This document shows, in pieces, positions 1 to 64,000 of a stretch of DNA of 64,000 bases. The stretch is from Dokdonella sp. (GTDB lineage Bacteria > Pseudomonadota > Gammaproteobacteria > Xanthomonadales > Rhodanobacteraceae). The translations under genes and the position numbers were made by a program. The notes beneath the pieces are model-generated. The model did no database searches and was not told where the DNA came from. It saw only the letters and a program-made list of their open reading frames with translations. The stretch's first letter is position 1. Every line of letters begins with the position of its first letter. The stretch lies in NCBI RefSeq assembly GCF_019634815.1, contig NZ_JAHCAP010000002.1:124001-188000 (forward strand), written 5' to 3'.

Positions 1-1
1 C

Positions 2-1156
2 TTGCTCGCTGCCGTGGTGATTCATTACGGCAACCAGCCCGAACGCGAGGCAGCGCAACGCGATGCCTTGCTGGCGCCGGGCCTGGGCGAACACCTCAAC
101 GACGTCGGCAGTGTGGTGATCAAGGGGGCCGGCAACAAGACCTTGGCGACCTTGGTGCGCGGTGACAAGGACTGGACGCTGGCCGAGAAGGGTGGTTATC
201 CCGTCGATGGCGGCAAGCTGCGCGAGCTGCTGCTCAAGCTCGCCGATGCGAGACTGGTCGAGCCCAAGACCGCGAACAAGGACAAGTACGCGGTGCTGGG
301 CGTGCAGGACATTGGCGCCAGCGATGCCAAGGGCGTCGAGCTTGACCTGAAGGGGTTGGCGCAACCGCTGCAGCTCATCATCGGCGATGCCAATCCGCAT
401 GGCGGCACGTACGTGCGGCGCGTGGGTGATGCGCAGAGCTGGTTGACGCTGGCCGCGCTCGGTGTCGACAAGAATCCCGTGAATTGGTTGCACAAGGACC
501 TGTTGTCGATTCCGGCCTCGCGCATCGCCAGTGTCAGCTTGGGGCGGACCGATGGTGCGGGTGTACGGCTTGCGAAAAAGGCTCAAGGCGATGCCGATTT
601 CAGCCTGCTCGATGTTCCTGCGGGGCGCGAGGCGGGCGATGCCTACACGATCAACGGCATTGCCGGCACGCTTGACGGTCTGCGTTTGGACGATGTGCTT
701 GCGAGCAGCGGCGTGAAGGTGCCCGCCGATGCGCGCAATGCGCAATTCGAAACCAGCGATGGCCTGGTGTTCGTGCTCACGAACTGGAGCAGTGACGGCA
801 AGCACTACGCGCAGATCGGGGTCCGGCTCGATGCGGCCAAGGCCAACGCAGGTATCGACGCCGCGCAGGGCAAGGTCAAGGCGGAATACGCCAAGGCGCT
901 CGCCGATGCTGAAAAAGGCGGGAGCAAGGAGGGCAAGGACATGCCGATCAAGCCGCTTGCCGAGACCGATGCGGGCAAGGATCGCGTCAATCGCCTGGCC
1001 GCGCTCAATGAGGAGGTTGCGAGGTTGGAAGCGCGCCTGCATGGCTGGACCTTCGTGCTGCCGGCCTACAAGGCCGCCAATCTCGACAAGTCGATCTCCG
1101 AGCTTCTCAAGCCGGCCGAAGCCAAGCCAACGAAGGCAAAAGCAAGGGGCAAATGA
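2..1156 (+). CDS. DUF4340 domain-containing protein (5' end cut by window)
   Basis: The reading frame is open to the left edge, so the first residues, probably a membrane anchor (only LLAAVVIHYG remains), are missing. The visible 384 residues have the beta-rich repeat layout of DUF4340 proteins: segments such as KDWTLAEKGGYPVDGGKL and AVLGVQDIGA are typical (the ground-up residue pattern of paired beta domains). In other bacteria DUF4340 genes usually follow GldF/GldG-like ABC transporter genes, and the protein is thought to sit in the periplasm on an N-terminal anchor; its biochemical role is unknown. The C-terminus is lysine/alanine rich (PAEAKPTKAKARGK). The next gene is convergent, so this is probably the last gene of an operon that lies outside the window. 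Family assignment is good, function unknown. Confidence 0.75.
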   Translation: MLAAVVIHYGNQPEREAAQRDALLAPGLGEHLNDVGSVVIKGAGNKTLATLVRGDKDWTLAEKGGYPVDGGKLRELLLKLADARLVEPKTANKDKYAVLGVQDIGASDAKGVELDLKGLAQPLQLIIGDANPHGGTYVRRVGDAQSWLTLAALGVDKNPVNWLHKDLLSIPASRIASVSLGRTDGAGVRLAKKAQGDADFSLLDVPAGREAGDAYTINGIAGTLDGLRLDDVLASSGVKVPADARNAQFETSDGLVFVLTNWSSDGKHYAQIGVRLDAAKANAGIDAAQGKVKAEYAKALADAEKGGSKEGKDMPIKPLAETDAGKDRVNRLAALNEEVARLEARLHGWTFVLPAYKAANLDKSISELLKPAEAKPTKAKARGK

Positions 1157-1162
1157 AGATCG

Positions 1163-1226
1163 CGCGGCGCCTTGCGCGCCGCGTGAGTCAAGTCAACGAG
1201 CAAGGGCACGGGTCGATACCCGTGCC
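1163..1226. terminator. Two tandem hairpins between convergent genes
   Basis: The gap between the DUF4340 gene and fabV holds two perfect stems. The first has 8 bp (1163-1170 with 1176-1183, loop CTTGC). The second has 9 bp (GGCACGGGT 1205-1213 with ACCCGTGCC 1218-1226, loop CGAT). Their position between converging genes suggests a bidirectional terminator. Neither strand shows a clear T run, so intrinsic termination is inferred rather than shown. Confidence 0.5.
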
Positions 1227-1236
1227 GCAATGCGGT

Positions 1237-2445
1237 TCAGCCCAATTCGATGCAGTCGAAGCGCACATCGGGATCCACCTCGACGTCGTAGTCGACATCC
1301 GCGCGCTCGAAGCCGAACAGCTTGAGGAACTCGCGCTTGTAATTGGCGTAGTCGGTCAGCTGGAAGAGGTTGTCAGTGGTGACCTGGGGCCACAACGCCT
1401 TGCAGGCATCCTGCACGTCGCTGCGCAGTTCCCAGTCGTCGAGGCGGAAGCGCTGCTCCTCGTCGAGCGCCGGCGCCTGGTGATCGCTGCGGTACATGTT
1501 TTCGCGCAGGAGACGATCGAGTTGGTCCAGGGTGCCTTCGTGCAGCCCCTTTTCCTTCATGATCTTGAACACCAGCGCGATGTACAGCGGCATCATCGGG
1601 ATCGCCGCGCTCGCCTGCGTCACTACCGACTTGAGCACGGCGACATTGGCGCTGCCGCCACGCGCGGACAGGCGCGCATCGAGCCTGCGCGCGGTCGCGT
1701 CGAGATCGACCTTGGCGCGGCCGAGCGCGCCATGCCAGTAGATCGGCCAGGTGATTTCAGTGCCGATGTAGCTGAAGGCGACGCTGCGCGCATTGGCTGC
1801 AAGCACGCCCGCGCGCTCGAGCGCGTCGATCCACAGTTCCCAGTCCTGGCCACCCATCACCGCAACCGTGTCTTCGACCTCCTGTGCGGTGGCCGGCTCG
1901 ATGGTTGCTTCAACGATCAGGTCACGATTGGTGTCGATCGCGGTCGACGTGTAGGGCGCGCCAATGGGCTTGAGCGAGGAGCGCTTGACCTCGCCGCTGC
2001 CCGGCAGCTTGCGTGCCGGCGCCGCCAGCGAATAGACGACCAGATCGACCTGTCCGCCCATCTCGGTCTTGATGAGTTCGATCACCTTGGCGCGTGCTTC
2101 GTCGGAAAACGCATCACCGTTGATGGATCGGCTGTACAGGCCCTCTTGCTTGGCCAGACGGTCGAACTCGGCACTGTTGTACCAGCCGGCGCTGCCCGGC
2201 TTGCTGACACTGCCCGGGCGTTCGAAGAAGACGCCGAGCGTGTTGGCACCGAAGCCGAACGCACAACTGATGCGCGCAGCGAGGCCGTAGCCGGTCGAGG
2301 CGCCGATCACCAGCACGTTCTTCGGCCCATCGGTGCGCACGCCGCGCGCGCGGGTGGCAGCGATCTGGTCGCGCACGTTGAGCGCGCAGCCGGTCGGATG
2401 CGTGGTGATGCAAATGAAGCCGCGGACCTTGGGATGGATGATCAA
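1237..2445 (-). CDS. fabV: Trans-2-enoyl-[ACP/CoA] reductase FabV
   Basis: FabV performs the last reduction of each fatty-acid elongation cycle, converting trans-2-enoyl-ACP (or enoyl-CoA) to the saturated acyl chain with NADH in the cytoplasm. At 402 residues it has the normal family length. The NADH-binding motif GASTGYG lies near residue 48, and the FabV-specific Tyr-X8-Lys active site is visible as [10 protein letters not shown] about residue 235. FabV is the triclosan-tolerant enoyl reductase type found in Xanthomonas, Pseudomonas and Vibrio; no FabI gene is in this window. It is monocistronic and convergent with the DUF4340 gene. Function is very secure from the motifs and full-length similarity. 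Confidence 0.97.
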
Positions 2446-2586
2446 GCTCGTTCACCGGATCGTTGTCGGGCCGAGGATTTTAGGGCAACGCCGGTCGAGT
2501 CGCACAATCGTCGCGCCGGCGACTCCGCGCGGGCCAGTGTGTGCTGCCGCCGAAATGCTGGCCCACCCCGCGCGGATGCTGTCGGC

Positions 2587-3675
2587 TCAGGGCACGAAAC
2601 TGAGGAACATCCAGGCAGCGAAAACCACCAGGTGGACGATGCCGGGCAGGGTAGTGGTGCGACCGGTGCGCAGCGAGATCGAAACCACGAACAACGACAA
2701 CAGGAGCATCACCGTGGCCTTGGCATCGATGCCCAGCGCGAGTGGCCAGCCCATGATCACGGCGAGCAGGGCCACGGCCGGCACGGTGAGGCCGATGCTG
2801 GCAATCGCCGAACCGACCGCGAGGTTGAGGCTCTTCTGCAACTGATTGGCATGTGCCGCGCGGATCGCGGCAACGCTTTCCGGCAGCAGCACGATGGTCG
2901 CGATCAAGATGCCGACCGTGGCTGCTGGTGCGTTCAGCGCAGCGACCAGGCGTTCGATCTCGGGCGAGATGCCCTTGGCACTGAGTACCACCGCGAGCAG
3001 GGCAATCAGCAGCAGCACAAGACTGATGACCGCTTCGCGGTTGGCGGGCGCGGCGTGGCTGTCGTCGTCCTCCGATTCGTCTTCGGCGGGCAGGAAATAG
3101 TCGCGATTGCGCACCGTCTGGAACAGCGTGAATGCGACGAACAGTAGCAAGGTGACGATCGCAACGAAGATCAGCTGGCCGTTCGTGTAGACCGGCCCCG
3201 GCGCACTCGAAGAGTAATTGGGCAGGATCAGGGTGAAGGTCACGATCACGGTGAGCGTGCCCAGCGCGGCGTTGATGCCTTCCAGTTTGAAGCCCTGTTC
3301 GTGGTGCTTGCGGCCGCCGACCAGCAGGCTGGCTCCGATCAGGCCGTTGAGGATGATCATCACCGCTGCAAACACGGTGTCGCGGGCAAGCCCCGCTGCC
3401 GCTTCGCCGCCGCTGAGCATCATCGAGACGATCAGCGCGACTTCGATCACGGTGACCGCTAGCGCGAGCACCAGGGTGCCAAAGGGTTCACCAAGGCGAT
3501 GCGCGATCACCTCTGCATGATGGACTGCGGAAATGATGCTGCCGACCAAGCCGAGCACCAGCACCACCATGATGCCGGGAATGCCTGGCGCTGCCCAGGA
3601 CAGCACGAGCGCGGCGATTCCCGCGAGGGGGAGGGCATAGGTCCACGGCGGATTGTGGTTGACGGCTGCGTTCAT
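2587..3675 (-). CDS. chaA: Calcium/sodium:proton antiporter, ChaA type
   Basis: Inner-membrane cation/H+ antiporter that exports Ca2+ or Na+ in exchange for protons. The 362 residues hold about 11 hydrophobic segments in two related halves. The diagnostic stretch HAEVIAHRLGEPFG near residue 55 matches the E. coli ChaA signature, GGRKHHEQGF follows, and an acidic cytoplasmic loop (AEDESEDDDSH) separates the halves as in ChaA. The second repeat has LLPESVAAIRAA. I chose the start MNAAVNHNPPW because it fits the family N-terminus; an in-frame ATG at 3750 would add 25 arginine-rich, unlikely residues. Neither start has a good Shine-Dalgarno. It is separated by 141 bases from fabV on the same strand and is probably transcribed on its own. 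Confidence 0.92.
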   Translation of the reverse strand: MNAAVNHNPPWTYALPLAGIAALVLSWAAPGIPGIMVVLVLGLVGSIISAVHHAEVIAHRLGEPFGTLVLALAVTVIEVALIVSMMLSGGEAAAGLARDTVFAAVMIILNGLIGASLLVGGRKHHEQGFKLEGINAALGTLTVIVTFTLILPNYSSSAPGPVYTNGQLIFVAIVTLLLFVAFTLFQTVRNRDYFLPAEDESEDDDSHAAPANREAVISLVLLLIALLAVVLSAKGISPEIERLVAALNAPAATVGILIATIVLLPESVAAIRAAHANQLQKSLNLAVGSAIASIGLTVPAVALLAVIMGWPLALGIDAKATVMLLLSLFVVSISLRTGRTTTLPGIVHLVVFAAWMFLSFVP

Positions 3676-3953
3676 GCGGGATCGGGATGGCGGTCGGTGG
3701 CGACGGGCAAAAAAGAGACTTCCCGTTCCGGCGGCTTCGAAGCTCATCACGGCATTGCCGCGCAGCCGTCAGCAGAAGAGGAAGTCTTGATCGACACTAT
3801 AGCCACTGGCATGGATTTGGCGAAGCGCGCATCCCTGCTTGCCTGATGACCGGCGCAGCCGTGGTCGTGTGTCCGACTCGGCCGTGGCGCGATGGTCAAG
3901 GGCTCGCAATGCCTGCCGCGGAACCGTTGCGTGCGACCGTGCCGATGCGGAAC

Positions 3954-4124
3954 TCACGAGGCGTCGCGATGACGGTCCTGCCAACTTGAAAGCCGCTGAC
4001 GATAGTCGGCCAGCTCCTCGGCATAGACATCCTGGACGCAGCGATCGCAGCCACTGTCGCAGCAATCGCCGGGCAGCGGTGGCTCGGGTGGCAGCGGACG
4101 TGGGTCTGTCTCGAGCGGGTTCAT
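3954..4124 (-). CDS. Oxidoreductase-like domain small protein (56 aa)
   Basis: This gene is short and lies near the end of a longer open frame. It encodes 56 residues beginning MNPLETDPRPLPPEPPLPG and carrying the compact cysteine motif DCCDSGCDRCVQDVYAEEL. The proline-rich lead followed by DCCxSGCxxCVxDxYxxEL is the signature of the small oxidoreductase-like domain (PF09791), known from bacterial stand-alone proteins and from the N-termini of some eukaryotic mitochondrial proteins. The four cysteines suggest metal or redox chemistry, but no function is established. It lies alone, head to head with the UDG-family gene 189 bases away. The ATG is the only plausible start close to the motif. No clear Shine-Dalgarno is visible. 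Confidence 0.8.
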   Translation of the reverse strand: MNPLETDPRPLPPEPPLPGDCCDSGCDRCVQDVYAEELADYRQRLSSWQDRHRDAS

Positions 4125-4313
4125 GCAGGCAGGTTCAAGTGGCACACGGATGCAGATGGAGATTGTCGCCGCCGGTTCCAATGTTGTCACCCGTGCCAAA
4201 CACAGCGTTGGCTGAATCAAACGCGCGCCCGCTTCGCCCGGCGCGGTCCATGCGCGCACAATGGCGGGATCAAGGGCGTCGGCGCCCTGATCGGAGTCGA
4301 TACGCAAGCAGTC

Positions 4314-4952
4314 ATGGATGTGAAGGTCGGCAGTTTTCCGCAGGTCGAACGGGAATCGTTCGACAGCCTGCTCGCGGCAATCCACGCCTGCACGGTGTGC
4401 GCGGCGCATCTGCCGCTCGGGCCGCGGCCCGTGGTGCAACTGGATCCACGCGCGCGGCTGTTGATCGTTGGGCAGGCCCCGGGCCTCAAGGTGCACCAAA
4501 CCGGGATACCGTGGAACGACGCGAGCGGCCGCATGTTGCGCCAATGGCTGGGCATTGACGAGAGCGTGTTCCATGACGCCAGCCGCGTCGCGATCATGCC
4601 GATGGGTTTTTGTTATCCGGGACGCGGCAAGGGCGGTGATCTTCCACCGCGCAGGGAATGCGCGCCGCTGTGGTTTCATCGCGTGCATGCGCATCTCACC
4701 CGGATCGAACTGATCCTGCTGATCGGCCGCTACGCGCAGGCCTGGTATCTGGGCAAGGACCAGAAGGCGAACCTGACCCGCACGGTTGCCGCATTCGCTG
4801 ATTACGCGCCGCGCTACATCCCGCTGGTGCATCCCTCACCGCGCAACACCGCGTGGATGCAGCGCAACCGATGGTTCGAACATGACGTGCTGCCGGAATT
4901 GCGTTCACGCGTGGCGACGGTCCTTGATCTTCCACAAGGAGCAAGCCCATGA
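4314..4952 (+). CDS. Uracil-DNA glycosylase superfamily protein
   Basis: A 212-residue member of the UDG superfamily, which flips damaged bases out of DNA and cuts the glycosidic bond. The first catalytic loop is visible as GQAPGLKVHQTGIPWNDASG around residues 54-73 and the DNA-intercalation/base-contact loop as VHPSPRN about residue 167. The N-terminal CTVCAAHL segment resembles the partial Cys motif of family 4/5-like enzymes, but a full four-cysteine iron-sulfur cluster cannot be seen, so it belongs with the less studied UDG-like subfamily (COG1573-like). The stop overlaps the start of the DUF488 gene by 4 bases (ATGA), so the two are translationally coupled. Substrate is unproven. Confidence 0.85.
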   Translation: MDVKVGSFPQVERESFDSLLAAIHACTVCAAHLPLGPRPVVQLDPRARLLIVGQAPGLKVHQTGIPWNDASGRMLRQWLGIDESVFHDASRVAIMPMGFCYPGRGKGGDLPPRRECAPLWFHRVHAHLTRIELILLIGRYAQAWYLGKDQKANLTRTVAAFADYAPRYIPLVHPSPRNTAWMQRNRWFEHDVLPELRSRVATVLDLPQGASP

Positions 4953-5326
4953 ACAAGCACAGGAACGCCCATCGCGACATTAGCCTGCAGCGTGCCTATG
5001 AGGATCCGGGCGCGCATGACGGTTACCGCGTGCTGGTTGATCATTTCTGGCCGCGTGGCCGCAGCAAGGACGCGCTCAAGCTCGATGCATGGGCGCGCGA
5101 GCTCGGCGCCAGTGCCGAGCTCATCCACTGGTACGGCCATGTGCATGAACGCTGGCCCGAGTTTCAAGAGCGCTATCGCAGGGAACTGGCGCAGCCGGCG
5201 CAACAGGAGCGCATGCAGGCCTTGCTCGAGGCCGCGGGCAAGCGACGCATCACGTTGGTGTTCGGCGCACGCAGCGAAACCGAGAATCAGGCGGTGGTGC
5301 TGCGCGAGGTCTTGCTGGAACTGTGA
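4949..5326 (+). CDS. DUF488 family protein (YeaO-like)
   Basis: A 125-residue DUF488 protein of the short YeaO-like class. Family hallmarks are the early RVLVDHFWPRGRSKD segment (residues 26-41), AWARELGASAELIHWYGH and, at the end, TLVFGARSETENQAVVL. The biochemical function of the family is unknown. Translation is well supported: a strong Shine-Dalgarno AAGGAG lies 8 bases before the ATG, inside the upstream UDG-like gene, and the two genes overlap by 4 bases. Co-transcription with a DNA-repair-type gene hints at a stress role, which is inference only. Confidence 0.9.
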   Translation: MNKHRNAHRDISLQRAYEDPGAHDGYRVLVDHFWPRGRSKDALKLDAWARELGASAELIHWYGHVHERWPEFQERYRRELAQPAQQERMQALLEAAGKRRITLVFGARSETENQAVVLREVLLEL

Positions 5327-5414
5327 GTGCGCAAGCCCGTGGCGCAGGGTGGCGAGGCACGTGGGCGCCGTTGCTGTCTTGCGCGATGTTCGCGCCGATG
5401 ATGCATTGTTCGCC

Positions 5415-5443
5415 ACGACATCGCGCTGGCTGGCTGCTAGAGT
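5415..5443 (+). promoter_or_regulatory. Promoter of the M14 peptidase gene
   Basis: Extended -10 element TGC-TAGAGT (5435-5443) with a partial -35 ACGACA (5415-5420) at 17 bp. The start codon is 30 bases downstream of the -10. The core TGCTAGAGTGCGC is identical to that in front of the FHA gene at 14716. Predicted by eye. Confidence 0.5.
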
Positions 5444-5473
5444 GCGCAGCCTTCACTCGAACTGGAATCCGCA

Positions 5474-6394
5474 ATGACGCATGCCTTCCCGATCGGTACC
5501 CCCGGCCAGCCTTGGGGAGAAGCGGAGACGGCACGCTGGCGCGCTGGTTTGCAGGTGCGGCGCAGTCATGCCGAGGATGTGCTGGCACGAATCGACGCCC
5601 TGCGCGAGCGTTGCGAGGTGATCGAATACGGCCATCTCGACTATCCGCCGCAGCGTTTCCCGCTGTTGGCGCTGCGCAGTCGGCAATGGCACGAGGAGTT
5701 GCCGTTGGCTCTGGTCACTGGCGGCGTGCATGGCTACGAGACCAGCGGCGTGCATGGCGCCTTGCAGTTCGCCGAACGGCATCTCGAGGAGTACGCGGGC
5801 CGGCTCAACGTGCTGGTGGTGCCTTGCGTGAGTCCGTGGGGCTACGAGCGCATCCAGCGCTGGAACCCGCAGGCGCTCGATCCCAATCGCGCGTTCCATG
5901 AGCACAGTCCCGCGCCCGAGTCGGCGGCACTGATGGCGTTCGTGGAGGCGTGGCGCGGGCGCTTCATCGTGCACATCGACCTGCATGAAACCACGGACAG
6001 CGACGAGTCGGAGTTCCGGCCTGCACTCGCGGCGCGCGACGGCAAACCATTCGAGCCGGGCACGATTCCCGATGGCTTCTATCTGGTCGACGATGTCGCG
6101 CAGCCGCAACCGGCGTTTCAGAGCGCGATCATCGCGGCGGTCGAGAGGATCACCCACATCGCTGCCGCCGATGTCCGCGGCGAGATCATCGGCTCGCAGA
6201 TGGTTGCGCCCGGCGTGATCCGCTACGCACTGCGCAAGCTCGGCCTGTGCAGTGGCATCACCAGCGCGCCGTACAGGACCACCACCGAGGTCTATCCCGA
6301 CAGTCCACGCGCAAATCCGGCGCAATGCAACGACGCGCAGGTTGCCGCGGTGCGTGCCGCGCTCGATTTCGCGCTCGCCCACCCACCTCACTGA
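5474..6394 (+). CDS. M14-family zinc metallopeptidase (carboxypeptidase-like)
   Basis: A 306-residue soluble protein of the M14 zinc carboxypeptidase superfamily. The first zinc-ligand motif His-X-X-Glu is visible as GGVHGYETSG (about residues 82-91), and a later histidine pair occurs in IDLHETTDSDESEF (about residues 172-185), which in M14 enzymes includes the third ligand region. A terminal catalytic Glu is plausibly in RTTTEVYP near residue 275. No signal peptide is present, so it should act in the cytoplasm, trimming peptides or hydrolysing amide-linked small molecules as succinylglutamate-desuccinylase-like members do. Substrate cannot be told from sequence. It stands alone, with its own promoter. 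Confidence 0.85.
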   Translation: MTHAFPIGTPGQPWGEAETARWRAGLQVRRSHAEDVLARIDALRERCEVIEYGHLDYPPQRFPLLALRSRQWHEELPLALVTGGVHGYETSGVHGALQFAERHLEEYAGRLNVLVVPCVSPWGYERIQRWNPQALDPNRAFHEHSPAPESAALMAFVEAWRGRFIVHIDLHETTDSDESEFRPALAARDGKPFEPGTIPDGFYLVDDVAQPQPAFQSAIIAAVERITHIAAADVRGEIIGSQMVAPGVIRYALRKLGLCSGITSAPYRTTTEVYPDSPRANPAQCNDAQVAAVRAALDFALAHPPH

Positions 6395-6457
6395 AGCGCC
6401 AGGCGGCATTCACGCCGACCGCACCCAGGACCCACTTTCCGGAATCCGATCAAGACG

Positions 6458-7933
6458 ATGCTCAGTCCCCGACTTCAAACCTTCATGGCCCTGCACCGGG
6501 CCGGGAAATTCGCTGAAGCCGAGGCCGGCTACCGGGACTGCAGGCGCGCCGGCATCGATGTCGTCATTCCCCTCTCGGCATTGTTGTTGCAGCAAGGCCG
6601 CAACGCCGAGGCGATCGTTGAACTCGAGCCCGTGGTGGCGGCACAGCCCGAGAATTTCGCGGCTGTGGTGAACCTTTCGATTGCCCTGCGCCAACAAGGT
6701 GAGGCGGAGCGTGCGCTCGAATACGCGCGTCGTGCCTGTGAGCTCAGGCCCGGAGAGGCCAGCGCCTGCAATGCGCGTGGACTGGCCGCGCTGGCGCTGG
6801 ATGAAAACGAAGAAGCGCTTGCGGCCCTGGACGCGGGACTCAAGTCGGCGCCGGGGAACGTGCCATTGGAGCTGCACCGGGCCAAGGCGCTGCGCAATCT
6901 CGGGCGTTTGCGCGATGCCTTGGCGGCTTTCGAGCGCATCGTGAAGGTGGATCCCGGCATGCTCGAGGCCTGGCGCGATCTCGGCGTGGTGCAGGCCCGC
7001 TTGGGAATGGTCGGGCCGGCACTGGCGAGTGCGACCCAGGCGCGCAACCTCGCGCCGGCCGACAGCGAGGTCCTGCTCGAATATGCCGTCGCCTTGTTGC
7101 GCGCGGGCCGGACCGCCGAGGCGGAACAGTTCCTCGAGCGCGGCGGCGGCAATGGCGGAGCCTGGTTGATGTTCGGTCAGGCGCTGCTGCGTGAAGGCAA
7201 TGTGCAGGGCGCACGCAAGGCACTCGAACGGGCACATGCATTGGAACCGGACAGTCCGTACGTGCGGCACTTCCGCGCCGCGCTTTCGGGCGAGTTGCCC
7301 GAGGGTATCGAAAGCGACTACATCCGCGGCCTGTTCGATGATTTTGCCGATCGCTTCGAATCGACCCTGGTGAACAACCTCGGCTACGGTGTGCCCAAGC
7401 GCCTGCCGAGGTTCCTCGCCGAGCAGGGCGTGGAGACATTCACCGATATTCTCGACCTTGGCTGCGGGACCGGTTTGATGGGCGCGGAGCTGGCGGGCGC
7501 CGGCCGCCGGATCGATGGTGTGGATCTGTCCGGGCGCATGCTGGCCGTTGCCCGTGAAAAGGACGTCTACCGGGAACTGCACGAGGGCGAGGTGCTGGCT
7601 TTCCTGCAGACAGCGCCGCAGCAATGGGATCTGATCGTGGCTGCCGATGTGTTCATCTACATCCGCGCGCTCGAGCCGATCTTTGCCGCGGCATGGCAAC
7701 GCCTGCGGCCAGGCGGTCATTTCGTGTTCTCGATCGAGCGCAGCGAGGGAGCGGAAACGCAATTGATCGCCGAGACCGGCCGCTATCGACACCACGTGCA
7801 GGCATTGCGCGCGGCGCTGGAGCAGGCCGGCTTCACCGGGATATGCCTGGAGGACCTCGTGATCCGCAAGGAATCGGGTCATCCGGTTGCCGGCAGCCTG
7901 CTGCTAGCCCAGCGTCCGCTCAAGCAAGCCTGA
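6458..7933 (+). CDS. TPR-repeat protein fused to a SAM methyltransferase
   Basis: A 491-residue two-part protein. Residues 1 to about 285 form consecutive tetratricopeptide repeats (for example NAEAIVELEPVVAAQPEN, GEAERALEYARRACELRP, GRLRDALAAFERIVKVDP), a protein-protein interaction solenoid. Residues from about 290 form a class I methyltransferase: a helical entry segment YIRGLFDDFADRFESTL, motif I DILDLGCGTGLMG, then DGVDLSGRMLAVAREKDVY and the RPGGHFVFSIE strand. TPR-methyltransferase fusions of this design occur widely in proteobacteria and some modify lipid, quinone-like or protein substrates, but no substrate is deducible here. The 3' end overlaps the convergent methyltransferase gene by 14 bases. 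Confidence 0.88.
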   Translation: MLSPRLQTFMALHRAGKFAEAEAGYRDCRRAGIDVVIPLSALLLQQGRNAEAIVELEPVVAAQPENFAAVVNLSIALRQQGEAERALEYARRACELRPGEASACNARGLAALALDENEEALAALDAGLKSAPGNVPLELHRAKALRNLGRLRDALAAFERIVKVDPGMLEAWRDLGVVQARLGMVGPALASATQARNLAPADSEVLLEYAVALLRAGRTAEAEQFLERGGGNGGAWLMFGQALLREGNVQGARKALERAHALEPDSPYVRHFRAALSGELPEGIESDYIRGLFDDFADRFESTLVNNLGYGVPKRLPRFLAEQGVETFTDILDLGCGTGLMGAELAGAGRRIDGVDLSGRMLAVAREKDVYRELHEGEVLAFLQTAPQQWDLIVAADVFIYIRALEPIFAAAWQRLRPGGHFVFSIERSEGAETQLIAETGRYRHHVQALRAALEQAGFTGICLEDLVIRKESGHPVAGSLLLAQRPLKQA

Positions 7934-8777
7934 TCGCCTGCACGCCATCGAGCGCACGATGCGCAGCGAATCCCGCCTTTGCGAGTCGACGCATCACTTC
8001 CGCGGGCAGATCTCGGCCGCGCGAGTTGCGGTTGGGCGCGCCGGTGTAGTGGAACAGCGCTCCCCGCGGTCGCAGCACGCGCGCGAGTTCATCGTAGAAG
8101 CGCTGCGCGTAGAGCTCACCGGCGATGCCGAAGCGCGGCGGATCGTGCAGGACCGCATCGAAACCCGCGGCGGGCAGTGTGGCGACCGCCTCGCCGACAT
8201 CGCCATGACGCAATTCGAGCACGCGCGCGGTGACTGGATCGTGCGGGTCCGGCGACCACGGATTGAGACCGCGCAACCACAGCACGTCGGCATTCTTTTC
8301 GAAGGACAGCACGTGGCTTGCTCCGGCCTCGACGCAGGCGCGGGCGAAATAGCCGAGGCCGCCACAGGTATCGAGAATGCGCTTGCCGCGCGGTTCGATC
8401 AGCGCGACCTTGCGCTGCGCGTCGTCCCATGGCGAGCACTGCGCGCTCGGCAACATCTTGATGCCGTCGATCTCAAAGGTCGGCGCACCCCAAGTCGTGG
8501 GCACAAGCTTGATGAGTGATTCGGAAAAACGTCGCACGGGCGCAAACGCTCCGCCGTCCCAGTAGTGGATCGTGCGCGGCTTGAGTTCGGCGGGCCATGG
8601 GAATTCGGCCTTGCGCCAACGCCAGCACTCACGCAACACCTCGACAGTTTCTTCGCTGCGGCCCAGATCGAACGAGCCCTGCCAGTGCGACAGCCCGGCA
8701 TCGCGCGCCGCACGCATTGCGGTGAGCATTTCCTGCGTCAGCAACGGCCCGCGTGATGGCGGGAAAACCGTGGTCAT
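7920..8777 (-). CDS. Class I SAM-dependent methyltransferase (DPPR motif)
   Basis: A 285-residue methyltransferase. After an N-terminal region of roughly 125 residues, motif I is RILDTCGGLGYFARACVEAG, with the acidic motif II residue in LSFEKNADVL and motif IV as LHDPPRFG. A DPPR/DPPY-type motif IV is usual in N-methylating nucleic-acid enzymes and also in spermidine-synthase-like proteins, so an RNA or small-amine target is possible; nothing decides it. It is similar in character to the archaeal-type COG2521 methyltransferases. The stop of the upstream M61 gene overlaps this ATG by one base (TGATG), implying coupling. An in-frame GTG one codon earlier is an alternative start. Confidence 0.85.
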   Translation of the reverse strand: MTTVFPPSRGPLLTQEMLTAMRAARDAGLSHWQGSFDLGRSEETVEVLRECWRWRKAEFPWPAELKPRTIHYWDGGAFAPVRRFSESLIKLVPTTWGAPTFEIDGIKMLPSAQCSPWDDAQRKVALIEPRGKRILDTCGGLGYFARACVEAGASHVLSFEKNADVLWLRGLNPWSPDPHDPVTARVLELRHGDVGEAVATLPAAGFDAVLHDPPRFGIAGELYAQRFYDELARVLRPRGALFHYTGAPNRNSRGRDLPAEVMRRLAKAGFAAHRALDGVQAIRLA

Positions 8778-10663
8778 CACCGCGCCTTGAGGATGGCGGC
8801 GAGACGGTCGGGCGTGCCTGGAATGCGCAGCAGATGCGGCTGACGGATGCCGTCGTGGTAGTCGATGGTGACACTGCGGAAGGCATCGCCGCGACGAACC
8901 ATGAGGCGTATCGGCGTTCGATCTCGCTGCGCCGCGCTCACTGCGCGCTGCAGGCGCTGCGCACTCCAGGCGGCATCGTTGATCGCGATGATCTGCATGT
9001 CACGGGCGAGACCGGCGCGCCAGGCCGGGCTGTCCCACAGCACCTGATCGAGACGGCCGTCGGCCTGGGCGACGCGCAGGCCGAGCGAATAGCTGAAATC
9101 GTGCATCTGGTGTGCGCTCTCGGCATCACTGACCGCGGCGTTGGGCGTGCTGGTGTATTCGAGCTTCCAGCCGGCGCGGGCGAGCGCGCTGCCGAAGTAA
9201 CCGGCATGGGCATCGAGACGGCTGCGCAGGAACTGCTGCCAATCCTCGCCGGGCTCAAGGCGCGCGAGCGCGGCGACGATGTCGGCTTCGGCATAGGTGG
9301 ATACCGGCTGCAGGCCGCCGGGACTGGCGAAGAATGCGCGGGCGAAATCATCGAGCGAGCGGCGGTTGCGCGAGAGCTCGCGCAGGCGCGCATCGACGTC
9401 GAGCCAGAGCAGGCTGCCCTCGTCGTAGAAGTCGTAGGCGCGCTGCCAGTTCTCCCAGGCCTGCGGCGCGTCATTGAACTCGATGATGCCTTCGTTGCCG
9501 GTGTCCTGCAGGTTGCGCCAAACGCGCCCGGCGCGGTGTTCGGCAGCGGCGGCGACCATCGCCAGCACGGCGAGCGTCTGCTCGCGCGTGCGCAGGCCCG
9601 AACGTGCCGACAGCACCCAGGCCCAGTATTGGGTCTGACCCTCGTAGAGCCAGAGCAGGTCATTGCGCATCGGCGTGTTGTAGTCACGGGTTGCGCTTGG
9701 CTGCGGGCGCCGGAACTTGCCGTTCCAGGCATGCACGTATTCATGGGCGAGCAGGTCGTTGTCGACGAACGGCGATTCGCCGAGCAGATAGCCCGCGGCC
9801 TGGCCGTTCTCGCTCGATTGCTGGTGTTCCAGGCCGATGCCCGAAAACTGCGACGACACGGCCAACAGAAAGTCGTAGTGGTCGTAGGGCCGCGCGCCGA
9901 ATACGTGATCGGCCTGAGCGACCAGCGCCTTGTGCGCGGCAAGGACTTCGGGCTTGGCTTCGAGCAATTCGGGCGCATCGGCGATTGCGTTGAGGCGCAC
10001 CGGGGCCTTGGCGTTGGCGTCGAGCGCGAAGCTGCGCAGGTACTGTCCGGTGTAGAGCGGTGCATCGACGAGCGTTTCCAGTGTGGTCACGTCGAAACGC
10101 AGTTCATCGCCCTCGCGTTGCGCCCCTTCGAGCGCGCTGGCGTATGACCAGCCGGCCGGCAGGCGCACAGCCGGTCTGATTGCGATCTCGCGCGCCGCGC
10201 GACCTTGCGGATACATCAATACGCGGTGCCATTGCAGCGACAGCATCTGCGGCGTGGTGGCGATGCGGCCCTGATTGGATGCGGTCGGCGAGAAATACTG
10301 GAACTCGAGGTCAAGGGTGCTGGCACCTTCGGGTACCTCGACGTGGAAGGCGTACATGTTGACCGCGTCGCGTCGCCACGGCAGGCGGTGGTCGCCGGCG
10401 CGCAAGGTGAGCCCGGCGATCTGGTTGATCGGCCCGGTCGGTGCGTGATTGCCTGGAATCCATTGTGGATAGAGCAGGGTGAGCGGGCCGGCCTTGACCG
10501 GAATGCGTTCGTGCACGCGCTGGATGTTGCGATCGATGTCGCTGACATCGACGCGCAGGTCGATCGTGTTTGACGGCGCGGCAAGGACCCGCAACGGCGC
10601 CGTGATTGCCAACACAAGCACGGGCAGGAGTACCCACCGGCGGCGCCCAATCCAAGCAAGCAT
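8777..10663 (-). CDS. M61-family glycyl aminopeptidase-like metalloprotease with PDZ domain
   Basis: A 628-residue exported protease. The chosen start MLAWIGRRRWVLLP opens a clear signal peptide with cleavage near VLAAPS, and has GGGA-like purines 9-13 bases upstream; a longer ATG at 10753 would bury the signal. The M61 beta-sandwich comes first. The zinc site HEYVH lies about residue 318 in LLAHEYVHAWNGKF, and the third ligand is likely the Glu in WLYEGQTQYW. A C-terminal PDZ domain follows (DSPAWRAGLARDMQIIAIN). M61 enzymes remove N-terminal glycine or small residues from peptides and act in the periplasm. It is coupled to the downstream methyltransferase gene by a one-base overlap. Confidence 0.9.
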   Translation of the reverse strand: MLAWIGRRRWVLLPVLVLAITAPLRVLAAPSNTIDLRVDVSDIDRNIQRVHERIPVKAGPLTLLYPQWIPGNHAPTGPINQIAGLTLRAGDHRLPWRRDAVNMYAFHVEVPEGASTLDLEFQYFSPTASNQGRIATTPQMLSLQWHRVLMYPQGRAAREIAIRPAVRLPAGWSYASALEGAQREGDELRFDVTTLETLVDAPLYTGQYLRSFALDANAKAPVRLNAIADAPELLEAKPEVLAAHKALVAQADHVFGARPYDHYDFLLAVSSQFSGIGLEHQQSSENGQAAGYLLGESPFVDNDLLAHEYVHAWNGKFRRPQPSATRDYNTPMRNDLLWLYEGQTQYWAWVLSARSGLRTREQTLAVLAMVAAAAEHRAGRVWRNLQDTGNEGIIEFNDAPQAWENWQRAYDFYDEGSLLWLDVDARLRELSRNRRSLDDFARAFFASPGGLQPVSTYAEADIVAALARLEPGEDWQQFLRSRLDAHAGYFGSALARAGWKLEYTSTPNAAVSDAESAHQMHDFSYSLGLRVAQADGRLDQVLWDSPAWRAGLARDMQIIAINDAAWSAQRLQRAVSAAQRDRTPIRLMVRRGDAFRSVTIDYHDGIRQPHLLRIPGTPDRLAAILKAR

Positions 10664-10788
10664 GCGTGCATTCCCGAGTGACTTCGGTCGCATGATAGCG
10701 GTCGCCCGTGCGCGCCGGGCCGGCACGCAGATCGTGCGGGGGCGGACAAACAAAAGCCGGCGCGTGGCCGGCTTGTGCTGTGCATGAG

Positions 10789-10865
10789 TGGTCGGGGTGA
10801 CAGGATTCGAACTTGCGACTTCTACCTCCCGAAGGTAGCGCTCTACCAGGCTGAGCTACACCCCG
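10789..10865 (-). tRNA. tRNA-Pro (anticodon CGG)
   Basis: Reading the minus strand gives a complete 77-nt cloverleaf: acceptor CGGGGTG with CACCCCG, discriminator A, encoded CCA (10789-10791), D stem GCTC/GAGC, anticodon stem CTACC/GGTAG around loop TTCGGGA, anticodon CGG. It reads CCG proline codons. The T stem GCAAG/CCTGT contains an A52-C62 mismatch (10813 and 10803) where G52-C62 would be expected. All else is canonical, so it is probably functional. Confidence 0.97.
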
Positions 10866-10892
10866 ATCCGGGCCCGCCGTGGCGGGGCGCGC

Positions 10893-10922
10893 ATTCTATC
10901 GGGGAGCATGCGGGCCTTGCAA
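10893..10922 (-). promoter_or_regulatory. tRNA-Pro promoter
   Basis: On the minus strand a -35 TTGCAA (10917-10922) and -10 TAGAAT (10893-10898) are separated by 18 bp, followed by a very GC-rich stretch (GCGCGCCCCGCC) at the presumed start site, about 20 bases before the tRNA. A GC-rich discriminator is the usual mark of stringently controlled stable-RNA promoters. Confidence 0.65.
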
Positions 10923-10933
10923 CCGCGCGCATC

Positions 10934-10942
10934 TGCTACGCT
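10934..10942 (+). promoter_or_regulatory. Extended -10 element for hisS
   Basis: TGC-TACGCT lies 60 bases before the hisS ATG and back to back with the tRNA-Pro promoter. No good -35 is seen; TTGCAA at 10917 is only 14 bp away. Tentative. Confidence 0.35.
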
Positions 10943-11002
10943 TTGCGGCCCGTTTTTCCGCCCTGCGCGCGCGTTCGCGCCGGCCGACTCGCAAGGACAC
11001 CC

Positions 11003-12391
11003 ATGGCTCTCACCCAAGCCCGCACCATGCCCGGCGTGCTCGAATTGCTTCCGCTCGACCAGGTGGCGTTCCAGTCGATGCTCGATGCGATCCGGCGCAA
11101 CTTCGAGCGCTACGGGTTTCTGCCGATCGAGACGCCGGTGATGGAGTTTTCCAGCATCCTCTTGACCAAGCAGGGCGGTGAAACCGAGAGGCAAGTCTAT
11201 TTCGTGCAATCGACCGGCAATCTGCAGGCGGCGCAAGCGGGCGATTTGCCGGAGCTGGCGCTGCGTTTCGATCTCACCGTGCCGCTCGCGCGCTATGTCG
11301 CCGAGCACGAGCACGATCTGGTGTTTCCATTCCGGCGCTACCAGATGCAGCGCGTCTACCGCGGTGAACGCGCCCAGCGTGGGCGCTTCCGCGAGTTCTA
11401 CCAATGCGACATCGACGTGATCGGCAAGGATCAGCTATCGGTGCGCCACGACGCCGAATTGCCCGCGGTCATCCACGCGGTGTTCCGTGATCTGGACATC
11501 GGCCCATTCACCATCCACATCAACAACCGCAAGCTCATGCGCGGCTTCCTCGAAGGGCTCGGACTCACCGACGCCGGGGCGCAAGCTGCGGTGCTGCGCG
11601 AGGTCGACAAACTCGACAAGCGCGGCGTGGATGCGGTGCGGGAGACACTGGCTGGTGCGGAATTCGGCCTCGCCGCGGACGCCATCGCGCGCCTGCTCGA
11701 CTTCGTCGCCTTCCGCTCGGATTCGCTGGCCGCCGCACTGGCCAAGCTCGATGCGCTGGGCGCCGGCAGCACGGCGCTGGAGGAGGGCCGCGCCGAACTG
11801 CGCGAAGTGCTGACGATGGTCAAGGCCTTCGGCGTGCCCGAATCTCATTTCGCGCTCAATCTCTCGATTGCGCGCGGCCTCGACTACTACACCGGCACCG
11901 TCTACGAGACCACGCTCAACGAACACCCGCAGATCGGCTCGATCTGTTCCGGTGGGCGCTACGAGAACCTCGCCAGCCACTACACCAAGTCCAGGCTCCC
12001 GGGCGTGGGCATTTCGATCGGCGCGACACGGCTCTACTGGCAGTTGCGCGAGGCCGGCATCCTCAAGGGCGGCAGCAGCACGGTGCAGGCGCTGGTCGCG
12101 CAGATGGACGAGGCCGAGCTGCCGCGCACCCTCGCGCTGGCCAGCGAGTTGCGTGCGGCCGGCATCAACACCGAGGTCGTGGTCGAGCCGGGCAAGCTCG
12201 CGCGCCAGTTCAAATACGCCGACCGTGCCGGCATCCGCTTCGTGCTCGTGCTCGGCTCCGACGAGATCGCCAAGGGAACGGTCACGGTCAAGGACCTGCG
12301 CAAGCAGGATCAATTCGAGGTCGCACGCAGCGAACTTGCGCAGACGCTGCGGGTCGAGCTCGCCCAGTCGGCGGCGACGCCGCGCGCCTGA
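11003..12391 (+). CDS. hisS: Histidyl-tRNA synthetase
   Basis: Charges tRNA-His with histidine in the cytoplasm. The 462-residue protein shows class II synthetase motif 2 as [19 protein letters not shown], the histidine-binding HisA loop [12 protein letters not shown], the GGRYENL segment and motif 3 [11 protein letters not shown], then a C-terminal anticodon-binding domain ([13 protein letters not shown]... [15 protein letters not shown]). The start [12 protein letters not shown] has AAGGA about 8 bases upstream. Upstream in-frame codons run through the tRNA-Pro gene and are not real. In many gammaproteobacteria hisS sits between ispG and yfgM; here it has moved away, next to the ammonia-lyase gene, which begins 45 bases after its stop. 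Confidence 0.96.
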
Positions 12392-12436
12392 AACCCCGGT
12401 ATTTTCCGCTCATTGCATGCAAGGCAGGGTGTCACG

Positions 12437-14329
12437 ATGCACGCCAAGGTGATTCGACTCGACGGCCACAGTCTGAGCCGCGCCCAACTGGTCGAAATCG
12501 CCAGCGGCGCCGCGCAGGTCGAACTCGACCCGGATCAGCTCGACCGGGTGCAGCGCGCTGCCGATTTTCTCAGCGAAAAGGTTCGTTGCGGCGAACCGAT
12601 CTATGGCGTGACCACGGGTTTCGGCAGCAATGCCGACAAGCTGCTCGGCTCGCATCGACTGCGTGACGAACTGCCCGGCCGCAAGGCACAGGCGCATTCG
12701 CAAACCCTGCTCGAGGAATTGCAGCACAACCTCATCATCACCCATGCGGTGTGCGTGGGTGAGCCATTCGAGCCGCGCGTGGTACGCGCGATGCTTGCGA
12801 TTCGCATCAATACCTTGATGCATGGTCACTCGGGCATCCGCGTGTCGACCCTGCAGTCGCTCACCGACCTGCTCAATCGCGGCGTCGTGCCGGTGGTGCC
12901 GAAGAAGGGCTCGGTCGGTGCAAGCGGGGATCTAGCGCCGCTCTCGCATCTGGCGCTCGTGCTGCTCGGCGGCGGTGAGGCCTTCTTCCAGGGCCAACGC
13001 ATGCCGGGTGCGCAGGCGCTCGAGCTGGCCGGTCTCGAGCCGGTGAAGCTCTCGTTCAAGGAAGGCCTTGCGCTCAACAACGGCACCGCGCAGATGTTGG
13101 CGACTGCGGTGCTCGCGCTCGATCGCCTCGGCACATTGCTCGACAGCGCCGACCTTGCCGCGGCGATGACGCTCGACGCCTTTGCCGGACGCAGTGGTGC
13201 CTTGCGCGAAGAGGTGCACGCCTTGCGCCCGCATCCCGGCCAGGTCGAGACTGCGCGGCACGTGCGCGAATTGCTCGCCGGCTCGACCTTGGTTGATATT
13301 GCCTATCACCTGGTGCCGCGTTTTCGCGGCTGGTCGGCGCAGGCCTGGGAGGATGCGCAGGACCAGGCGCTGGGTTTCGACATCAGTTGGGACTGGGTGC
13401 CGCCGTCGCAGCGTCACGGGCGCGAGGCGTTCTATTCGCGCTTCCTGCCGTTCAAGGGCGGCAAGAAGCACCAGCCGCAGGACGCCTATTGCCTGCGCTG
13501 CATGCCGCAGGTGCATGGCGCGGTGCGCGATGCCTGGGCACAGGCGTGTCGGGTCATCGACATCGAGCTCAATGCAGTGACCGACAATCCGCTGATCTTC
13601 CCCGTTGCGCAGAGCGCACAGGTGATCGAGGAGCAGGTGATCTCGGCCGGGCATTTCCACGGCATGCCGCTGGCTTTGGCGATGAGTTACGTCAAGGCCG
13701 CGATTCCGGTGCTGGCTTCGATTTCCGAGCGGCGTCTGAACAAGCTGGTCGATCCGGCGACCAACGACGGCCTGCCCGCGTTCCTGATCGGCAACGAGGA
13801 TGCGACCGACTCGGGTTTCATGATCGTGCAATACACCGCCGCGGCGCTGGTCAATGATCTGGCCACGCGCGCGCATCCGGCCAGCGTCTACTCGGTGCCG
13901 ACCAGTGCCAATGCCGAAGATCATGTTTCGATGGGCGCCAACGAGGCGCGGCATGTGCTGGAGATGACCGAGGATCTCGCCCACGTCATCGCGCTCGAGC
14001 TGTACACCGCTGCGCAGGCGCTCGACTACCGCCAGGACATGCTCAACGCCGCGCGACGGCTTGCCTGCAAGGGCGACTGGCAGGCGCTGGCCGGCAAGAT
14101 CAGCAATGCCCCCGAAAGCGGCAGCCCGCAGCGTGCGCAATTCGAGAGCGAAGTGCGGCAACTGGCGCAGTCGCTGGCGCAGGCGGCGGATTTCCATGCC
14201 GGCGCGGCGGTGCGCGCGGTACATGGGCAGATCCGCGAGCAGGTGCAGTTCATGGCCCGTGACCGTGCGATGGACGGCGACGTCAAGACGATGTGCGACT
14301 GGGTCTTGGCACGACTGGCTGGTGCCTGA
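12437..14329 (+). CDS. HAL/PAL-family aromatic amino-acid ammonia-lyase, enlarged
   Basis: A member of the MIO-dependent lyase family that removes ammonia from histidine, phenylalanine or tyrosine. The self-cyclising Ala-Ser-Gly is plain in GSVGASGDLAPLSHLALVLLG (about residues 163-182), with YGVTTGFG before it and YCLRCMPQVHGA, VTDNPL and the SAN-AEDHVSM segment after it. The Glu in that segment is the position that favours histidine in HutH (NQED there, NAED here), so histidine is the leading substrate guess. At 630 residues it is well beyond the usual 510: about 17 extra residues follow TGFG and about 50 precede YCLRC. No hutU/hutI genes are near; hisS is just upstream. An ATG at 12413 is an alternative start, but AAGGCAGG supports 12437. 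Confidence 0.88.
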   Translation: MHAKVIRLDGHSLSRAQLVEIASGAAQVELDPDQLDRVQRAADFLSEKVRCGEPIYGVTTGFGSNADKLLGSHRLRDELPGRKAQAHSQTLLEELQHNLIITHAVCVGEPFEPRVVRAMLAIRINTLMHGHSGIRVSTLQSLTDLLNRGVVPVVPKKGSVGASGDLAPLSHLALVLLGGGEAFFQGQRMPGAQALELAGLEPVKLSFKEGLALNNGTAQMLATAVLALDRLGTLLDSADLAAAMTLDAFAGRSGALREEVHALRPHPGQVETARHVRELLAGSTLVDIAYHLVPRFRGWSAQAWEDAQDQALGFDISWDWVPPSQRHGREAFYSRFLPFKGGKKHQPQDAYCLRCMPQVHGAVRDAWAQACRVIDIELNAVTDNPLIFPVAQSAQVIEEQVISAGHFHGMPLALAMSYVKAAIPVLASISERRLNKLVDPATNDGLPAFLIGNEDATDSGFMIVQYTAAALVNDLATRAHPASVYSVPTSANAEDHVSMGANEARHVLEMTEDLAHVIALELYTAAQALDYRQDMLNAARRLACKGDWQALAGKISNAPESGSPQRAQFESEVRQLAQSLAQAADFHAGAAVRAVHGQIREQVQFMARDRAMDGDVKTMCDWVLARLAGA

Positions 14330-14351
14330 AGGTCCGCCGGTGGATCCGGTC

Positions 14352-14627
14352 TCAGTCGAGGTGTTCGTCGAGCAGGCGCTCGATTTCGCGCTCGATCGCG
14401 CCCTTCATCGCGCTCATCAGGAAGCCGAGTTCGGCACGCACGTGCAAGGTCGTGGTGGTGATCGAGATGGCGCCGCGCACGCCGCTGCGCTCGAAATGCA
14501 GTTCGTGGCCTTCCCAGGCGTAATCGACGCCGTATTCCTTGCCCAGGGATTTGGCCACGCGGGTCACTGCGGTCTTGGTCGATTTGAGGGTGCCGCCATG
14601 CGTGCGCTTGATGTCGATGACTGCCAT
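14352..14627 (-). CDS. Polyhydroxyalkanoic acid system family protein
   Basis: A 91-residue protein matching the small PHA-system family (PF09650, called PHA_gran_rgn). It has the typical N-terminus MAVIDIKRTHGGTLKSTKTA, the central KSLGKEYGVDYAWEGHELHFERSG split by basic and aromatic residues, and an amphipathic acidic end (IEREIERLLDEHLD). Some members lie near polyhydroxyalkanoate genes and were named for that; others, as here, have no PHA gene nearby, so the name should not be read as function. A GAGG Shine-Dalgarno is 6 bases before the ATG. It is convergent with the ammonia-lyase gene, 22 bases away, and divergent from the FHA gene. Confidence 0.85.
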   Translation of the reverse strand: MAVIDIKRTHGGTLKSTKTAVTRVAKSLGKEYGVDYAWEGHELHFERSGVRGAISITTTTLHVRAELGFLMSAMKGAIEREIERLLDEHLD

Positions 14628-14715
14628 GTGCGCCTCGCGCCGTGAATCAGGCGCGCATCATGCCCGAGCGGTCGGAATCGGTACAAGCCGGGCGCCCGGC
14701 CGGGTACCGGCCCTA

Positions 14716-14724
14716 TGCTAGAGT
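14716..14724 (+). promoter_or_regulatory. Extended -10 element of the FHA gene
   Basis: TGC-TAGAGT, part of the 13-mer TGCTAGAGTGCGC that also precedes the M14 peptidase gene at 5435. It ends 26 bases before the chosen ATG. No convincing -35, as expected for an extended -10 promoter. Confidence 0.45.
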
Positions 14725-14750
14725 GCGCCAATTGTTTTCGAATCCACACG

Positions 14751-15560
14751 ATGCGGCTGAGCTTTGCCAATGGAGAACGCAGCGACCTTGTCGTGACCGC
14801 CGGAGGGGTCAACCTCGGCAGTGCCAATGGCAATGATGTCGTGCTCGAGCGCAGCGACGTGTCGCCGTGGCATGCGCGAATCTCGATCGACGCACGTGGC
14901 ATCGTGCTGCAAGTGCTCGATCCGGCAGCGCAGACCCATGTCAATGCGCGGCCGGTGCGCGAGAAGGCCCTGCTGCATCTGGGCGACGCCGTGCATCTGG
15001 GCCAGGCCACGCTCACGATCAAGGCCGACAGCGACCGCATCGAAGCCAAGGCGCCGCCGCCTTCCAACGGCGCCGTGGCCGCGGGTGGCTGCGTGGTCCT
15101 GCGTGGCCTCACCGGGGCCCAAGCTGGCAAGGCGATTTCGATTGGCGCACGCGCGGTGATCGGCAGCGATAGCGCAAATGATGTGTTCGTCGAGGATGCG
15201 CGGGTTGCGCCTCGGCACGCGGCAATCGAATTGGTCGGACGCGAAATCTGGTTGCACAGTCTGGGGGCCGGGCAGGGCGCGGCGGTCAATGGCATCGCCG
15301 TGCTGGATGCGCGCCTGCGGCCTGGGGACCAGCTCGCTTTCTCGCGTCAACGGTTCTTGATCGAAGCGCCGGGCATGATCGGTGGCGCAGGCGGCGACAC
15401 CGAAGTGGTGCCGGTGTCGAGCGGCGAATCCGCGCAGCCGGCCGCTGGCGAGGATCCTGATGCTGCTGCTGCGCCGGCAGGGGCGGCGGTCTGGTGGCTG
15501 CTGGGCGGCGCCAGCGTGATCGCGATCGCGCTGTACCTGCTGTTGCAGGGCGGGTTCTGA
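14751..15560 (+). CDS. Tandem FHA-domain protein with C-terminal membrane anchor
   Basis: A 269-residue protein with two forkhead-associated domains and one hydrophobic segment at the very end (WWLLGGASVIAIALYLLLQGGF), so it is probably tail-anchored with its FHA domains in the cytoplasm. The first FHA (about residues 1-90) shows GSANGNDVVLERSDVSPWHA, the second (about 110-205) GSDSANDVFVEDARVAPRHA and AVNGIAV; both keep the Gly, the Ser/Asn and the His of the phosphothreonine-binding loops (GS, SPWHA and APRHA). A link to Ser/Thr kinase signalling follows from the fold, but no kinase gene is in the window. The start MRLSFANG is chosen by fit to the fold; it lacks a Shine-Dalgarno. An ATG at 14715 overlaps the promoter element and is unlikely. 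Confidence 0.85.
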   Translation: MRLSFANGERSDLVVTAGGVNLGSANGNDVVLERSDVSPWHARISIDARGIVLQVLDPAAQTHVNARPVREKALLHLGDAVHLGQATLTIKADSDRIEAKAPPPSNGAVAAGGCVVLRGLTGAQAGKAISIGARAVIGSDSANDVFVEDARVAPRHAAIELVGREIWLHSLGAGQGAAVNGIAVLDARLRPGDQLAFSRQRFLIEAPGMIGGAGGDTEVVPVSSGESAQPAAGEDPDAAAAPAGAAVWWLLGGASVIAIALYLLLQGGF

Positions 15561-15580
15561 GCGGAAGCGACAGCACGAAA

Positions 15581-15620
15581 CCCCTCGACTGCCGCTTGCA
15601 GGGCGGCTTCCCCCGAGGGG
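15581..15620. repeat. Nested hairpin between convergent genes
   Basis: CCCCTCG (15581-15587) pairs with CGAGGGG (15614-15620), enclosing a second stem GCCGC (15591-15595) with GCGGC (15603-15607). It lies between the ends of the FHA and thioredoxin genes. It could be a bidirectional terminator or a REP-like palindrome; no T run follows. Confidence 0.4.
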
Positions 15621-15676
15621 GAAGGAACATTTGGACGAATTTCGCAATGAGCTCGGGTTGGAAGCCGTGCCCGGCT

Positions 15677-16825
15677 TCAGCCGAAGGTGAAGGCGAAGGC
15701 CTCGACGCCCGGGTCCTCGAAACGGATCTCGAAGTTGCGCTCACGCACCGAATCGCGGCTGCGGATCAACTGGTACAAACGCTGCGAGGTGACGCTGCCG
15801 TGGCCGCCCGCATCGGTATCGGTGCCGTGATTGCCGGCGGGGGGCTGCCCGTCGAGCGTGACCGTGAAGCGCACCGGCTTGCCATCGCGCCCGGGGCCGA
15901 GCACGAGGTTGAGATCGCGCGCGCGGAAGCGGAACACGATGCTGCCCTCGGCAGCATCCAGCTTCGCGGATTGCTCGCTCACCGTCCATGAACCCGCCAG
16001 CGCCCAGCGGTTGAGCGCGAGGCTTTCGGGCAAGCGATAGGTCTTGGCGTGGTCGGGGAAGAAGCCACCCGGCGAGGCGAAGTGTTCGGCACGCGCATGA
16101 CCGAGGTAGGTCTCCGGCGAACCGATTTGCGCCATGTCGGGCGCGAGCTGTGCGCCGCTGCCATCGGCGTGTGACATCGGCAGCGCATCGACCCGCTGCC
16201 CGGCTTCGGCGAGCAGGGCGCGGATGATCCGCTCGGATCCGGCGTAATCGCCTTCGCCGAAATGGTGGTGCCGGATGCGGCCTTGCGCATCGATGAAGTA
16301 GTGCGCGGGCCAATAGTGGTTGTCGAAGGCGTTCCAGATCCGGTAGCGACTGTCGACCGCGACCGGATAGGTGATGCCGAGGTCGGTCACGGCACGGCGC
16401 ACGTTGGCTAGTTCCTTTTCGAAGTCGAACTCGGGCGTATGCACGCCGACCACGACGAGCCCTTGGTCGCGGTAGTGCTCGGCCCAAGCCTTGACGTGCG
16501 GCAGGGCGCGCAGGCAGTTGATGCAGGTGTAGGTCCAGAAATCGACCAGCACGACCTTGCCGCGCAGGGCGTCGCCGCCCAGCGGCGGCGAGTTGAGCCA
16601 GGCCACCGCGCCATCGAGCGGTGGTGCCTTGCCTTCGATCGGCAAGCCCGAGGCCTTGGCGCCTGGCGGCAGGGCCTGCGGGACGACATCGGCCGCCTGC
16701 ATCGTTCGTGACCACCACAAGGCGCCCGCCGCGAGGCCGATCAACAGGGCGACCAGCGCCGCGATGCGCGCACTGCCGCTGCCGCGCGATGTGTCCGCGC
16801 TGGACCGGAACCACGCCTTGTGCAT
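15677..16825 (-). CDS. Thioredoxin-family (DipZ/TlpA-like) exported protein
   Basis: A 382-residue protein with one N-terminal membrane segment (IAALVALLIGLAAGALWW, about residues 20-37) and a periplasmic thioredoxin fold. The redox site is CINC in VDFWTYTCINCLRALPHV (about residue 120), a sequence typical of DipZ-like proteins, followed by VVGVHTPEFDFEKE and the cis-Pro region WPAHYFIDAQGRIRHHHFGEG. A C-terminal beta-rich domain of about 150 residues (ETYLGHARAEHFASPGGF onward) is the thioredoxin-like C-terminal domain seen in that group. It probably reduces or isomerises disulfides on exported proteins; unlike full DipZ it lacks the CcdA-type membrane domain. The start MHKAWF has an excellent AGGAAGGAG 9 bases upstream. 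Confidence 0.88.
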   Translation of the reverse strand: MHKAWFRSSADTSRGSGSARIAALVALLIGLAAGALWWSRTMQAADVVPQALPPGAKASGLPIEGKAPPLDGAVAWLNSPPLGGDALRGKVVLVDFWTYTCINCLRALPHVKAWAEHYRDQGLVVVGVHTPEFDFEKELANVRRAVTDLGITYPVAVDSRYRIWNAFDNHYWPAHYFIDAQGRIRHHHFGEGDYAGSERIIRALLAEAGQRVDALPMSHADGSGAQLAPDMAQIGSPETYLGHARAEHFASPGGFFPDHAKTYRLPESLALNRWALAGSWTVSEQSAKLDAAEGSIVFRFRARDLNLVLGPGRDGKPVRFTVTLDGQPPAGNHGTDTDAGGHGSVTSQRLYQLIRSRDSVRERNFEIRFEDPGVEAFAFTFG

Positions 16826-16979
16826 TGGGCTGCTCCTTCCTCGGGCCGGCGAGGGCGGGGGCCGGCGTGGGCGCCATGGTGCGCCTGTATCCGTGCAATT
16901 GGGAGCGCGATATGCACTTTGGTTATTGCATGGATGTTGCGTTGCGGCATACAGTGATTCGTCCAACTGGAGGAAATGC

Positions 16980-18059
16980 GTGAGCCGCACCTACAACTTC
17001 AGCGCGGGTCCGGCCGTGCTGCCCGAGGAAGTCCTTCGCCAGGCGCAGTCCGAATTGCTCGAGTGGAACGGCGCGCGCGCCTCGGTGATGGAAGTCAGCC
17101 ATCGAGGCAAGGCCTTCATTGCGCTGGCCGAGGAAGCCGAACGCGACCTGCGCGACTTGCTCGCGGTGCCGGACAACTACAAGGTCTTGTTCCTGCAGGG
17201 GGGCGCGAGCCAGCACTTCGCCCAGATCGCGCTCAATTTCGCGCGCGGCGCCAAGGCCGATTACGTGCTCACCGGCGACTGGAGCGAGAAGGCCGCCAGG
17301 GAAGCCAAGCCGTGGACCCGGGTGCAGATTGCCGCGAGCGCGGCGGACACCCATCACGACCGCATCCCGCCGCGCGCGCAGTGGCAGCTCGATCCCGAAG
17401 CGGCGTATCTGCACATCACGCCCAACGAGACGATTCGGGGCGTCGAGTTCCATGAGGTCCCCGAGGCCGGCGCGGTGCCGCTGATCGGCGATGTCTCCTC
17501 GACCATCCTCTCGCGACCGCTCGACGTGTCGCGCTATGGCCTGCTGTATGCCGGTGCGCAAAAGAACATCGGTCCCTCGGGTCTCGTGGTGATGATCGTG
17601 CGCGATGACCTGCTCGAGCGCTGCCCCAAGGACATCCCCAAGATCTTCAATTATGCCGAGCACGCGGCGCAGGGTTCGATGCTCAACACGCCCAATACCT
17701 GGGGCTGGTATCTGGCCGGCCTCGTGTTCAAGTGGGTCAAGGCGCAAGGCGGCGTGGCCGCAATGGCGCAGCGCAATCGTGCCAAGGCCGAACTCCTGTA
17801 TGGCTACATCGACCAGTCTGGCTACTACCGCAATCCGGTCGAGGTGTCCGCGCGTTCGTGGATGAACGTGCCCTTCACCCTGCCGCGTGAGGAACTCGAT
17901 GCGACCTTCCTCAAGCAGGCCGAGGCCGCGGGCCTGCTTGCGCTCAAGGGCCACCGTCTGGTCGGCGGCATGCGTGCCTCGATCTACAACGCGATGCCGC
18001 TCGATGGCGTGCAGGCACTGGTGGACTTCATGCGCGATTTCGCCCAGCGCAATCCCTGA
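16980..18059 (+). CDS. serC: Phosphoserine aminotransferase
   Basis: PLP enzyme that converts 3-phosphohydroxypyruvate and glutamate to phosphoserine (serine synthesis) and also serves the pyridoxal pathway. The 359 residues begin SRTYNFSAGPAVLPEEVL, the family N-terminus; the phosphate-binding QGGASQHFAQI and the PLP lysine in LYAGAQKNIGPSG (about residue 197) are clear. The start is GTG at 16980: a GGAGG lies 6 bases upstream, and ATG at 16976 is out of frame. A weak promoter (TTGCAT 16926, TACAGT 16950) may drive it. It is the first gene of the serC-serA-pheA-hisC-aroA-cmk-rpsA cluster and divergent from the thioredoxin gene. Confidence 0.97.
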   Translation: MSRTYNFSAGPAVLPEEVLRQAQSELLEWNGARASVMEVSHRGKAFIALAEEAERDLRDLLAVPDNYKVLFLQGGASQHFAQIALNFARGAKADYVLTGDWSEKAAREAKPWTRVQIAASAADTHHDRIPPRAQWQLDPEAAYLHITPNETIRGVEFHEVPEAGAVPLIGDVSSTILSRPLDVSRYGLLYAGAQKNIGPSGLVVMIVRDDLLERCPKDIPKIFNYAEHAAQGSMLNTPNTWGWYLAGLVFKWVKAQGGVAAMAQRNRAKAELLYGYIDQSGYYRNPVEVSARSWMNVPFTLPREELDATFLKQAEAAGLLALKGHRLVGGMRASIYNAMPLDGVQALVDFMRDFAQRNP

Positions 18060-18144
18060 ACCATTCGCCGACCGTGCCTGAACCGCCCCGATCCGGGTGA
18101 TGCGGCCGCAAGAACGCTTTCCAAACTCCATTCCGGTCTCTTCC

Positions 18145-19311
18145 ATGTTCACGATCCAGACTCTCAACAACATTTCGCGCAATGGAATCGAGCGCCTGCC
18201 CGACAAGCTCTACAAGGTTGCCAACGAGGTTGCCGCGCCCGATGCCATCCTGGTGCGCTCGGCCGACATGCATGCGCTCGCGCTCGCGCCCAGCGTCAAG
18301 GCCATCGCCCGCGCCGGCGCCGGCACCAACAACATACCGGTGGCGGCGCTGTCGGCTCGCGGGATTCCGGTGTTCAACGCGCCCGGCGCCAATGCCAACG
18401 CGGTCAAGGAGCTGGTGGTCGCGGGCATGCTGCTGGCGGCGCGCAATCTGCCCGCGGCGCTCAGTTTCGTGCACGAGCTGCCTGCGGGCGAGGATCTGCA
18501 TGCCAAGGTCGAGGCCGAGAAAAAGCGCTTCGTCGGCAGTGAACTGGCCGGCAAGACGCTGGGTGTGGTCGGCCTGGGCGCGATCGGCGTCAAGGTGGCC
18601 AACGCGGCGCATGCGCTGGGCATGCGTGTGACCGGATTCGATCCGCACATGACCATCGATGGTGCCTGGCAGCTGTCCTCCGATGTCGCGCGCGCCGGCT
18701 CACTCAACGAGCTGTTCGCGGCGGCCGATTACCTCACGTTTCACGTACCGCTCAACGACAAGACCCGTGGTGTGTTCGGTGAAAAGGCGCTCGAACTGGT
18801 TCGGCCGGGCGTGGTGGTGCTCAATTTCTCCCGCGAGGGCATCGTCGATGCGCAGGCGCTGCGGCGAGGTCTCGCCGAAAAGCGCATCGGTCGCTATGTC
18901 TGCGATTTCCCCGATGCCGACCTGCAGGGCGACGCGCGCGTGATCGCGTTGCCGCATCTGGGCGCATCGACCGCCGAAGCCGAGGAAAACTGCGCCTACA
19001 TGGTGGTCGATCAACTGCGTGATTTCCTCGAACATGGCAACGTGCGCCATTCGGTCAATTTCCCGGAGACGCGCATGGCGCGGGGCGGCAGTGCGCGCAT
19101 ATGCGTTGCCAACAGCAATCGACCGAACATGATCGGCCAGTTGTCGCACGTGCTCGGCGAGGCGGGTGTCAACATCGCGCAGATGCACAATGCTTCGCGT
19201 GGCGATCTTGCCTACAGCCTGATCGATGTGGACTCACCGGTGCCATCCGCACTGGTCAGTTCGATTGCGGCGATCGATGGGATCCTTTCCGTGCGTGTGA
19301 TCGAGGACTGA
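18145..19311 (+). CDS. serA: D-3-phosphoglycerate dehydrogenase
   Basis: Catalyses the first step of serine synthesis, oxidising 3-phosphoglycerate with NAD to 3-phosphohydroxypyruvate, the substrate of the upstream serC product. The 388-residue protein has the D-2-hydroxyacid dehydrogenase fold: NAD motif VGLGAIGVKVANAA (about residue 148), the catalytic Arg in LNFSREGIVD, and the catalytic His in LPHLGASTAEAEENC (about residue 273). A C-terminal ACT domain (MIGQLSHVLGEAGVNIAQM) is present, the usual serine-feedback site. It has the shorter ACT-only architecture. The start MFTIQTLNN fits the family but has no Shine-Dalgarno; MMRPQER at 18097 is the alternative. Confidence 0.94.
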   Translation: MFTIQTLNNISRNGIERLPDKLYKVANEVAAPDAILVRSADMHALALAPSVKAIARAGAGTNNIPVAALSARGIPVFNAPGANANAVKELVVAGMLLAARNLPAALSFVHELPAGEDLHAKVEAEKKRFVGSELAGKTLGVVGLGAIGVKVANAAHALGMRVTGFDPHMTIDGAWQLSSDVARAGSLNELFAAADYLTFHVPLNDKTRGVFGEKALELVRPGVVVLNFSREGIVDAQALRRGLAEKRIGRYVCDFPDADLQGDARVIALPHLGASTAEAEENCAYMVVDQLRDFLEHGNVRHSVNFPETRMARGGSARICVANSNRPNMIGQLSHVLGEAGVNIAQMHNASRGDLAYSLIDVDSPVPSALVSSIAAIDGILSVRVIED

Positions 19312-19314
19312 ACG

Positions 19315-20406
19315 ATGAGCAAGGGCAAGCCCGATCTGGGTGAGGTACGCAGTCGCATCGACGGCATCGACCGCCAGATCCAGGCCCTGATCGCCGAGCG
19401 TGCGCAATTCGCCCATCAGGTCGGCAAGGCCAAGGGCAAACTCGCCGCTGCGGTGGATTACTACCGGCCGGAACGCGAGGCGCAGGTACTGCGCATGGTG
19501 GTCGATCGCAACGACGGCCCGCTCAACGACGAGGTGCTGGTGCACCTGTTCCGCGAGATCATGTCGGCCTGCCTCGCCCAGCAGGAGCCGCTCAAGGTCG
19601 GCTATCTCGGTCCCGAGGGCACCTTCTGCCAGCAGGCTGTGCACAAACACTTCGGTCGTTCGGCGCATGGCTTGCCGATGGCGAGCATCGAGGAAGTGTT
19701 TCAGGAAGTCGAGGCGGGCAATGCCGATTTCGGCGTGGTGCCGGTCGAGAATTCCGGGCAGGGCACGATCCAGGTCACGCTCGACATGTTCCTCACGTCC
19801 AATCTCAAGATCTGCGGTGAAGTCGAGCTGCGCGTGCACCAGTACCTGCTCTCGCGCACTGGTCGCATCGAGGACATCGAGCGCATCTACGCGCATCCGC
19901 AGGCGTTCGCCCAGACCGTGGGCTGGATGCGCACGAACCTGCCCAAGGTCGAAAAGGTACCGGTATCGAGCAATGCCGAGGGCGCGCGTCGCGCGCGCAA
20001 TGCCGAGGATGCCGCCGCGATCGGCAGTGACTCGGCCGCGCACGTGTATGGCCTCAAGAAGGTCATCATGAAATCGATCGAGGATCGTGCCGACAACACC
20101 ACGCGCTTCCTCGTGCTCGGCCGCCAGGTGTTCCCGCCTTCGGGGCACGATCGCACCTCGGTGCTGGTCTTCATCAAGGATCAACCGGGCGCGCTGTTCA
20201 ACGTGCTCAGCCCGTTCGCGCGCCACGGCATCAGCATGAACCGCATCGAGTCGCGGCCCTCGCATCAGGCCAAGTGGGAATATGCCTTCTTCATCGACCT
20301 CTCGGGACACATCGACGATGAGGGCATGAAGGCGGCGCTGGCCGAACTCGAGTCGCACTCGGCGCAAATCAAGGTGTTGGGCTCCTATCCGGTGGCGGTA
20401 CCGTGA
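19315..20406 (+). CDS. pheA: Bifunctional chorismate mutase/prephenate dehydratase
   Basis: The fused P-protein makes prephenate from chorismate and then phenylpyruvate, the last committed steps to phenylalanine. Residues 1-90 are an AroQ-type mutase helix bundle (RSRIDGIDRQIQALIAERAQ). The dehydratase follows (VGYLGPEGTFCQQAVHKHFG, then NTTRFLVLG with the catalytic Thr-Arg-Phe), and a C-terminal ACT domain carries GALFNVLSPFARHG and NRIESRP, the phenylalanine-binding GAL and ESRP elements, so feedback inhibition is expected. The 363 residues are of normal length. It begins 3 bases after serA and overlaps hisC by 4 (GTGA). Confidence 0.97.
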   Translation: MSKGKPDLGEVRSRIDGIDRQIQALIAERAQFAHQVGKAKGKLAAAVDYYRPEREAQVLRMVVDRNDGPLNDEVLVHLFREIMSACLAQQEPLKVGYLGPEGTFCQQAVHKHFGRSAHGLPMASIEEVFQEVEAGNADFGVVPVENSGQGTIQVTLDMFLTSNLKICGEVELRVHQYLLSRTGRIEDIERIYAHPQAFAQTVGWMRTNLPKVEKVPVSSNAEGARRARNAEDAAAIGSDSAAHVYGLKKVIMKSIEDRADNTTRFLVLGRQVFPPSGHDRTSVLVFIKDQPGALFNVLSPFARHGISMNRIESRPSHQAKWEYAFFIDLSGHIDDEGMKAALAELESHSAQIKVLGSYPVAVP

Positions 20407-21524
20407 CGTTCGACGCAACGCGGCTGGCCAATGCCGCGACCGCTGCCCTGCGTGCCTATGATCCCGGTCATGATTTGCCGGCCCTGCGTTTGCGCTTTGG
20501 CGCGCAGATTGCCGAGCTCGGATCCAATGAGAACGTGCTCGGGCCGAGCCCGCTGGCGCTCGCTGCGATGCAGCGCGCGCTGGCCGACATCCATCGTTAT
20601 CCCGATCCGCGCGGCGCGGCGCTCAAGGCGGCGCTCGCGCGCACGCATGGCGTTGGAGTCGAGCACATCGTGCTCGGCAATGGCTCGCATGAGCTGCTGA
20701 TGATGCTCGCGCAGTGCTTTGCCGACGCCGCGCATTCGGTGGTGTTCTCGCAGTATGGTTTTGCCGTGTTTCCGATCGCGACCGCCGCCGCGGGTGCGCA
20801 GCCGATCTGCGTACCGGCCTTGCCACGCACGCATGCGCTGGCGCCATTCGGACACGATCTCGCTGCGATCGCGGCCGCCGTCCGGGTCGATACGCGCATC
20901 GTCTATCTCGCCAACCCGAACAATCCGACCGGCACCTGGTTTGGTGATGCGGAACTGACCGAATTCCTCTCGCGCGTGCCGCGCGAAGTGCTGGTGGTGG
21001 TTGACGAGGCCTACAACGAATTCGTCGATGCGCCGGGCCTGAGTTCGGCGCTGACTCTGCGTGCGCAGAATCCGAACCTGATCGTGTCGCGCACGTTTTC
21101 CAAGGCCTACGCACTGGCTGGTGCGCGTGTGGGCTATTTCATCGCCGATGCCAGCGTGGTCGCGGTGCTCGAGCGCATGCGCGAGTCGTTCAACGTCAAC
21201 ACCCTTGCGCTTGCCGGCGCCGAGGCGGCGCTTGGCGACATCCGGCACCTCGAGAAGGTACGCGCGTTCAATTCGAGCGAACGCGCGTGGCTGATTGCTG
21301 AGCTCGCGCAGCGCGGTCTGACGTGCCTGCCGTCGCAGACCAATTTCGTGCTGGTGGATCTGGGACGTGACACGGCGGTGCTGGAGCGGCAATTGTTCGA
21401 GCGTGGCGTGATCGTGCGTCCGATGGGCGGTTATGGCCTGGCGCAGACGCTGCGCATCAGCATCGGCAGTCGCGCCGAAAATGCGCAACTGCTTGCCGCA
21501 CTGGATGCTGCTGATGGCTACTGA
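20403..21524 (+). CDS. hisC: Histidinol-phosphate/aromatic aminotransferase
   Basis: PLP aminotransferase of the HisC subgroup. The 373-residue protein carries ANPNNPTGTW, the DEAYNEF aspartate, and the PLP lysine in VSRTFSKAYALAGARVGY (about residue 221). It sits between pheA and aroA rather than in a histidine operon, so it very likely acts as the aromatic aminotransferase that turns phenylpyruvate (made by the upstream gene) into phenylalanine, as HisC paralogues do; histidinol-phosphate activity cannot be excluded. Start is GTG, overlapping the pheA stop in GTGA. The end overlaps the aroA start by 11 bases. Confidence 0.92.
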   Translation: MTFDATRLANAATAALRAYDPGHDLPALRLRFGAQIAELGSNENVLGPSPLALAAMQRALADIHRYPDPRGAALKAALARTHGVGVEHIVLGNGSHELLMMLAQCFADAAHSVVFSQYGFAVFPIATAAAGAQPICVPALPRTHALAPFGHDLAAIAAAVRVDTRIVYLANPNNPTGTWFGDAELTEFLSRVPREVLVVVDEAYNEFVDAPGLSSALTLRAQNPNLIVSRTFSKAYALAGARVGYFIADASVVAVLERMRESFNVNTLALAGAEAALGDIRHLEKVRAFNSSERAWLIAELAQRGLTCLPSQTNFVLVDLGRDTAVLERQLFERGVIVRPMGGYGLAQTLRISIGSRAENAQLLAALDAADGY

Positions 21525-22848
21525 AGCCGCAAGCGTCAACGACACGCGCCTCGACTGGATCTGCTCGCATGCAGATTCCTTGCGGGGTGAGCTGGTGATT
21601 CCCGGCGACAAGTCGGTATCGCATCGCGCAATCATGCTCGGCGCGCTCGCCGATGGCATCTCGCAGATCGACGGCTTCCTCGAAGGTGAAGACACGCGCG
21701 CGACCGCGCGAATCTTCGCTGCGCTGGGCGTGCGCATCGAAACACCCTCGGCTTCGCGGCGCATCGTTCATGGCGTGGGCGTGGACGGCCTGCGCGCTGC
21801 CAGCGACGTGCTCGACTGCGGCAATGCCGGCACCGGCATGCGTCTGCTTTCCGGCCTGCTCGCGGGTCAGGCCTTCGACAGTGTGCTCAGCGGTGATGGA
21901 TCCCTGCACAAACGCCCGATGCGCCGCGTGATCGAGCCGCTGACGGCCATGGGGGCGCGGATCGAAGCCGAAGCGGGCGGCTTGCCGCCACTGCGGATCA
22001 AGGGTGGCTGCGCCTTGCATGGCATCGACTATGCCTTGCCGATTGCCAGCGCGCAGGTCAAATCCGCCGTGCTGCTCGCAGGACTCTACGCGCGGGGCGA
22101 GACGATCGTGCGCGAGCCGCATCCGACCCGCGACTACACCGAGCGCATGTTGCAGGCATTCGGCTATCCGATCGATTTCGCGCCCGGTCATGCGCGTTTG
22201 TCCGGCGGCCATCGCCTGCGCGCCTGTACGGTGAGCGTGCCTGCCGACTTTTCCTCGGCCGCGTTCTTCATCGTCGCCGCAAGTCTGGTTCCGGAGTCGC
22301 GCCTGCTGCTGCGTGCGGTCGGGCTCAATCCGCGCCGTACCGGGCTGTTGGCGGCCTTGCGCCTCATGGGCGCCGACATCCGCGAGCATGCGCGCAGCGA
22401 GCAGGGCGGCGAGCCGGTCGCGGATCTGGAGATCCGCCACGCGCCCCTGCATGGCATCGAGGTGCCGGTCGAACTCGTGCCCGACATGATCGACGAATTC
22501 CCGATCCTGTTCATCGCCGCCGCGGCTGCGAAGGGCGTGACCACGATTCGCGGTGCGGCCGAGCTGCGGGTCAAGGAATCCGATCGCATCGCGGTGATGG
22601 CCGCGGGTCTGCGCAGGCTCGGCGTGCGCATCGAGGAGCGTCCAGATGGTGCCGTGATCGAAGGTGGCGCGATGACCGGTGCCGAGGTCGATTCCGCCAC
22701 CGACCATCGCTGCGCAATGAGCTTCGTGGTCGCGGGGGCGCTGGCCGGCGCGCCGGTGCGCATCCGCGACTGCGCCAATGTGGCGACCTCGTTCCCGGGA
22801 TTCGACCAGCTCGCACGCAGTTGCGGCTTGCGACTCGAATCGATCTGA
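21514..22848 (+). CDS. aroA: 3-phosphoshikimate 1-carboxyvinyltransferase (EPSP synthase)
   Basis: Adds enolpyruvate from PEP to shikimate-3-phosphate, the sixth step of the shikimate pathway that feeds pheA. The 444-residue protein has the N-terminal PGDKSVSHRAIMLGALA, the PEP-loop LDCGNAGTGMRLLSGLLAG, the second-domain HPTRDYTERML and the RVKESDRI motif. The loop reads GNAGTGMR, not the GNAGTAMR of E. coli, a variant seen in several other lineages. I chose the ATG at 21514 (MATEAASVND), which overlaps hisC by 11 bases; no Shine-Dalgarno is obvious. Between its stop and cmk are 71 bases with a possible cmk promoter. Confidence 0.96.
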   Translation: MATEAASVNDTRLDWICSHADSLRGELVIPGDKSVSHRAIMLGALADGISQIDGFLEGEDTRATARIFAALGVRIETPSASRRIVHGVGVDGLRAASDVLDCGNAGTGMRLLSGLLAGQAFDSVLSGDGSLHKRPMRRVIEPLTAMGARIEAEAGGLPPLRIKGGCALHGIDYALPIASAQVKSAVLLAGLYARGETIVREPHPTRDYTERMLQAFGYPIDFAPGHARLSGGHRLRACTVSVPADFSSAAFFIVAASLVPESRLLLRAVGLNPRRTGLLAALRLMGADIREHARSEQGGEPVADLEIRHAPLHGIEVPVELVPDMIDEFPILFIAAAAAKGVTTIRGAAELRVKESDRIAVMAAGLRRLGVRIEERPDGAVIEGGAMTGAEVDSATDHRCAMSFVVAGALAGAPVRIRDCANVATSFPGFDQLARSCGLRLESI

Positions 22849-22907
22849 GCCCGTTGCGGGGTCGGTCTGTGCGGTGGCGGCACTGCCGATGAAGGCAGCG
22901 CATCGGC

Positions 22908-22913
22908 TAAAAT
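22908..22913 (+). promoter_or_regulatory. -10 element directly before cmk
   Basis: TAAAAT ends 6 bases before the cmk ATG, in the context GGCTAAAATGCGCCG. No -35 is convincing. If used, the transcript would begin at or next to the start codon. There is no Shine-Dalgarno. Confidence 0.4.
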
Positions 22914-22919
22914 GCGCCG

Positions 22920-23624
22920 ATGCCCGAAAGAATCATCCCCGTTCTGACGATCGACGGCCCCTCCGGCTCCGGCAAGGGCACGGTCAGTCGGATGGTCGCC
23001 GATGCCCTGGGCTGGCACATGCTTGATTCGGGCGCGATCTACCGCGCGGTCGGCTACGCCGCGAGCATGGCCGGGCTCGACCTGTCCGATGCGGCGGCAG
23101 TCACGCGCTGCGCGCAGAGTGCAAAGATCAGTTTCCGTGACCCCAGAGACGGCGGCGAGACGCGCGTGATCGTGAATGGCCACGATGCCACTGACGAGAT
23201 CCGCACCGAGACCTGCGGTGCCGCGGCGTCGGCGATCGCAGCGATTCCCGCGGTGCGCACGGCCTTGTTCGACAAGCAGCGAGCGTTCCAGCGAGCGCCC
23301 GGTTTGGTGGCCGACGGGCGCGACATGGGCACGGTGGTCTTCAAGGACGCCGGCTGCAAGGTATTCCTCACCGCAAGCGCCGAGGAACGCGCGCGCAGGC
23401 GCTATAAACAGTTGAAGGACAAGGGGTTAGCTGTTACTCTCGCATCCCTTTTGCGTGAGATCGAGGCACGCGACGAGCGTGACGCGACGCGCAAGGTGGC
23501 GCCGTTGCGACCCGCGCCTGACGCGATCGTCATCGATTCCACGGCGCTGCCGGTCGAGCAGGTGGTGGCGCGGGTACTCGAGGTGGCACGCGCTGCCATC
23601 GCAGGTCGGGGCACGAATCAGTGA
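22920..23624 (+). CDS. cmk: Cytidylate kinase
   Basis: Phosphorylates CMP and dCMP to the diphosphates for nucleic-acid synthesis. The 234-residue protein begins with the Walker A loop [18 protein letters not shown], then LDSGAIYRA and the nucleotide-binding [12 protein letters not shown]; all are standard CmK features. Codons 168-179 (AAG GGG TTA GCT GTT ACT CTC GCA TCC CTT TTG CGT) are out of keeping with the surrounding GC-rich usage and coincide with a good promoter, described separately. The stop is 121 bases before rpsA; cmk-rpsA is a conserved pair. Confidence 0.97.
23412..23440 (+). promoter_or_regulatory. rpsA promoter embedded in the cmk coding region
   Basis: A -35 TTGAAG (23412-23417) and an extended -10 TGT-TACTCT (23432-23440) are spaced by exactly 17 bp. 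The overlying codons are unusually AT-rich, with a TTA leucine codon. E. coli rpsA is also transcribed from promoters inside cmk, which supports the reading. The leader would be about 300 bases long. Confidence 0.6.
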
Positions 23625-23745
23625 AATTGCCCGCAAGGGCAAGCCGGCACGGTGTCGGCGACGCGTCGATGCGGCGTCATTCGCATCATTTGAAGGTGGG
23701 CGTCGGCATGTGGCCGAGCGCCTGTTTCTTTCCTTGGAATTCAAC

Positions 23746-25413
23746 ATGACAGAAAGTTTTGCCGAACTGTTCGAACAGAGCCAGACTGCGCTCACCAAGC
23801 TGCGTTCCGGCGCCATCGTCACCGGCACCATCGTCGAGATCCGCTCCGACGTGGTGGTGGTCAACGCGGGCCTGAAGTCGGAAGGCATCATCCCCATCGA
23901 GCAGTTCCGAAACGACAAGGGCGAACTCGAAATCCACGTCGGTGACGACGTCAAGGTCGCGCTCGACGCGATCGAGAACGGATTCGGCGAGACCATGCTC
24001 TCGCGCGAGAAAGCCAAGCGCTCGCTGGTGTGGGACGAGCTCGAAGAAGCCCAAACCGCCAATGCCGCCATCACCGGCCGCATTTCCGGCAAGGTCAAGG
24101 GCGGCTTCACCGTCGACATCAAGGACGTGCGCGCATTCCTGCCCGGTTCGCTGGTCGACGTGCGCCCGGTGCGCGATCCGTCCTACCTCGAAGGCAAGGA
24201 ACTCGAGTTCAAGATCATCAAGCTCGATCGCAAGCGCAACAACGTGGTGGTTTCGCGCCGCGCGGTGGTCGAGAGCGAGCATTCGGAAGAGCGCGAGCAG
24301 CTGCTCGACAAGCTGGTCGAGGGCGCAGTGATCAAGGGTGTGGTGAAGAACCTGACCGATTACGGCGCGTTCGTCGATCTGGGCGGCATCGATGGCCTGT
24401 TGCACATCACCGACATGGCGTGGAAGCGCGTGCGTCACCCCAGCGAAGTCGTCAATGTCGGCGATGAGCTGGAAGTGCGCGTGCTCAAGTTCGACCGCGA
24501 GCGCAATCGCGTTTCGCTCGGCCTCAAGCAGCTCGGTGAAGATCCGTGGGTGGCAATCGCTCGCCGCTACCCGGCCAACACCCGCCTGTTCGGCAAGGTC
24601 TCCAACGTCACCGACTACGGCTGCTTCGTCGAGCTCGAGCCGGGCGTGGAAGGCCTGGTGCACGTCTCGGAAATGGATTGGACCAACAAGAACGTCAACC
24701 CGGCCAAGGTGGTGCAGGTCGGCGACGAAGTCGAAGTCATGGTGCTCGACGTCGACGAAGAGCGCCGCCGCATTTCGCTGGGCATGAAGCAGACCCGCGC
24801 CAATCCGTGGGAAGCCTTCGCGGCGATCCACAAGAAGGGCGACAAGGTTTCCGGCGCGATCAAGTCGATCACCGACTTTGGCGTGTTCGTTGGCCTCGAC
24901 GGCGGTATCGACGGCTTGGTGCATCTGTCCGACATCTCCTGGCAGACCACCGGCGAAGACCTCGTGCGCAACTTCAAGAAGGGTGACGAGATCGAAGCCG
25001 TGGTCCTCGCGGTCGATCCGGAGCGCGAGCGCATTTCGCTCGGCCTCAAGCAGCTCGAGCAGGATCCGTTCGGCCAGTACATGGCGGCCAATCCGCGCGG
25101 CAGCATCGTCACTGGCACGGTACGCGAAGTCGATGCAAAGGGTGCAACGATCGACCTCGGCGACGGCGTCGAAGGCTATCTGCGCGCCAACGACATCGCC
25201 AAGGAGCGCATCGACGATGCAACCCAGCACCTCAAGGTCGGCGACAGCGTTGAAGCGAAATTTGTCGGCATGGACCGCAAGGGTCGCAGCCTGCAACTTT
25301 CGATTCGCGCCAAGGACGAAGAGGAACTGCAGAGCACGCTCGAGGAGTATCAGAGTGCTTCGGGTGGCACCACCAAGCTGGGTGCCCTGCTCAAGGAGCA
25401 GCTCAATCGCTGA
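23746..25413 (+). CDS. rpsA: 30S ribosomal protein S1
   Basis: The largest 30S protein; it holds mRNA on the ribosome and is needed for messages with weak Shine-Dalgarno sites, which are common in this window. The 555 residues form six S1/OB domains: recurring segments such as [42 protein letters not shown] and [21 protein letters not shown] mark the repeats, each followed by a GLVH or GLLHI-type strand. The start [12 protein letters not shown] has GGAA 7 bases upstream. The 121-base leader probably carries S1 autoregulation as in E. coli, but no specific structure is certain. A strong terminator follows. Confidence 0.98.
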
Positions 25414-25458
25414 AGGCGATCAGGCGATGCGTCCGCACGGACGCATCGCGACAACCTG

Positions 25459-25487
25459 CGCGCACCGGTGACGGTGCGCGTTTTTTT
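25459..25487 (+). terminator. Intrinsic terminator after rpsA
   Basis: A 9-bp stem CGCGCACCG (25459-25467) with CGGTGCGCG (25472-25480), a GTGA tetraloop of the GNRA type, and seven Ts (25481-25487). It is the clearest rho-independent terminator in the window. It separates the serine/aromatic/translation cluster from ihfB, which starts 26 bases later. Confidence 0.95.
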
Positions 25488-25513
25488 CGATGCGGACGGC
25501 AACGCTGATGGCA

Positions 25514-25807
25514 ATGACGAAATCCGAGTTGATCGACGCCCTCGCGCAACGGCAAAAGCACCTTGCGCCCAATGACGTCGAACTCGCGGTCAAGAGCGTG
25601 CTCGAGCAGATGAGTCATTCACTGTCGGTGGGTGAGCGCATCGAGATCCGCGGTTTCGGCAGTTTTTCCCTGCATTTTCGTCCCGCCCGCATGGGGCGCA
25701 ACCCCAAAACCGGCGAATCGGTCGCCCTGCCGGGCAAGCACGTGCCGCATTTCAAGCCGGGCAAGGAACTGCGTGAACGCGTCAACGGAGACGCCGGCGA
25801 GGAATGA
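25514..25807 (+). CDS. ihfB: Integration host factor subunit beta
   Basis: DNA-bending architectural protein that pairs with IhfA. The 97-residue product starts [20 protein letters not shown] and carries the arm region [22 protein letters not shown] with the tip Pro in the intercalating GRNPKTG loop, exactly as in other HU/IHF family members. Two in-frame ATGs lie upstream (25508 and 25490); 25514 matches the usual family N-terminus. The terminator in front means it needs its own promoter or read-through; none is obvious between 25487 and 25514. A 7-bp hairpin (GCGGCAG 25817-25823 with CTGCCGC 25829-25835) follows the stop, without a T run. Confidence 0.96.
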
Positions 25808-25972
25808 GCCGCGCGAGCGGCAGCCACACTGCCGCAGCGATGATCGAAAGCCTGGCTTGAGCGGCTATGATCGCTCCGATCTCCCTGTCCTTTTCCAGTC
25901 CATGGGTCAGCCTGCCTGCTGCTTGTCATTCCGCAATGTCGCGAACTCGCGTCTCACGATTCGGGGCGCGGC

Positions 25973-27151
25973 ATGTTGAATGAATTCCTGCCGCTGCTGT
26001 TCCTGCTGTTGCCGGTGGCAGCGCTGTCGGGCTGGATCCTCGGGCGCCGGCGCAGCGAGCGCACCTCGGGTGCGCGCGTGAGTGAGCTGTCGAGCAACTA
26101 CTTTCGCGGACTCAACTACCTGCTCAACGAGCAGCAGGACAAGGCGATCGAGTTGTTCCTCAAGCTCGCCGAAATCAATCGCGATACGGTCGAGACCCAT
26201 CTCGCTCTCGGCAATCTGTTCCGACGCCGCGGCGAGGTCGATCGCGCGATCCGCGTGCACCAGAACCTGATCGCGCGGCCCAACCTCAGCGATGAAGAGA
26301 AGACGATCGCCCTGCTCGAATTGGGCGAGGACTACATGCGCGCCGGCCTTCTCGATCGAGCCGAAGTTCTGTTTGCCGATCTGGTGGCGATGGAGGCGCT
26401 GGCGCCTTCGGCGCTGCGGCACCTGATCGCGATTTATCAGCATGAACGGGATTGGGACAAGGCGATCGAGCATGCGCGCCGACTCGAAAGGCTCACCGGC
26501 GAATCAAAGGCCATGATGATCTCGCAGTTCCATTGCGAACTGGCCGAACAGGCGAGGGCGCAGGGCGATCGCGACGCTGCGCGCGCGCACATCGGCGATG
26601 CATTCCTGGTCAACAGCGACTGCGTGCGCGCCAGCATGATCCTCGGCCATCTCGAAAGTAGCGAGGGCAATCACGCGGCGGCGATCGAGGCTTTCGAGCG
26701 CGTGGCGCAGCTTGATCTCGACTATTTGCCCGAATTCCTGCCACCGCTGCTCGATTGCTATGCGCGCACGCAGCAGATGCAGCGCGCCGAACAATTCCTG
26801 TTGCGCACGATCGAACGGCATCGCGGGGTGACGCCGGTATTGGCCTTGGCGCGCTTGTATGCGACGACCCGTGGTGAAGACAAGGCGGTTGAGTTCCTCA
26901 ACGAAAGCCTGCGTCAACGACCGTCGGTGCGCGCATTGATGGCGCTGATCGACATGAATCTGCGCAACGTCAGCGATGAAGCGCGCGGCAACTATCTCAT
27001 CCTGCGTGACCTCACGCAGCAGCTGGTCGAAGGCAAGGCACTGTATCGGTGCAACCGCTGTGGATTCGGCGCCAAGGCGCATCATTGGCAGTGCCCGAGC
27101 TGCAAGAGTTGGGGTACGGTGCGGCCGATTCACGGCGCCGCGGGTGAGTAG
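25973..27151 (+). CDS. lapB: Lipopolysaccharide assembly protein LapB
   Basis: Inner-membrane TPR protein that recruits LpxC to FtsH and coordinates LPS synthesis with export. The 392 residues have one N-terminal membrane helix (LPLLFLLLPVAALSGWILG), tetratricopeptide repeats from about residue 40 to 340 and a C-terminal rubredoxin-type metal site with two CxxC pairs: YRCNRCGFGAK and WQCPSCKSW. This architecture is diagnostic. Its usual partner lapA (a short two-helix DUF1049 gene between ihfB and lapB) is absent: the 165-base gap has no such frame. A -10-like TATGAT (25866-25871) may start its transcript, with a leader of about 95 bases. It overlaps no gene; the transferase gene begins 3 bases after its stop. 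Confidence 0.96.
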   Translation: MLNEFLPLLFLLLPVAALSGWILGRRRSERTSGARVSELSSNYFRGLNYLLNEQQDKAIELFLKLAEINRDTVETHLALGNLFRRRGEVDRAIRVHQNLIARPNLSDEEKTIALLELGEDYMRAGLLDRAEVLFADLVAMEALAPSALRHLIAIYQHERDWDKAIEHARRLERLTGESKAMMISQFHCELAEQARAQGDRDAARAHIGDAFLVNSDCVRASMILGHLESSEGNHAAAIEAFERVAQLDLDYLPEFLPPLLDCYARTQQMQRAEQFLLRTIERHRGVTPVLALARLYATTRGEDKAVEFLNESLRQRPSVRALMALIDMNLRNVSDEARGNYLILRDLTQQLVEGKALYRCNRCGFGAKAHHWQCPSCKSWGTVRPIHGAAGE

Positions 27152-27154
27152 CGC

Positions 27155-28231
27155 GTGGCCGTGACCAGTTGGCAGATTGCGGCAATGCTGGTCTCGGTCG
27201 CGGCGCTGTCGATGCTGTTGACCTGGGCCGCGATCGGTTATGCACGGCGGCGCCAGCTGCTCGACCTGCCCGGTCGTCGACGCTCGCACCGCCAAGCCAC
27301 GCCGCGAGGCGGCGGCATTGGCATCGCGGTTTCCCTGATCCTGGCGGGTTTGACGTGCTGGCCCGATCCGCAGCAAGCGCTGTGTCTCGCAGGCGCGATC
27401 GCCTTGGTCGGCGGTGTCGGGTGGGTCGACGATCATCGCGGCCTCGCGGCGTCGTGGCGTTTGTTGGCGCACGCGGTGGCGGTGGCGCTCCTGCTGGTTG
27501 CCTTCGGCGGGGATTTCGCCGCACACGTGGCCAGCTGGTCGCCCGGCGCCATTGACGCAACGGGAGCGCTCATCGGCCTCGGTTTGGCCATCGCGGTCGG
27601 CCTGTGGCTGGTCTGGTCGATCAACCTGCACAACTTCATGGATGGCATCGACGGCATCCTCGCCATGCAGGCCGTGTTCGTGTTCGCCCTTGCGGTGGTT
27701 GCCTTCGCGCATGCCGGCACAGCACGTGATGCGCTCGCCAGCGCGGCGTGTCTGGCCGCGACCTGTGGTTTCCTGCCATTCAATTTTCCGCGCGCGCGCG
27801 TCTTCATGGGGGACGTCGGCAGCGGCGTGCTCGGCCTACTGCTCGGGCTGGTGATGCTGGGGCTTTCCCTGCATCCCGGACTTGCAGCCACGACCGGCGT
27901 CATCGCCGGCTCGGCCTTCATCATCGATGCCACCTGCACCCTGGTCTCGCGCATCCTTGCCGGACGTCGTTGGTATAGTGCGCACCGCGAGCACCTCTAC
28001 CAATGGCTGTTTCGCAGCGGGTTTTCGCACGCGCGAGTCGTGGCGTTTTACATGGGCTGGAACATGCTGATCGTGGTGCCGACACTGCTGTGGATCAACC
28101 GCGCGGGCGGGCAGGGCAGTCAGGTGCCGTCCGCCACGGCGCTGTTCGCGCTCGGTGTGTTCACGTGGGTTTGCGGCAAACAGTGGTGCCTGCGACATGC
28201 AGTCATGGAGACCAGGCATGAAGCCGCGTAG
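27155..28231 (+). CDS. Polyprenyl-phosphate sugar-1-phosphate transferase, WecA/MraY type
   Basis: Integral membrane transferase (358 residues, about ten hydrophobic segments) that loads a sugar-1-phosphate from a UDP-sugar onto undecaprenyl phosphate to start a cell-envelope glycan. The cytoplasmic motifs are VGWVDDHRGL (the Mg/lipid DD motif), NLHNFMDGIDGI and the VFMGDVGSGVLGLLLG loop; near the C-terminus the HREHLYQWLFRSGFSH segment is characteristic of the WecA/glycosyltransferase-4 group. Probable sugar is an N-acetylhexosamine; the exact one cannot be read. Start is GTG at 27155, following lapB by 3 bases. It overlaps the dehydratase gene by 14 bases, so the lapB-transferase-dehydratase-galU row looks like one operon. 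Confidence 0.9.
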   Translation: MAVTSWQIAAMLVSVAALSMLLTWAAIGYARRRQLLDLPGRRRSHRQATPRGGGIGIAVSLILAGLTCWPDPQQALCLAGAIALVGGVGWVDDHRGLAASWRLLAHAVAVALLLVAFGGDFAAHVASWSPGAIDATGALIGLGLAIAVGLWLVWSINLHNFMDGIDGILAMQAVFVFALAVVAFAHAGTARDALASAACLAATCGFLPFNFPRARVFMGDVGSGVLGLLLGLVMLGLSLHPGLAATTGVIAGSAFIIDATCTLVSRILAGRRWYSAHREHLYQWLFRSGFSHARVVAFYMGWNMLIVVPTLLWINRAGGQGSQVPSATALFALGVFTWVCGKQWCLRHAVMETRHEAA

Positions 28232-30095
28232 AGCGATTGCCCGCATCCATCCGCGACTGGCGGTGGTTGCTCATGACGTCTTCATGGTCTGGCTGGCCTG
28301 GAACGTGGTCAATGCCTTGCGCTGGTCACTCGAGGCGGATGCTGCCCCGGTAGCGCTGTTTGGCGTGCAGGACCTGCTGGTGGTTGGTGCGCAGGCGCTG
28401 GTGTTCTGGTGGACGGGCCTGTACCGCGGACTGTGGCGTTTCGCCAGCATGCCCGACATGTGGAACATCCTGCGCGCCTGCATCGTCGGCGCCGTTGCTG
28501 TGGCGGTGACGCTGTTTCTATACAACCGCCTCGCGCATGTGCCGCGCACGGTGTTGATCGTCTATCCGTTCGTCCTGGCGATTCTGCTGGCGCTGCCACG
28601 GCTGGTTTACCGCTACTGGAAGGACAGCCGGCTTGACCTCGTACGTGCACCCAGCGAACGCGTGCTCGTGCTCGGCGCGGGCAAGGCCGGCGAAGCCCTG
28701 GTGCGCGACCTGCGGCGCGAACGGCGCTACCTGCCAGTGGGCTTTCTCGACGACGATCGCAGCCTGCGTGGCGCGCGCGTGCATGGGGTGCCGGTGCTCG
28801 GCCCGCTCGATCAGTTGCCGAACGTGGCGCGCGAAACCGCGGCCGAAATGATCGTGATCGCGATTCCCTCGGCCAACAAGGCGCAGATGCGGCGCGCGGT
28901 CGATCTGTGCGAAGAAGCACGTCTGCCGTTCCGCACGGTGCCGCGGCTCGAAGACGTGGTCGCCGGACGCTCGGCATTCAATGAACTCAAGGAAGTCGCG
29001 ATCGATGACCTGCTCGGGCGCGAGCAGGTGCAACTGGACTGGACCGCGATTCGCACGCGCCTGTCCGGACGGCGCGTGCTCATCACTGGCGGTGGCGGCT
29101 CGATCGGCTCGGAACTGTGCCGGCAGGTCGCACGGCTGGGCGTCGAGTCGCTGACCGTGTTCGACCAGTCCGAATACAACCTCTATTCGATCGAGCAGCA
29201 GTTGCGGCGTGACTACCCGGATCTCCTGTTGCAGGTCGTGCTGGGTGATTGTCGCGACGAGCGGGCCTGCGAACGTGTGTTCGTCCAATCTCGCCCGCAG
29301 ATCGTGTTCCACGCCGCGGCCTACAAGCACGTGCCGCTGTTGCAGGCGCAGGTGCGCGAGGCCTTTCGCAACAACGTGCTCGGCACGCGCATGGTCGCGC
29401 AGGCTGCCGATCGCTTCGGCGTCGACAGCTTCGTGCTGATCTCCACCGACAAGGCGGTCAATCCGACCAGTGTGATGGGCGCCTGCAAGCGCGTGGCGGA
29501 ACTGTTCTGCCAGACCTTCGCAAAGGAGTCGCGCACGCGCTTCATGACGGTGCGTTTTGGCAACGTGCTCGACTCGGCCGGCTCGGTCGTGCCGTTGTTT
29601 CGCGAACAAATCCGCAGCGGCGGGCCGGTGACCGTCACGCATCCGGAAATCACGCGCTATTTCATGACCATCCCCGAAGCCTGCCAGTTGATCCTGCAGG
29701 CCTCGGTGCTTGGACACGGCGGCGAGATCTTCGCGCTCGACATGGGCGAGCCGGTGAAGATCCGTGATCTGGCCGAGCAGATGATCCGGCTTGCCGGGCA
29801 CCCATCCGAAGGCGAGATCGCGATCGTCTACACCGGCCTGCGTCCGGGCGAAAAACTGTTCGAGGAACTGTTCCATCCGCAGGAGCGCTACAGCCAGACC
29901 GCGCACGCCAAGATCTTCCTCGCCCAGCCGCGCTCGATGTCCTGGACGCTGCTGGAAACCCAGCTTGCGCAGGCCGAAGTCGCGGCGCGGGATTTCGATG
30001 AGGAAGCGCTGCGGCGTATCCTCGAGCAACTGTTGCCCGAATTCGTTGCCGCGCAGGCAGCGGAAAACAATGTCATTCCCCTTCGTTCCGCCTGA
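28218..30095 (+). CDS. Membrane UDP-sugar 4,6-dehydratase (PglF/WbpM type)
   Basis: A 625-residue membrane enzyme. Four hydrophobic helices span about residues 10-115, followed by a CoA-binding-like Rossmann region with GAGKAGEALVRDL, and a catalytic SDR domain from about residue 290 with GGGGSIGSELCRQV, FHAAAYKHVPLL and STDKAVNPTSVMGACKRVAE. This is the CapD/FlaA1 class, with the Met-X3-Lys replacing Tyr-X3-Lys in the active site (VMGACKR). It converts UDP-GlcNAc to the 4-keto-6-deoxy sugar that leads to bacillosamine or fucosamine-type sugars. Overlap with the transferase gene upstream suggests the two initiate and supply the same envelope glycan. An AGG lies before the ATG at 28218; earlier in-frame starts are less likely. 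Confidence 0.93.
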   Translation: MKPRRAIARIHPRLAVVAHDVFMVWLAWNVVNALRWSLEADAAPVALFGVQDLLVVGAQALVFWWTGLYRGLWRFASMPDMWNILRACIVGAVAVAVTLFLYNRLAHVPRTVLIVYPFVLAILLALPRLVYRYWKDSRLDLVRAPSERVLVLGAGKAGEALVRDLRRERRYLPVGFLDDDRSLRGARVHGVPVLGPLDQLPNVARETAAEMIVIAIPSANKAQMRRAVDLCEEARLPFRTVPRLEDVVAGRSAFNELKEVAIDDLLGREQVQLDWTAIRTRLSGRRVLITGGGGSIGSELCRQVARLGVESLTVFDQSEYNLYSIEQQLRRDYPDLLLQVVLGDCRDERACERVFVQSRPQIVFHAAAYKHVPLLQAQVREAFRNNVLGTRMVAQAADRFGVDSFVLISTDKAVNPTSVMGACKRVAELFCQTFAKESRTRFMTVRFGNVLDSAGSVVPLFREQIRSGGPVTVTHPEITRYFMTIPEACQLILQASVLGHGGEIFALDMGEPVKIRDLAEQMIRLAGHPSEGEIAIVYTGLRPGEKLFEELFHPQERYSQTAHAKIFLAQPRSMSWTLLETQLAQAEVAARDFDEEALRRILEQLLPEFVAAQAAENNVIPLRSA

Positions 30096-30110
30096 TATCC
30101 GGATTCCTTC

Positions 30111-30992
30111 ATGAGCCAACGTTTGCGCAAGGTCGTATTTCCCGTGGCTGGCCTCGGCACGCGTTTTCTGCCGGCCACCAAGGTCGTGGCCAAGGAGATG
30201 TTGCCGGTGCTCGATCGACCGCTGATCCAGTACGCGGTCGATGAAGCGGTCGATGCCGGCGCCGACACCCTGGTGTTCGTGACCAATCGCTACAAGCATG
30301 CGATCGCCGACTATTTCGACAAGGCCTACGAGCTCGAAAGCAAGCTTGCGCAGTCGGGCAAGAAGGAACTGCTGGCGATGGTGCAGGGCACCTTGCCCAA
30401 ACACGTGCGCTGCGTGTTCGTGACGCAGCCCGAAGCGCTCGGACTCGGTCATGCCGTGCTTTGCGCCAAGGCCGTGGTTGGCGACGAGCCCTTCGGCGTG
30501 GTGCTCGCCGATGACTTGATCTGGAATGGCGCCGGCGCGGGCGCGCTGCGCCAGATGGCCGAGCTGTCGGCACGCGAGAATGGCGCCGGCGTGATCGCGG
30601 TCGAGGAAGTGCCGCATGCGCAAACCGACAAGTACGGCATCGTCGATGCCAGCCCCTTGTCCGAGCGAGCGGCCAAGATCAATCTCGTGGTCGAGAAGCC
30701 CAAGCCCGAAGTAGCGCCCTCCAACCTCGCGATCGTCGGCCGCTACGTGCTGCCGGGACGTATCTTCGACTTGCTCGAAACGACCAAGCCCGGCGCGGGG
30801 GGCGAGATCCAGCTCACCGATGCGATCGAAAGTCTGCTCGGCGAGCGATCCGTGCTTGCCTATCGCTTCGAAGGCACGCGCTTCGACTGCGGCAACAAGC
30901 TCGGTCTGGTCAAGGCAACGCTGGCGATGGCACTGGCCGATCCTCAGATCGGTGCAGCGACACGCGAGTTGGTCAAGAACTCGTGCGCATGA
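30111..30992 (+). CDS. galU: UTP-glucose-1-phosphate uridylyltransferase
   Basis: Makes UDP-glucose for polysaccharide and lipid glycosylation. The 293-residue protein begins RKVVFPVAGLGTRFLPATKV, the nucleotidyltransferase signature, then MLPVLDRPLIQYAVDEA; EKPKPE and GGEIQLTDAIESL are the later family hallmarks. It follows the dehydratase gene by 15 bases and fits an envelope-polysaccharide operon. The stop overlaps the next start in ATGA. No strong Shine-Dalgarno is visible. Confidence 0.97.
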   Translation: MSQRLRKVVFPVAGLGTRFLPATKVVAKEMLPVLDRPLIQYAVDEAVDAGADTLVFVTNRYKHAIADYFDKAYELESKLAQSGKKELLAMVQGTLPKHVRCVFVTQPEALGLGHAVLCAKAVVGDEPFGVVLADDLIWNGAGAGALRQMAELSARENGAGVIAVEEVPHAQTDKYGIVDASPLSERAAKINLVVEKPKPEVAPSNLAIVGRYVLPGRIFDLLETTKPGAGGEIQLTDAIESLLGERSVLAYRFEGTRFDCGNKLGLVKATLAMALADPQIGAATRELVKNSCA

Positions 30993-31486
30993 GCCGTCTG
31001 CTGATTCTGCTGCTGACGAGCCTGTGTTCGTTCTCGGCACAGGCCGCCGATTCGGTTGCCGTTGAGCGTTTCGAGCGCCTCAAGCAGCTTGCGGTCGGCG
31101 AGTGGCAAGGCACGACCGACGGTGGCGAGAGCGTGCGTGTGAATTATCGGACGATCTCGCGCGGCAGCGTGCTGGTTGAAGTCTGGCAACCGGGCACGCG
31201 CGCCGAGACCATGACGGTCTTCCATCGGGATGGGGAGCGTGTGCTCGCAACGCATTACTGTGCGCAAGGCAACCAGCCACGACTCGTATTGGCTGAGAGA
31301 TCCAGCAAGGCTTTCGCGTTCGACTATCTGGATGCGACCAATCTGGTGGAAGGCACTTCGCATTTGCACGGACTCGTGCTGGCGCCTGTTGCCGAGGGCG
31401 GTCTGCAGCGCGACGAAACCTATCGCGGTGCATCGGGTGATGAAACCAGTCATCTGCGCCTGCGTCGTGTCGCGGCCAAGCCCTGA
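30989..31486 (+). CDS. Hypothetical periplasmic protein (THAP4/DUF1579-like)
   Basis: A 165-residue exported protein of unknown function. The start MSRLLILLLTSLCSFSAQAAD gives a good signal peptide with cleavage after AQA. The mature part is a beta-rich small domain with a lipocalin or DUF1579-like feel: AVGEWQGTTDGGESVRVNYRTISRGSVLVE separates into strands, and the pattern of a barrel can be suspected but not shown. It overlaps galU by 4 bases (ATGA), so it is translated from the same message. A GTG two codons earlier is possible. It could bind a hydrophobic ligand; that is speculation from fold character. Confidence 0.8.
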   Translation: MSRLLILLLTSLCSFSAQAADSVAVERFERLKQLAVGEWQGTTDGGESVRVNYRTISRGSVLVEVWQPGTRAETMTVFHRDGERVLATHYCAQGNQPRLVLAERSSKAFAFDYLDATNLVEGTSHLHGLVLAPVAEGGLQRDETYRGASGDETSHLRLRRVAAKP

Positions 31487-31493
31487 AGGCGAC

Positions 31494-32660
31494 GTGGATC
31501 TCAGCTACATCCTCAACCATCTCGGCGAAGACCGCGAGCGCTATTTCGGCGCCGTGGTGCCGCCGATCATGCAGTCCTCGATCTTCGCGTTTCCGACGGT
31601 CGAGGCGATGCGCGCGGGCTTTGCCGACGAGTACGGCGGGCACCTGTACACACGCGGCAACAATCCAACCGTGGCGATCCTGCGCAAGAAGGTCGCCGCG
31701 CTGGAGGGTGCCGAGGATTGCCTGATGTTCGGCAGCGGCGCGGCTGCAATGGCCGCCGGCGTGATTGCCTGCCTTGCTGCCGGCGACCATGTCGTGTGCG
31801 TGGCCAAGCCTTACAGCTGGACACGGGCACTGCTGCGCGATCTGCTCGCGCGACTGGGGGTGCGCACCAGCTTCATCGACGGCACGCATGAGGACAATTT
31901 CGCGACAGCGATCGAGGACAGGACGCGCCTGATCGTGCTCGAAAGCCCGAATTCGATGACCTTCGAGCAGCAGGATCTGGCGAGCGTGGCGCAACTGGCG
32001 CGTGCGCGCGGCATTCGCACGATCTGCGACAACAGCTACGCCACGCCGCTCAACCAGTCGCCCATCGCGCTTGGCATCGACCTCGTCGTGCATTCGGCGA
32101 CCAAGTACCTCAACGGCCACAGCGACGTGGTGGCCGGCGCGCTGTGCGGCAGCGAGGAATTGTTGCGTGCGGTGTTCAAGGGGCCGTACATGACGCTCGG
32201 CGCGATCCTCGCGCCGCACGATGCATGGCTCATGTTGCGCGGCTTGCGCACCTTGACGATCCGCTTGCGGCAGATTGCCACGACCACGGCCGAAGTGCTT
32301 GCGTTTCTGCAAGGCCATCCGCTGGTGCGCAAGGTCTACAGTCCGCATGCCGATGGCAATCCGCAGCTCGCGCTCACGCAGGCGCAGTTGCGCGGTGCGA
32401 GCGGGCTCATCACGATCGAACTCGATGTGGACGAGGTCGCTGCGGTCGAGCGCTTCTGCAACGCGCTGCAACGTTTCCTGATGACGGTGTCGTGGGGCGG
32501 TTACGAGTCGCTGGCGATGCCGGTGTGCGCGGTATTTCCGCGCACGACACCGATGTCCGGTGCGGCCACGCCCAGCCTGCGTCTGGTGCGCCTGTCTATT
32601 GGTCTGGAAGAACCGGATGTGCTGATCGCCGATCTCGAGCAGGCCTTGCGAAAGATTTGA
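31494..32660 (+). CDS. Cys/Met metabolism PLP-dependent enzyme
   Basis: A 388-residue gamma-synthase/beta-lyase family enzyme. The PLP lysine is in VHSATKYLNGHSDVVAG (about residue 203), with SSIFAFPTVEAM and YTRGNNPTVAILRKKVAALEG at the N-terminal side. These match cystathionine gamma-synthase, cystathionine beta-lyase, or methionine gamma-lyase; the family is too uniform to choose. The start is GTG at 31494, eight bases after the stop of the exported protein, with GAAGG upstream; it has no in-frame ATG near this position. Product is probably cytosolic and involved in methionine or cysteine interconversion. Confidence 0.9.
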   Translation: MDLSYILNHLGEDRERYFGAVVPPIMQSSIFAFPTVEAMRAGFADEYGGHLYTRGNNPTVAILRKKVAALEGAEDCLMFGSGAAAMAAGVIACLAAGDHVVCVAKPYSWTRALLRDLLARLGVRTSFIDGTHEDNFATAIEDRTRLIVLESPNSMTFEQQDLASVAQLARARGIRTICDNSYATPLNQSPIALGIDLVVHSATKYLNGHSDVVAGALCGSEELLRAVFKGPYMTLGAILAPHDAWLMLRGLRTLTIRLRQIATTTAEVLAFLQGHPLVRKVYSPHADGNPQLALTQAQLRGASGLITIELDVDEVAAVERFCNALQRFLMTVSWGGYESLAMPVCAVFPRTTPMSGAATPSLRLVRLSIGLEEPDVLIADLEQALRKI

Positions 32661-32664
32661 AGCC

Positions 32665-33090
32665 TCAGCCGAGCACGGCGACGAGGCGCCAGGCGATCAG
32701 GCCGAAGCCGACCGTGAGGACCAGGAGTACCACGGCGGAAAGGCGCAGGCGCAGCACCACGGGCTGCGCGGTGTCTCCATGCAGGATGCGGTGATCGCGG
32801 AGCAGACGCATCCCGGGCGGCGGCCAGCGGCGCGCGCGCAGGGTCTTCGCTGCCTGCTGCCAGAAGTAGGCAGCCAGGCTGAGCAGACACACGCCGCTGA
32901 GCAAGACGGTGATGGCCGTCCACAGCCGGATCTGACGCAGTGCCTGCTCGGGCGTCAACACGATGGCCTGATTGCGCATCCAGTGCTGGATCGCGAACAG
33001 GGCGGCGACGGCGATGACCACGGCAATGACGAGCACGGCGAGTGTCTGTCGCCGGTAACGCGGATCGGCGCGCTGGATTTCTTCATTCAT
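32665..33090 (-). CDS. Small hypothetical membrane protein
   Basis: A 141-residue protein with three likely membrane segments: TLAVLVIAVVIAVAALFAI (about residues 18-36), an ITVLLSGVCLLSLAAYFW segment, and VVLLVLTVGFGLIAWRLVAVL at the C-terminus. Between the second and third lies a basic, cytoplasmic-like stretch with ARRWPPPGMRLLRDH. I do not recognise a family. The start MNEEIQRADPRYRRQT is preferred over an upstream ATG at 33168, which would add 26 residues of cysteine-rich, unlikely coding. It converges on the PLP-enzyme gene, 4 bases away, and diverges from the lipoprotein gene. Confidence 0.7.
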   Translation of the reverse strand: MNEEIQRADPRYRRQTLAVLVIAVVIAVAALFAIQHWMRNQAIVLTPEQALRQIRLWTAITVLLSGVCLLSLAAYFWQQAAKTLRARRWPPPGMRLLRDHRILHGDTAQPVVLRLRLSAVVLLVLTVGFGLIAWRLVAVLG

Positions 33091-33187
33091 GCCGGATCGA
33101 ATCCACAACAGGGGTCGGCAAGATGATAGGCAGCTTGCTGCGTGTGGGGGAAGCCGTTCGTCGCACAAACGCTGCGCCGGTCGTGAC

Positions 33188-33196
33188 TGCTATGCT
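33188..33196 (+). promoter_or_regulatory. Extended -10 immediately before a lipoprotein gene
   Basis: TGC-TATGCT ends 6 bases before the ATG at 33203. No -35 or Shine-Dalgarno is convincing. If active it would give a leaderless transcript. Confidence 0.4.
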
Positions 33197-33202
33197 TGGC
33201 CG

Positions 33203-34108
33203 ATGAAACGATTTGTCATTGCTTGCGTGCTCGCCGCCGTGCTGGGTGGATGCCAGACGTTTGCGCCGCGCGCTGCGCGTCCGGTCGGCGCGGCCGTCCC
33301 GTCTGCGGGTGTGTTCGACAATCACGAACAGGTCTGGGCGGCGGGGGAGAACGCATCGCCAGTCGCCGCACCGCATCTGCGGGTGACAATCCTGCCGACC
33401 GACAAACGCGACTGGACGCTCTGGCAGGTGCATCTGGACGGCGCGCAGCCCGGTGATGCGATCTGGGCCTTGCGCGAAGAGGTCGGCGCCAACGCCGGTT
33501 TCGTGCCTCATCGGGCACTGGTGGCGGTTCCTGGCACAGGCAAGGACTTCGATCCCGCGCAATGGGCGCCGCTGGATGCCTGCACCTTGAAGGTGGACAA
33601 GTCGGGGCGCAGCTACAGCGGTGATGCAGCCAGCTGTACCGTGCTCGCTCCCGGTGTCGGCGCGCAGATGGCCATGTTGCCGCTGGCAATCGAGCAGTCG
33701 GGCGAGTGGCTGCACCTGCGGCTGATGTCCGATCAGGCGCGTGGCGCAGATGCGCGCGAGGACCTGCGCCGCGTGCAGGAGTTCTCCGGCTGGGCGGCGA
33801 TCAACGGCGCCGGAGCAAAGGCGACCGCGGAGAACCGTGACTGGCACATGGACCGCAGGATACGCATCGAGAATGAAGGCGGGCGCTATCGCCTGCATTG
33901 GCGCGATGGCGCGGTTGCCGGCTATTCGCTCGGACTCGAGCGGCTCACCTATCGTGACGGCAACGTACCAGTGCTCAAGCTGTCCTTGATCGAGGACGCC
34001 AGCGGTCAGGTGCTTGCCTATGCTTGGGCCAATCCCGAGGCGACGCGCATCGGCCTCAACCTCGGTTGGGTCCAGATCGGGCTCGACCGGGTAACGCCGG
34101 CGCCTTGA
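33203..34108 (+). CDS. Hypothetical lipoprotein
   Basis: A 301-residue exported protein. It begins [20 protein letters not shown], with a lipobox L-G-G-C (Cys about residue 17), so it is lipidated and membrane-anchored. No family is recognised. The mature region has two strong cysteines in a probable pair ([10 protein letters not shown] and [10 protein letters not shown], about 20 residues apart) and beta-strand-like repeats. A possible -10 lies 6 bases ahead of the ATG and no Shine-Dalgarno is present. It is divergent from the small membrane protein and is followed by csaA on the same strand 65 bases later. Confidence 0.82.
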
Positions 34109-34173
34109 ATGCCGGTGCGGCCACCGAAGGACTGCAGGTCGCGTACACCGTGATGACAAGCTTGGAGCCGGTG

Positions 34174-34506
34174 ATGGAGCAGATCAGCTGGAATGATTTC
34201 GAGAAAGTGCTGCTGGTGGCCGGCACGGTGCTGCAGGTTGAACCATTCCCGCAAGCGCGAAAGCCGGCATGGAAGATCCGGGCCGACTTCGGGCCTTATG
34301 GCCAGAAGAAGACGAGTGCGCAGGTGGTGAGCCTGTACACGCCCGAACAACTCGTCGGGCGTCAGATCGTGGGCGTGATCAACTTCCCGGAGAAGCAGAT
34401 CGGTCCGTTTCGTTCCGAGTTCCTGCTCACCGGATTTCCCACCGCCGAAGGCGTCGTGCTGACCACGATCGAGCGCCGCGTGCCCGATGGCACGCGCATG
34501 GCGTGA
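34174..34506 (+). CDS. csaA: tRNA-binding protein CsaA
   Basis: A 110-residue OB-fold protein of the CsaA/tRNA-binding group (EMAP-like), matching the B. subtilis protein in length. The start [21 protein letters not shown] has a GGAG 8 bases upstream inside the longer frame; an ATG at 34153 would add 7 residues. Diagnostic stretches are [16 protein letters not shown] and [21 protein letters not shown]. CsaA binds tRNA and was also reported as a chaperone linked to secretion in Bacillus; its role in Proteobacteria is unclear. Its stop is 3 bases from that of the convergent MBL gene. Confidence 0.92.
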
Positions 34507-34509
34507 GTC

Positions 34510-35442
34510 TCAGGGTTTGATCGAGCGGTCGAGCCAGACGCCCAAACCCTGCGCATTGAGTTCGATGTCGATCGCAAGCAGGTCCTTGATGCGTTCGGGT
34601 GACAGGGCGCAGCCATGCTGCTGTGCGCGTTGGAGATACAACGCAGCCAGAGCGGCACGGATTGCTGCATGCCGCTCGGGGTCGGCAGCGTGGCGCTGCG
34701 CAATCGCCACCATTGCCTCGATTTGTGCGTGCAGTTCATCAGCAAGGCGACGCGGTTGCGCGATGCGACCGAAATGCGTGAGATGCACGGAATCGGGCGA
34801 TAGCGCGAGCATGCGTTCGATCGAGGCATGCATCGCATCGGGCTCGAACTGAACGGGCGAGGTGGTGGGGATGACGAAGGCGCCATTGGCGCTGTCGAGT
34901 TCGCGGTAGGACAGCCCGAAGCTGTCGCCGCTGAAAAACGTGCGGCTGCGTTCGTCCCAGATCGAATGATGATGGCGCGCGTGACCTGGCGTGTCGATGC
35001 AGACCAGCGCGCGTCCGGCCAGGTCGACGGATTGGCCGTCGGTCGCGGCGACGACACGCGCGGCATCAATCGGCAAGAGCTGCCCGTAGCTGCGCTGCAT
35101 CTCGGCCTCGCCATACACCGCTGTCGCGCCGGCAATGAGTTGAGCAGGGTCGATCATGTGGCGCGCGCCGCGCGCATGCACGAGCAGGCGCGCATTGGGC
35201 AAGGCCGCCATCAACTTGCCGGCACCGCCGGCATGATCCAGATGCACGTGGGTGAGGATCAGCCAGTCGACATCGGCGTTGCCCAGGCCAGCCTGCGCGA
35301 GTGCATCGAGCAGGCGCGGCGCCGAATGGTTGGTGCCGCAATCGATGAAGGCGCCGCGTCCGCTTTCGACGACGAGGTAGGCGGCATCGAAGCCCGGGCG
35401 GTGAAAGCCGGTATCGATGGTGTGGATGCCGTGGGCTGTCAT
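34510..35442 (-). CDS. MBL-fold metallohydrolase
   Basis: A 310-residue metallo-beta-lactamase-fold hydrolase. The zinc motif is THVHLDHAGGAG (about residues 64-75), with later ligands in TPGHARHHH and SGDSFGL. The C-terminal third (IERMLALSPDSVHLTHFG...) is a helical extension typical of class B-like, thioester- or phosphodiester-type hydrolases, but the substrate is not readable. It starts 13 bases after the thiolase stop on the same strand, in a row of fatty-acid degradation genes, so an acyl-thioester or lactone substrate is plausible. That is inference from context only. Confidence 0.85.
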   Translation of the reverse strand: MTAHGIHTIDTGFHRPGFDAAYLVVESGRGAFIDCGTNHSAPRLLDALAQAGLGNADVDWLILTHVHLDHAGGAGKLMAALPNARLLVHARGARHMIDPAQLIAGATAVYGEAEMQRSYGQLLPIDAARVVAATDGQSVDLAGRALVCIDTPGHARHHHSIWDERSRTFFSGDSFGLSYRELDSANGAFVIPTTSPVQFEPDAMHASIERMLALSPDSVHLTHFGRIAQPRRLADELHAQIEAMVAIAQRHAADPERHAAIRAALAALYLQRAQQHGCALSPERIKDLLAIDIELNAQGLGVWLDRSIKP

Positions 35443-35455
35443 CGCGCGGCGTCGA

Positions 35456-36652
35456 TCACAGGGCCTCGAAGATGCCGGCAGCGCCCATGCCGGTGCCGAT
35501 GCACATCGTCACCATGCCGTACTTTTGCTTGCGCCGGCGCAGGCCGTGGATCAGGGTCGCCGCACGGATCGCGCCGGTTGCGCCCAGCGGATGACCCAGC
35601 GCGATCGCGCCGCCGAGCGGGTTGACCTTGGCCGGATCGAGGCCGATGTCGTGGATCACGGCCAGCGATTGCGCGGCGAAGGCTTCGTTGAGTTCGATCC
35701 AGTCAAGCTGGTCGCGCTGGATGCCGGTCTGCGCGAGCGCCTTGGGAATCGCCGCGATCGGACCGATGCCCATGATCTGCGGCGGTACGCCGGCCACCGA
35801 GAAACCGACGAAGCGCGCCAGCGGGGTGAGCTGGTAGCGCTTGATCGCGCTTTCGCTGGCGAGCAGCAGGGCGCCTGCACCATCGGACATCTGCGAGGAA
35901 TTGCCCGCAGTGACGCTGCCGCCCATGCGAAACACCGGCTTGAGCTTGGCCAGTCCTTCGAGGCTGCTGTCCTTGCGCGGGCCTTCGTCGTGGCTGATCA
36001 CGCGCGCATCGGTCTGCGTGCCGCGCGTGGCCAGATCCGGGTAGTGGTCGTCGAGCGTGAACGGCGCGATCTCGTCGGCGAATTCACCCGCTGCGGTGGC
36101 CGCGAGTGCCCTTTGGTGTGACGTCAGTGCGAACTGGTCCTGGGCTTCGCGGCTGACCTTCCATTGTTCGGCGACCTTCTCGGCGGTGATGCCCATGCCG
36201 TAGGCGATGTTGAGATGCTCGCTTTCAAACACGATCGGATTCATCGCGATCTTGTGCCCCATCATCGGCACCATGCTCATCGATTCGGTGCCGCCGGCGA
36301 GCATGAGATCGGCTTCGCCCAAGCGGATCCGGTCGGCCGCCATTGCGATCGCCTGCAGGCCCGACGAGCAAAACCTGTTGATCGTGACGGCCGGCACGCT
36401 GTCGGGCAGACCCGCGAGCAGCACGCCGATGCGCGCCACGTTCATGCCTTGCTCGGCCTCGGGCATCGCGCAACCGATCACCGCATCGGTGATCTGCGCC
36501 GGGTCGATGCCCGGCGCCCTGGCCAACACGTGGCGGAGCACGTGGGCGAGCAGGTCGTCGGGGCGGGTGTTGCGAAACACGCCACGCGGCGCCTTTCCGA
36601 CCGGTGTGCGCACGGCGGCGACGATGTAGGCGTCCTGGATCTGTTTGGTCAT
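35456..36652 (-). CDS. fadA: Acetyl-CoA C-acyltransferase (3-ketoacyl-CoA thiolase)
   Basis: Performs thiolytic cleavage of 3-ketoacyl-CoA in beta-oxidation. The 398-residue thiolase has the acyl-accepting Cys in [19 protein letters not shown] (about residue 92), then [11 protein letters not shown], and the C-terminal GHPLGATGA and [10 protein letters not shown] motifs with the catalytic His and Cys. GGAG lies 6 bases before the ATG. It is downstream of the FadN-type gene, 114 bases away, in the same direction; together they make the thiolase and hydratase/dehydrogenase halves of the pathway. The symbol is by function class, not orthology tested. Confidence 0.93.
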
Positions 36653-36670
36653 GACTTGCTCCGGTAAAGC

Positions 36671-36759
36671 GGGAATCGGGAATGGGGAATCGCGTGGGGG
36701 AATTTGGACATCACCGGCGCAAGCGCCCGCTGCCGGTTCACTCGCAGTGCACGATTCCC
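36671..36759. repeat. GGGAATCGGGAATGGGGAATCG short repeat with inverted copy
   Basis: Between the thiolase and FadN-type genes are tandem near-copies of GGGAATCG (36671-36678 and 36685-36692), with an inverted copy CGATTCCC at 36752-36759. Such GGGAATCG arrays are common in intergenic DNA of Xanthomonas relatives, from memory. It may form a weak hairpin in the transcript; function unknown. Confidence 0.45.
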
Positions 36760-36766
36760 ATCGACA

Positions 36767-39142
36767 TCAGTTGCGCAGCGGCTTGCCGGTGGCAAGCGTG
36801 TGCGCGATGCGCTCCTGGGTTCTGGGCATCTGCGCCAGTTCGAAGAAGTGCTTGCGCTCCAGATCGAGCAGCCACTGCTCGTCGACCTGAGCGCCGCGCT
36901 CGATCGCGCCGCCGCACAGCACGTCGCCGATGCGGCTGGCAATGACGTCGTCGTGCTCGGAGATGAAGCGGCCTTCGAGCATGTTGACCAGGGCCATCTT
37001 CAGCGTAGCCAGACCCACATCGCCGGCGACGTTGACCTGATGGGCAGGCAGCGGCGGACGATAGCCGGATTCGGCCATTGCCGTGGCGACCGCCTTGGCC
37101 ACGTGCAGCAGTTCGAAGCCGTTGAAGACGATCACATCGTCGGGACGCAACAGCCCCAGGGCCTTGGCCTCGAAGGCACTGCCCGAGGCCTTCGCCTGCG
37201 CGACGACCTCGAACATGCGCTTGATCTCTGGGAACACGTCGCCATCGGCCGCTCGCTGCGACGCGCGTACCGCGATCTCCTTGAGCCCGCCGCCGGCCGG
37301 GAGCAAACCGACACCGGCCTCGACCAGGCCGATGTAGCTTTCCAGCGCCGCCACCGTGCGCGCGCAGTGCATCTGGAACTCGCAGCCACCGCCGAGCGCG
37401 AGGCCACGGATCGCGGCGACCACCGGCACTTGTGCATATTTGATGCGCAGGCTGGTCTTCTGGAAGTTGGCGATCATCGATTCGAGCTTGGCAATCTGTC
37501 CGGACTGGACGAAACCGAGCATGCCCTTGAGATCGGCGCCGGCAGAAAACGCCTTGTCGCTGTCTTGCCAGATCACCACGGCCTTGAGCTGCTGCTCGGC
37601 GAAGTCGATCGCCTGCTGGATGCCATCGAGCACGGCATCGTTTACGGTGTTCATCTTGGTCTTGAACGAGAGGATGCCGACGCCGTCATTGCCGAGTGAC
37701 CACAGTCGCACGCCCTCGTTTTCCCACAGCGTCTTGCCGCTGTCGAAGCGCTCGCCGAGCAGCGGGTCGGGGAACAGCTGACGCGCGTAGACCGGGTGCG
37801 CCGAACGCGGCAGGTACTGTTCGCGCTGGGGTGACCATGAACCTTCGGCGTGGTGCACGCCATCGACCTTGGCGACCCATTCGGGAAGTGGCGCCTTGCT
37901 CATGGCCTTGCCTGCGGCAATGTCGGCTTCGATCCAGCGTGCGATCTGTGCCCAGCCGGCTGCCTGCCAGGTTTCGAAGGGGCCTTGCTTCCAGCCATAG
38001 CCCCAGCGGATCGCGAAATCGACATCACGCGCCGTTTCGGCAATGGCAGCGAGCTGGCAGGCGCAGTAATGGAACAGATCGCGGAACACCGCCCACAGGA
38101 ACTGCGCCTGCGTGTCGTGCGAATCGTGCAGCTTGGCGAAGCGCTCGGCCGGGTTCTTGAGTGCGAGGATCGCCGCGACTTCGTCGGAAGGCTTGGCGCC
38201 CGAGGCGACATAGTCCTGCTTGGCCAGATCGAGCACGACGATGTCCTTGCCGCGCTTGGTGTAGATGCCGGCGCCGCTCTTCTGGCCGAGTGCGCCCTTG
38301 TCGATCAGGGCAGCGAGCCATGCCGGCGACTGGAAGTGTCCATGCCAGGGGTCGTCGGGCAGGGTATCGGCCATGGTCTTGATCACATGCGCCATGGTGT
38401 CCAGGCCCACCACGTCGGCGGTGCGATAGGTGGCGCTCTTGGGCCGGCCGATGGCTGGGCCGGTGAGGGCATCGGCGAGATCGAAGGGCAGGCCAAACTG
38501 GGCCGTGTGGTGCATGGTGGCGAGGATCGAGAACACGCCGATGCGGTTGCCGATGAAGTTGGGCGTGTCCTTGGCACGCACAACGCCCTTGCCGAGCGTG
38601 GTGGTGAGAAAGCTTTCCAGACCGTCGAGCACGCCGGGGTTGGTTTGGCTGTCGGCGATCAGTTCGACCAGATGCATGTAGCGCGGCGGATTGAAGAAGT
38701 GCACGCCCGCGAAGCGGGCCCGCAATGCGGCTGGCAGGGCCTGGGCGAGTGCTTCGATGTGCAGGCCGGAGGTATTGCTCGCAATCACTGCAGAATCAGA
38801 TAGATGCGGAGCAATCTTGTTGTAAAGATCGAGCTTCCAGTCGAGCCGTTCGGCAATGGCCTCGATGACCAGATCGCAGCCGCGCAGCTGCGCCAGATGC
38901 TCGTCGTAGTTGGCGGGCGTGATCGCGGCGAGTTTGGCCTTGTCGGCCAGCGGTACCGGCGAGAGCTTGCCTAGATGGGCAATCGCCTTGAGGGCGATAC
39001 CGTTTTTGTCACCTTCCTTTGCAGGCAGGTCGAACAGCAAGGTGGGAATGTCGGCATTGGCGAAATGGGCAGCGATCTGCGCACCCATGACGCCGGCGCC
39101 GAGCACGGCGACTTGGCGGATGTTCAAGCGGGGGTTGGTCAT
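36767..39142 (-). CDS. 3-hydroxyacyl-CoA dehydrogenase/enoyl-CoA hydratase fusion (FadN type)
   Basis: A 791-residue beta-oxidation enzyme. It starts with the dehydrogenase: NAD motif VAVLGAGVMGAQIAAHF (about residues 8-25), GVHFFNPPRYMHLVELI and the second helical domain; the crotonase fold follows from about residue 490 with FSAGADLKGMLGFV and ALGGGCEFQMHCA, plus the catalytic Glu region GLVEAGVGLLPAGGG. The order (dehydrogenase first) is the reverse of FadB/FadJ and matches B. subtilis FadN (about 790 residues). It hydrates enoyl-CoA and oxidises the 3-hydroxyacyl-CoA. A GGAG lies 8 bases before the ATG. Upstream, 54 bases away, is the TetR gene. Confidence 0.93.
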   Translation of the reverse strand: MTNPRLNIRQVAVLGAGVMGAQIAAHFANADIPTLLFDLPAKEGDKNGIALKAIAHLGKLSPVPLADKAKLAAITPANYDEHLAQLRGCDLVIEAIAERLDWKLDLYNKIAPHLSDSAVIASNTSGLHIEALAQALPAALRARFAGVHFFNPPRYMHLVELIADSQTNPGVLDGLESFLTTTLGKGVVRAKDTPNFIGNRIGVFSILATMHHTAQFGLPFDLADALTGPAIGRPKSATYRTADVVGLDTMAHVIKTMADTLPDDPWHGHFQSPAWLAALIDKGALGQKSGAGIYTKRGKDIVVLDLAKQDYVASGAKPSDEVAAILALKNPAERFAKLHDSHDTQAQFLWAVFRDLFHYCACQLAAIAETARDVDFAIRWGYGWKQGPFETWQAAGWAQIARWIEADIAAGKAMSKAPLPEWVAKVDGVHHAEGSWSPQREQYLPRSAHPVYARQLFPDPLLGERFDSGKTLWENEGVRLWSLGNDGVGILSFKTKMNTVNDAVLDGIQQAIDFAEQQLKAVVIWQDSDKAFSAGADLKGMLGFVQSGQIAKLESMIANFQKTSLRIKYAQVPVVAAIRGLALGGGCEFQMHCARTVAALESYIGLVEAGVGLLPAGGGLKEIAVRASQRAADGDVFPEIKRMFEVVAQAKASGSAFEAKALGLLRPDDVIVFNGFELLHVAKAVATAMAESGYRPPLPAHQVNVAGDVGLATLKMALVNMLEGRFISEHDDVIASRIGDVLCGGAIERGAQVDEQWLLDLERKHFFELAQMPRTQERIAHTLATGKPLRN

Positions 39143-39196
39143 CGGAAGGGCTCCGGTAGCGATTTGCGGAAAACTCAGGATCGGAAAACGGGGGGC

Positions 39197-39820
39197 TCAG
39201 CCGGGGCTCGGCGGGGCGCGCAGCCCGGCGGCGGCAAAGGTGATGAGGTGGCTGACCGCCTGGCGGCGATGGCTCTCCTCGCTGGTGGCAGCGCGACGCT
39301 TGATGATGCCGAAATCTGCCATCGCATAGGTCACCGCGCCGGCGAGGATGTCCAGGCGCCAATACAGCTCTTCCTTGCCCAGATGCGGCAGCAGGCGCGC
39401 GAAAACCTGGGCGAATTCACGCAGCACGTGGCCGTAGTTGTCGGACAGGAAGCGGCGCAGCCGCTCGTCGTGCTCGGCATAGGCGCGCGCCAGCACGCGC
39501 ACGAAGGCAGCGCCGCCCTGACTGTGCAGCGACTGGTTGAGCGCCGGGCGGATGAAGGCATCGAGCACGGTTTCGAGGTCGGTATTCGCGGCCTTGGCGA
39601 GTGCTGCAAGGCGCTCGCGGTTGAGTTCGTCCAGGCGGCGGCGAAAAACCTCTTCGATGAGTCCGTCCTTGGAACCGAAGTGGTAGTTGACAGCGGCCAG
39701 GTTCACCTTGGCCGTGGCGGTGACTTGGCGCAGCGAAGCGCCCGCAAATCCGTGACGGGCGAACAGCGCTTCGGCGACGCCGAGAATTCGCTCGCGGGTT
39801 GAAAAATTGGTCTGTGCCAT
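39197..39820 (-). CDS. TetR-family regulator (probable fatty-acid degradation repressor)
   Basis: A 207-residue TetR regulator. The N-terminal helix-turn-helix is clear: RERILGVAEALFARHGFAGA, then LRQVTATAKVNLAAVNYHFG and SKDGLIEEVF. The large C-terminal domain should bind an effector; in this setting an acyl-CoA is the obvious guess, as in PsrA and FadR-type TetR proteins. A 16-bp palindromic operator lies over its own start region, so it represses itself, and probably the fadN/thiolase row behind it, which it precedes on the same strand. Confidence 0.92.
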   Translation of the reverse strand: MAQTNFSTRERILGVAEALFARHGFAGASLRQVTATAKVNLAAVNYHFGSKDGLIEEVFRRRLDELNRERLAALAKAANTDLETVLDAFIRPALNQSLHSQGGAAFVRVLARAYAEHDERLRRFLSDNYGHVLREFAQVFARLLPHLGKEELYWRLDILAGAVTYAMADFGIIKRRAATSEESHRRQAVSHLITFAAAGLRAPPSPG

Positions 39821-39841
39821 CGGCGGGCGACTGGATCTGGC

Positions 39842-39857
39842 TCAAACGATCGTTTGA
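39842..39857. promoter_or_regulatory. Palindromic TetR operator
   Basis: TCAAACGATCGTTTGA is a perfect 16-bp palindrome, just downstream of the -10 of the tetR promoter and over the presumed start point. A half-site TCAAACG overlaps the -35 (39883-39889). Similar CAAAC-N4-GTTTG palindromes are bound by PsrA-type fatty-acid regulators. Confidence 0.85.
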
Positions 39858-39886
39858 ATCATAGGCGTGGCCCTGGCGATGGTCAA
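39858..39886 (-). promoter_or_regulatory. tetR promoter
   Basis: On the minus strand -35 TTGACC (39881-39886) and -10 TATGAT (39858-39863) are separated by 17 bp, near consensus. The operator palindrome begins immediately after the -10. Confidence 0.75.
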
Positions 39887-40037
39887 ACGCGAGTCCCGCG
39901 GCGGGCTGCCATCTTGTCGGCAAATTCGCTAGAATCCACCACGATAATGTGGTCTAAGCCTGCGGATTGGCGCAGGTTTGCCCGCTCCGCCCACCCGGGC
40001 GGTCCCCTGACAACCTACCATTCGGAGACACCGGCCC

Positions 40038-40463
40038 ATGGCGCTGGAGCGCACCCTGTCCATCATCAAACCCGATGCCGTTGCCAAGAACGTGATCGGC
40101 GAAATCTATTCCCGCTTCGAGAAGGCCGGCTTGCGCATTGTCGCGGCCAAGATGAAGCAGCTCTCGCGTGCCGATGCCGAAGGCTTCTATGCCGTGCATC
40201 GCGAACGTCCGTTCTTCAAGCCGCTGGTCGATTTCATGATCTCCGGACCGGTGATGATCCAGGCGCTTGAAGGCGAGAACGCGATCGCGAGGAACCGCGA
40301 ACTCATGGGTGCGACCAACCCGAAGGACGCGGCGCCCGGCACGATCCGCGCCGATTTCGCGCAATCGATCGACGCCAATGCGGTGCATGGCTCCGATGGC
40401 GCCGATACGGCAAAAGTCGAAATCGCGTACTTCTTCACCGATTCGGAACTGTGCGCCCGTTAA
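40038..40463 (+). CDS. ndk: Nucleoside diphosphate kinase
   Basis: Balances nucleoside triphosphates by transferring the gamma phosphate through a histidine. The 141-residue protein begins [20 protein letters not shown] and carries the catalytic His in [20 protein letters not shown] (about residue 117). Family length and motifs are complete. A -10-like TAGAAT lies at 39930-39935, giving a leader of roughly 95 bases. rlmN starts 10 bases after its stop, an arrangement conserved in Xanthomonas relatives and many gammaproteobacteria. Confidence 0.98.
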
Positions 40464-40473
40464 GGTCGACATC

Positions 40474-41652
40474 GTGAACCAGTCCGCACTCCCGCCAGCG
40501 ACGACCGACGCCCCGACCGTGGTGCGGCCGGTTGCTGCTGGCGTGGGCGCCAAGGTCAACCTGTTCGAACACGATCGCAACGGGCTGCGCGCACTGTTCG
40601 CGCAGCTCGGCGAGAAGCCATACCGCGCCGATCAGGTGATGAAGTGGATCTACCACCGTCACGTCACCGATTTCGCGCAGATGACCGACATCGGCAAGGC
40701 CTTGCGCGACAAGCTCGATGCAGCCTTCGAGATCGTGCCGCCGAAGGCCTTGTTCGAGAAGCAGGCCAACGATGGCACCTACAAGTGGCTGCTTGGCATG
40801 GATGGTGGCAACGCGATCGAGTCGGTATTCATTCCGGAAACCTCGCGCGGCACCTTGTGCGTGTCTTCGCAGGTGGGCTGCGCGCTCGCCTGCCAGTTCT
40901 GTTCGACCGGAGCGCAGGGTTTCAATCGCAATCTTGCCGCCGCCGAGATCACCGGCCAGGTGTGGGTCGCGGCGCGTCATCTGGGCAACGTACCGCATCA
41001 CCAGCGCAAGCTCACCAATGTGGTGATGATGGGCATGGGTGAGCCGTTGCTCAATTTCGACAATGTCGTCACCGCGATGAACGTGATGCGGGACGATCTC
41101 GGATTCGGCCTCGCCAACAAGCGCGTCACGCTGTCGACCGCAGGTTTGGTGCCGATGATCGACAAACTTGCGCAAGCCAGCGATGTGTCGCTGGCGGTGT
41201 CGCTGCATGCGCCCAATGATGAATTGCGCAGTGAACTGATGCCGATCAACCGCAAGTATCCGATCAAGGACCTGATCGATGCCTGTGTGCGCTACACCCA
41301 ACGCAAGGCGCGCACCACGATCACCTTCGAGTACACCATGCTCAAGGGCATCAATGACCAGCCCGAGCATGCGCGCCAGCTGATCAAGCTGATGCGCAAG
41401 GTTCCTTCGAAAGTCAATCTGATTCCATTCAATCCGTTCTTCGGCACGCGCTTCGAGCGTTCCGAGGAAACCGTGATCCGCGCGTTCCAGAAGATCCTGC
41501 TCGATGCCGATGTGCTCACGATGGTGCGCCGCACCCGCGGCGACGACATCGATGCGGCCTGCGGCCAGCTCAAGGGACAGGTCGTCGATCGCACGCGTCG
41601 CCAGGCCGAGTTCCGACGCAAGCTCGAACAGGGGATTTCGCATGTCGCTTGA
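40474..41652 (+). CDS. rlmN: Dual-specificity RNA methyltransferase RlmN
   Basis: Radical-SAM enzyme that methylates C2 of A2503 in 23S rRNA and A37 of several tRNAs. The cluster-binding Cys triad is in [16 protein letters not shown], with [16 protein letters not shown] and the RlmN finishing segment [19 protein letters not shown] type (here [17 protein letters not shown]). The second catalytic Cys is the one in DAACGQ, and PINRKYP is present. I chose GTG at 40474 (N-terminus [12 protein letters not shown]) because an AAGG precedes it and the upstream frame overlaps ndk. The 392-residue length is usual. The stop overlaps the pilW start by 11 bases. Confidence 0.95.
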
Positions 41653-42418
41653 CCGACTCCTGCTCGGCGTATCGATTGCCTTGGCGGCGCTTGCGCTGGG
41701 AGGCTGCGGCAAATCGGGCTCGAGCCCGGTGCGCAAGGAGAGCGCCCAGACGCAGAAGACCGAGGCTGCGCGCATTCACACCGAACTCGGCCAGAAGTAT
41801 CTGCAGCAGGGCAAGGCCGAAGTGGCGCTGGAAAAACTGCAGAAGGCACTGCAGTTCGACCCCGACTATGTCAACGCACATACCGTGATTGCGGTGCTTT
41901 ACGAAAGCATCAACGATCTGCCCAAGGCCGAGGAACACTATCGCCGCGCGGTCGAACTCAAGCCCAAGGGTGGCGCCGAGAACAACAACTACGGCCGTTT
42001 CCTCTGCGAGCGTGGCCGCTATGACGATGCGCAGGCTTATTTCACCAAGGCCCTTGCCGATCCGTTCTACGACACGCCGGCGCTGGCGATGAGCAATGCC
42101 GGCACCTGCCTCGCGCGTGCAGGCAAGACCGATGCGGCCGAGAAAATGCTGCGCGAGGCGCTGGCGCTCAATGGGCACGACGCCTCGGCGCTGCTGGCGA
42201 TGGGCAGCGTGCTCTACGCCAAGGGCGACTACTTCAACGCGCGTGGCTTCCTGCAGCGTTACGAATCGATCGGCGCACCGCAGCCTGCCGCGCTCATGCT
42301 CGGCCGCAATATCGAGTTGCAACTGAAGAATGCAGCGGGCGCGAGCGAGTATTCGCGCAAGCTGATCCGCGATTTTCCCAAGTCGGCGGAAGCGCTATCG
42401 CTCGGCAGCAAGGGCTGA
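41642..42418 (+). CDS. pilW: Type IV pilus biogenesis lipoprotein PilW/PilF
   Basis: TPR lipoprotein that assembles the PilQ secretin in the outer membrane. The 258-residue product has a lipobox in [13 protein letters not shown] (Cys about residue 20), then a run of tetratricopeptide repeats: [58 protein letters not shown] and [15 protein letters not shown]. The rlmN-pilW-rodZ order is shared by many gammaproteobacteria. Overlap with rlmN by 11 bases implies coupling. No pilus structural genes are in the window. Confidence 0.92.
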
Positions 42419-42574
42419 GCAATGCGCGAAGGCGAGTTTCGATCCATCGAAGCGACTGTGGCGGAGACGGCAAGGGTATGCACACAACCGGCTTCGGCGG
42501 GGGTGCCGAAGCAGACAGAATCATGCAAGGCCGCGGGACACCAGATGGTGCTGCCGCTGCGCGAGGAACACTCT

Positions 42575-43552
42575 GTGACGAGTACCGAGAATTGTCCGAC
42601 CCGGATTGAAACGGCGACGCCGGCTGAAGCCGCTGCCGGCGCGTGTACATTGGGCGCACGCCTGCGCGCTGCGCGCGAGAGTTACGGTTGGAGCGTGGCC
42701 GAAATCGGCGCCGAATTGCATCTCCCGGCGCGCCTGATCGAACGGCTCGAGAATGATGACTACGCCGGTATCAGCGATGCGGTATTCCTGCGCGGCTATC
42801 TGGCCAGCTATGCGCGTCTGGTGAGCGTGCCGATCGAGCAAACCCGCGAAGTGATCGCCGCACATGCCCATGTCGCGCCCTTGGTTGCCACCGGCACGAT
42901 TTCCCGCTCGCGCTATCTGTTCGAACGCTATTCGGCCAGCGCCACTTATCTGGTGCTGACCGCGATCATCGTCGTGCCGGCGGTGTGGCTGGCGACCCAC
43001 GGCGGCTTGCGCAAGGAACTCGCTCGGGTCACGCCGCTGGATCCGCCCGCACGCGTGATGGTGCCGGTGGCGACCACGGCGGGCAGTGGGACAGGCTTGG
43101 ACGCGCATGCAGCGGACACCTCGACGCCGGCAATGGCTGCGGCTGCCGCCGATGCCTCCACACCGAACCTGGCGCCGTCGTCTGTCGGGCAGGCTCCGAT
43201 CGTCGCTTCGATGACGCCGTTTCAGGTCGCCGAACCGCCACGCCCCGCCGAAGCGGAGACCGCCGCGACTGGCGAAGGTGCCCATGTGCTCAAGCTCAGG
43301 ATTGCGCAAGCGAGCTGGGTCGAGGTCCTGACTTCCGATGGCCACAAGCTCGAATACAGCATGTTGCCGGCCGATTCCGAGCATGAATATCGCAGCGACG
43401 GCAGCCTTTTCCTGCGAATCGGCAACGCCCAGGGCGCGCAGGTTGCGGCGGATGGCAAGGCAATCGATCTGGCGCCATTCCGGCGTGGCAATGTCGCGCA
43501 TCTGCAGCTTTTCGGCAGTGGCGAGGCAAGTGCCGCACGCGCCCAGCAATAG
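42575..43552 (+). CDS. rodZ: RodZ-like helix-turn-helix cell-shape protein
   Basis: Bitopic inner-membrane protein that anchors MreB. The N-terminal cytoplasmic HTH is clear: LGARLRAARESYGWSVAEIG, then LHLPARLIERLENDDYAGI and FLRGYLASYARLV; one membrane helix TYLVLTAIIVVPAVWLATHG follows at about residue 115, then a Pro/Ala/Thr linker and a C-terminal DUF4115-type beta domain (ASWVEVLTSDGHKLEYSML). Start is uncertain. I prefer GTG at 42575 because GAGGAA lies 6 bases upstream and the sequence before it is cysteine-rich and not gene-like. The longest frame begins at ATG 42422, 3 bases after pilW; ATG 42545 is a third option. Confidence 0.85.
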   Translation: MTSTENCPTRIETATPAEAAAGACTLGARLRAARESYGWSVAEIGAELHLPARLIERLENDDYAGISDAVFLRGYLASYARLVSVPIEQTREVIAAHAHVAPLVATGTISRSRYLFERYSASATYLVLTAIIVVPAVWLATHGGLRKELARVTPLDPPARVMVPVATTAGSGTGLDAHAADTSTPAMAAAAADASTPNLAPSSVGQAPIVASMTPFQVAEPPRPAEAETAATGEGAHVLKLRIAQASWVEVLTSDGHKLEYSMLPADSEHEYRSDGSLFLRIGNAQGAQVAADGKAIDLAPFRRGNVAHLQLFGSGEASAARAQQ

Positions 43553-43678
43553 CGCCTGAACAGGTGCGCCAGGCAGCCACCTCTGGCGCGCCCGGCCGGC
43601 GTTTCCTGTTAATCTTGGCATCTTTGGCCGCCGCGTCGTTTCGGCGTGTGGTGTCGTGTTCTTCCTGCAGGTGATTTC

Positions 43679-44341
43679 ATGGCTTTCGACGTTCTTGACG
43701 AACACGAGCAAGGTGAATTGGTCCAGAAGTGGTTGCGCGAGAACGCGATGGCGATCGCAGTCGGCATCGGCCTTGGTCTGGCGCTGATCTTCGGTTGGCA
43801 ACAATGGCAGACGCACAAGGCCACCGCCACGGCCGCCGCTGCCGCGCAATATCAGGCGCTTACCCAGGCAATCCAGGAAAAGAAGACCGAAGACGCGCAA
43901 AAGGTCGCCACTGCGATCCGCAGCGAGTATCCGAAGTCGACCTATGCCGTATTGGCCGCGCTGCAGCAAGCCGATCTGGCGGTGCAGAAGAACGACTTGA
44001 AAGACGCCGCCGAGCAGTTGGCCTGGGCGCGCGAACATGCCAGGACTTCGCCGCTGCAGTGGCTGATCGACCTGCGCCTTGGCCGGGTAAAGCTTGGCTT
44101 GGGTGATGCGGCCGGCGCACTCAAGCTTGCCGAAGGCATCGGCGCCGACAATTACGTGGCGATGGCGGGCGAGCTGCGCGGCGACGCGCTGGTCAAGCTC
44201 GGTCGTGCGGACGAGGCGCGCAAGGCTTATGAGGCGGTACTTGCCGCAGGCGACACACAAGGCGTGGATCACAGCTTGTTGCAGATGAAGCTTGACCATC
44301 TGGGTGCGAGCGCGCCCGCGGCAGGGAAGCCCGCCACATGA
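43679..44341 (+). CDS. yfgM: YfgM-family TPR membrane protein
   Basis: A 220-residue protein with one N-terminal membrane helix (AIAVGIGLGLALIFGWQQW) and TPR-type helices in the periplasm, the YfgM layout. Family markers are the opening MAFDVLDEHEQGELVQKWLRE and the segment EQLAWAREHARTSPLQWLIDLRLG. YfgM works with the periplasmic chaperone PpiD at the translocon. Here it precedes bamB, overlapping it by 4 bases (ATGA), as in other gammaproteobacteria. In E. coli hisS and ispG sit between rodZ and yfgM; both are absent here. Confidence 0.92.
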   Translation: MAFDVLDEHEQGELVQKWLRENAMAIAVGIGLGLALIFGWQQWQTHKATATAAAAAQYQALTQAIQEKKTEDAQKVATAIRSEYPKSTYAVLAALQQADLAVQKNDLKDAAEQLAWAREHARTSPLQWLIDLRLGRVKLGLGDAAGALKLAEGIGADNYVAMAGELRGDALVKLGRADEARKAYEAVLAAGDTQGVDHSLLQMKLDHLGASAPAAGKPAT

Positions 44342-45537
44342 AGCGCGTTACCGTATTCACCCTGGTTGCGCTGAGTCTGGCGCTGGGCGGCTGCAACTGG
44401 ATGAAGACCCTGGGCCGCAAGGACAACGTCGAACCGCCGACTCCGCTGACCGAGTTCGTGCCGAGCGCGCAGGTCGACAAGCTGTGGAGCGAAGGCATTG
44501 GCGATGGCGCCGGCCGCAGCGGTGCGCGTATGGCGCCTGTAGTCGGTGCGGATGGACGCCTGTACGTTGCGGCGGTCGACGGCGTGATCGAAGCCATCGA
44601 TGCCGGCACCGGCCGCACAGTTTGGAGCCGCAAGCTCGGCGATCGCAAGGGCTGGTTGTGGAACCGGGCAGACACGCTGCGCTGGTCCGGCGGCCCCGCG
44701 GTCGACGGCGACCTGCTGGTCGTCGGCGGCCTCGATGGCCAGATAGCCGCTCTGTCGACCCAGGACGGCAGCCCGCGCTGGACGGCGCAGGTCAACTCCG
44801 AAATCATTTCCGCGCCCGCAATCGGCGGCGGCGTGGTGGTGGTGCGCGGCAATGATGGGCGTTTGCATGGCTTCGATGCGGCGACTGGTACGTCGAAGTG
44901 GCTGTTTGACCAGTCGGTGCCGTCATTGAGCCTGCGCGGCAATTCGGCACCGCTGATTCTCAATGGCATCGTCTACGACGGCACCGACAGCGGCCGCGTC
45001 ACTGCGGTGCGCCTCGATGATGGCAACGAGCAGTGGACCCAGTTGCTGGCAACCGGCGAAGGACGTACCGAAGTCGAACGCCTGTCCGATGTCGACGGCA
45101 ACCTCGTCAGCGATGGCTCGACCCTCTATGCGGCAGGCTATCGCGGCCAGATTGCAGCGCTCGCGTTCGACAGCGGTCGGCCGCAGTGGCAGCGCGATCT
45201 GTCGAGCTACGCCGGAGTCGCGGTCGGGGGCGACAGTGTGGTGGCGGTGGATGCCGACGGCAACGTGTGGGCCTTCGACCGCAGCACCGGCGCCAACCTG
45301 TGGAAGCAGGATCAACTCAAGTACCGCTGGTTGAGCGCGCCGGCAATCCAGGGCAGCCTGGTCGTGGTCGGTGACAGCGAAGGCTACGTGCATTGGCTGA
45401 CGCTGGCCGAAGGCAAGTTCGCCGCGCGCGAACGCCTGGGCAAGCAGCCGATCGAGGCGCCACCGGTGGTTTCCGGCGATACCGTTTTCGTCGAGGACAT
45501 CCGCGGCCATTTTGCCGCCTACCGTGCGCGTCAGTGA
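44338..45537 (+). CDS. bamB: Outer-membrane protein assembly factor BamB
   Basis: Lipoprotein subunit of the BAM complex that folds outer-membrane barrels. It begins MKRVTVFTLVALSLALGGCNWMK with a lipobox Cys at about residue 20. The remainder is an eight-bladed beta-propeller of PQQ-like repeats (YVAAVDGVIEAIDAGTGRTV, GDLLVVGGLDGQIAALSTQD and others). The 399 residues are normal. It overlaps yfgM by 4 bases (ATGA) and precedes der; a very stable 45-nt hairpin lies in the gap. Confidence 0.96.
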   Translation: MKRVTVFTLVALSLALGGCNWMKTLGRKDNVEPPTPLTEFVPSAQVDKLWSEGIGDGAGRSGARMAPVVGADGRLYVAAVDGVIEAIDAGTGRTVWSRKLGDRKGWLWNRADTLRWSGGPAVDGDLLVVGGLDGQIAALSTQDGSPRWTAQVNSEIISAPAIGGGVVVVRGNDGRLHGFDAATGTSKWLFDQSVPSLSLRGNSAPLILNGIVYDGTDSGRVTAVRLDDGNEQWTQLLATGEGRTEVERLSDVDGNLVSDGSTLYAAGYRGQIAALAFDSGRPQWQRDLSSYAGVAVGGDSVVAVDADGNVWAFDRSTGANLWKQDQLKYRWLSAPAIQGSLVVVGDSEGYVHWLTLAEGKFAARERLGKQPIEAPPVVSGDTVFVEDIRGHFAAYRARQ

Positions 45538-45546
45538 GCGCGCGGC

Positions 45547-45591
45547 GATGCCGCAAGACCCGGTGCCTTGAAGGCGTCGGGTCGCGGCATC
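45547..45591 (+). other. Long perfect hairpin between bamB and der
   Basis: Starting 10 bases after the bamB stop, GATGCCGC pairs with GCGGCATC (8 bp), a two-base AA bulge follows on the 5' side, then GACCC with GGGTC (5 bp) and GGTGCCT with AGGCGTC (7 bp including two G-U pairs), capped by TGA. That is about 20 base pairs. No T tract follows, so it could be an RNA-processing or transcript-stabilising structure rather than a terminator. Confidence 0.7.
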
Positions 45592-45673
45592 AATATCTGA
45601 CTGAGTCCACGCGGGGCTGGCGTCTCGGGCGCGCGTGGGCGCGATCCGTTTTCCCACCCATCCGGGGCTCCTC

Positions 45674-47077
45674 ATGCTTCCCGTAGTTGCCCTGGTCGGG
45701 CGTCCGAACGTCGGCAAGTCGACCCTGTTCAATGTGCTCACGCGCACGCGCGACGCCCTCGTGCACGACCTTCCCGGCGTGACGCGTGATCGCCATTACG
45801 GCGTGTGTCGCCTGCTGCCCGAGCAAGCCTTCGCCTTGATCGACACCGGTGGCCTCATCGATGACGCCAGCGGTCTCGACGTTCACACTGCGCGACAGGC
45901 GCAGCTGGCGATGGACGAGGCCGATCTGGTGTTGCTGGTCGTTGATGCGCGCGATGGCCTGATGCCGACCGACCGCTCGATCCTTGCCCGCCTGCGCAAG
46001 AGCGGCAAGCCGACCTTGCTGGTGGTCAACAAGACCGATGGGCTCGACGAGCACGGCGCGCTCGCGGAATTCGCCTCACTTGGAATCGCCGGGACCTTCG
46101 GTGTATCAGCGGCGCATGGGCGCGGCATGTTGCCGCTGCTCGATGCGATCGCCACGCACTTGCCCGAGGTCGATCCCGAGTCCCTCGTCGAACAACCGGA
46201 TCAAGGCATCCGTATTGCCATCATCGGTCGCCCCAACGCCGGCAAGTCGACCCTCGTCAATCGCCTGCTCGGCGAAGAGCGCATGATTGCCTCGGAGGTT
46301 CCGGGTACCACGCGCGATGCGATTTCGGTTCCGCTCGAACGCGATGGCAAGCGCTACACCCTGATTGACACTGCGGGCGTGCGGCGTCGTGCGCGCATCG
46401 AAGACGTGCTGGAAAAGTTCAGTGTCATCAAGGCGCTGCAATCGGTCGAGGCCGCGCATGTGACGGTATTCATGCTCGATGCGCGCGAAGGCGTGTCCGA
46501 GCAGGATGCAACCCTGCTTGGACACATTCTCGAATCGGGGCGCGCCCTGGTGATTGCCGTCAACAAATGGGATGGCATGGACAAGTACCAGCGCGAGCAG
46601 TGCGTGGCCTCTCTTTCGCGCAAGCTGGATTTCGTCGTCTGGGCACGCCAGGTGTTCATCTCGGCCCTGCATGGCAGTGGCATCGGTGAACTGATGAAGG
46701 CTATCAACCGTGCCTGGGCCTCGTCCAACCACAAGTTCACGACTTCCGAACTCACGCGCGCGGTCGAGGCAGCAGTCAGCGCCTATCAACCGCCGCTGGT
46801 GCGTGGCCACGCCCCGCGCCTGAAATTCGCTCATCCCGCAGGCACCAATCCTCCGCAGATCGTGATCCACGGCGCACGCACCAAGCACATTGCCGACAGC
46901 TACCGCCGCTATCTGGAAAACTTCTTTCGCAAACGCTATCGGCTTGAAGGCACCCCGATCCGCATCGAGTTCCGCGATGGCGAGAATCCCTATGCGGGCA
47001 AGCGCAACGAGCTCACCGAAGGTCAGCAGCGCCGCCGCACGCGCATGATCCGCAATGCCCGGCGCGGCAAGTCCTGA
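45674..47077 (+). CDS. der: Ribosome assembly GTPase Der
   Basis: Tandem-GTPase that acts in 50S subunit assembly. The 467-residue protein has two GTPase domains: VALVGRPNVGKSTLFN at the N-terminus with DTGGL and NKTDG, and a second one with IIGRPNAGKSTLVNRLLGEE, then DTAGV and NKWDG. A KH-like domain ends the protein (QIVIHGARTKHIADSYRRYL). The start MLPVVALVGRPN is preferred over an ATG at 45635, whose extra 13 residues are not family-like. It is the last member of the yfgM-bamB-der row. Confidence 0.97.
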   Translation: MLPVVALVGRPNVGKSTLFNVLTRTRDALVHDLPGVTRDRHYGVCRLLPEQAFALIDTGGLIDDASGLDVHTARQAQLAMDEADLVLLVVDARDGLMPTDRSILARLRKSGKPTLLVVNKTDGLDEHGALAEFASLGIAGTFGVSAAHGRGMLPLLDAIATHLPEVDPESLVEQPDQGIRIAIIGRPNAGKSTLVNRLLGEERMIASEVPGTTRDAISVPLERDGKRYTLIDTAGVRRRARIEDVLEKFSVIKALQSVEAAHVTVFMLDAREGVSEQDATLLGHILESGRALVIAVNKWDGMDKYQREQCVASLSRKLDFVVWARQVFISALHGSGIGELMKAINRAWASSNHKFTTSELTRAVEAAVSAYQPPLVRGHAPRLKFAHPAGTNPPQIVIHGARTKHIADSYRRYLENFFRKRYRLEGTPIRIEFRDGENPYAGKRNELTEGQQRRRTRMIRNARRGKS

Positions 47078-47172
47078 AGCCGATGAGTGAAGGAACCGCA
47101 ACGGGCCGGAATCGCGCTTGATTTCGATGCTCGCCGCGCGCAGCGTGTCGCTGGCCGCAAGTGGAGTGGTCG

Positions 47173-48297
47173 ATGTCTGATCGCGATCTCGAATTGGAAC
47201 CTCTGGAAGCATTGCGCCGCCAGCGCGCGGGCGCCTTGCTGATCGACGTGCGCGAGGCGGGTGAACGGGCCGCGGGTTTCGCCGCGGGTTCGCTGCACCT
47301 GCCGCTCGGGCAGGTCGCGCAGGGCATCGCCGCGCTCGCCGCACCCGAGCGGGAGCTCCTCATCCTTTGCGCGGCCGGACAGCGCTCGCTCGAAGCCGCG
47401 CGCATCCTGCGCGGGCTGGGCTATCGACGCTGCCATTCGGTCTGTGGTGGCCTTGCACGCTGGCAGACCGAGGGCAGGCCGTTGGCGAAAGGCGAGCTCG
47501 ATGCCGACGCTGCCGAGCGCTATTCGCGGCATCTGCTCTTGCCTGAGGTCGGATTGGAAGGTCAGCGTCGCCTGTCGCACGCGCGCATCGCCTTGGTCGG
47601 TGCGGGCGGACTGGGCGCGCCGGCTGCGCTGTATCTCGCCGCGGCGGGTGTCGGGAATCTGACGCTCATTGATGACGACCGGGTCGAGCGCTCGAACCTG
47701 CAGCGCCAGATCATCCACGCCGATGCGCGCGTGGGCATGCCCAAGGTCGTTTCCGCGCGCATCGCGCTCGTCGCGCTCAACCCTGCCGTGCAGGTGGCCG
47801 TGCACGAAAAGCGCCTGTGCGCAGCCAACGTCGAAGACCTGCTGGGTGGCCATGACGTGGTGATCGACGGCGCCGACAATTTCGCCACGCGTTACCTGCT
47901 CGATGCGGCCTGCCGGCGCCTGCGCATTCCGCTGGTGCATGGCGCGGTGCATCGCTTCAACGGGCAGGTCAGCGTGTTCGATGCGCGGCGTGCCGATTCG
48001 CCCTGCTATCGCTGCCTGTTTCCCTGGCCGCCGGCTGCTGATGAAGTGCCCAACTGCAGCGAGGCCGGCGTGCTCGGCGTGCTGCCGGGCACGATCGGGA
48101 TGCTGCAGGCGACCGAGGCGCTCAAGCTCGTGCTCGGGATCGGCGAGGTTCTGGTCGGTCGCCTGCTCAACTACGACGCGCTCGCAGCACGCACTCACGA
48201 ATTGCGGGTGTCGCGCGATCCCCGCTGTCCAGGCTGCGGCCAGCATGCCGTGTTCGGCGGCTACGAGGATCTGGTGCACGCCTGCGCCTCCACCTGA
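47173..48297 (+). CDS. Rhodanese-MoeB/ThiF-type adenylyltransferase fusion
   Basis: A 374-residue two-domain protein. Residues 1-100 are a rhodanese-like sulfurtransferase with the active Cys in LILCAAGQRSLEAARIL (about residue 60). From about 120 it is an E1-like adenylyltransferase: VGAGGLGAPAALYLAAAGVG and DDDRVERSNLQRQII, the zinc-binding CxxC pairs (CYRCLFPWPP and CPGCGQH), and the catalytic Cys region PNCSEAGVLG. It activates a small sulfur-carrier protein such as MoaD or ThiS by adenylation, and the rhodanese half could supply sulfur. The start has GGAG 6 bases upstream. Rhodanese at the N-terminus is the Xanthomonas-type MoeB layout, from memory. Confidence 0.92.
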   Translation: MSDRDLELEPLEALRRQRAGALLIDVREAGERAAGFAAGSLHLPLGQVAQGIAALAAPERELLILCAAGQRSLEAARILRGLGYRRCHSVCGGLARWQTEGRPLAKGELDADAAERYSRHLLLPEVGLEGQRRLSHARIALVGAGGLGAPAALYLAAAGVGNLTLIDDDRVERSNLQRQIIHADARVGMPKVVSARIALVALNPAVQVAVHEKRLCAANVEDLLGGHDVVIDGADNFATRYLLDAACRRLRIPLVHGAVHRFNGQVSVFDARRADSPCYRCLFPWPPAADEVPNCSEAGVLGVLPGTIGMLQATEALKLVLGIGEVLVGRLLNYDALAARTHELRVSRDPRCPGCGQHAVFGGYEDLVHACAST

Positions 48298-48339
48298 GCT
48301 TCGACGCGCGCCAGGACAGGGGAATCCATCGCTTCGGGT

Positions 48340-48368
48340 TTGAGCCGCATCGCGCGGGCATGGATAAT
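48340..48368 (+). promoter_or_regulatory. folD promoter
   Basis: TTGAGC (48340-48345) and GATAAT (48363-48368) are separated by exactly 17 bp and lie 23 bases before the folD ATG. Near-consensus. Confidence 0.7.
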
Positions 48369-48391
48369 GCGATCTTTTCAGCGGATGGACG

Positions 48392-49246
48392 ATGCACGCA
48401 CGCCTGCTCGATGGTCGCCAAATTGCCGAGAGCGTGCTCGCGGGGGTGGCTGCGCGCGTGCGCGCGCGCAACGCCGCAGGACTGCCGCCGCCCGGTCTGG
48501 CCGTGGTGATGGTGGGCAGTGACCCGGCTTCGGCGGTCTACGTGCGTAACAAGCGCCGCGCCTGCAAGCAGGTCGGCTTTCGGTCGTTTGATTTCGATTT
48601 GCCGGCGAAGACGCCGCAGGCCGAGCTGGTGGCCTTGATTGACCGTCTAAACGCCGACCCGGCGGTGCACGGGATCCTGCTGCAATTGCCACTGCCGCCG
48701 GGCATCGAGGCAACCGCACTGATCGATCGCATCGACGTGCACAAGGATGTCGATGGCTTCCAGGCCGCCAATGTCGGCCGTCTCGCGCTGCGTCAGCGCG
48801 GCTTGCGCCCGTGCACGCCCAAGGGCGTGATGACTTTGCTCGCGCATACCGATCAGCCGGTGCGCGGCCGCAAGGCGGTGGTGCTCGGCGTGTCCAACCA
48901 CGTCGGCCGGCCGCTGATTCTCGAACTGCTGCTCGCGGGCTGCACCACCACCGGTTGCCACAAGTTCACCGCCGATCTGGAGAATGAGGTGCGCGCGGCA
49001 GATATCGTGGTGGTTGCGGTGGGTCGACCCGGTATCGTCAAGGGCGCGTGGATCAAGCCGGGTGCGGTCGTCATCGACGTCGGCATCAACCGACTCGACG
49101 ATGGACGGCTGGTCGGTGATGTGGAGTTCGAATCAGCGGCCGAGCGCGCCTCGTGGATCACGCCGGTGCCCGGTGGTGTCGGGCCGATGACGGTGGCGAC
49201 GCTGATCGAAAACACATTGGAAGCGGCCGAGGATTTCCATGGCTGA
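48392..49246 (+). CDS. folD: Methylenetetrahydrofolate dehydrogenase/cyclohydrolase
   Basis: Bifunctional folate enzyme that makes 10-formyl-THF via methenyl-THF. The 284-residue protein has the catalytic Lys region [20 protein letters not shown], then [19 protein letters not shown] and the nucleotide-binding [17 protein letters not shown]. The closing motif is [15 protein letters not shown] good promoter lies just upstream. It overlaps the TatT gene start by 8 bases at its end. Confidence 0.97.
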
Positions 49247-50117
49247 GCGGGTGATGCACAAGCTCAAGATGACACGTTGGCTGCTCGCGGCGCTCGCGTT
49301 CGTGCTGCTCGCCGGCTGCGCGAGCATCGCCAACAAGGCGAGCCAACGCCTGTCCGACAGTCTCAGCGCCGGGATTCTCGAGCAGGACGACATCGCCACT
49401 GCGCGTGACGGGATTCCGGCCTGGCTGCTGCTCGTCGACGGCATGATTCACAGCGATCCGAAAAACGTCGGCTTGCTGCTGGCTGGCAGCAAGCTCTACG
49501 GCGCCTATGCCGGCGGTTTCGTCGATGACGCGGCGCGCGCCAAGCGCCTGTCGGCGCGAAGTTTCGACTATGCGCGGCGCGCCTTGTGCGTGCGGCGCGC
49601 GGATCTGTGCGCGAAACTGGAGGCGCCATTCGAAACCTTCGAGTCCGAAGTCACCCAATTGCGCGTTGCCGATGTACCGGTCGTCTATGCCCTGGCTGCG
49701 GCCTGGGCGGGTCGCATCCAGGCCAACAGCGAAGACTGGAAGGCCATCGCCGACATTCCGCGGGTGCAGGCCCTGCTCGATCGGGTGGTCGCGCTGCAGC
49801 CGGATTTCGCCGACGGCGAGCCCTACATGTATCTGGGCGTGCTCGCGACCTTGCGGCCGGCATCCCTGGGCGGCAAGCCCGAGCAGGGCAAGGCCGATTT
49901 CGACAAGGCGCTCGCGCTGTCGGGCGGCAAGAACCAGATGGTGCGCGTGCTTTATGCCCAGCACTACGCGCGACTCGTATTCGATCAGGCGCTGCACGAT
50001 CGCCTGTTGGGTGAAGTGCTCGCGGCCGATCCGCACGCGGACAAACTCACCCTGATCAACGTGCTGGCACAGGTGCGTGCGCGCAAATTGCTCGCTTCGG
50101 GCAAGGATTATTTCTGA
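49239..50117 (+). CDS. tatT: TRAP transporter-associated lipoprotein TatT
   Basis: A 292-residue lipoprotein (lipobox [15 protein letters not shown]; Cys about residue 27) of the TatT family, first described from Treponema pallidum, where it forms a helical-repeat scaffold that contacts the TRAP binding protein. The mature region has TPR-like helices and the segment [18 protein letters not shown]. It heads the operon with the binding protein and the two membrane subunits. Its start overlaps folD by 8 bases with GAGGAT 6 bases upstream; an ATG at 49254 is an alternative. TatT-TatP pairs (TPATs) have been proposed to handle hydrophobic ligands. Confidence 0.9.
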
Positions 50118-50173
50118 GTGTCTCGCATCATTCTCACAGTGATGGGCCGCACGGCCCGACCGGAGTCAAGACG

Positions 50174-51172
50174 ATGAAGCTGTACCAGACCCTGCTTGCC
50201 TGCGCGCTCGCTTGCTGCGCCACGCTCACCGATGCCGCCACGCTCAAGATCGCCACGATCGCGCCCGATGGCACCGCGTGGATGCGCGAGATGCGTGCGG
50301 CGGGTGATGCGGTCAAGAGCGCAACCGAGGGGCGCGTCGAGATCAAGTTCTATCCCGGTGGCGTGATGGGCGACGATGCCACGGTGCTGCGCAAGATGAA
50401 GATCGGCCAGCTCCAGGGTGGCGCCTTCACCGGTGGCGAGGCCTCGATCCTCACCAAGGATGCGCAGGTCTACAGCTTGCCGTTCGCATTCCGCAATTTC
50501 AACGAGATCGCCAAGGCGCGCACCAGGCTCGACCCGTTGCTCAAGCAGTCCTTCGCCAAGGCCGGCTATGAACTGCTCGGCATCAGCGGCGGCGGCTTTG
50601 CCTACCTGATGAGCACGCGGCCGATCAAGTCACGCGACGATCTCAAGTCGGCCAAGGTGTGGGTGCCGCAAGGCGACAAGGTCGCCGAAATGTCGTTCTC
50701 CGCGGCCGGGGTTTCGCCGATTCCGCTGCCGCTTGCCGATGTCTACACCAGTTTGCAGACCGGACTCATCGATACCGCCGCCAACACGCTCTCGGGCGCA
50801 CTGGCCTTCCAGTGGCACACCAGGATCAAGCACATCGTCGATCTGCCGCTCAGTTATGTGGTCGGCATCGTGGTGGTCGACAAGAAGCCCTTCGACGCGC
50901 TCTCGGAGGCCGATCGCAAGGCGGTCGAGTCTGCCTTCGCGGCGAGCTTTGCGCGCCTCGAGGACATCAATCGCAAGGACAACGACTCCGCGCGCGAGGC
51001 ACTCAAGGCACAGGGTATTTCGATCGATCCGCCCAGCGAGGCCGACCGCAAGAACTGGGAAGGACTGGGCGCCGAGGTCTACCAGAAGGCGCTCAAGAGT
51101 GAACTTTCGCCCGAGATGGGCCAGGCGCTCGGTGAAGTGCTCGCGACCCTGCATGGCAGCGCCGCCAAGTGA
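50174..51172 (+). CDS. TRAP transporter periplasmic substrate-binding protein (TatP/DctP family)
   Basis: A 332-residue exported binding protein. It begins MKLYQTLLACALACCATLTDA, a signal peptide. The DctP fold is plain: LKIATIAPDGTAWMREM, VEIKFYPGGVMGDDATVL, PLPLADVYTSLQTGLIDTAANT. In most DctP proteins a conserved Arg sits in an L/I-R-V-P segment and binds the substrate carboxylate; here the equivalent KVWVPQG reads Trp in that place (about residue 167). That fits a TatP-type protein with a non-carboxylate or hydrophobic ligand. A hairpin GGGCC-GCAC-GGCCC (50144-50157) and a GGAG precede the ATG. Confidence 0.92.
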   Translation: MKLYQTLLACALACCATLTDAATLKIATIAPDGTAWMREMRAAGDAVKSATEGRVEIKFYPGGVMGDDATVLRKMKIGQLQGGAFTGGEASILTKDAQVYSLPFAFRNFNEIAKARTRLDPLLKQSFAKAGYELLGISGGGFAYLMSTRPIKSRDDLKSAKVWVPQGDKVAEMSFSAAGVSPIPLPLADVYTSLQTGLIDTAANTLSGALAFQWHTRIKHIVDLPLSYVVGIVVVDKKPFDALSEADRKAVESAFAASFARLEDINRKDNDSAREALKAQGISIDPPSEADRKNWEGLGAEVYQKALKSELSPEMGQALGEVLATLHGSAAK

Positions 51173-51675
51173 GCGTATTGCCGGCTGCCTTGCTGCGCTG
51201 GATCGACCGCATCGAGACCGGACTGATTGCGCTGCTGGTGTTGGCGATGGTGGTGCTGGCCGGTGCCCAGATCGTGTTGCGCAATTTTTTCGACACGGGT
51301 CTGGAATGGGCCGATCCGCTGTTGCGCGCGATGGTGCTGTGGGCGGCGATGCTCGGCGCGCTTGCCGCGGCACGCGATGACAAGCACATCGGCATCGACA
51401 TCCTCGCTCATTTCGTCCACGGCAAGCCGCGGCGCGTGATCAAGGCGATCACCTTGCTGTTCGCCGCCGCGCTGTCGGCGGCGATGGCCTGGTACGGCTA
51501 TGGCCTGGTCATGCTCGACTACGGCGGCCATGCGAAGATCGCGGGGATACCGACCTGGCTGGTCGAAGCAATCATTCCGCTCGGCTTTGGCCTGCTGGCG
51601 CTGCGCCTGTGCGTGCATGCCTTCCTGCCGCCACGCAATGAACAGATGCCGGTATTGGCGCCGGAGCTGCCGTGA
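51169..51675 (+). CDS. TRAP transporter small permease (DctQ)
   Basis: The small membrane subunit of the TRAP transporter, 168 residues with four helices: TGLIALLVLAMVVLAGAQIV, DPLLRAMVLWAAMLGAL, ITLLFAAALSAAMAWYGYG, and AIIPLGFGLLALRLCVHAFL. FDTGLEWADPLLRAMVLWAA is the DctQ signature area. Start is GTG at 51169, in a GTGA overlap with the binding-protein gene; its own stop overlaps the next GTG the same way, so the three transporter genes are translationally coupled. Confidence 0.93.
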   Translation: MSVLPAALLRWIDRIETGLIALLVLAMVVLAGAQIVLRNFFDTGLEWADPLLRAMVLWAAMLGALAAARDDKHIGIDILAHFVHGKPRRVIKAITLLFAAALSAAMAWYGYGLVMLDYGGHAKIAGIPTWLVEAIIPLGFGLLALRLCVHAFLPPRNEQMPVLAPELP

Positions 51676-52952
51676 TCGTTCTGGCCATCATCGCCTTGCT
51701 GCTGCTGGCGGCGCTCGGTGCGCCGCTGTACGCGATCATCGGTGCCGTCGCGCTGCTGGGTTTCCACCTTGCAGGACAAGATGGCATCGCGGTTGCGGTC
51801 GAGTTCTATCGGCTCGCCGACATGCCCGCGCTGATCGCGATTCCGCTGTTCACGCTGGCCGGGTACCTGCTCGCCGAAAGCCGCGCGCCGCAGCGCCTCG
51901 TGCGTCTGACCAATGCACTGCTCGGCTGGTTGCCCGGTGGCCTTGCCGTGGTCGCGGTGCTGGCCTGCGCGATGTTTACCGCCTTCACCGGCGCCACCGG
52001 CGTCACCATCGTCGCACTCGGCGCGGTGCTCTATCCGGCCTTGCTGCAGCAGAAATACGGCGAGCGCTTCTCTCTGGGTCTGCTCACCTCGGCTGGCAGT
52101 CTCGGCCTGATCCTCGTGCCGTCGATGCCGTTGATCCTGTACGGCGTGGTGGCGCAGCAATTCCACACCACGCCACCGGTGACGATCGATGATTTGTTCC
52201 TCGCCGGGCTGTTGCCGTGCGCGCTGATGGTGGTGATGCTGTCGGTCTACAGCATCTGGCATGCACGGCGGGTCGGCGTGGCGCGCGAGAAGACCACCGC
52301 GCCGGAGTTGCGCGCGGCCTTGCGCGATGCCTTGTGGGACCTGCCGCTGCCGTTCGTGATACTCGGCGGTATCTACTCGGGCAAGCTCGCCGCTTCCGAA
52401 GCCGCTGCCGCAACCGCGCTGTACGTGTTCATCGTCACCGTGCTGATCCGCCGCGAGATCCCGTGGCGCAAGCTGCCACACGTTGCACGCGAGGCGATGC
52501 TGCTGGTCGGCGCCTTGCTGTTGATTCTCGGCTTCTCGCTCGCACTCACCAATTGGTTGATCGATGCCGAAGTGCCCGAGAAGCTGTTCACGGCAATCCA
52601 GTCACACATCAGCAGCCGCGGCGCCTTCCTGCTTATTCTCAACCTGTTCCTGCTGGTGTTCGGAATGCTGCTTGAAGGCTTCCCGGCGATCATCCTGCTG
52701 GTGCCGCTGGTGCTGCCGGTGGCGCTGCGCTACGGCATCGATCCGGTGCATCTGGGGATTCTCTTTCTCGCCAATCTGCAGCTTGGCATCTTCCTGCCGC
52801 CGGTGGGCATGAATCTGTTCATCGCCAGCATGCGTTTCGGCAAACCGGTGCTCACTCTGGTGCGGGCCGGCGTACCGTTCTTCCTGATCCTGTTGATCGC
52901 GGTGCTGATCATCACCTATTGGCCGGCCTTGTCCCTTGCCTTGATTCGCTGA
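51672..52952 (+). CDS. TRAP transporter large permease (DctM)
   Basis: The large membrane subunit (426 residues, about 12 helices) that forms the sodium- or proton-driven channel. The ion-transporter fold is typified by GAPLYAIIGAVALLG, FTAFTGATGVTIVALGAVLYP and LFLANLQLGIFLPPVGMNLF, which are DctM signatures. The start is GTG at 51672 and overlaps the DctQ stop in GTGA. It ends 16 bases from the convergent efflux gene. Together with the previous three genes it forms one complete TPAT-type transporter. Confidence 0.95.
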   Translation: MIVLAIIALLLLAALGAPLYAIIGAVALLGFHLAGQDGIAVAVEFYRLADMPALIAIPLFTLAGYLLAESRAPQRLVRLTNALLGWLPGGLAVVAVLACAMFTAFTGATGVTIVALGAVLYPALLQQKYGERFSLGLLTSAGSLGLILVPSMPLILYGVVAQQFHTTPPVTIDDLFLAGLLPCALMVVMLSVYSIWHARRVGVAREKTTAPELRAALRDALWDLPLPFVILGGIYSGKLAASEAAAATALYVFIVTVLIRREIPWRKLPHVAREAMLLVGALLLILGFSLALTNWLIDAEVPEKLFTAIQSHISSRGAFLLILNLFLLVFGMLLEGFPAIILLVPLVLPVALRYGIDPVHLGILFLANLQLGIFLPPVGMNLFIASMRFGKPVLTLVRAGVPFFLILLIAVLIITYWPALSLALIR

Positions 52953-52968
52953 GGACGCCGGTCCGCGA

Positions 52969-54243
52969 TCAGTGCTGCGCGTGGCCTTCGGTGTCGTCGC
53001 GCTCGTGCCAAAGTTCATGGCTGTCGATGAGCATGCGCAGATAGGCTTCGTGCGCGTCCGCGCGCTTGCGCAGTTCATCGAGTGTGGCGCCGGCGTCGAG
53101 GCGTTCGGCCTGCAGCCGCTGCGCGAGGTCGATTTCGCCGAGTTCGTAAGCACGCTTCTGGCGCGCAAAACTGCGCGCATTGGCCTCGCGTGCCTGCTGC
53201 GCAGCCTGCCACACGGCCAGCGTGGATTGCACCTGCGCGACACGCAAGCGTGCATCGCGAGCGACCTCGCGGCGCATGCCTCTCGCCTGTGCAGTCAGCG
53301 CGTCGGCCGAGGCGCTCGCGGCACGCGCCTGTGCCGAGCGGCGCGCGCCACCGAACGGAATCTCGAACACCAGGCCGATGCCGCGTTCCATGCCGCCGCG
53401 CTCGGAGAAGGTCTGGATGCCGATGCTTGGATCGGGCAGGCGATCGGCATTGGCGCGCTGTGCGAGCACTTGCTGTTGCGCCGCCAATTCTTCCGCGGCG
53501 CGAATCTCGTGGCTGCGCTCGATGATGCGATCAATCCACACCTGCGGCGCCACATCGAGGGCTTGCGGCTCCGGCAGGAGCGGGGTGCGTTCGGGCAGCG
53601 GAATCTGCGCGAAGTCGGCAGTGAGTCTCAGCCGGCTTGCATCCAGTTCGGCTTGCGCCTGCCGTGCCTGGGCTTCGGCGACGGCCGATTCGGCAGCGAT
53701 CTGTTCGAGTTCGCGTTGCGCCGCGTCGCCCAGTTCCACCCGACGCGCAAGCGCGGCCTGCTCGCGTTGCAGTGATTGGCGGCGTGCCTGCGCTACGCGC
53801 GCGGCGGCATCCGCGCGCAGCCAGTCGATCCAGTCATCGAGCAGGGTGAGGGCGGTCTGGTGTTCGGCGTCGCCCTGCAGCAGTTCAGCGGCGGCCAGTC
53901 CATGCGCGCCAGCCTCACGATCCAATGCAGCCTTGCCGGGCAAGCGAATCGCGCGCGTGAGCTGGGCATTCCATTCGCCGTAGCGGGCGCGACCATCGGC
54001 GGTCGGTGCATCGCGCACGGTGCGTCGCAGCGGCGCAATCGACAGGCTGATGTCGTGCGGGCTCGCGGCGAGTGCGTGGGCGTTCTCGCGCGCTTCGTCC
54101 ACGCGCGCCTGCGCTGCCTCCACCTGTGCGTGGGCGGCGATCGCCGCATGGGCACGGTCGGCCGGCGGCAGGAAGTCCTGCGCGGCAGCGCTGCCGGCAA
54201 GCAGCAGGCTCATGCAGGTGATGCGGCGGACGAGGCGATTCAT
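52969..54243 (-). CDS. TolC-family outer-membrane efflux protein (CusC/CzcC type)
   Basis: A 424-residue outer-membrane factor that makes the exit duct of a tripartite efflux pump. It begins with a signal peptide (MNRLVRRITCMSLLLAGSAAAQ), and the rest is long coiled-coil-like helices with paired repeats of the TolC type, such as AQVEAAQARVDEARENAHAL, QAREANARSFARQKRAYELGE and IDLAQRLQAERLDA. The start overlaps the pump gene stop by 4 bases. A short acidic and His-rich tail (SHELWHERDDTEGHAQH) may bind metals. It is the third gene of the efflux operon. Confidence 0.88.
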   Translation of the reverse strand: MNRLVRRITCMSLLLAGSAAAQDFLPPADRAHAAIAAHAQVEAAQARVDEARENAHALAASPHDISLSIAPLRRTVRDAPTADGRARYGEWNAQLTRAIRLPGKAALDREAGAHGLAAAELLQGDAEHQTALTLLDDWIDWLRADAAARVAQARRQSLQREQAALARRVELGDAAQRELEQIAAESAVAEAQARQAQAELDASRLRLTADFAQIPLPERTPLLPEPQALDVAPQVWIDRIIERSHEIRAAEELAAQQQVLAQRANADRLPDPSIGIQTFSERGGMERGIGLVFEIPFGGARRSAQARAASASADALTAQARGMRREVARDARLRVAQVQSTLAVWQAAQQAREANARSFARQKRAYELGEIDLAQRLQAERLDAGATLDELRKRADAHEAYLRMLIDSHELWHERDDTEGHAQH

Positions 54244-57200
54244 GCGTGGGTCTCCGCGTGTCCGTAGCGAAGGTGGAGCAGGGGCAGCAGGAACAAGGTC
54301 AGGATCGTGGAGCTGACCAAACCACCGATCACGACGATCGCGAGCGGACGCTGGATTTCCGAGCCGGGACCGCTGGCAAACAGCAAGGGGACAAGGCCCA
54401 GCGCGGTGATGCTTGCGGTCATCAGCACCGGACGCAGGCGCCGACGCGCGCCTTCGCGTACGACGTGGTCGGCATCCAGGCCCTGCGCATGCAACTGGTT
54501 GAAGCAGTCGATCAAGACCAGTCCATTGAGCACGGCGATGCCGAGCAGGGCGATGAAGCCCACCGAAGCCGGTACCGACAAGTACTCACCACTGAGCCAG
54601 AGCGCGAGGATGCCGCCGACCAATGCGAATGGCACGTTGCCGAGGATCAGCAGTGACTGGCGCAGCGAGCCGAAGGTCGAAAACATCACGAGAAAAATCA
54701 AACCCAGCGCGATCGGCACGACCAGGGCAAGGCGTGCGGACGCGCGCTGCTGGTTCTCGAACTGGCCGCCCCATTCGATGCGATAACCGGCTGGCAGTTG
54801 CACCGCGCGCGCCACCGCCGCGCGCGCCTCCTCGACGAAACCGACCAGATCGCGGCCATCGACGGCGCTTTGCACGAGCACGAAGCGCGAGCCGTTCTCG
54901 TGATCCACGCGCACCGGACCGGCGGTGGGTTCAAGCGTGGCGACCGCGTTGAGCGGGATCTGTCCGCCGTCATGGCCGGCCAGACTCAGACGCGCAAAGC
55001 TGTCGGCATCGCCGCGTTGAAGCGAGTCGCCACGCACGAGGATCGGAATGCGCCGACCTGGCACGATCACCTCGCCCGCGCGCAAGCCTTCGAGCTGGGC
55101 GCGCAGTTCATCCTGAATCGCGCTGACATCGAGGCCTGCGCGACTGGCTGCCTGCGCATCGATGGCGACGCGCAGGAATTGCGCACCTTCGGCAGTCTGC
55201 GCTATCACGTCCTGCGCGCCGCGCAGCTTGCCCACCACCTCGGCAACGCGCGTGCCCAGCTGCGCAAGCTCGCTCAGGTCCGGACCGAAGATCTTGATCG
55301 CGACATCGCCGCGGCTGCCGGTGAGCATTTCCGAAATGCGCATCTCGATCGGCTGGGTGAAGCCGACTTCAAGCCCCGGAAAGCCCTCGGCGACCTTGCG
55401 CAATTCACCGATCAGCCACTGCTTGTCGCGCACGCGCCATTGCGACTTGGGCTTGAGCTGCAGAAACAGGTCGGTTTCGTTGAGACCCATCGGATCGAGG
55501 CCGAGTTCGTCCGCGCCAACGCGTGCGACCGCATGTTCGACTTCGGGCACCTGCTTGAGGATTTCGCGCTGCAGTTGCAGATCGAGATCGCGCGAGTGGG
55601 GCAGGTTGATCGACGGCAGCTTGACCACTTGCATCGAGATGTCGCCCTCGTCCATCGTCGGCAGGAAGGTCTTGCCGGTGGCGAACCAGGCGAGTGCGCC
55701 GAGTGCGAGCAGGATCGAAGCCGCGATCACCACGATGCGCGGCCGACGCAGCACGCGATCGAGCAAGCGCGCGTAGTGGCGATCGAGCAGGCGCATCAGC
55801 CAGGGCTGCGCATGGCCATGATCCTTGAGCAAGAGCGAGGCGAGCACGGGCACCACGGTCAGCGACAGCAGCAGGGAGCCGCCGAGCGCGAACACGATGG
55901 TGAGTGCGACCGGTGCGAACATGCGCCCTTCCAGCCCCTGCAGGGTGAGCAGCGGCAGGAACACGAGGCAGATGATGAGGATGCCCGCGGCGACGGGAAG
56001 CGCGACTTCGCGTGCGGCCGCACCGATACGTTGCAGGCGTGGCAGGTGCGAATCGGGCGCGGCCGGGTCGAGACGGCTGACGCTGTTCTCGACCACCACC
56101 ACCGCGGCATCGACCAGCATGCCGACCGCGATCGCGAGCCCGCCCAGGCTCATGAGATTGGCGCTCATCCCGAACAGATGCATGGCCAGGAAGGTGAACA
56201 GCGCGGCCAAGGGGAGGATCAACGACACCACCAGCGCGGCGCGGACCTCGCCGAGAAACACGAACAGCAGCAGCACCACGAGCAAGGTCGCTTCGAGCAG
56301 GGCATTGCGCACCGTGCCCACCGCGCGATCGATCAGGGCACTGCGATCGTAGAAGGTCTCGATGCGCACGCCCGGCGGCAGGCTCGGTGCGAGTTCGGCG
56401 AGGCGCGCGCGCACCGCCGTCACCAGATGTCCGGCGTCGGCGCCACGCAGGCCGACGACGATGCCCTGCACGGCTTCGCCCGTGCCGTCGCGCGTGACCG
56501 CGCCGTAGCGCGTCAGTGCTTCGGTGCGCACGTGCGCGACATCGCGCACGCGCAATACCTGCCCGTCGCGCGTGGCAATCACGATTTCGCCCAGGTCGCT
56601 TGCGCCGTGCAACGCGCCTTCGACGCGCACGATCAGGGCCAGCTCGCCCGCGAGCAGACGACCCGCGCCGTCATTGCGGTTGTTGCGCTCGATCGCCTCG
56701 ACCACGTCGTGGAAATTGAGGCCTGCGGCGGCCAGCCTGCCACGATCGGGAATCACGGTGAGGCTCTGCACCTCGCCACCGAGGGCGTTGACGTCGGCGA
56801 CGCCCGCGATCGTGCGCAGCGCCGGGCGCAAGGTCCAGTCGAGCAGGCTGCGCCGTTCACCCAGACTCAGGCCGCCGCCCTCGATCGTGAACATCAACAG
56901 GTCCGAGAGCGGTGTCGCGATCGGCGCGATGCCGCCTTCCACGCCGGCCGGCAAATCGGCCTGCGCATCAGCGAAGCGCTCGCCCACCTGCTGGCGCGCC
57001 CAGTAGATGTCGGTGCCTTCAGCGAAGTCGATGGTGATATCGGCGATCGCGTACTTGGCGACCGAGCGCAGGATGCTGGCCTTGGGCAGACCCAGCAGTT
57101 CCATTTCCAGCGGTTGCACCACGCGCGACTCGACTTCCTCGGGCGTCATGCCCGGCGCCTTGAGGATCAGTTTGACCTGGGTGGGCGCGATGTCCGGATA

Positions 57201-57314
57201 GGCATCGACCGGCAGTGCGCGCCAGGCCAGCACGCCAGCGATCACCAGACCGACGGTGGCGGCCAGTACCAGCAGGCGCTGGCCGAGCGAGAAGCGAATC
57301 AGACGGTCGAGCAT
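54240..57314 (-). CDS. RND heavy-metal-type efflux pump (CusA/CzcA family)
   Basis: A 1024-residue inner-membrane RND pump with the standard two halves of six helices and large periplasmic loops. The TM4 segment AIAVGMLVDAAVVVVENS carries the central Asp and Glu and matches the CusA pattern (AIAxGAMVDAA) more than CzcA, which has Asp in place of the first Ala. Other family marks: LPVDAYPDIAPTQVKL and GGEVQSLTVIPDRG at the N-terminal half, FLPTMDEGDISMQ in the second loop. The Met-rich copper relay of CusA is not obvious. Metal substrate is uncertain; Cu/Ag-like by TM4. It begins 6 bases after the adaptor gene. Confidence 0.93.
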   Translation of the reverse strand: MLDRLIRFSLGQRLLVLAATVGLVIAGVLAWRALPVDAYPDIAPTQVKLILKAPGMTPEEVESRVVQPLEMELLGLPKASILRSVAKYAIADITIDFAEGTDIYWARQQVGERFADAQADLPAGVEGGIAPIATPLSDLLMFTIEGGGLSLGERRSLLDWTLRPALRTIAGVADVNALGGEVQSLTVIPDRGRLAAAGLNFHDVVEAIERNNRNDGAGRLLAGELALIVRVEGALHGASDLGEIVIATRDGQVLRVRDVAHVRTEALTRYGAVTRDGTGEAVQGIVVGLRGADAGHLVTAVRARLAELAPSLPPGVRIETFYDRSALIDRAVGTVRNALLEATLLVVLLLFVFLGEVRAALVVSLILPLAALFTFLAMHLFGMSANLMSLGGLAIAVGMLVDAAVVVVENSVSRLDPAAPDSHLPRLQRIGAAAREVALPVAAGILIICLVFLPLLTLQGLEGRMFAPVALTIVFALGGSLLLSLTVVPVLASLLLKDHGHAQPWLMRLLDRHYARLLDRVLRRPRIVVIAASILLALGALAWFATGKTFLPTMDEGDISMQVVKLPSINLPHSRDLDLQLQREILKQVPEVEHAVARVGADELGLDPMGLNETDLFLQLKPKSQWRVRDKQWLIGELRKVAEGFPGLEVGFTQPIEMRISEMLTGSRGDVAIKIFGPDLSELAQLGTRVAEVVGKLRGAQDVIAQTAEGAQFLRVAIDAQAASRAGLDVSAIQDELRAQLEGLRAGEVIVPGRRIPILVRGDSLQRGDADSFARLSLAGHDGGQIPLNAVATLEPTAGPVRVDHENGSRFVLVQSAVDGRDLVGFVEEARAAVARAVQLPAGYRIEWGGQFENQQRASARLALVVPIALGLIFLVMFSTFGSLRQSLLILGNVPFALVGGILALWLSGEYLSVPASVGFIALLGIAVLNGLVLIDCFNQLHAQGLDADHVVREGARRRLRPVLMTASITALGLVPLLFASGPGSEIQRPLAIVVIGGLVSSTILTLFLLPLLHLRYGHAETHA

Positions 57315-57320
57315 GCTGCC

Positions 57321-58391
57321 TTACTCGCCACGCAGGGATTTGAGTGCGCTGGCGCCGCTGTTCACGACCAGGTCGCCATCCTCGAGTGCGCCGCGGACGA
57401 TGGCATGGCGCTCATCTCCGCCAATGCGTTCGACGCTGACCGCGTGGTAGCGCTGGCCGTGGGCGATGAAGAGTTCGAGCGTGCTGCCGCTGGCGATGAG
57501 AGCGGAAGTCGGTACCTGCACGGCATCGGCGGGCGCGCGCAATTCCAGTCGCACCTGGCTGCGCTGACCGATGTGCCAGCGCCCCGCATCGGCCAGACGC
57601 GCACGCAGGCGGATGCTCTGGCCGCCGCTGGTGGTTGCGTGTGCGACCGCGACCACTTCAGCTCGCGCGCCATCGTCGAGGATCACGCCAAGGCCCGGTG
57701 CGTAGTCGGCGGCATGGTCAAGCGGCGCCTGCACCAGCAGGTCGACCTCGTTTCCGGCGGCGATCGTGAATGCCGCTTCGAACGCGGCCACACTTTGTCC
57801 GGGCACGATCGCGCGCTGCAGGATGCGACCATCGATCGGCGCGCGCAGTTCGTATTCACCCGGCGCGCCGTCCTTGGGTGTCACCGCTGCGGCGAGCGAC
57901 TCCCGTGCCTGCTGCAGGCGCGCCTGCGCATCGGCCGCGCGGGCCTTGCTCGCGTCGGCACGCGAGCGCGCGATGATGCCCTCGTCGAGAAGGCTCGCAT
58001 CGCGGCGCGCCTGGCTCTGCGCGAGCTCAGCGTCGCTGCGACTGCGCTGCAGTTCGGCGCGTGCAGCGAGGAAATCGCGGCTGTGCACGCGTGCGAGCGG
58101 CGTACCGGCACGCACCTGCGCGCCTTCGTCGGCGCTGATGCTGGCGACCACGCCGGCAAACGGCGTGCTCACCGTGCGCGTGGCATCGAGCGGCGCAATG
58201 ATCTCGGCTGGCAGGCGCGACAGCGGCAAGGTCTCGGCTGCAACGGCTGCAATGGTCGTGATCTTGAGCGCGGCGATCTGGCGCGCGTCGAGTTCGATCA
58301 CCGGTTCCGATTGGGCGTGCGTCCGGGTGGCAAGCAGGCAGATCAAGCCCAGCGCGAAGATGCGGGCAGCGTGGGGAATCATGGCGGGCAT
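57321..58391 (-). CDS. Efflux periplasmic adaptor (membrane fusion protein)
   Basis: A 356-residue adaptor that bridges the pump and the outer-membrane duct. A signal peptide (ALGLICLLATRTHAQ) leads to a lipoyl/hairpin/barrel organisation: FAGVVASISADEGAQVRAGTPL is the first lipoyl half, a coiled-coil segment runs through LAARAELQRSRSDAELAQSQ, and ELRAPIDGRILQRAIVPGQ is the second lipoyl half. No His-rich N-terminal metal motif of the CzcB kind is seen. It is the first gene of the three-gene efflux operon; the pump starts 6 bases on. A start four codons later (58382) is possible. Confidence 0.9.
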   Translation of the reverse strand: MPAMIPHAARIFALGLICLLATRTHAQSEPVIELDARQIAALKITTIAAVAAETLPLSRLPAEIIAPLDATRTVSTPFAGVVASISADEGAQVRAGTPLARVHSRDFLAARAELQRSRSDAELAQSQARRDASLLDEGIIARSRADASKARAADAQARLQQARESLAAAVTPKDGAPGEYELRAPIDGRILQRAIVPGQSVAAFEAAFTIAAGNEVDLLVQAPLDHAADYAPGLGVILDDGARAEVVAVAHATTSGGQSIRLRARLADAGRWHIGQRSQVRLELRAPADAVQVPTSALIASGSTLELFIAHGQRYHAVSVERIGGDERHAIVRGALEDGDLVVNSGASALKSLRGE

Positions 58392-58525
58392 GCGGTGGTG
58401 GCAATGCCGCGATGCTGCCGGGTCGATCTTTGGTCACGCTTTGGATGTGGGGCCTGATCGTGCGCCGTGCCGAACCCACCCTACGGTAGTCACCAGCCAG
58501 TCGAGACCGGGACGCTGCCGGGACT

Positions 58526-59158
58526 TCAGCTTCGGCAATCCCGATAGCCCGGGATGTTCTCGCCCAGGTGGATGTCGCGTTGTACCTGCCATGTGCCGGC
58601 GCGCAGGACGGGCGTGGATATGCCGTTGCCGCCGCGGTTGCGCGCGATTCGCCTGATCTGGACCGGCGTGAGCTTGGGATCGTCCGTGAACATGATGTCG
58701 TCGACGTAGTACGTCGCGCAACCGGGTTCAAGCACATGCATGTGAATGTGCTCGGGAACATCCTGCGCCGGATAGCTGCCGGGCCGGATGGTGTCGAAGG
58801 CGTACCGGCCCCCCGCATCGGTCCTGGCCCAGGAGCGCAAGCTGCCCTGCCTGCGCGTCTCGGGATCCCGTACCACGGCGGATTGTGGATAGATCCCATC
58901 GCGATTGGTCTGGTAGGCGTAAATGACGATGCCCGCCCGAGGCCGCCCATCCGTGCCGAAAACGGTACCTGAGACTTTCATGGGAACGCCGGGTTCGGTT
59001 GTCGGAGCAATTCGGGCATGGGAATCGATCTTGCCCGGCATGCCGTCGAACACGGCTTCGCAACCTTCGCAGGGAAGGCCGACAACAGGTTCGCGCTGAA
59101 TCTGTGCCAGTGCAGGGGGGCTTGCGAGCAACAGCAGGACGGTCAGCAATCGGCGCAT
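58526..59158 (-). CDS. Exported intradiol ring-cleavage dioxygenase-like protein
   Basis: A 210-residue protein with a signal peptide (MRRLLTVLLLLASPPALA) and the intradiol dioxygenase beta-sandwich. The iron ligands are visible as two tyrosines (VIYAYQTNRDGIYP) and the His pair in PEHIHMHVLEPG (about residue 140). A conserved CEGCEAVFDGMPG near the N-terminus is typical of the periplasmic subgroup, which differs from catechol 1,2-dioxygenases. It would open aromatic diols, but no aromatic-pathway genes are near. A GGGAGA lies before the ATG. The next gene downstream, 134 bases on, is the efflux operon. Confidence 0.88.
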   Translation of the reverse strand: MRRLLTVLLLLASPPALAQIQREPVVGLPCEGCEAVFDGMPGKIDSHARIAPTTEPGVPMKVSGTVFGTDGRPRAGIVIYAYQTNRDGIYPQSAVVRDPETRRQGSLRSWARTDAGGRYAFDTIRPGSYPAQDVPEHIHMHVLEPGCATYYVDDIMFTDDPKLTPVQIRRIARNRGGNGISTPVLRAGTWQVQRDIHLGENIPGYRDCRS

Positions 59159-59246
59159 GAGGATCTCCCGGGTGGAGAATGGTGTCGACGTGGGGGCAGT
59201 CTCGCGTTCCGACTGGATCAGCGCAGCCCCGGGAATGCCGGCGCGG

Positions 59247-59627
59247 TCATTGACCGGCTGGAGGTTCCCACAGTTCGAGCTTGTTGCCGTCCGGATCGAT
59301 CACCCAGCCGAACTTGCCGAATTCTGACGACTCCGTTTGTTCCAGAACCTGACAACCCTCGCTGCGCAGGGCGGCGAGGAGGGCGTCGAGGTCGGCGACG
59401 CGGTAGTTGATCATGAAGGGTGCTGAGCCCGGCAGCATCTTGTCGGTGTCCTGCGAAAATGTGCTCCAGATCGTCATGCCCGCCTTGCTGCCTTCGCCGC
59501 CCCACTGAAAGATGGCACCACCCCAGTCGGTGACGTCGATCCCGAGATGTTCGCGATACCACGCGCACAGACGCGCCGGATCCTTCGACTTGAAGAAAAT
59601 CCCACCGATGCCGGTCACCCGTTTCAT
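59247..59627 (-). CDS. VOC-family (glyoxalase/bleomycin-resistance fold) protein
   Basis: A 126-residue vicinal-oxygen-chelate fold protein: two beta-alpha-beta-beta-beta modules with the metal-binding face. Visible elements are GIGGIFFKSKDPARLCAWYR at the start and WVIDPDGNKLELWEPP at the end, the classic closing strand with the Glu ligand in KLELWE. Such proteins are glyoxalases, dioxygenases or resistance binders; a specific reaction is not readable. A nearly perfect Shine-Dalgarno AGGAGGTGA stands 3 bases before the ATG. It is on the same strand as the dioxygenase-like gene, 88 bases upstream of it. Confidence 0.9.
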   Translation of the reverse strand: MKRVTGIGGIFFKSKDPARLCAWYREHLGIDVTDWGGAIFQWGGEGSKAGMTIWSTFSQDTDKMLPGSAPFMINYRVADLDALLAALRSEGCQVLEQTESSEFGKFGWVIDPDGNKLELWEPPAGQ

Positions 59628-59804
59628 GGCTCACCTCCTGCGCATGACTGTGTCGTGGGCAGTATTGCCCAGCTGCGGTGCGCGCCGCCATGACGAAACA
59701 CCCGGCAAGTCGATCGCGGCCGCATCAACGGATGCCTCAGGGCGGATGCTCGACATCGAGTGGCTTCCTTTTTGCGGCGTGGCCTGGCAATGCCTCCGGG
59801 CGGC

Positions 59805-61203
59805 TCACAGCGCCGGCAGCCGGCCCAGTCGCGCAACGAGCTGCCCGTCTTCGAGATGGAATTCGAGGTCAAGCGCAAGATTGCGCGCCAATGCCCTGGA
59901 CAGCGCAAGACCAAGTCCGGCGTGGGTGGCGGTGCCACCCGCGGCGGACTTGCGCCAGAAGCGTTGGCCCAGTTGAGCGATGTCGGCATCGTTCAGATCG
60001 GGAGCGGGATTGCTCACCTGCAGATGCAGGCCTGTGTCCGAGTCCTTCAGCGTGACGGTGACATCGCTGCCGGCGGGCGCGTACTCGATCGCGTTGCGAA
60101 CCAGATTCGAGACGATGCGTTCCAGTGCACCAACGTCGCAACGTATCCACTGGTGTGCTGGCCATCGCCGTTGCAGGTGAATACCGCGTTCGCGTGCCAC
60201 GGCCTCCAGGGCGTTGAGCAGATCATCGAGCAGCGGCGGCAGGTCGAGCGGATCGACCGCGGGCGGCGCGAGTCCCGATTCCTGCCGCGCGAGCATGAGC
60301 AGTGCATCGATCGCGCGCTGCATGCGTTCCACTGCAAGGATCGAGGCGTTGAAGGCGTCGCGGGTCGCGTCGGTATCGGCGGGCGCGCCTTGAGCGCTCT
60401 CGATCGATGCGCGGATTTCGGCCAGCGGGGTGCGCAATTCATGGGCGACGTCGGCCGAGAAGCGGCGTTCGGCATCAACCAGCGCAACCAGGCGCGTGAA
60501 GGCTTCGTCGAGCGCTTGCGAAAATGGCTGCAGTTCTTGCGGCAAATCGAGCGCGGACAGCGGCGCGGAGAGTGCGCCAGACTCGGAGCCGGCGAGCGCT
60601 GCGCCGAAGCGTTGCAGCGGTGCGAGTCCGCGCCGCACGGCGAGCAGGGCGATCAGAACCGCGGCAATGAAACTCAAGGCGATGCCGGCGAGCAGCAACT
60701 TGTGGATACGCCCTTCGAGCTTGTCGTGCGGTGCGCGTTCGGATGCGACCACCAGCAGGGCGGGATGCGCGACGCTGCCCGGAGGCGTCGTCAGCCGGAC
60801 GGCAACCGCGCGGCCAGCATGCTGGTCCGGGAGAGGCAGGTCGAAGTTCACGGGGCTGTCGGGTCCGGGCAGGCGCGGCGGTCGTGACAACGGCATGCCG
60901 CCGCTCGAGGGCGAGCGCACCTGGCTGCGGCCGTCGGCAGCCCAGACCTCGAAAAAATCAGTGTGTCCCGGTACTTCGTACTCGGGCATGAGGCGCCCGA
61001 GTTCGGCGAGTTCAGCGGGTTCGGGATGGGCCTGCAGAAACGCTGCAATCGTGTGCGAGCGCTCGAGCAGGCCGGCATCGAGTCGTGCGTAGAGCTCACG
61101 ATCGACGAGATGGTCAAGGATCAGGAACAGGGCGCCGAGGATCAGGCCGAGCGCGAGAACGAGTTCAAGCGCGAGCCGGCGCTGCAGGGATGGCGCAGGG
61201 CGT

Positions 61204-61217
<14 letters not shown>
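59805..61217 (-). CDS. Sensor histidine kinase
   Basis: A 470-residue membrane kinase paired with the OmpR-type regulator. Two membrane helices (LALELVLALGLILGALFLIL and LLLAGIALSFIAAVLIALLAV) enclose a periplasmic sensor of about 140 residues, then HAMP, the H-box SADVAHELRTPLAEIR with the phospho-His about residue 255, and N-box NLVRNAIEYAP. The G1 box is unusual: the expected DxGxG reads NPAPDLNDAD, a pattern seen in heavy-metal kinases such as CusS. The F-box is FWRKSAAGG and G2 AGLGLALS. Its start overlaps the regulator stop by 14 bases. No cognate promoter target is certain; the metal-type efflux genes 1.4 kb away are one guess. Confidence 0.92.
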
Positions 61218-61869
<652 letters not shown>

Positions 61870-61928
61870 GGGTGGGCAGCGGGCAGGGTGCCTGCATTCT
61901 GGCAGCAAGCGTGCACGGGTGGGCAGGC

Positions 61929-61934
61929 TACACT
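61929..61934 (+). promoter_or_regulatory. -10 element directly before truC
   Basis: TACACT (in GGCTACACTGTGCGG) ends 6 bases before the truC ATG. No -35 or Shine-Dalgarno is visible. If active it gives a leaderless or near-leaderless transcript. Confidence 0.35.
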
Positions 61935-61940
61935 GTGCGG

Positions 61941-62660
61941 ATGACGATAGCCGAGCCGCTCACGCTGCTGCACGAGGACGAGCACCTGCTCGTGGTCGAC
62001 AAACCCGCTGGATTGGCCGTGCACCGCAGCCGTCTGGTCGGCGCCGATGAGGACTATCTGATCGATCGCCTGCGTACGCAGGTCGATGGTCCCCTGCATC
62101 TTGCGCATCGGCTCGACCGCGCGACCAGTGGCGTGCTCCTGATCGGGCGCTCCGCCGAGGTTGCGGGCGACCTCGGTCGCCAGCTCATGGCTCGCACAGT
62201 GAAAAAAGTCTATCTGGCTATCGTGCGCGGCTGGCCGGCCGAGACCGGCGAGATCGACTATCCGCTGTCGGGTGCGAGCCTGCAGGGTGAACCCAAACCC
62301 GCGCTCACCCGGTGGCGCCGGATGGCAAGCGTGGAAGTCCCGATCGAGATGGGCCGCTACCCGCAGCAGCGCTATGCCTTGCTCGAGGTATCGCCCGAAA
62401 CCGGGCGTTACCGGCAGATCCGGCGTCATTTTCACCATGTCTCGCACCACTTGCTCGGCGACACCAGTCATGGGCGGGGCGATCACAATCGGCTGATCCG
62501 CCAGCATTTCGGCGTGCATCGGCTGTTCCTGCACGCCTGGCGCCTGAGCATTGTTCATCCCGCCAGTGGCAAGCCGTTGTTGGTCGAGTCGCGCGTCGAT
62601 GCGCAGTGGCACAAGCTCATGGCTGCATTCGGCTGGCCGATGGATGTGCTCGAGCCGTGA
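61941..62660 (+). CDS. truC: tRNA pseudouridine(65) synthase TruC
   Basis: Makes pseudouridine at position 65 of tRNA-Ile1 and tRNA-Asp in E. coli. The 239-residue RluA-family protein has the catalytic Asp in AHRLDRATSGVLLIG (about residue 58) and VVDKPAGLAVHRSRL at the start. The TruC-specific regions include EMGRYPQQRYALLEV and HFGVHRLFLHAWRLSI. The start MTIAEPLTLL is preferred to an ATG at 61872, which overlaps the divergent regulator's promoter region. Apparently no Shine-Dalgarno. The ORF does not include the distinct S4-like N-terminal domain of RluC/RluD. Confidence 0.93.
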   Translation: MTIAEPLTLLHEDEHLLVVDKPAGLAVHRSRLVGADEDYLIDRLRTQVDGPLHLAHRLDRATSGVLLIGRSAEVAGDLGRQLMARTVKKVYLAIVRGWPAETGEIDYPLSGASLQGEPKPALTRWRRMASVEVPIEMGRYPQQRYALLEVSPETGRYRQIRRHFHHVSHHLLGDTSHGRGDHNRLIRQHFGVHRLFLHAWRLSIVHPASGKPLLVESRVDAQWHKLMAAFGWPMDVLEP

Positions 62661-62674
62661 TTGGACAGGCGTAT

Positions 62675-62702
62675 TTGCGGCAGCCGCGCGGGTCTGTAAA
62701 AT
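62675..62702 (+). promoter_or_regulatory. guaB promoter
   Basis: TTGCGG (62675-62680) and TAAAAT (62697-62702) are spaced by 16 bp. The -10 ends 5 bases before the guaB ATG, so initiation would fall at the start codon. Confidence 0.6.
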
Positions 62703-62704
62703 AG

Positions 62705-64000
<1,296 letters not shown>

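Follow-up and report, generated by a model that had tools for sequence, protein, structure and literature searches.

A TatT-associated TRAP transporter of Dokdonella sp. with tryptophan at the carboxylate-binding position of its solute-binding protein

A 64,000-nucleotide stretch of Dokdonella sp. DNA (hereafter the window) carries a TatT-associated TRAP (TPAT) transporter, which is real and was correctly named by the initial annotation, and its solute-binding protein has tryptophan at the position where DctP proteins carry the carboxylate-binding arginine. We favor the view that this Trp-type TPAT likely imports a hydrophobic, non-carboxylate ligand by way of a predicted outer-membrane TatT, a probably soluble TatP, and TatQM. 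TPATs are already known in proteobacteria, with 35 other species given in a review (PMC5812351). What is new here is a Trp-type TPAT whose Q and M genes are separate, the paired loss of both carboxylate contacts, and the genomic slot between folD and guaB, none of which was found in our literature search. That search covered few subscription papers, and the titles and abstract openings it returned made no mention of the Trp type or of a Ser300 change in TatT-linked systems. The features discussed below are collected in Table 1.

Table 1. Genes and diagnostic codons of the TPAT locus (positions in the window)
Feature	Position	Strand	Product or role	Remarks
folD	48392..49246	+	Conserved gene upstream of tatT	NF008058, 449.3 bits
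tatT	49239..50117	+	TatT / TRAP T-component, 292 aa	Predicted lipoprotein
Lipobox Cys27 codon of tatT	49317..49319	+	LLAGC-A	Residue +2 Ala, not Asp
tatP	50174..51172	+	DctP-family solute-binding protein, 332 aa	Predicted soluble
Trp163 codon of tatP	50660..50662	+	Aligned to SiaP Arg147	TGG
tatQ	51169..51675	+	DctQ small permease, 168 aa	PF04290; GTG start
tatM	51672..52952	+	DctM large permease, 426 aa	PF06808, TIGR00786; GTG start
Ala108 codon of tatM	51993..51995	+	Equivalent of FnSiaQM Ser300, HP1	By alignment
Leu375 codon of tatM	52794..52796	+	Equivalent of HiSiaQM Thr561	Na2 side-chain ligand

The initial annotation described four genes for a TatT-type lipoprotein, a DctP-family binding protein, and the DctQ and DctM permeases, the last three joined by GTGA junctions and the whole being TPAT-like. 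Each part of this description held. All four ORFs are open on the + strand, and their products match the expected Pfam families, i.e., PF16811 for TatT (249.2 bits against a cut-off of 26.5), PF03480 (DctP) for TatP (164.9 bits), PF04290 (DctQ) for TatQ (104.5 bits), and PF06808 (DctM) for TatM (259.6 bits), the last also scoring 330.9 bits with TIGR00786. The initial annotation had named failure with PF16811 as grounds for rejecting it, and the first gene passes that profile well above its cut-off. The predicted fold of the first product is that of TatT, its gene is encoded together with DctP, DctQ, and DctM homologues, and in NCBI closely related proteins go by the name "TRAP transporter TatT component family protein." The stop of tatP and the start of tatQ share a GTGA at 51169-51172, as do the stop of tatQ and the start of tatM at 51672-51675, while tatT and tatP are separated by 56 bases. 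The first 8 bases of tatT lie within folD, which stops at 49246; the exact start codon is unsure, with ATG triplets at 49239, 49254, and 49269, and the Cys27 codon lies 3′ of all three. The same gene order recurs in relatives, with T followed by P in 36/36 related loci (not deduplicated), which excludes chance as the source of the gene set; Q and M are also present in 35/36, and in the remaining locus the contig breaks off within P. A scan for regulatory signals returned one promoter-like site (at 48340) versus 0.7 expected and nine terminator-like sites versus 4.6 expected, with no terminator-like site between 52952 and the next gene; these signals were given no weight in the interpretation. 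In both the window and the close relative L004, tatM is followed on the opposite strand by a gene for an outer-membrane efflux protein.

The Dokdonella genome (3.24 Mb, 60 contigs) contains one match each to PF16811, PF06808, and PF03480, all at this locus, and no second TRAP system was found in the 60 contigs with these three models. PF16811 matches (E up to 1e-3) were obtained in 11/398 genomes of the phylum and in 82/200 genomes of the order, and TPATs are therefore rare in the former and frequent in the latter. Strong hits, for which we set the cut at 177 bits or more, occurred in 6/398 and 79/200 genomes, respectively, the window's genome counted, and DctP was found in 66/100 genomes of the phylum. 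Within the genus to which the window belongs, genome G110 gave no TatT in the PF16811 search. As for spread by plasmids, a search at E 1e-3 through 72,556 plasmid records gave no match to TatT. When 40 regions chosen from the genome-search hits (not deduplicated) were examined with our own profiles, TatT was recognized in 29, comprising 26 with T-P-Q-M, one with a fused T-P-QM (L117), one T-QM arrangement in which P was not found (L088), and one cut inside P (L116); the DctQ-DctM fusion was confirmed by Pfam. The other 11 (L091, L092, and L099-L107) were weak PF16811 hits matching none of the TatT, TatP, TatQ, and TatM profiles, and these regions, which lack TRAP genes, were excluded from every TatT-linked count.

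The position of the genes is also conserved. folD lies upstream of tatT in 25 of the 36 related loci and was found in all 16 of the chosen TatT-less relatives from two families, where guaB stands just downstream in 15, the exception being G110. In TatT-bearing relatives, guaB follows the cassette in 24 of the 39 loci examined (at least one genome being present twice), sometimes after a gap with room for another gene. Since the same flanks occur with and without tatT, we infer that in these families T-P-Q-M acts as a self-contained cassette with a set place between folD and guaB.

Arg147 of SiaP binds the ligand carboxylate in DctP proteins and is needed for high affinity, and it is kept in 96.8% of 6142 DctP sequences (PMC4646407). 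The window TatP has Trp163 at this site and thus lacks the carboxylate-binding arginine, as a TPAT does and as a classical carboxylate DctPQM transporter does not. This holds across the TatT-linked set, which comprised 80 distinct binding proteins including that of the window; with L116 dropped because its contig ends inside P, the 79 readable proteins have Trp (77) or Phe (2) and never Arg, versus Arg in 50/50 DctP controls. The first 30 of these controls came from near the top of a DctP search list and the other 20 from lower rows; the TatP profile aligned 45 of the 50, and a second profile made from these 45 covered the full set. No TatT was detected with our own TatT profile in the 80 control loci (50 DctP and 30 DctM). 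Trp was likewise found in 120/120 homologues among the matches listed (of 5558). Of eleven clade signatures, the one at site 163 is the most clear-cut (Trp in 77/77 versus Arg in 45/45 controls), the others including G62, R73, Q79, R116, Q213, W214, and P225. Deduplicated TatT-linked sets were used for the Arg147-site count and TatP signatures as well as for the TatT lipobox and TatM site counts given below.

The TatT-linked binding proteins group as one clade (support 100) in a tree built by a quick search from 43 TatT-linked rows plus 30 of the 45 controls; its control branches are long and drew warnings. The Arg-to-Trp change may therefore have occurred once, and a single ancient change could explain all Arg147 replacements. 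The two Phe-type proteins share the motif K-L-F-V-W, in which the profile places Phe at the site and MAFFT the following Trp, never Arg. For one of them, from L040, the closest solved matches are the Tp0957 chains, and its Phe aligns to the Ala of Tp0957. The window TatP is instead closest to ordinary DctPs by both sequence and fold, with Tp0957 chains ranking 7 and 10 among its profile matches. PMC4646407 names Phe, not Trp, as the commonest substitute for Arg147.

A second carboxylate contact is missing from the permease. In SiaQM of F. nucleatum, Ser300 of hairpin HP1 contacts the carboxylate, and the Ser300Ala mutant is inactive (PMC11801797). TatM matches the solved permeases 9pym, 7qha, and 7qe5 and reads T-G-A-T where these have S-G-S, so that Ala108 occupies the site of the serine expected in a classical TRAP transporter. 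Among 61 distinct TatM proteins, the Ser300 site is Ala in 56, Gly in 5, and Ser in none, versus Ser in 25, Ala in 3, and Ile in 1 of the control DctM proteins (29 of 30 loci counted, L196 giving no match), the serine thus not being universal among controls. The Ser298 site is Thr in 61/61 TatM, versus Ser in 27, Ala in 1, and Thr in 1 of the 29 controls. The TatM set forms one clade in a quick tree (quick search, no mixture model, long control branches, warnings), and the Ser300 change may therefore have happened once. Both serines belong to the Na1 hairpin, and the change may for this reason concern sodium rather than the ligand; a PpSiaQM S106-S108A mutant, which by our own alignment affects the same serine pair as Ser298/Ser300, retained about 3% activity and was interpreted as altering a sodium site (PMC9971032).

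The remaining sodium-site residues, taken from HiSiaQM (PMC10942642), are partly kept. The equivalents of Gly337 and Pro342 are present in 61/61 TatM and that of Gly517 in 60/60 readable ones, while Val340 is replaced by Leu, Phe, or Ile and, of the two paired TM5 prolines, the first remains in only 3/61 TatM versus 29/29 controls. At the Thr561 site, whose equivalent Thr369 is needed in PpSiaQM (PMC9971032), the 61 TatM have Thr (41), Leu (15), Met (3), Pro (1), or a gap (1), and the 29 controls have Thr (21), His (5), or Ser (3). Leucine, carried by the window protein among the 15, maps to a single change on the tree. Because the Na2 threonine is replaced by leucine, coupling in the window's lineage may differ, and judging from the residue change, sodium coupling at Na2 may be weaker or absent there.

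Lipoproteins without aspartate at position +2 are as a rule sorted to the outer membrane. By its sequence, TatT is a predicted lipoprotein with an LLAGC lipobox, as is characteristic of TPATs; the lipobox cysteine is invariant in 54/54 aligned TatT, and a loose lipobox pattern matched 72 of 81 distinct TatT, none of these 72 having Asp at +2. As the lipobox is not followed by Asp at +2, TatT presumably sits in the outer membrane. TatP has a signal peptide and no convincing lipobox and is thus probably soluble: a lipobox pattern occurs in the first 30 residues in 5 of 99 TatP loci (not deduplicated), the window's not among them, and the LLAC at residues 7-10 of the window protein was judged too early for a usual signal peptide. 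The lipoprotein P of the Treponema arrangement was accordingly not seen in the window.

Taken together, P and M each lack a known carboxylate contact across the whole of the sampled TatT-linked set, which argues against an acid ligand, and the Arg-to-Trp and Ser-to-Ala replacements would remove the grip on a carboxylate. Two observations slightly lower our confidence in a hydrophobic, non-carboxylate ligand: PpSiaQM S106-S108A connects the hairpin with sodium, and TatP has closer solved matches than Tp0957. In the mechanism we favor, the predicted outer-membrane TatT would hold the hydrophobic ligand in its pore, and TatP would dock where the pore opens, as in 4di3, and pass the ligand to TatQM, which would move it inward on an ion gradient as in other TRAPs. 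The T. pallidum version of this TatT to TatP to TatQM model has already been published (review PMC5812351), with FadL-like barrels proposed as feeders (PMC8407342), and a FadL-family gene is present in the Dokdonella genome. Hopanoid was considered as a self-made ligand and rejected, there being no SQHop_cyclase_N match in the genome; this result bears on synthesis by the cell, and hopanoid might yet be taken up from its surroundings. More speculatively, and with considerably less confidence, a branch of TRAP transporters might have switched trade by losing the arginine and the HP1 serine and gaining TatT, giving an ion-driven, ATP-free route for lipids or hydrophobic compounds from the outer to the inner membrane, i.e., a counterpart to Mla powered by a secondary transporter, in which the Rhodanobacteraceae would also have given up the second sodium site.

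The gene neighborhood offered no further clue to the ligand. Genes were called around 36 selected TPAT loci and clustered, and 14 of the 234 neighbors, taken mainly from recurrent clusters, were tested with Pfam; our home-made gene caller left four edge genes empty and missed cassette genes in a few loci (e.g., L079). The named neighbors were guaB, guaA, a hisS-like gene, a bamB-like gene, a YfgM-like TPR protein, moeA, an ABC exporter, a gamma-glutamyltranspeptidase, an aminopeptidase, a rhomboid, two regulators, an NTP transferase, and an LVIVD-repeat protein. These 14 are housekeeping or unrelated genes, and none hints at a substrate.

This lack of a lipid link among the examined neighbors would also fit an importer of a small polar non-acid, such as an amine or amino alcohol (e.g., ethanolamine) or a neutral aromatic, with TatT serving only for docking or storage. 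Ethanolamine is the ligand of Csal_0678, a TRAP binding protein that lacks the arginine (PMC4646407), a tryptophan in this place would lend itself to cation-pi or stacking interactions, and the closest solved matches of TatP are DctPs of small solutes. However, the solved structures of TatT and BstC contain hydrophobic pores or tunnels (PMC5812351, PMC10942540), and the strong TatT hits with fetched surroundings adjoin TRAP genes, which together suggest a shared ligand path rather than simple docking and make a polar ligand rather unlikely. Even less probable, in our judgment, is continued import of a carboxylate, for instance a fatty acid whose long tail gives affinity and whose head is held by other residues. 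SiaP without Arg147 still functions at high ligand concentration (PMC4646407), the FadL-family protein would suit such a ligand, the Ser300 change may concern sodium instead, and Arg116 of TatP, present in 77/77 Trp-type proteins versus 4/45 controls, could be of this kind; but the HP1 contact is lost as well in 61/61 TatM, and Arg116 falls in a predicted helix (residues 109-129) that is not known to face the pocket. An ordinary C4-dicarboxylate transporter is very improbable despite the DctP fold of TatP and the annotation of its close homologues as "TRAP-type C4-dicarboxylate transport system substrate-binding protein," given that the binding-protein arginine and the permease serine are both missing and that a tatT gene belongs to the set.

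TRAPs are described as high-affinity importers of acids, with one binding-protein arginine filtering for carboxylates (PMC4646407). Here, in a clade common in one bacterial order, that arginine and the permease serine are gone in every readable TatT-linked case sampled. If a non-carboxylate ligand is indeed imported, a simple sequence rule would separate non-acid TRAPs from those now named "C4-dicarboxylate," and the cultured relatives Rudaea cellulosilytica and Arenimonas donghaensis would offer a test of the TPAT ligand question.

The founding TPAT is TatT-TatP-TatQM of T. pallidum (Tp0956-Tp0958). Its Q and M are joined in one tatQM gene, whereas the window has two ORFs overlapping in GTGA, and the two TatT proteins share 23% identity. 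Tp0957 has Ala at the Arg147 position (PMC4646407) where the window TatP has Trp, is a lipoprotein (PMC5812351) where the latter shows no convincing lipobox, and is not its closest solved match. The 2023 structures 8g52 and 8g53, entered as "bacterial TPAT family transporter," show 20% identity, and no paper for these entries was found in our literature search. Fused-QM TPATs also occur in the same order (L117 of genome G147 and L088 of G063); they resemble the window in having a TatT-family gene beside DctM and in the loss of Ser300, with TGG as their HP1 motif, but differ in the fusion of DctQ and DctM in one ORF. The P proteins of L040 and L117 have Phe at the site and Tp0957 chains as closest solved matches, unlike the Trp-type protein of the window. 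In the Methylococcus sterol transporter BstABC, BstA is an RND pump and not a TRAP permease. The partner of BstC, which takes sterols in docking, is BstB, a phosphonate-type binding protein rather than a TRAP one (PMC10942540), and the BstC model NF045602 scores 23 bits on the window TatT against a cut-off of 350, setting the latter apart from Bst. Finally, the classical sialic acid transporter SiaPQM shares DctP, DctQ, and DctM with the window, and its Gly337, Pro342, and Gly517 have kept equivalents in TatM, but it has no TatT and retains both Arg147 and Ser300, which the window has lost.

Among the 77 binding proteins carrying Trp at the SiaP Arg147 position (Trp-type TatP), Arg116, Gln213, and Trp214 were present in all, and these residues were rare among DctP controls from loci without TatT; they perhaps form the TatT interface. 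In TatT itself, cysteines at positions 117 and 124 were present in at least 90% of 54 proteins, and a disulfide bond between them is possible. Both were absent from the one fused-QM type row compared (L041).

Coordinates of TatT and TatP residues and of associated genes
Feature	Location	Position	Strand	Remarks
TatT Cys117	window	49587-49589		near-invariant
TatT Cys124	window	49608-49610		near-invariant
TatP Arg116	window	50519-50521		fixed in Trp-type TatP
TatP Gln213-Trp214	window	50810-50815		fixed in Trp-type TatP
CusA/CzcA-type RND efflux gene set	window	52969-58391	-	
Outer-membrane protein gene of RND set	window	52969-54243	-	
RND pump gene	window	54240-57314	-	TIGR00914, 983.6 bits
Putative adaptor-like ORF of RND set	window	57321-58391	-	
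TatT-like gene	L092	5481-6524	-	PF16811, 68 bits

DctQ and DctM were fused in the TPATs of loci L088 (genome G063) and L117 (G147), and both genomes carry a second, main-type TatT, at L089 (T-P-Q-M) and L116 (cut inside P), respectively. In L088, the interval separating TatT from the fused permease yielded no gene for a binding protein. Our own profiles detected no TRAP genes within the stretches fetched around the TatT-like proteins of L092 and L091, which may be TatT relatives working with other partners; according to the ORF list, pdxJ-like and response-regulator-like ORFs flank the L092 gene.

In the window, tatM converges with the RND efflux set, which occupies the place that guaB takes in many relatives.
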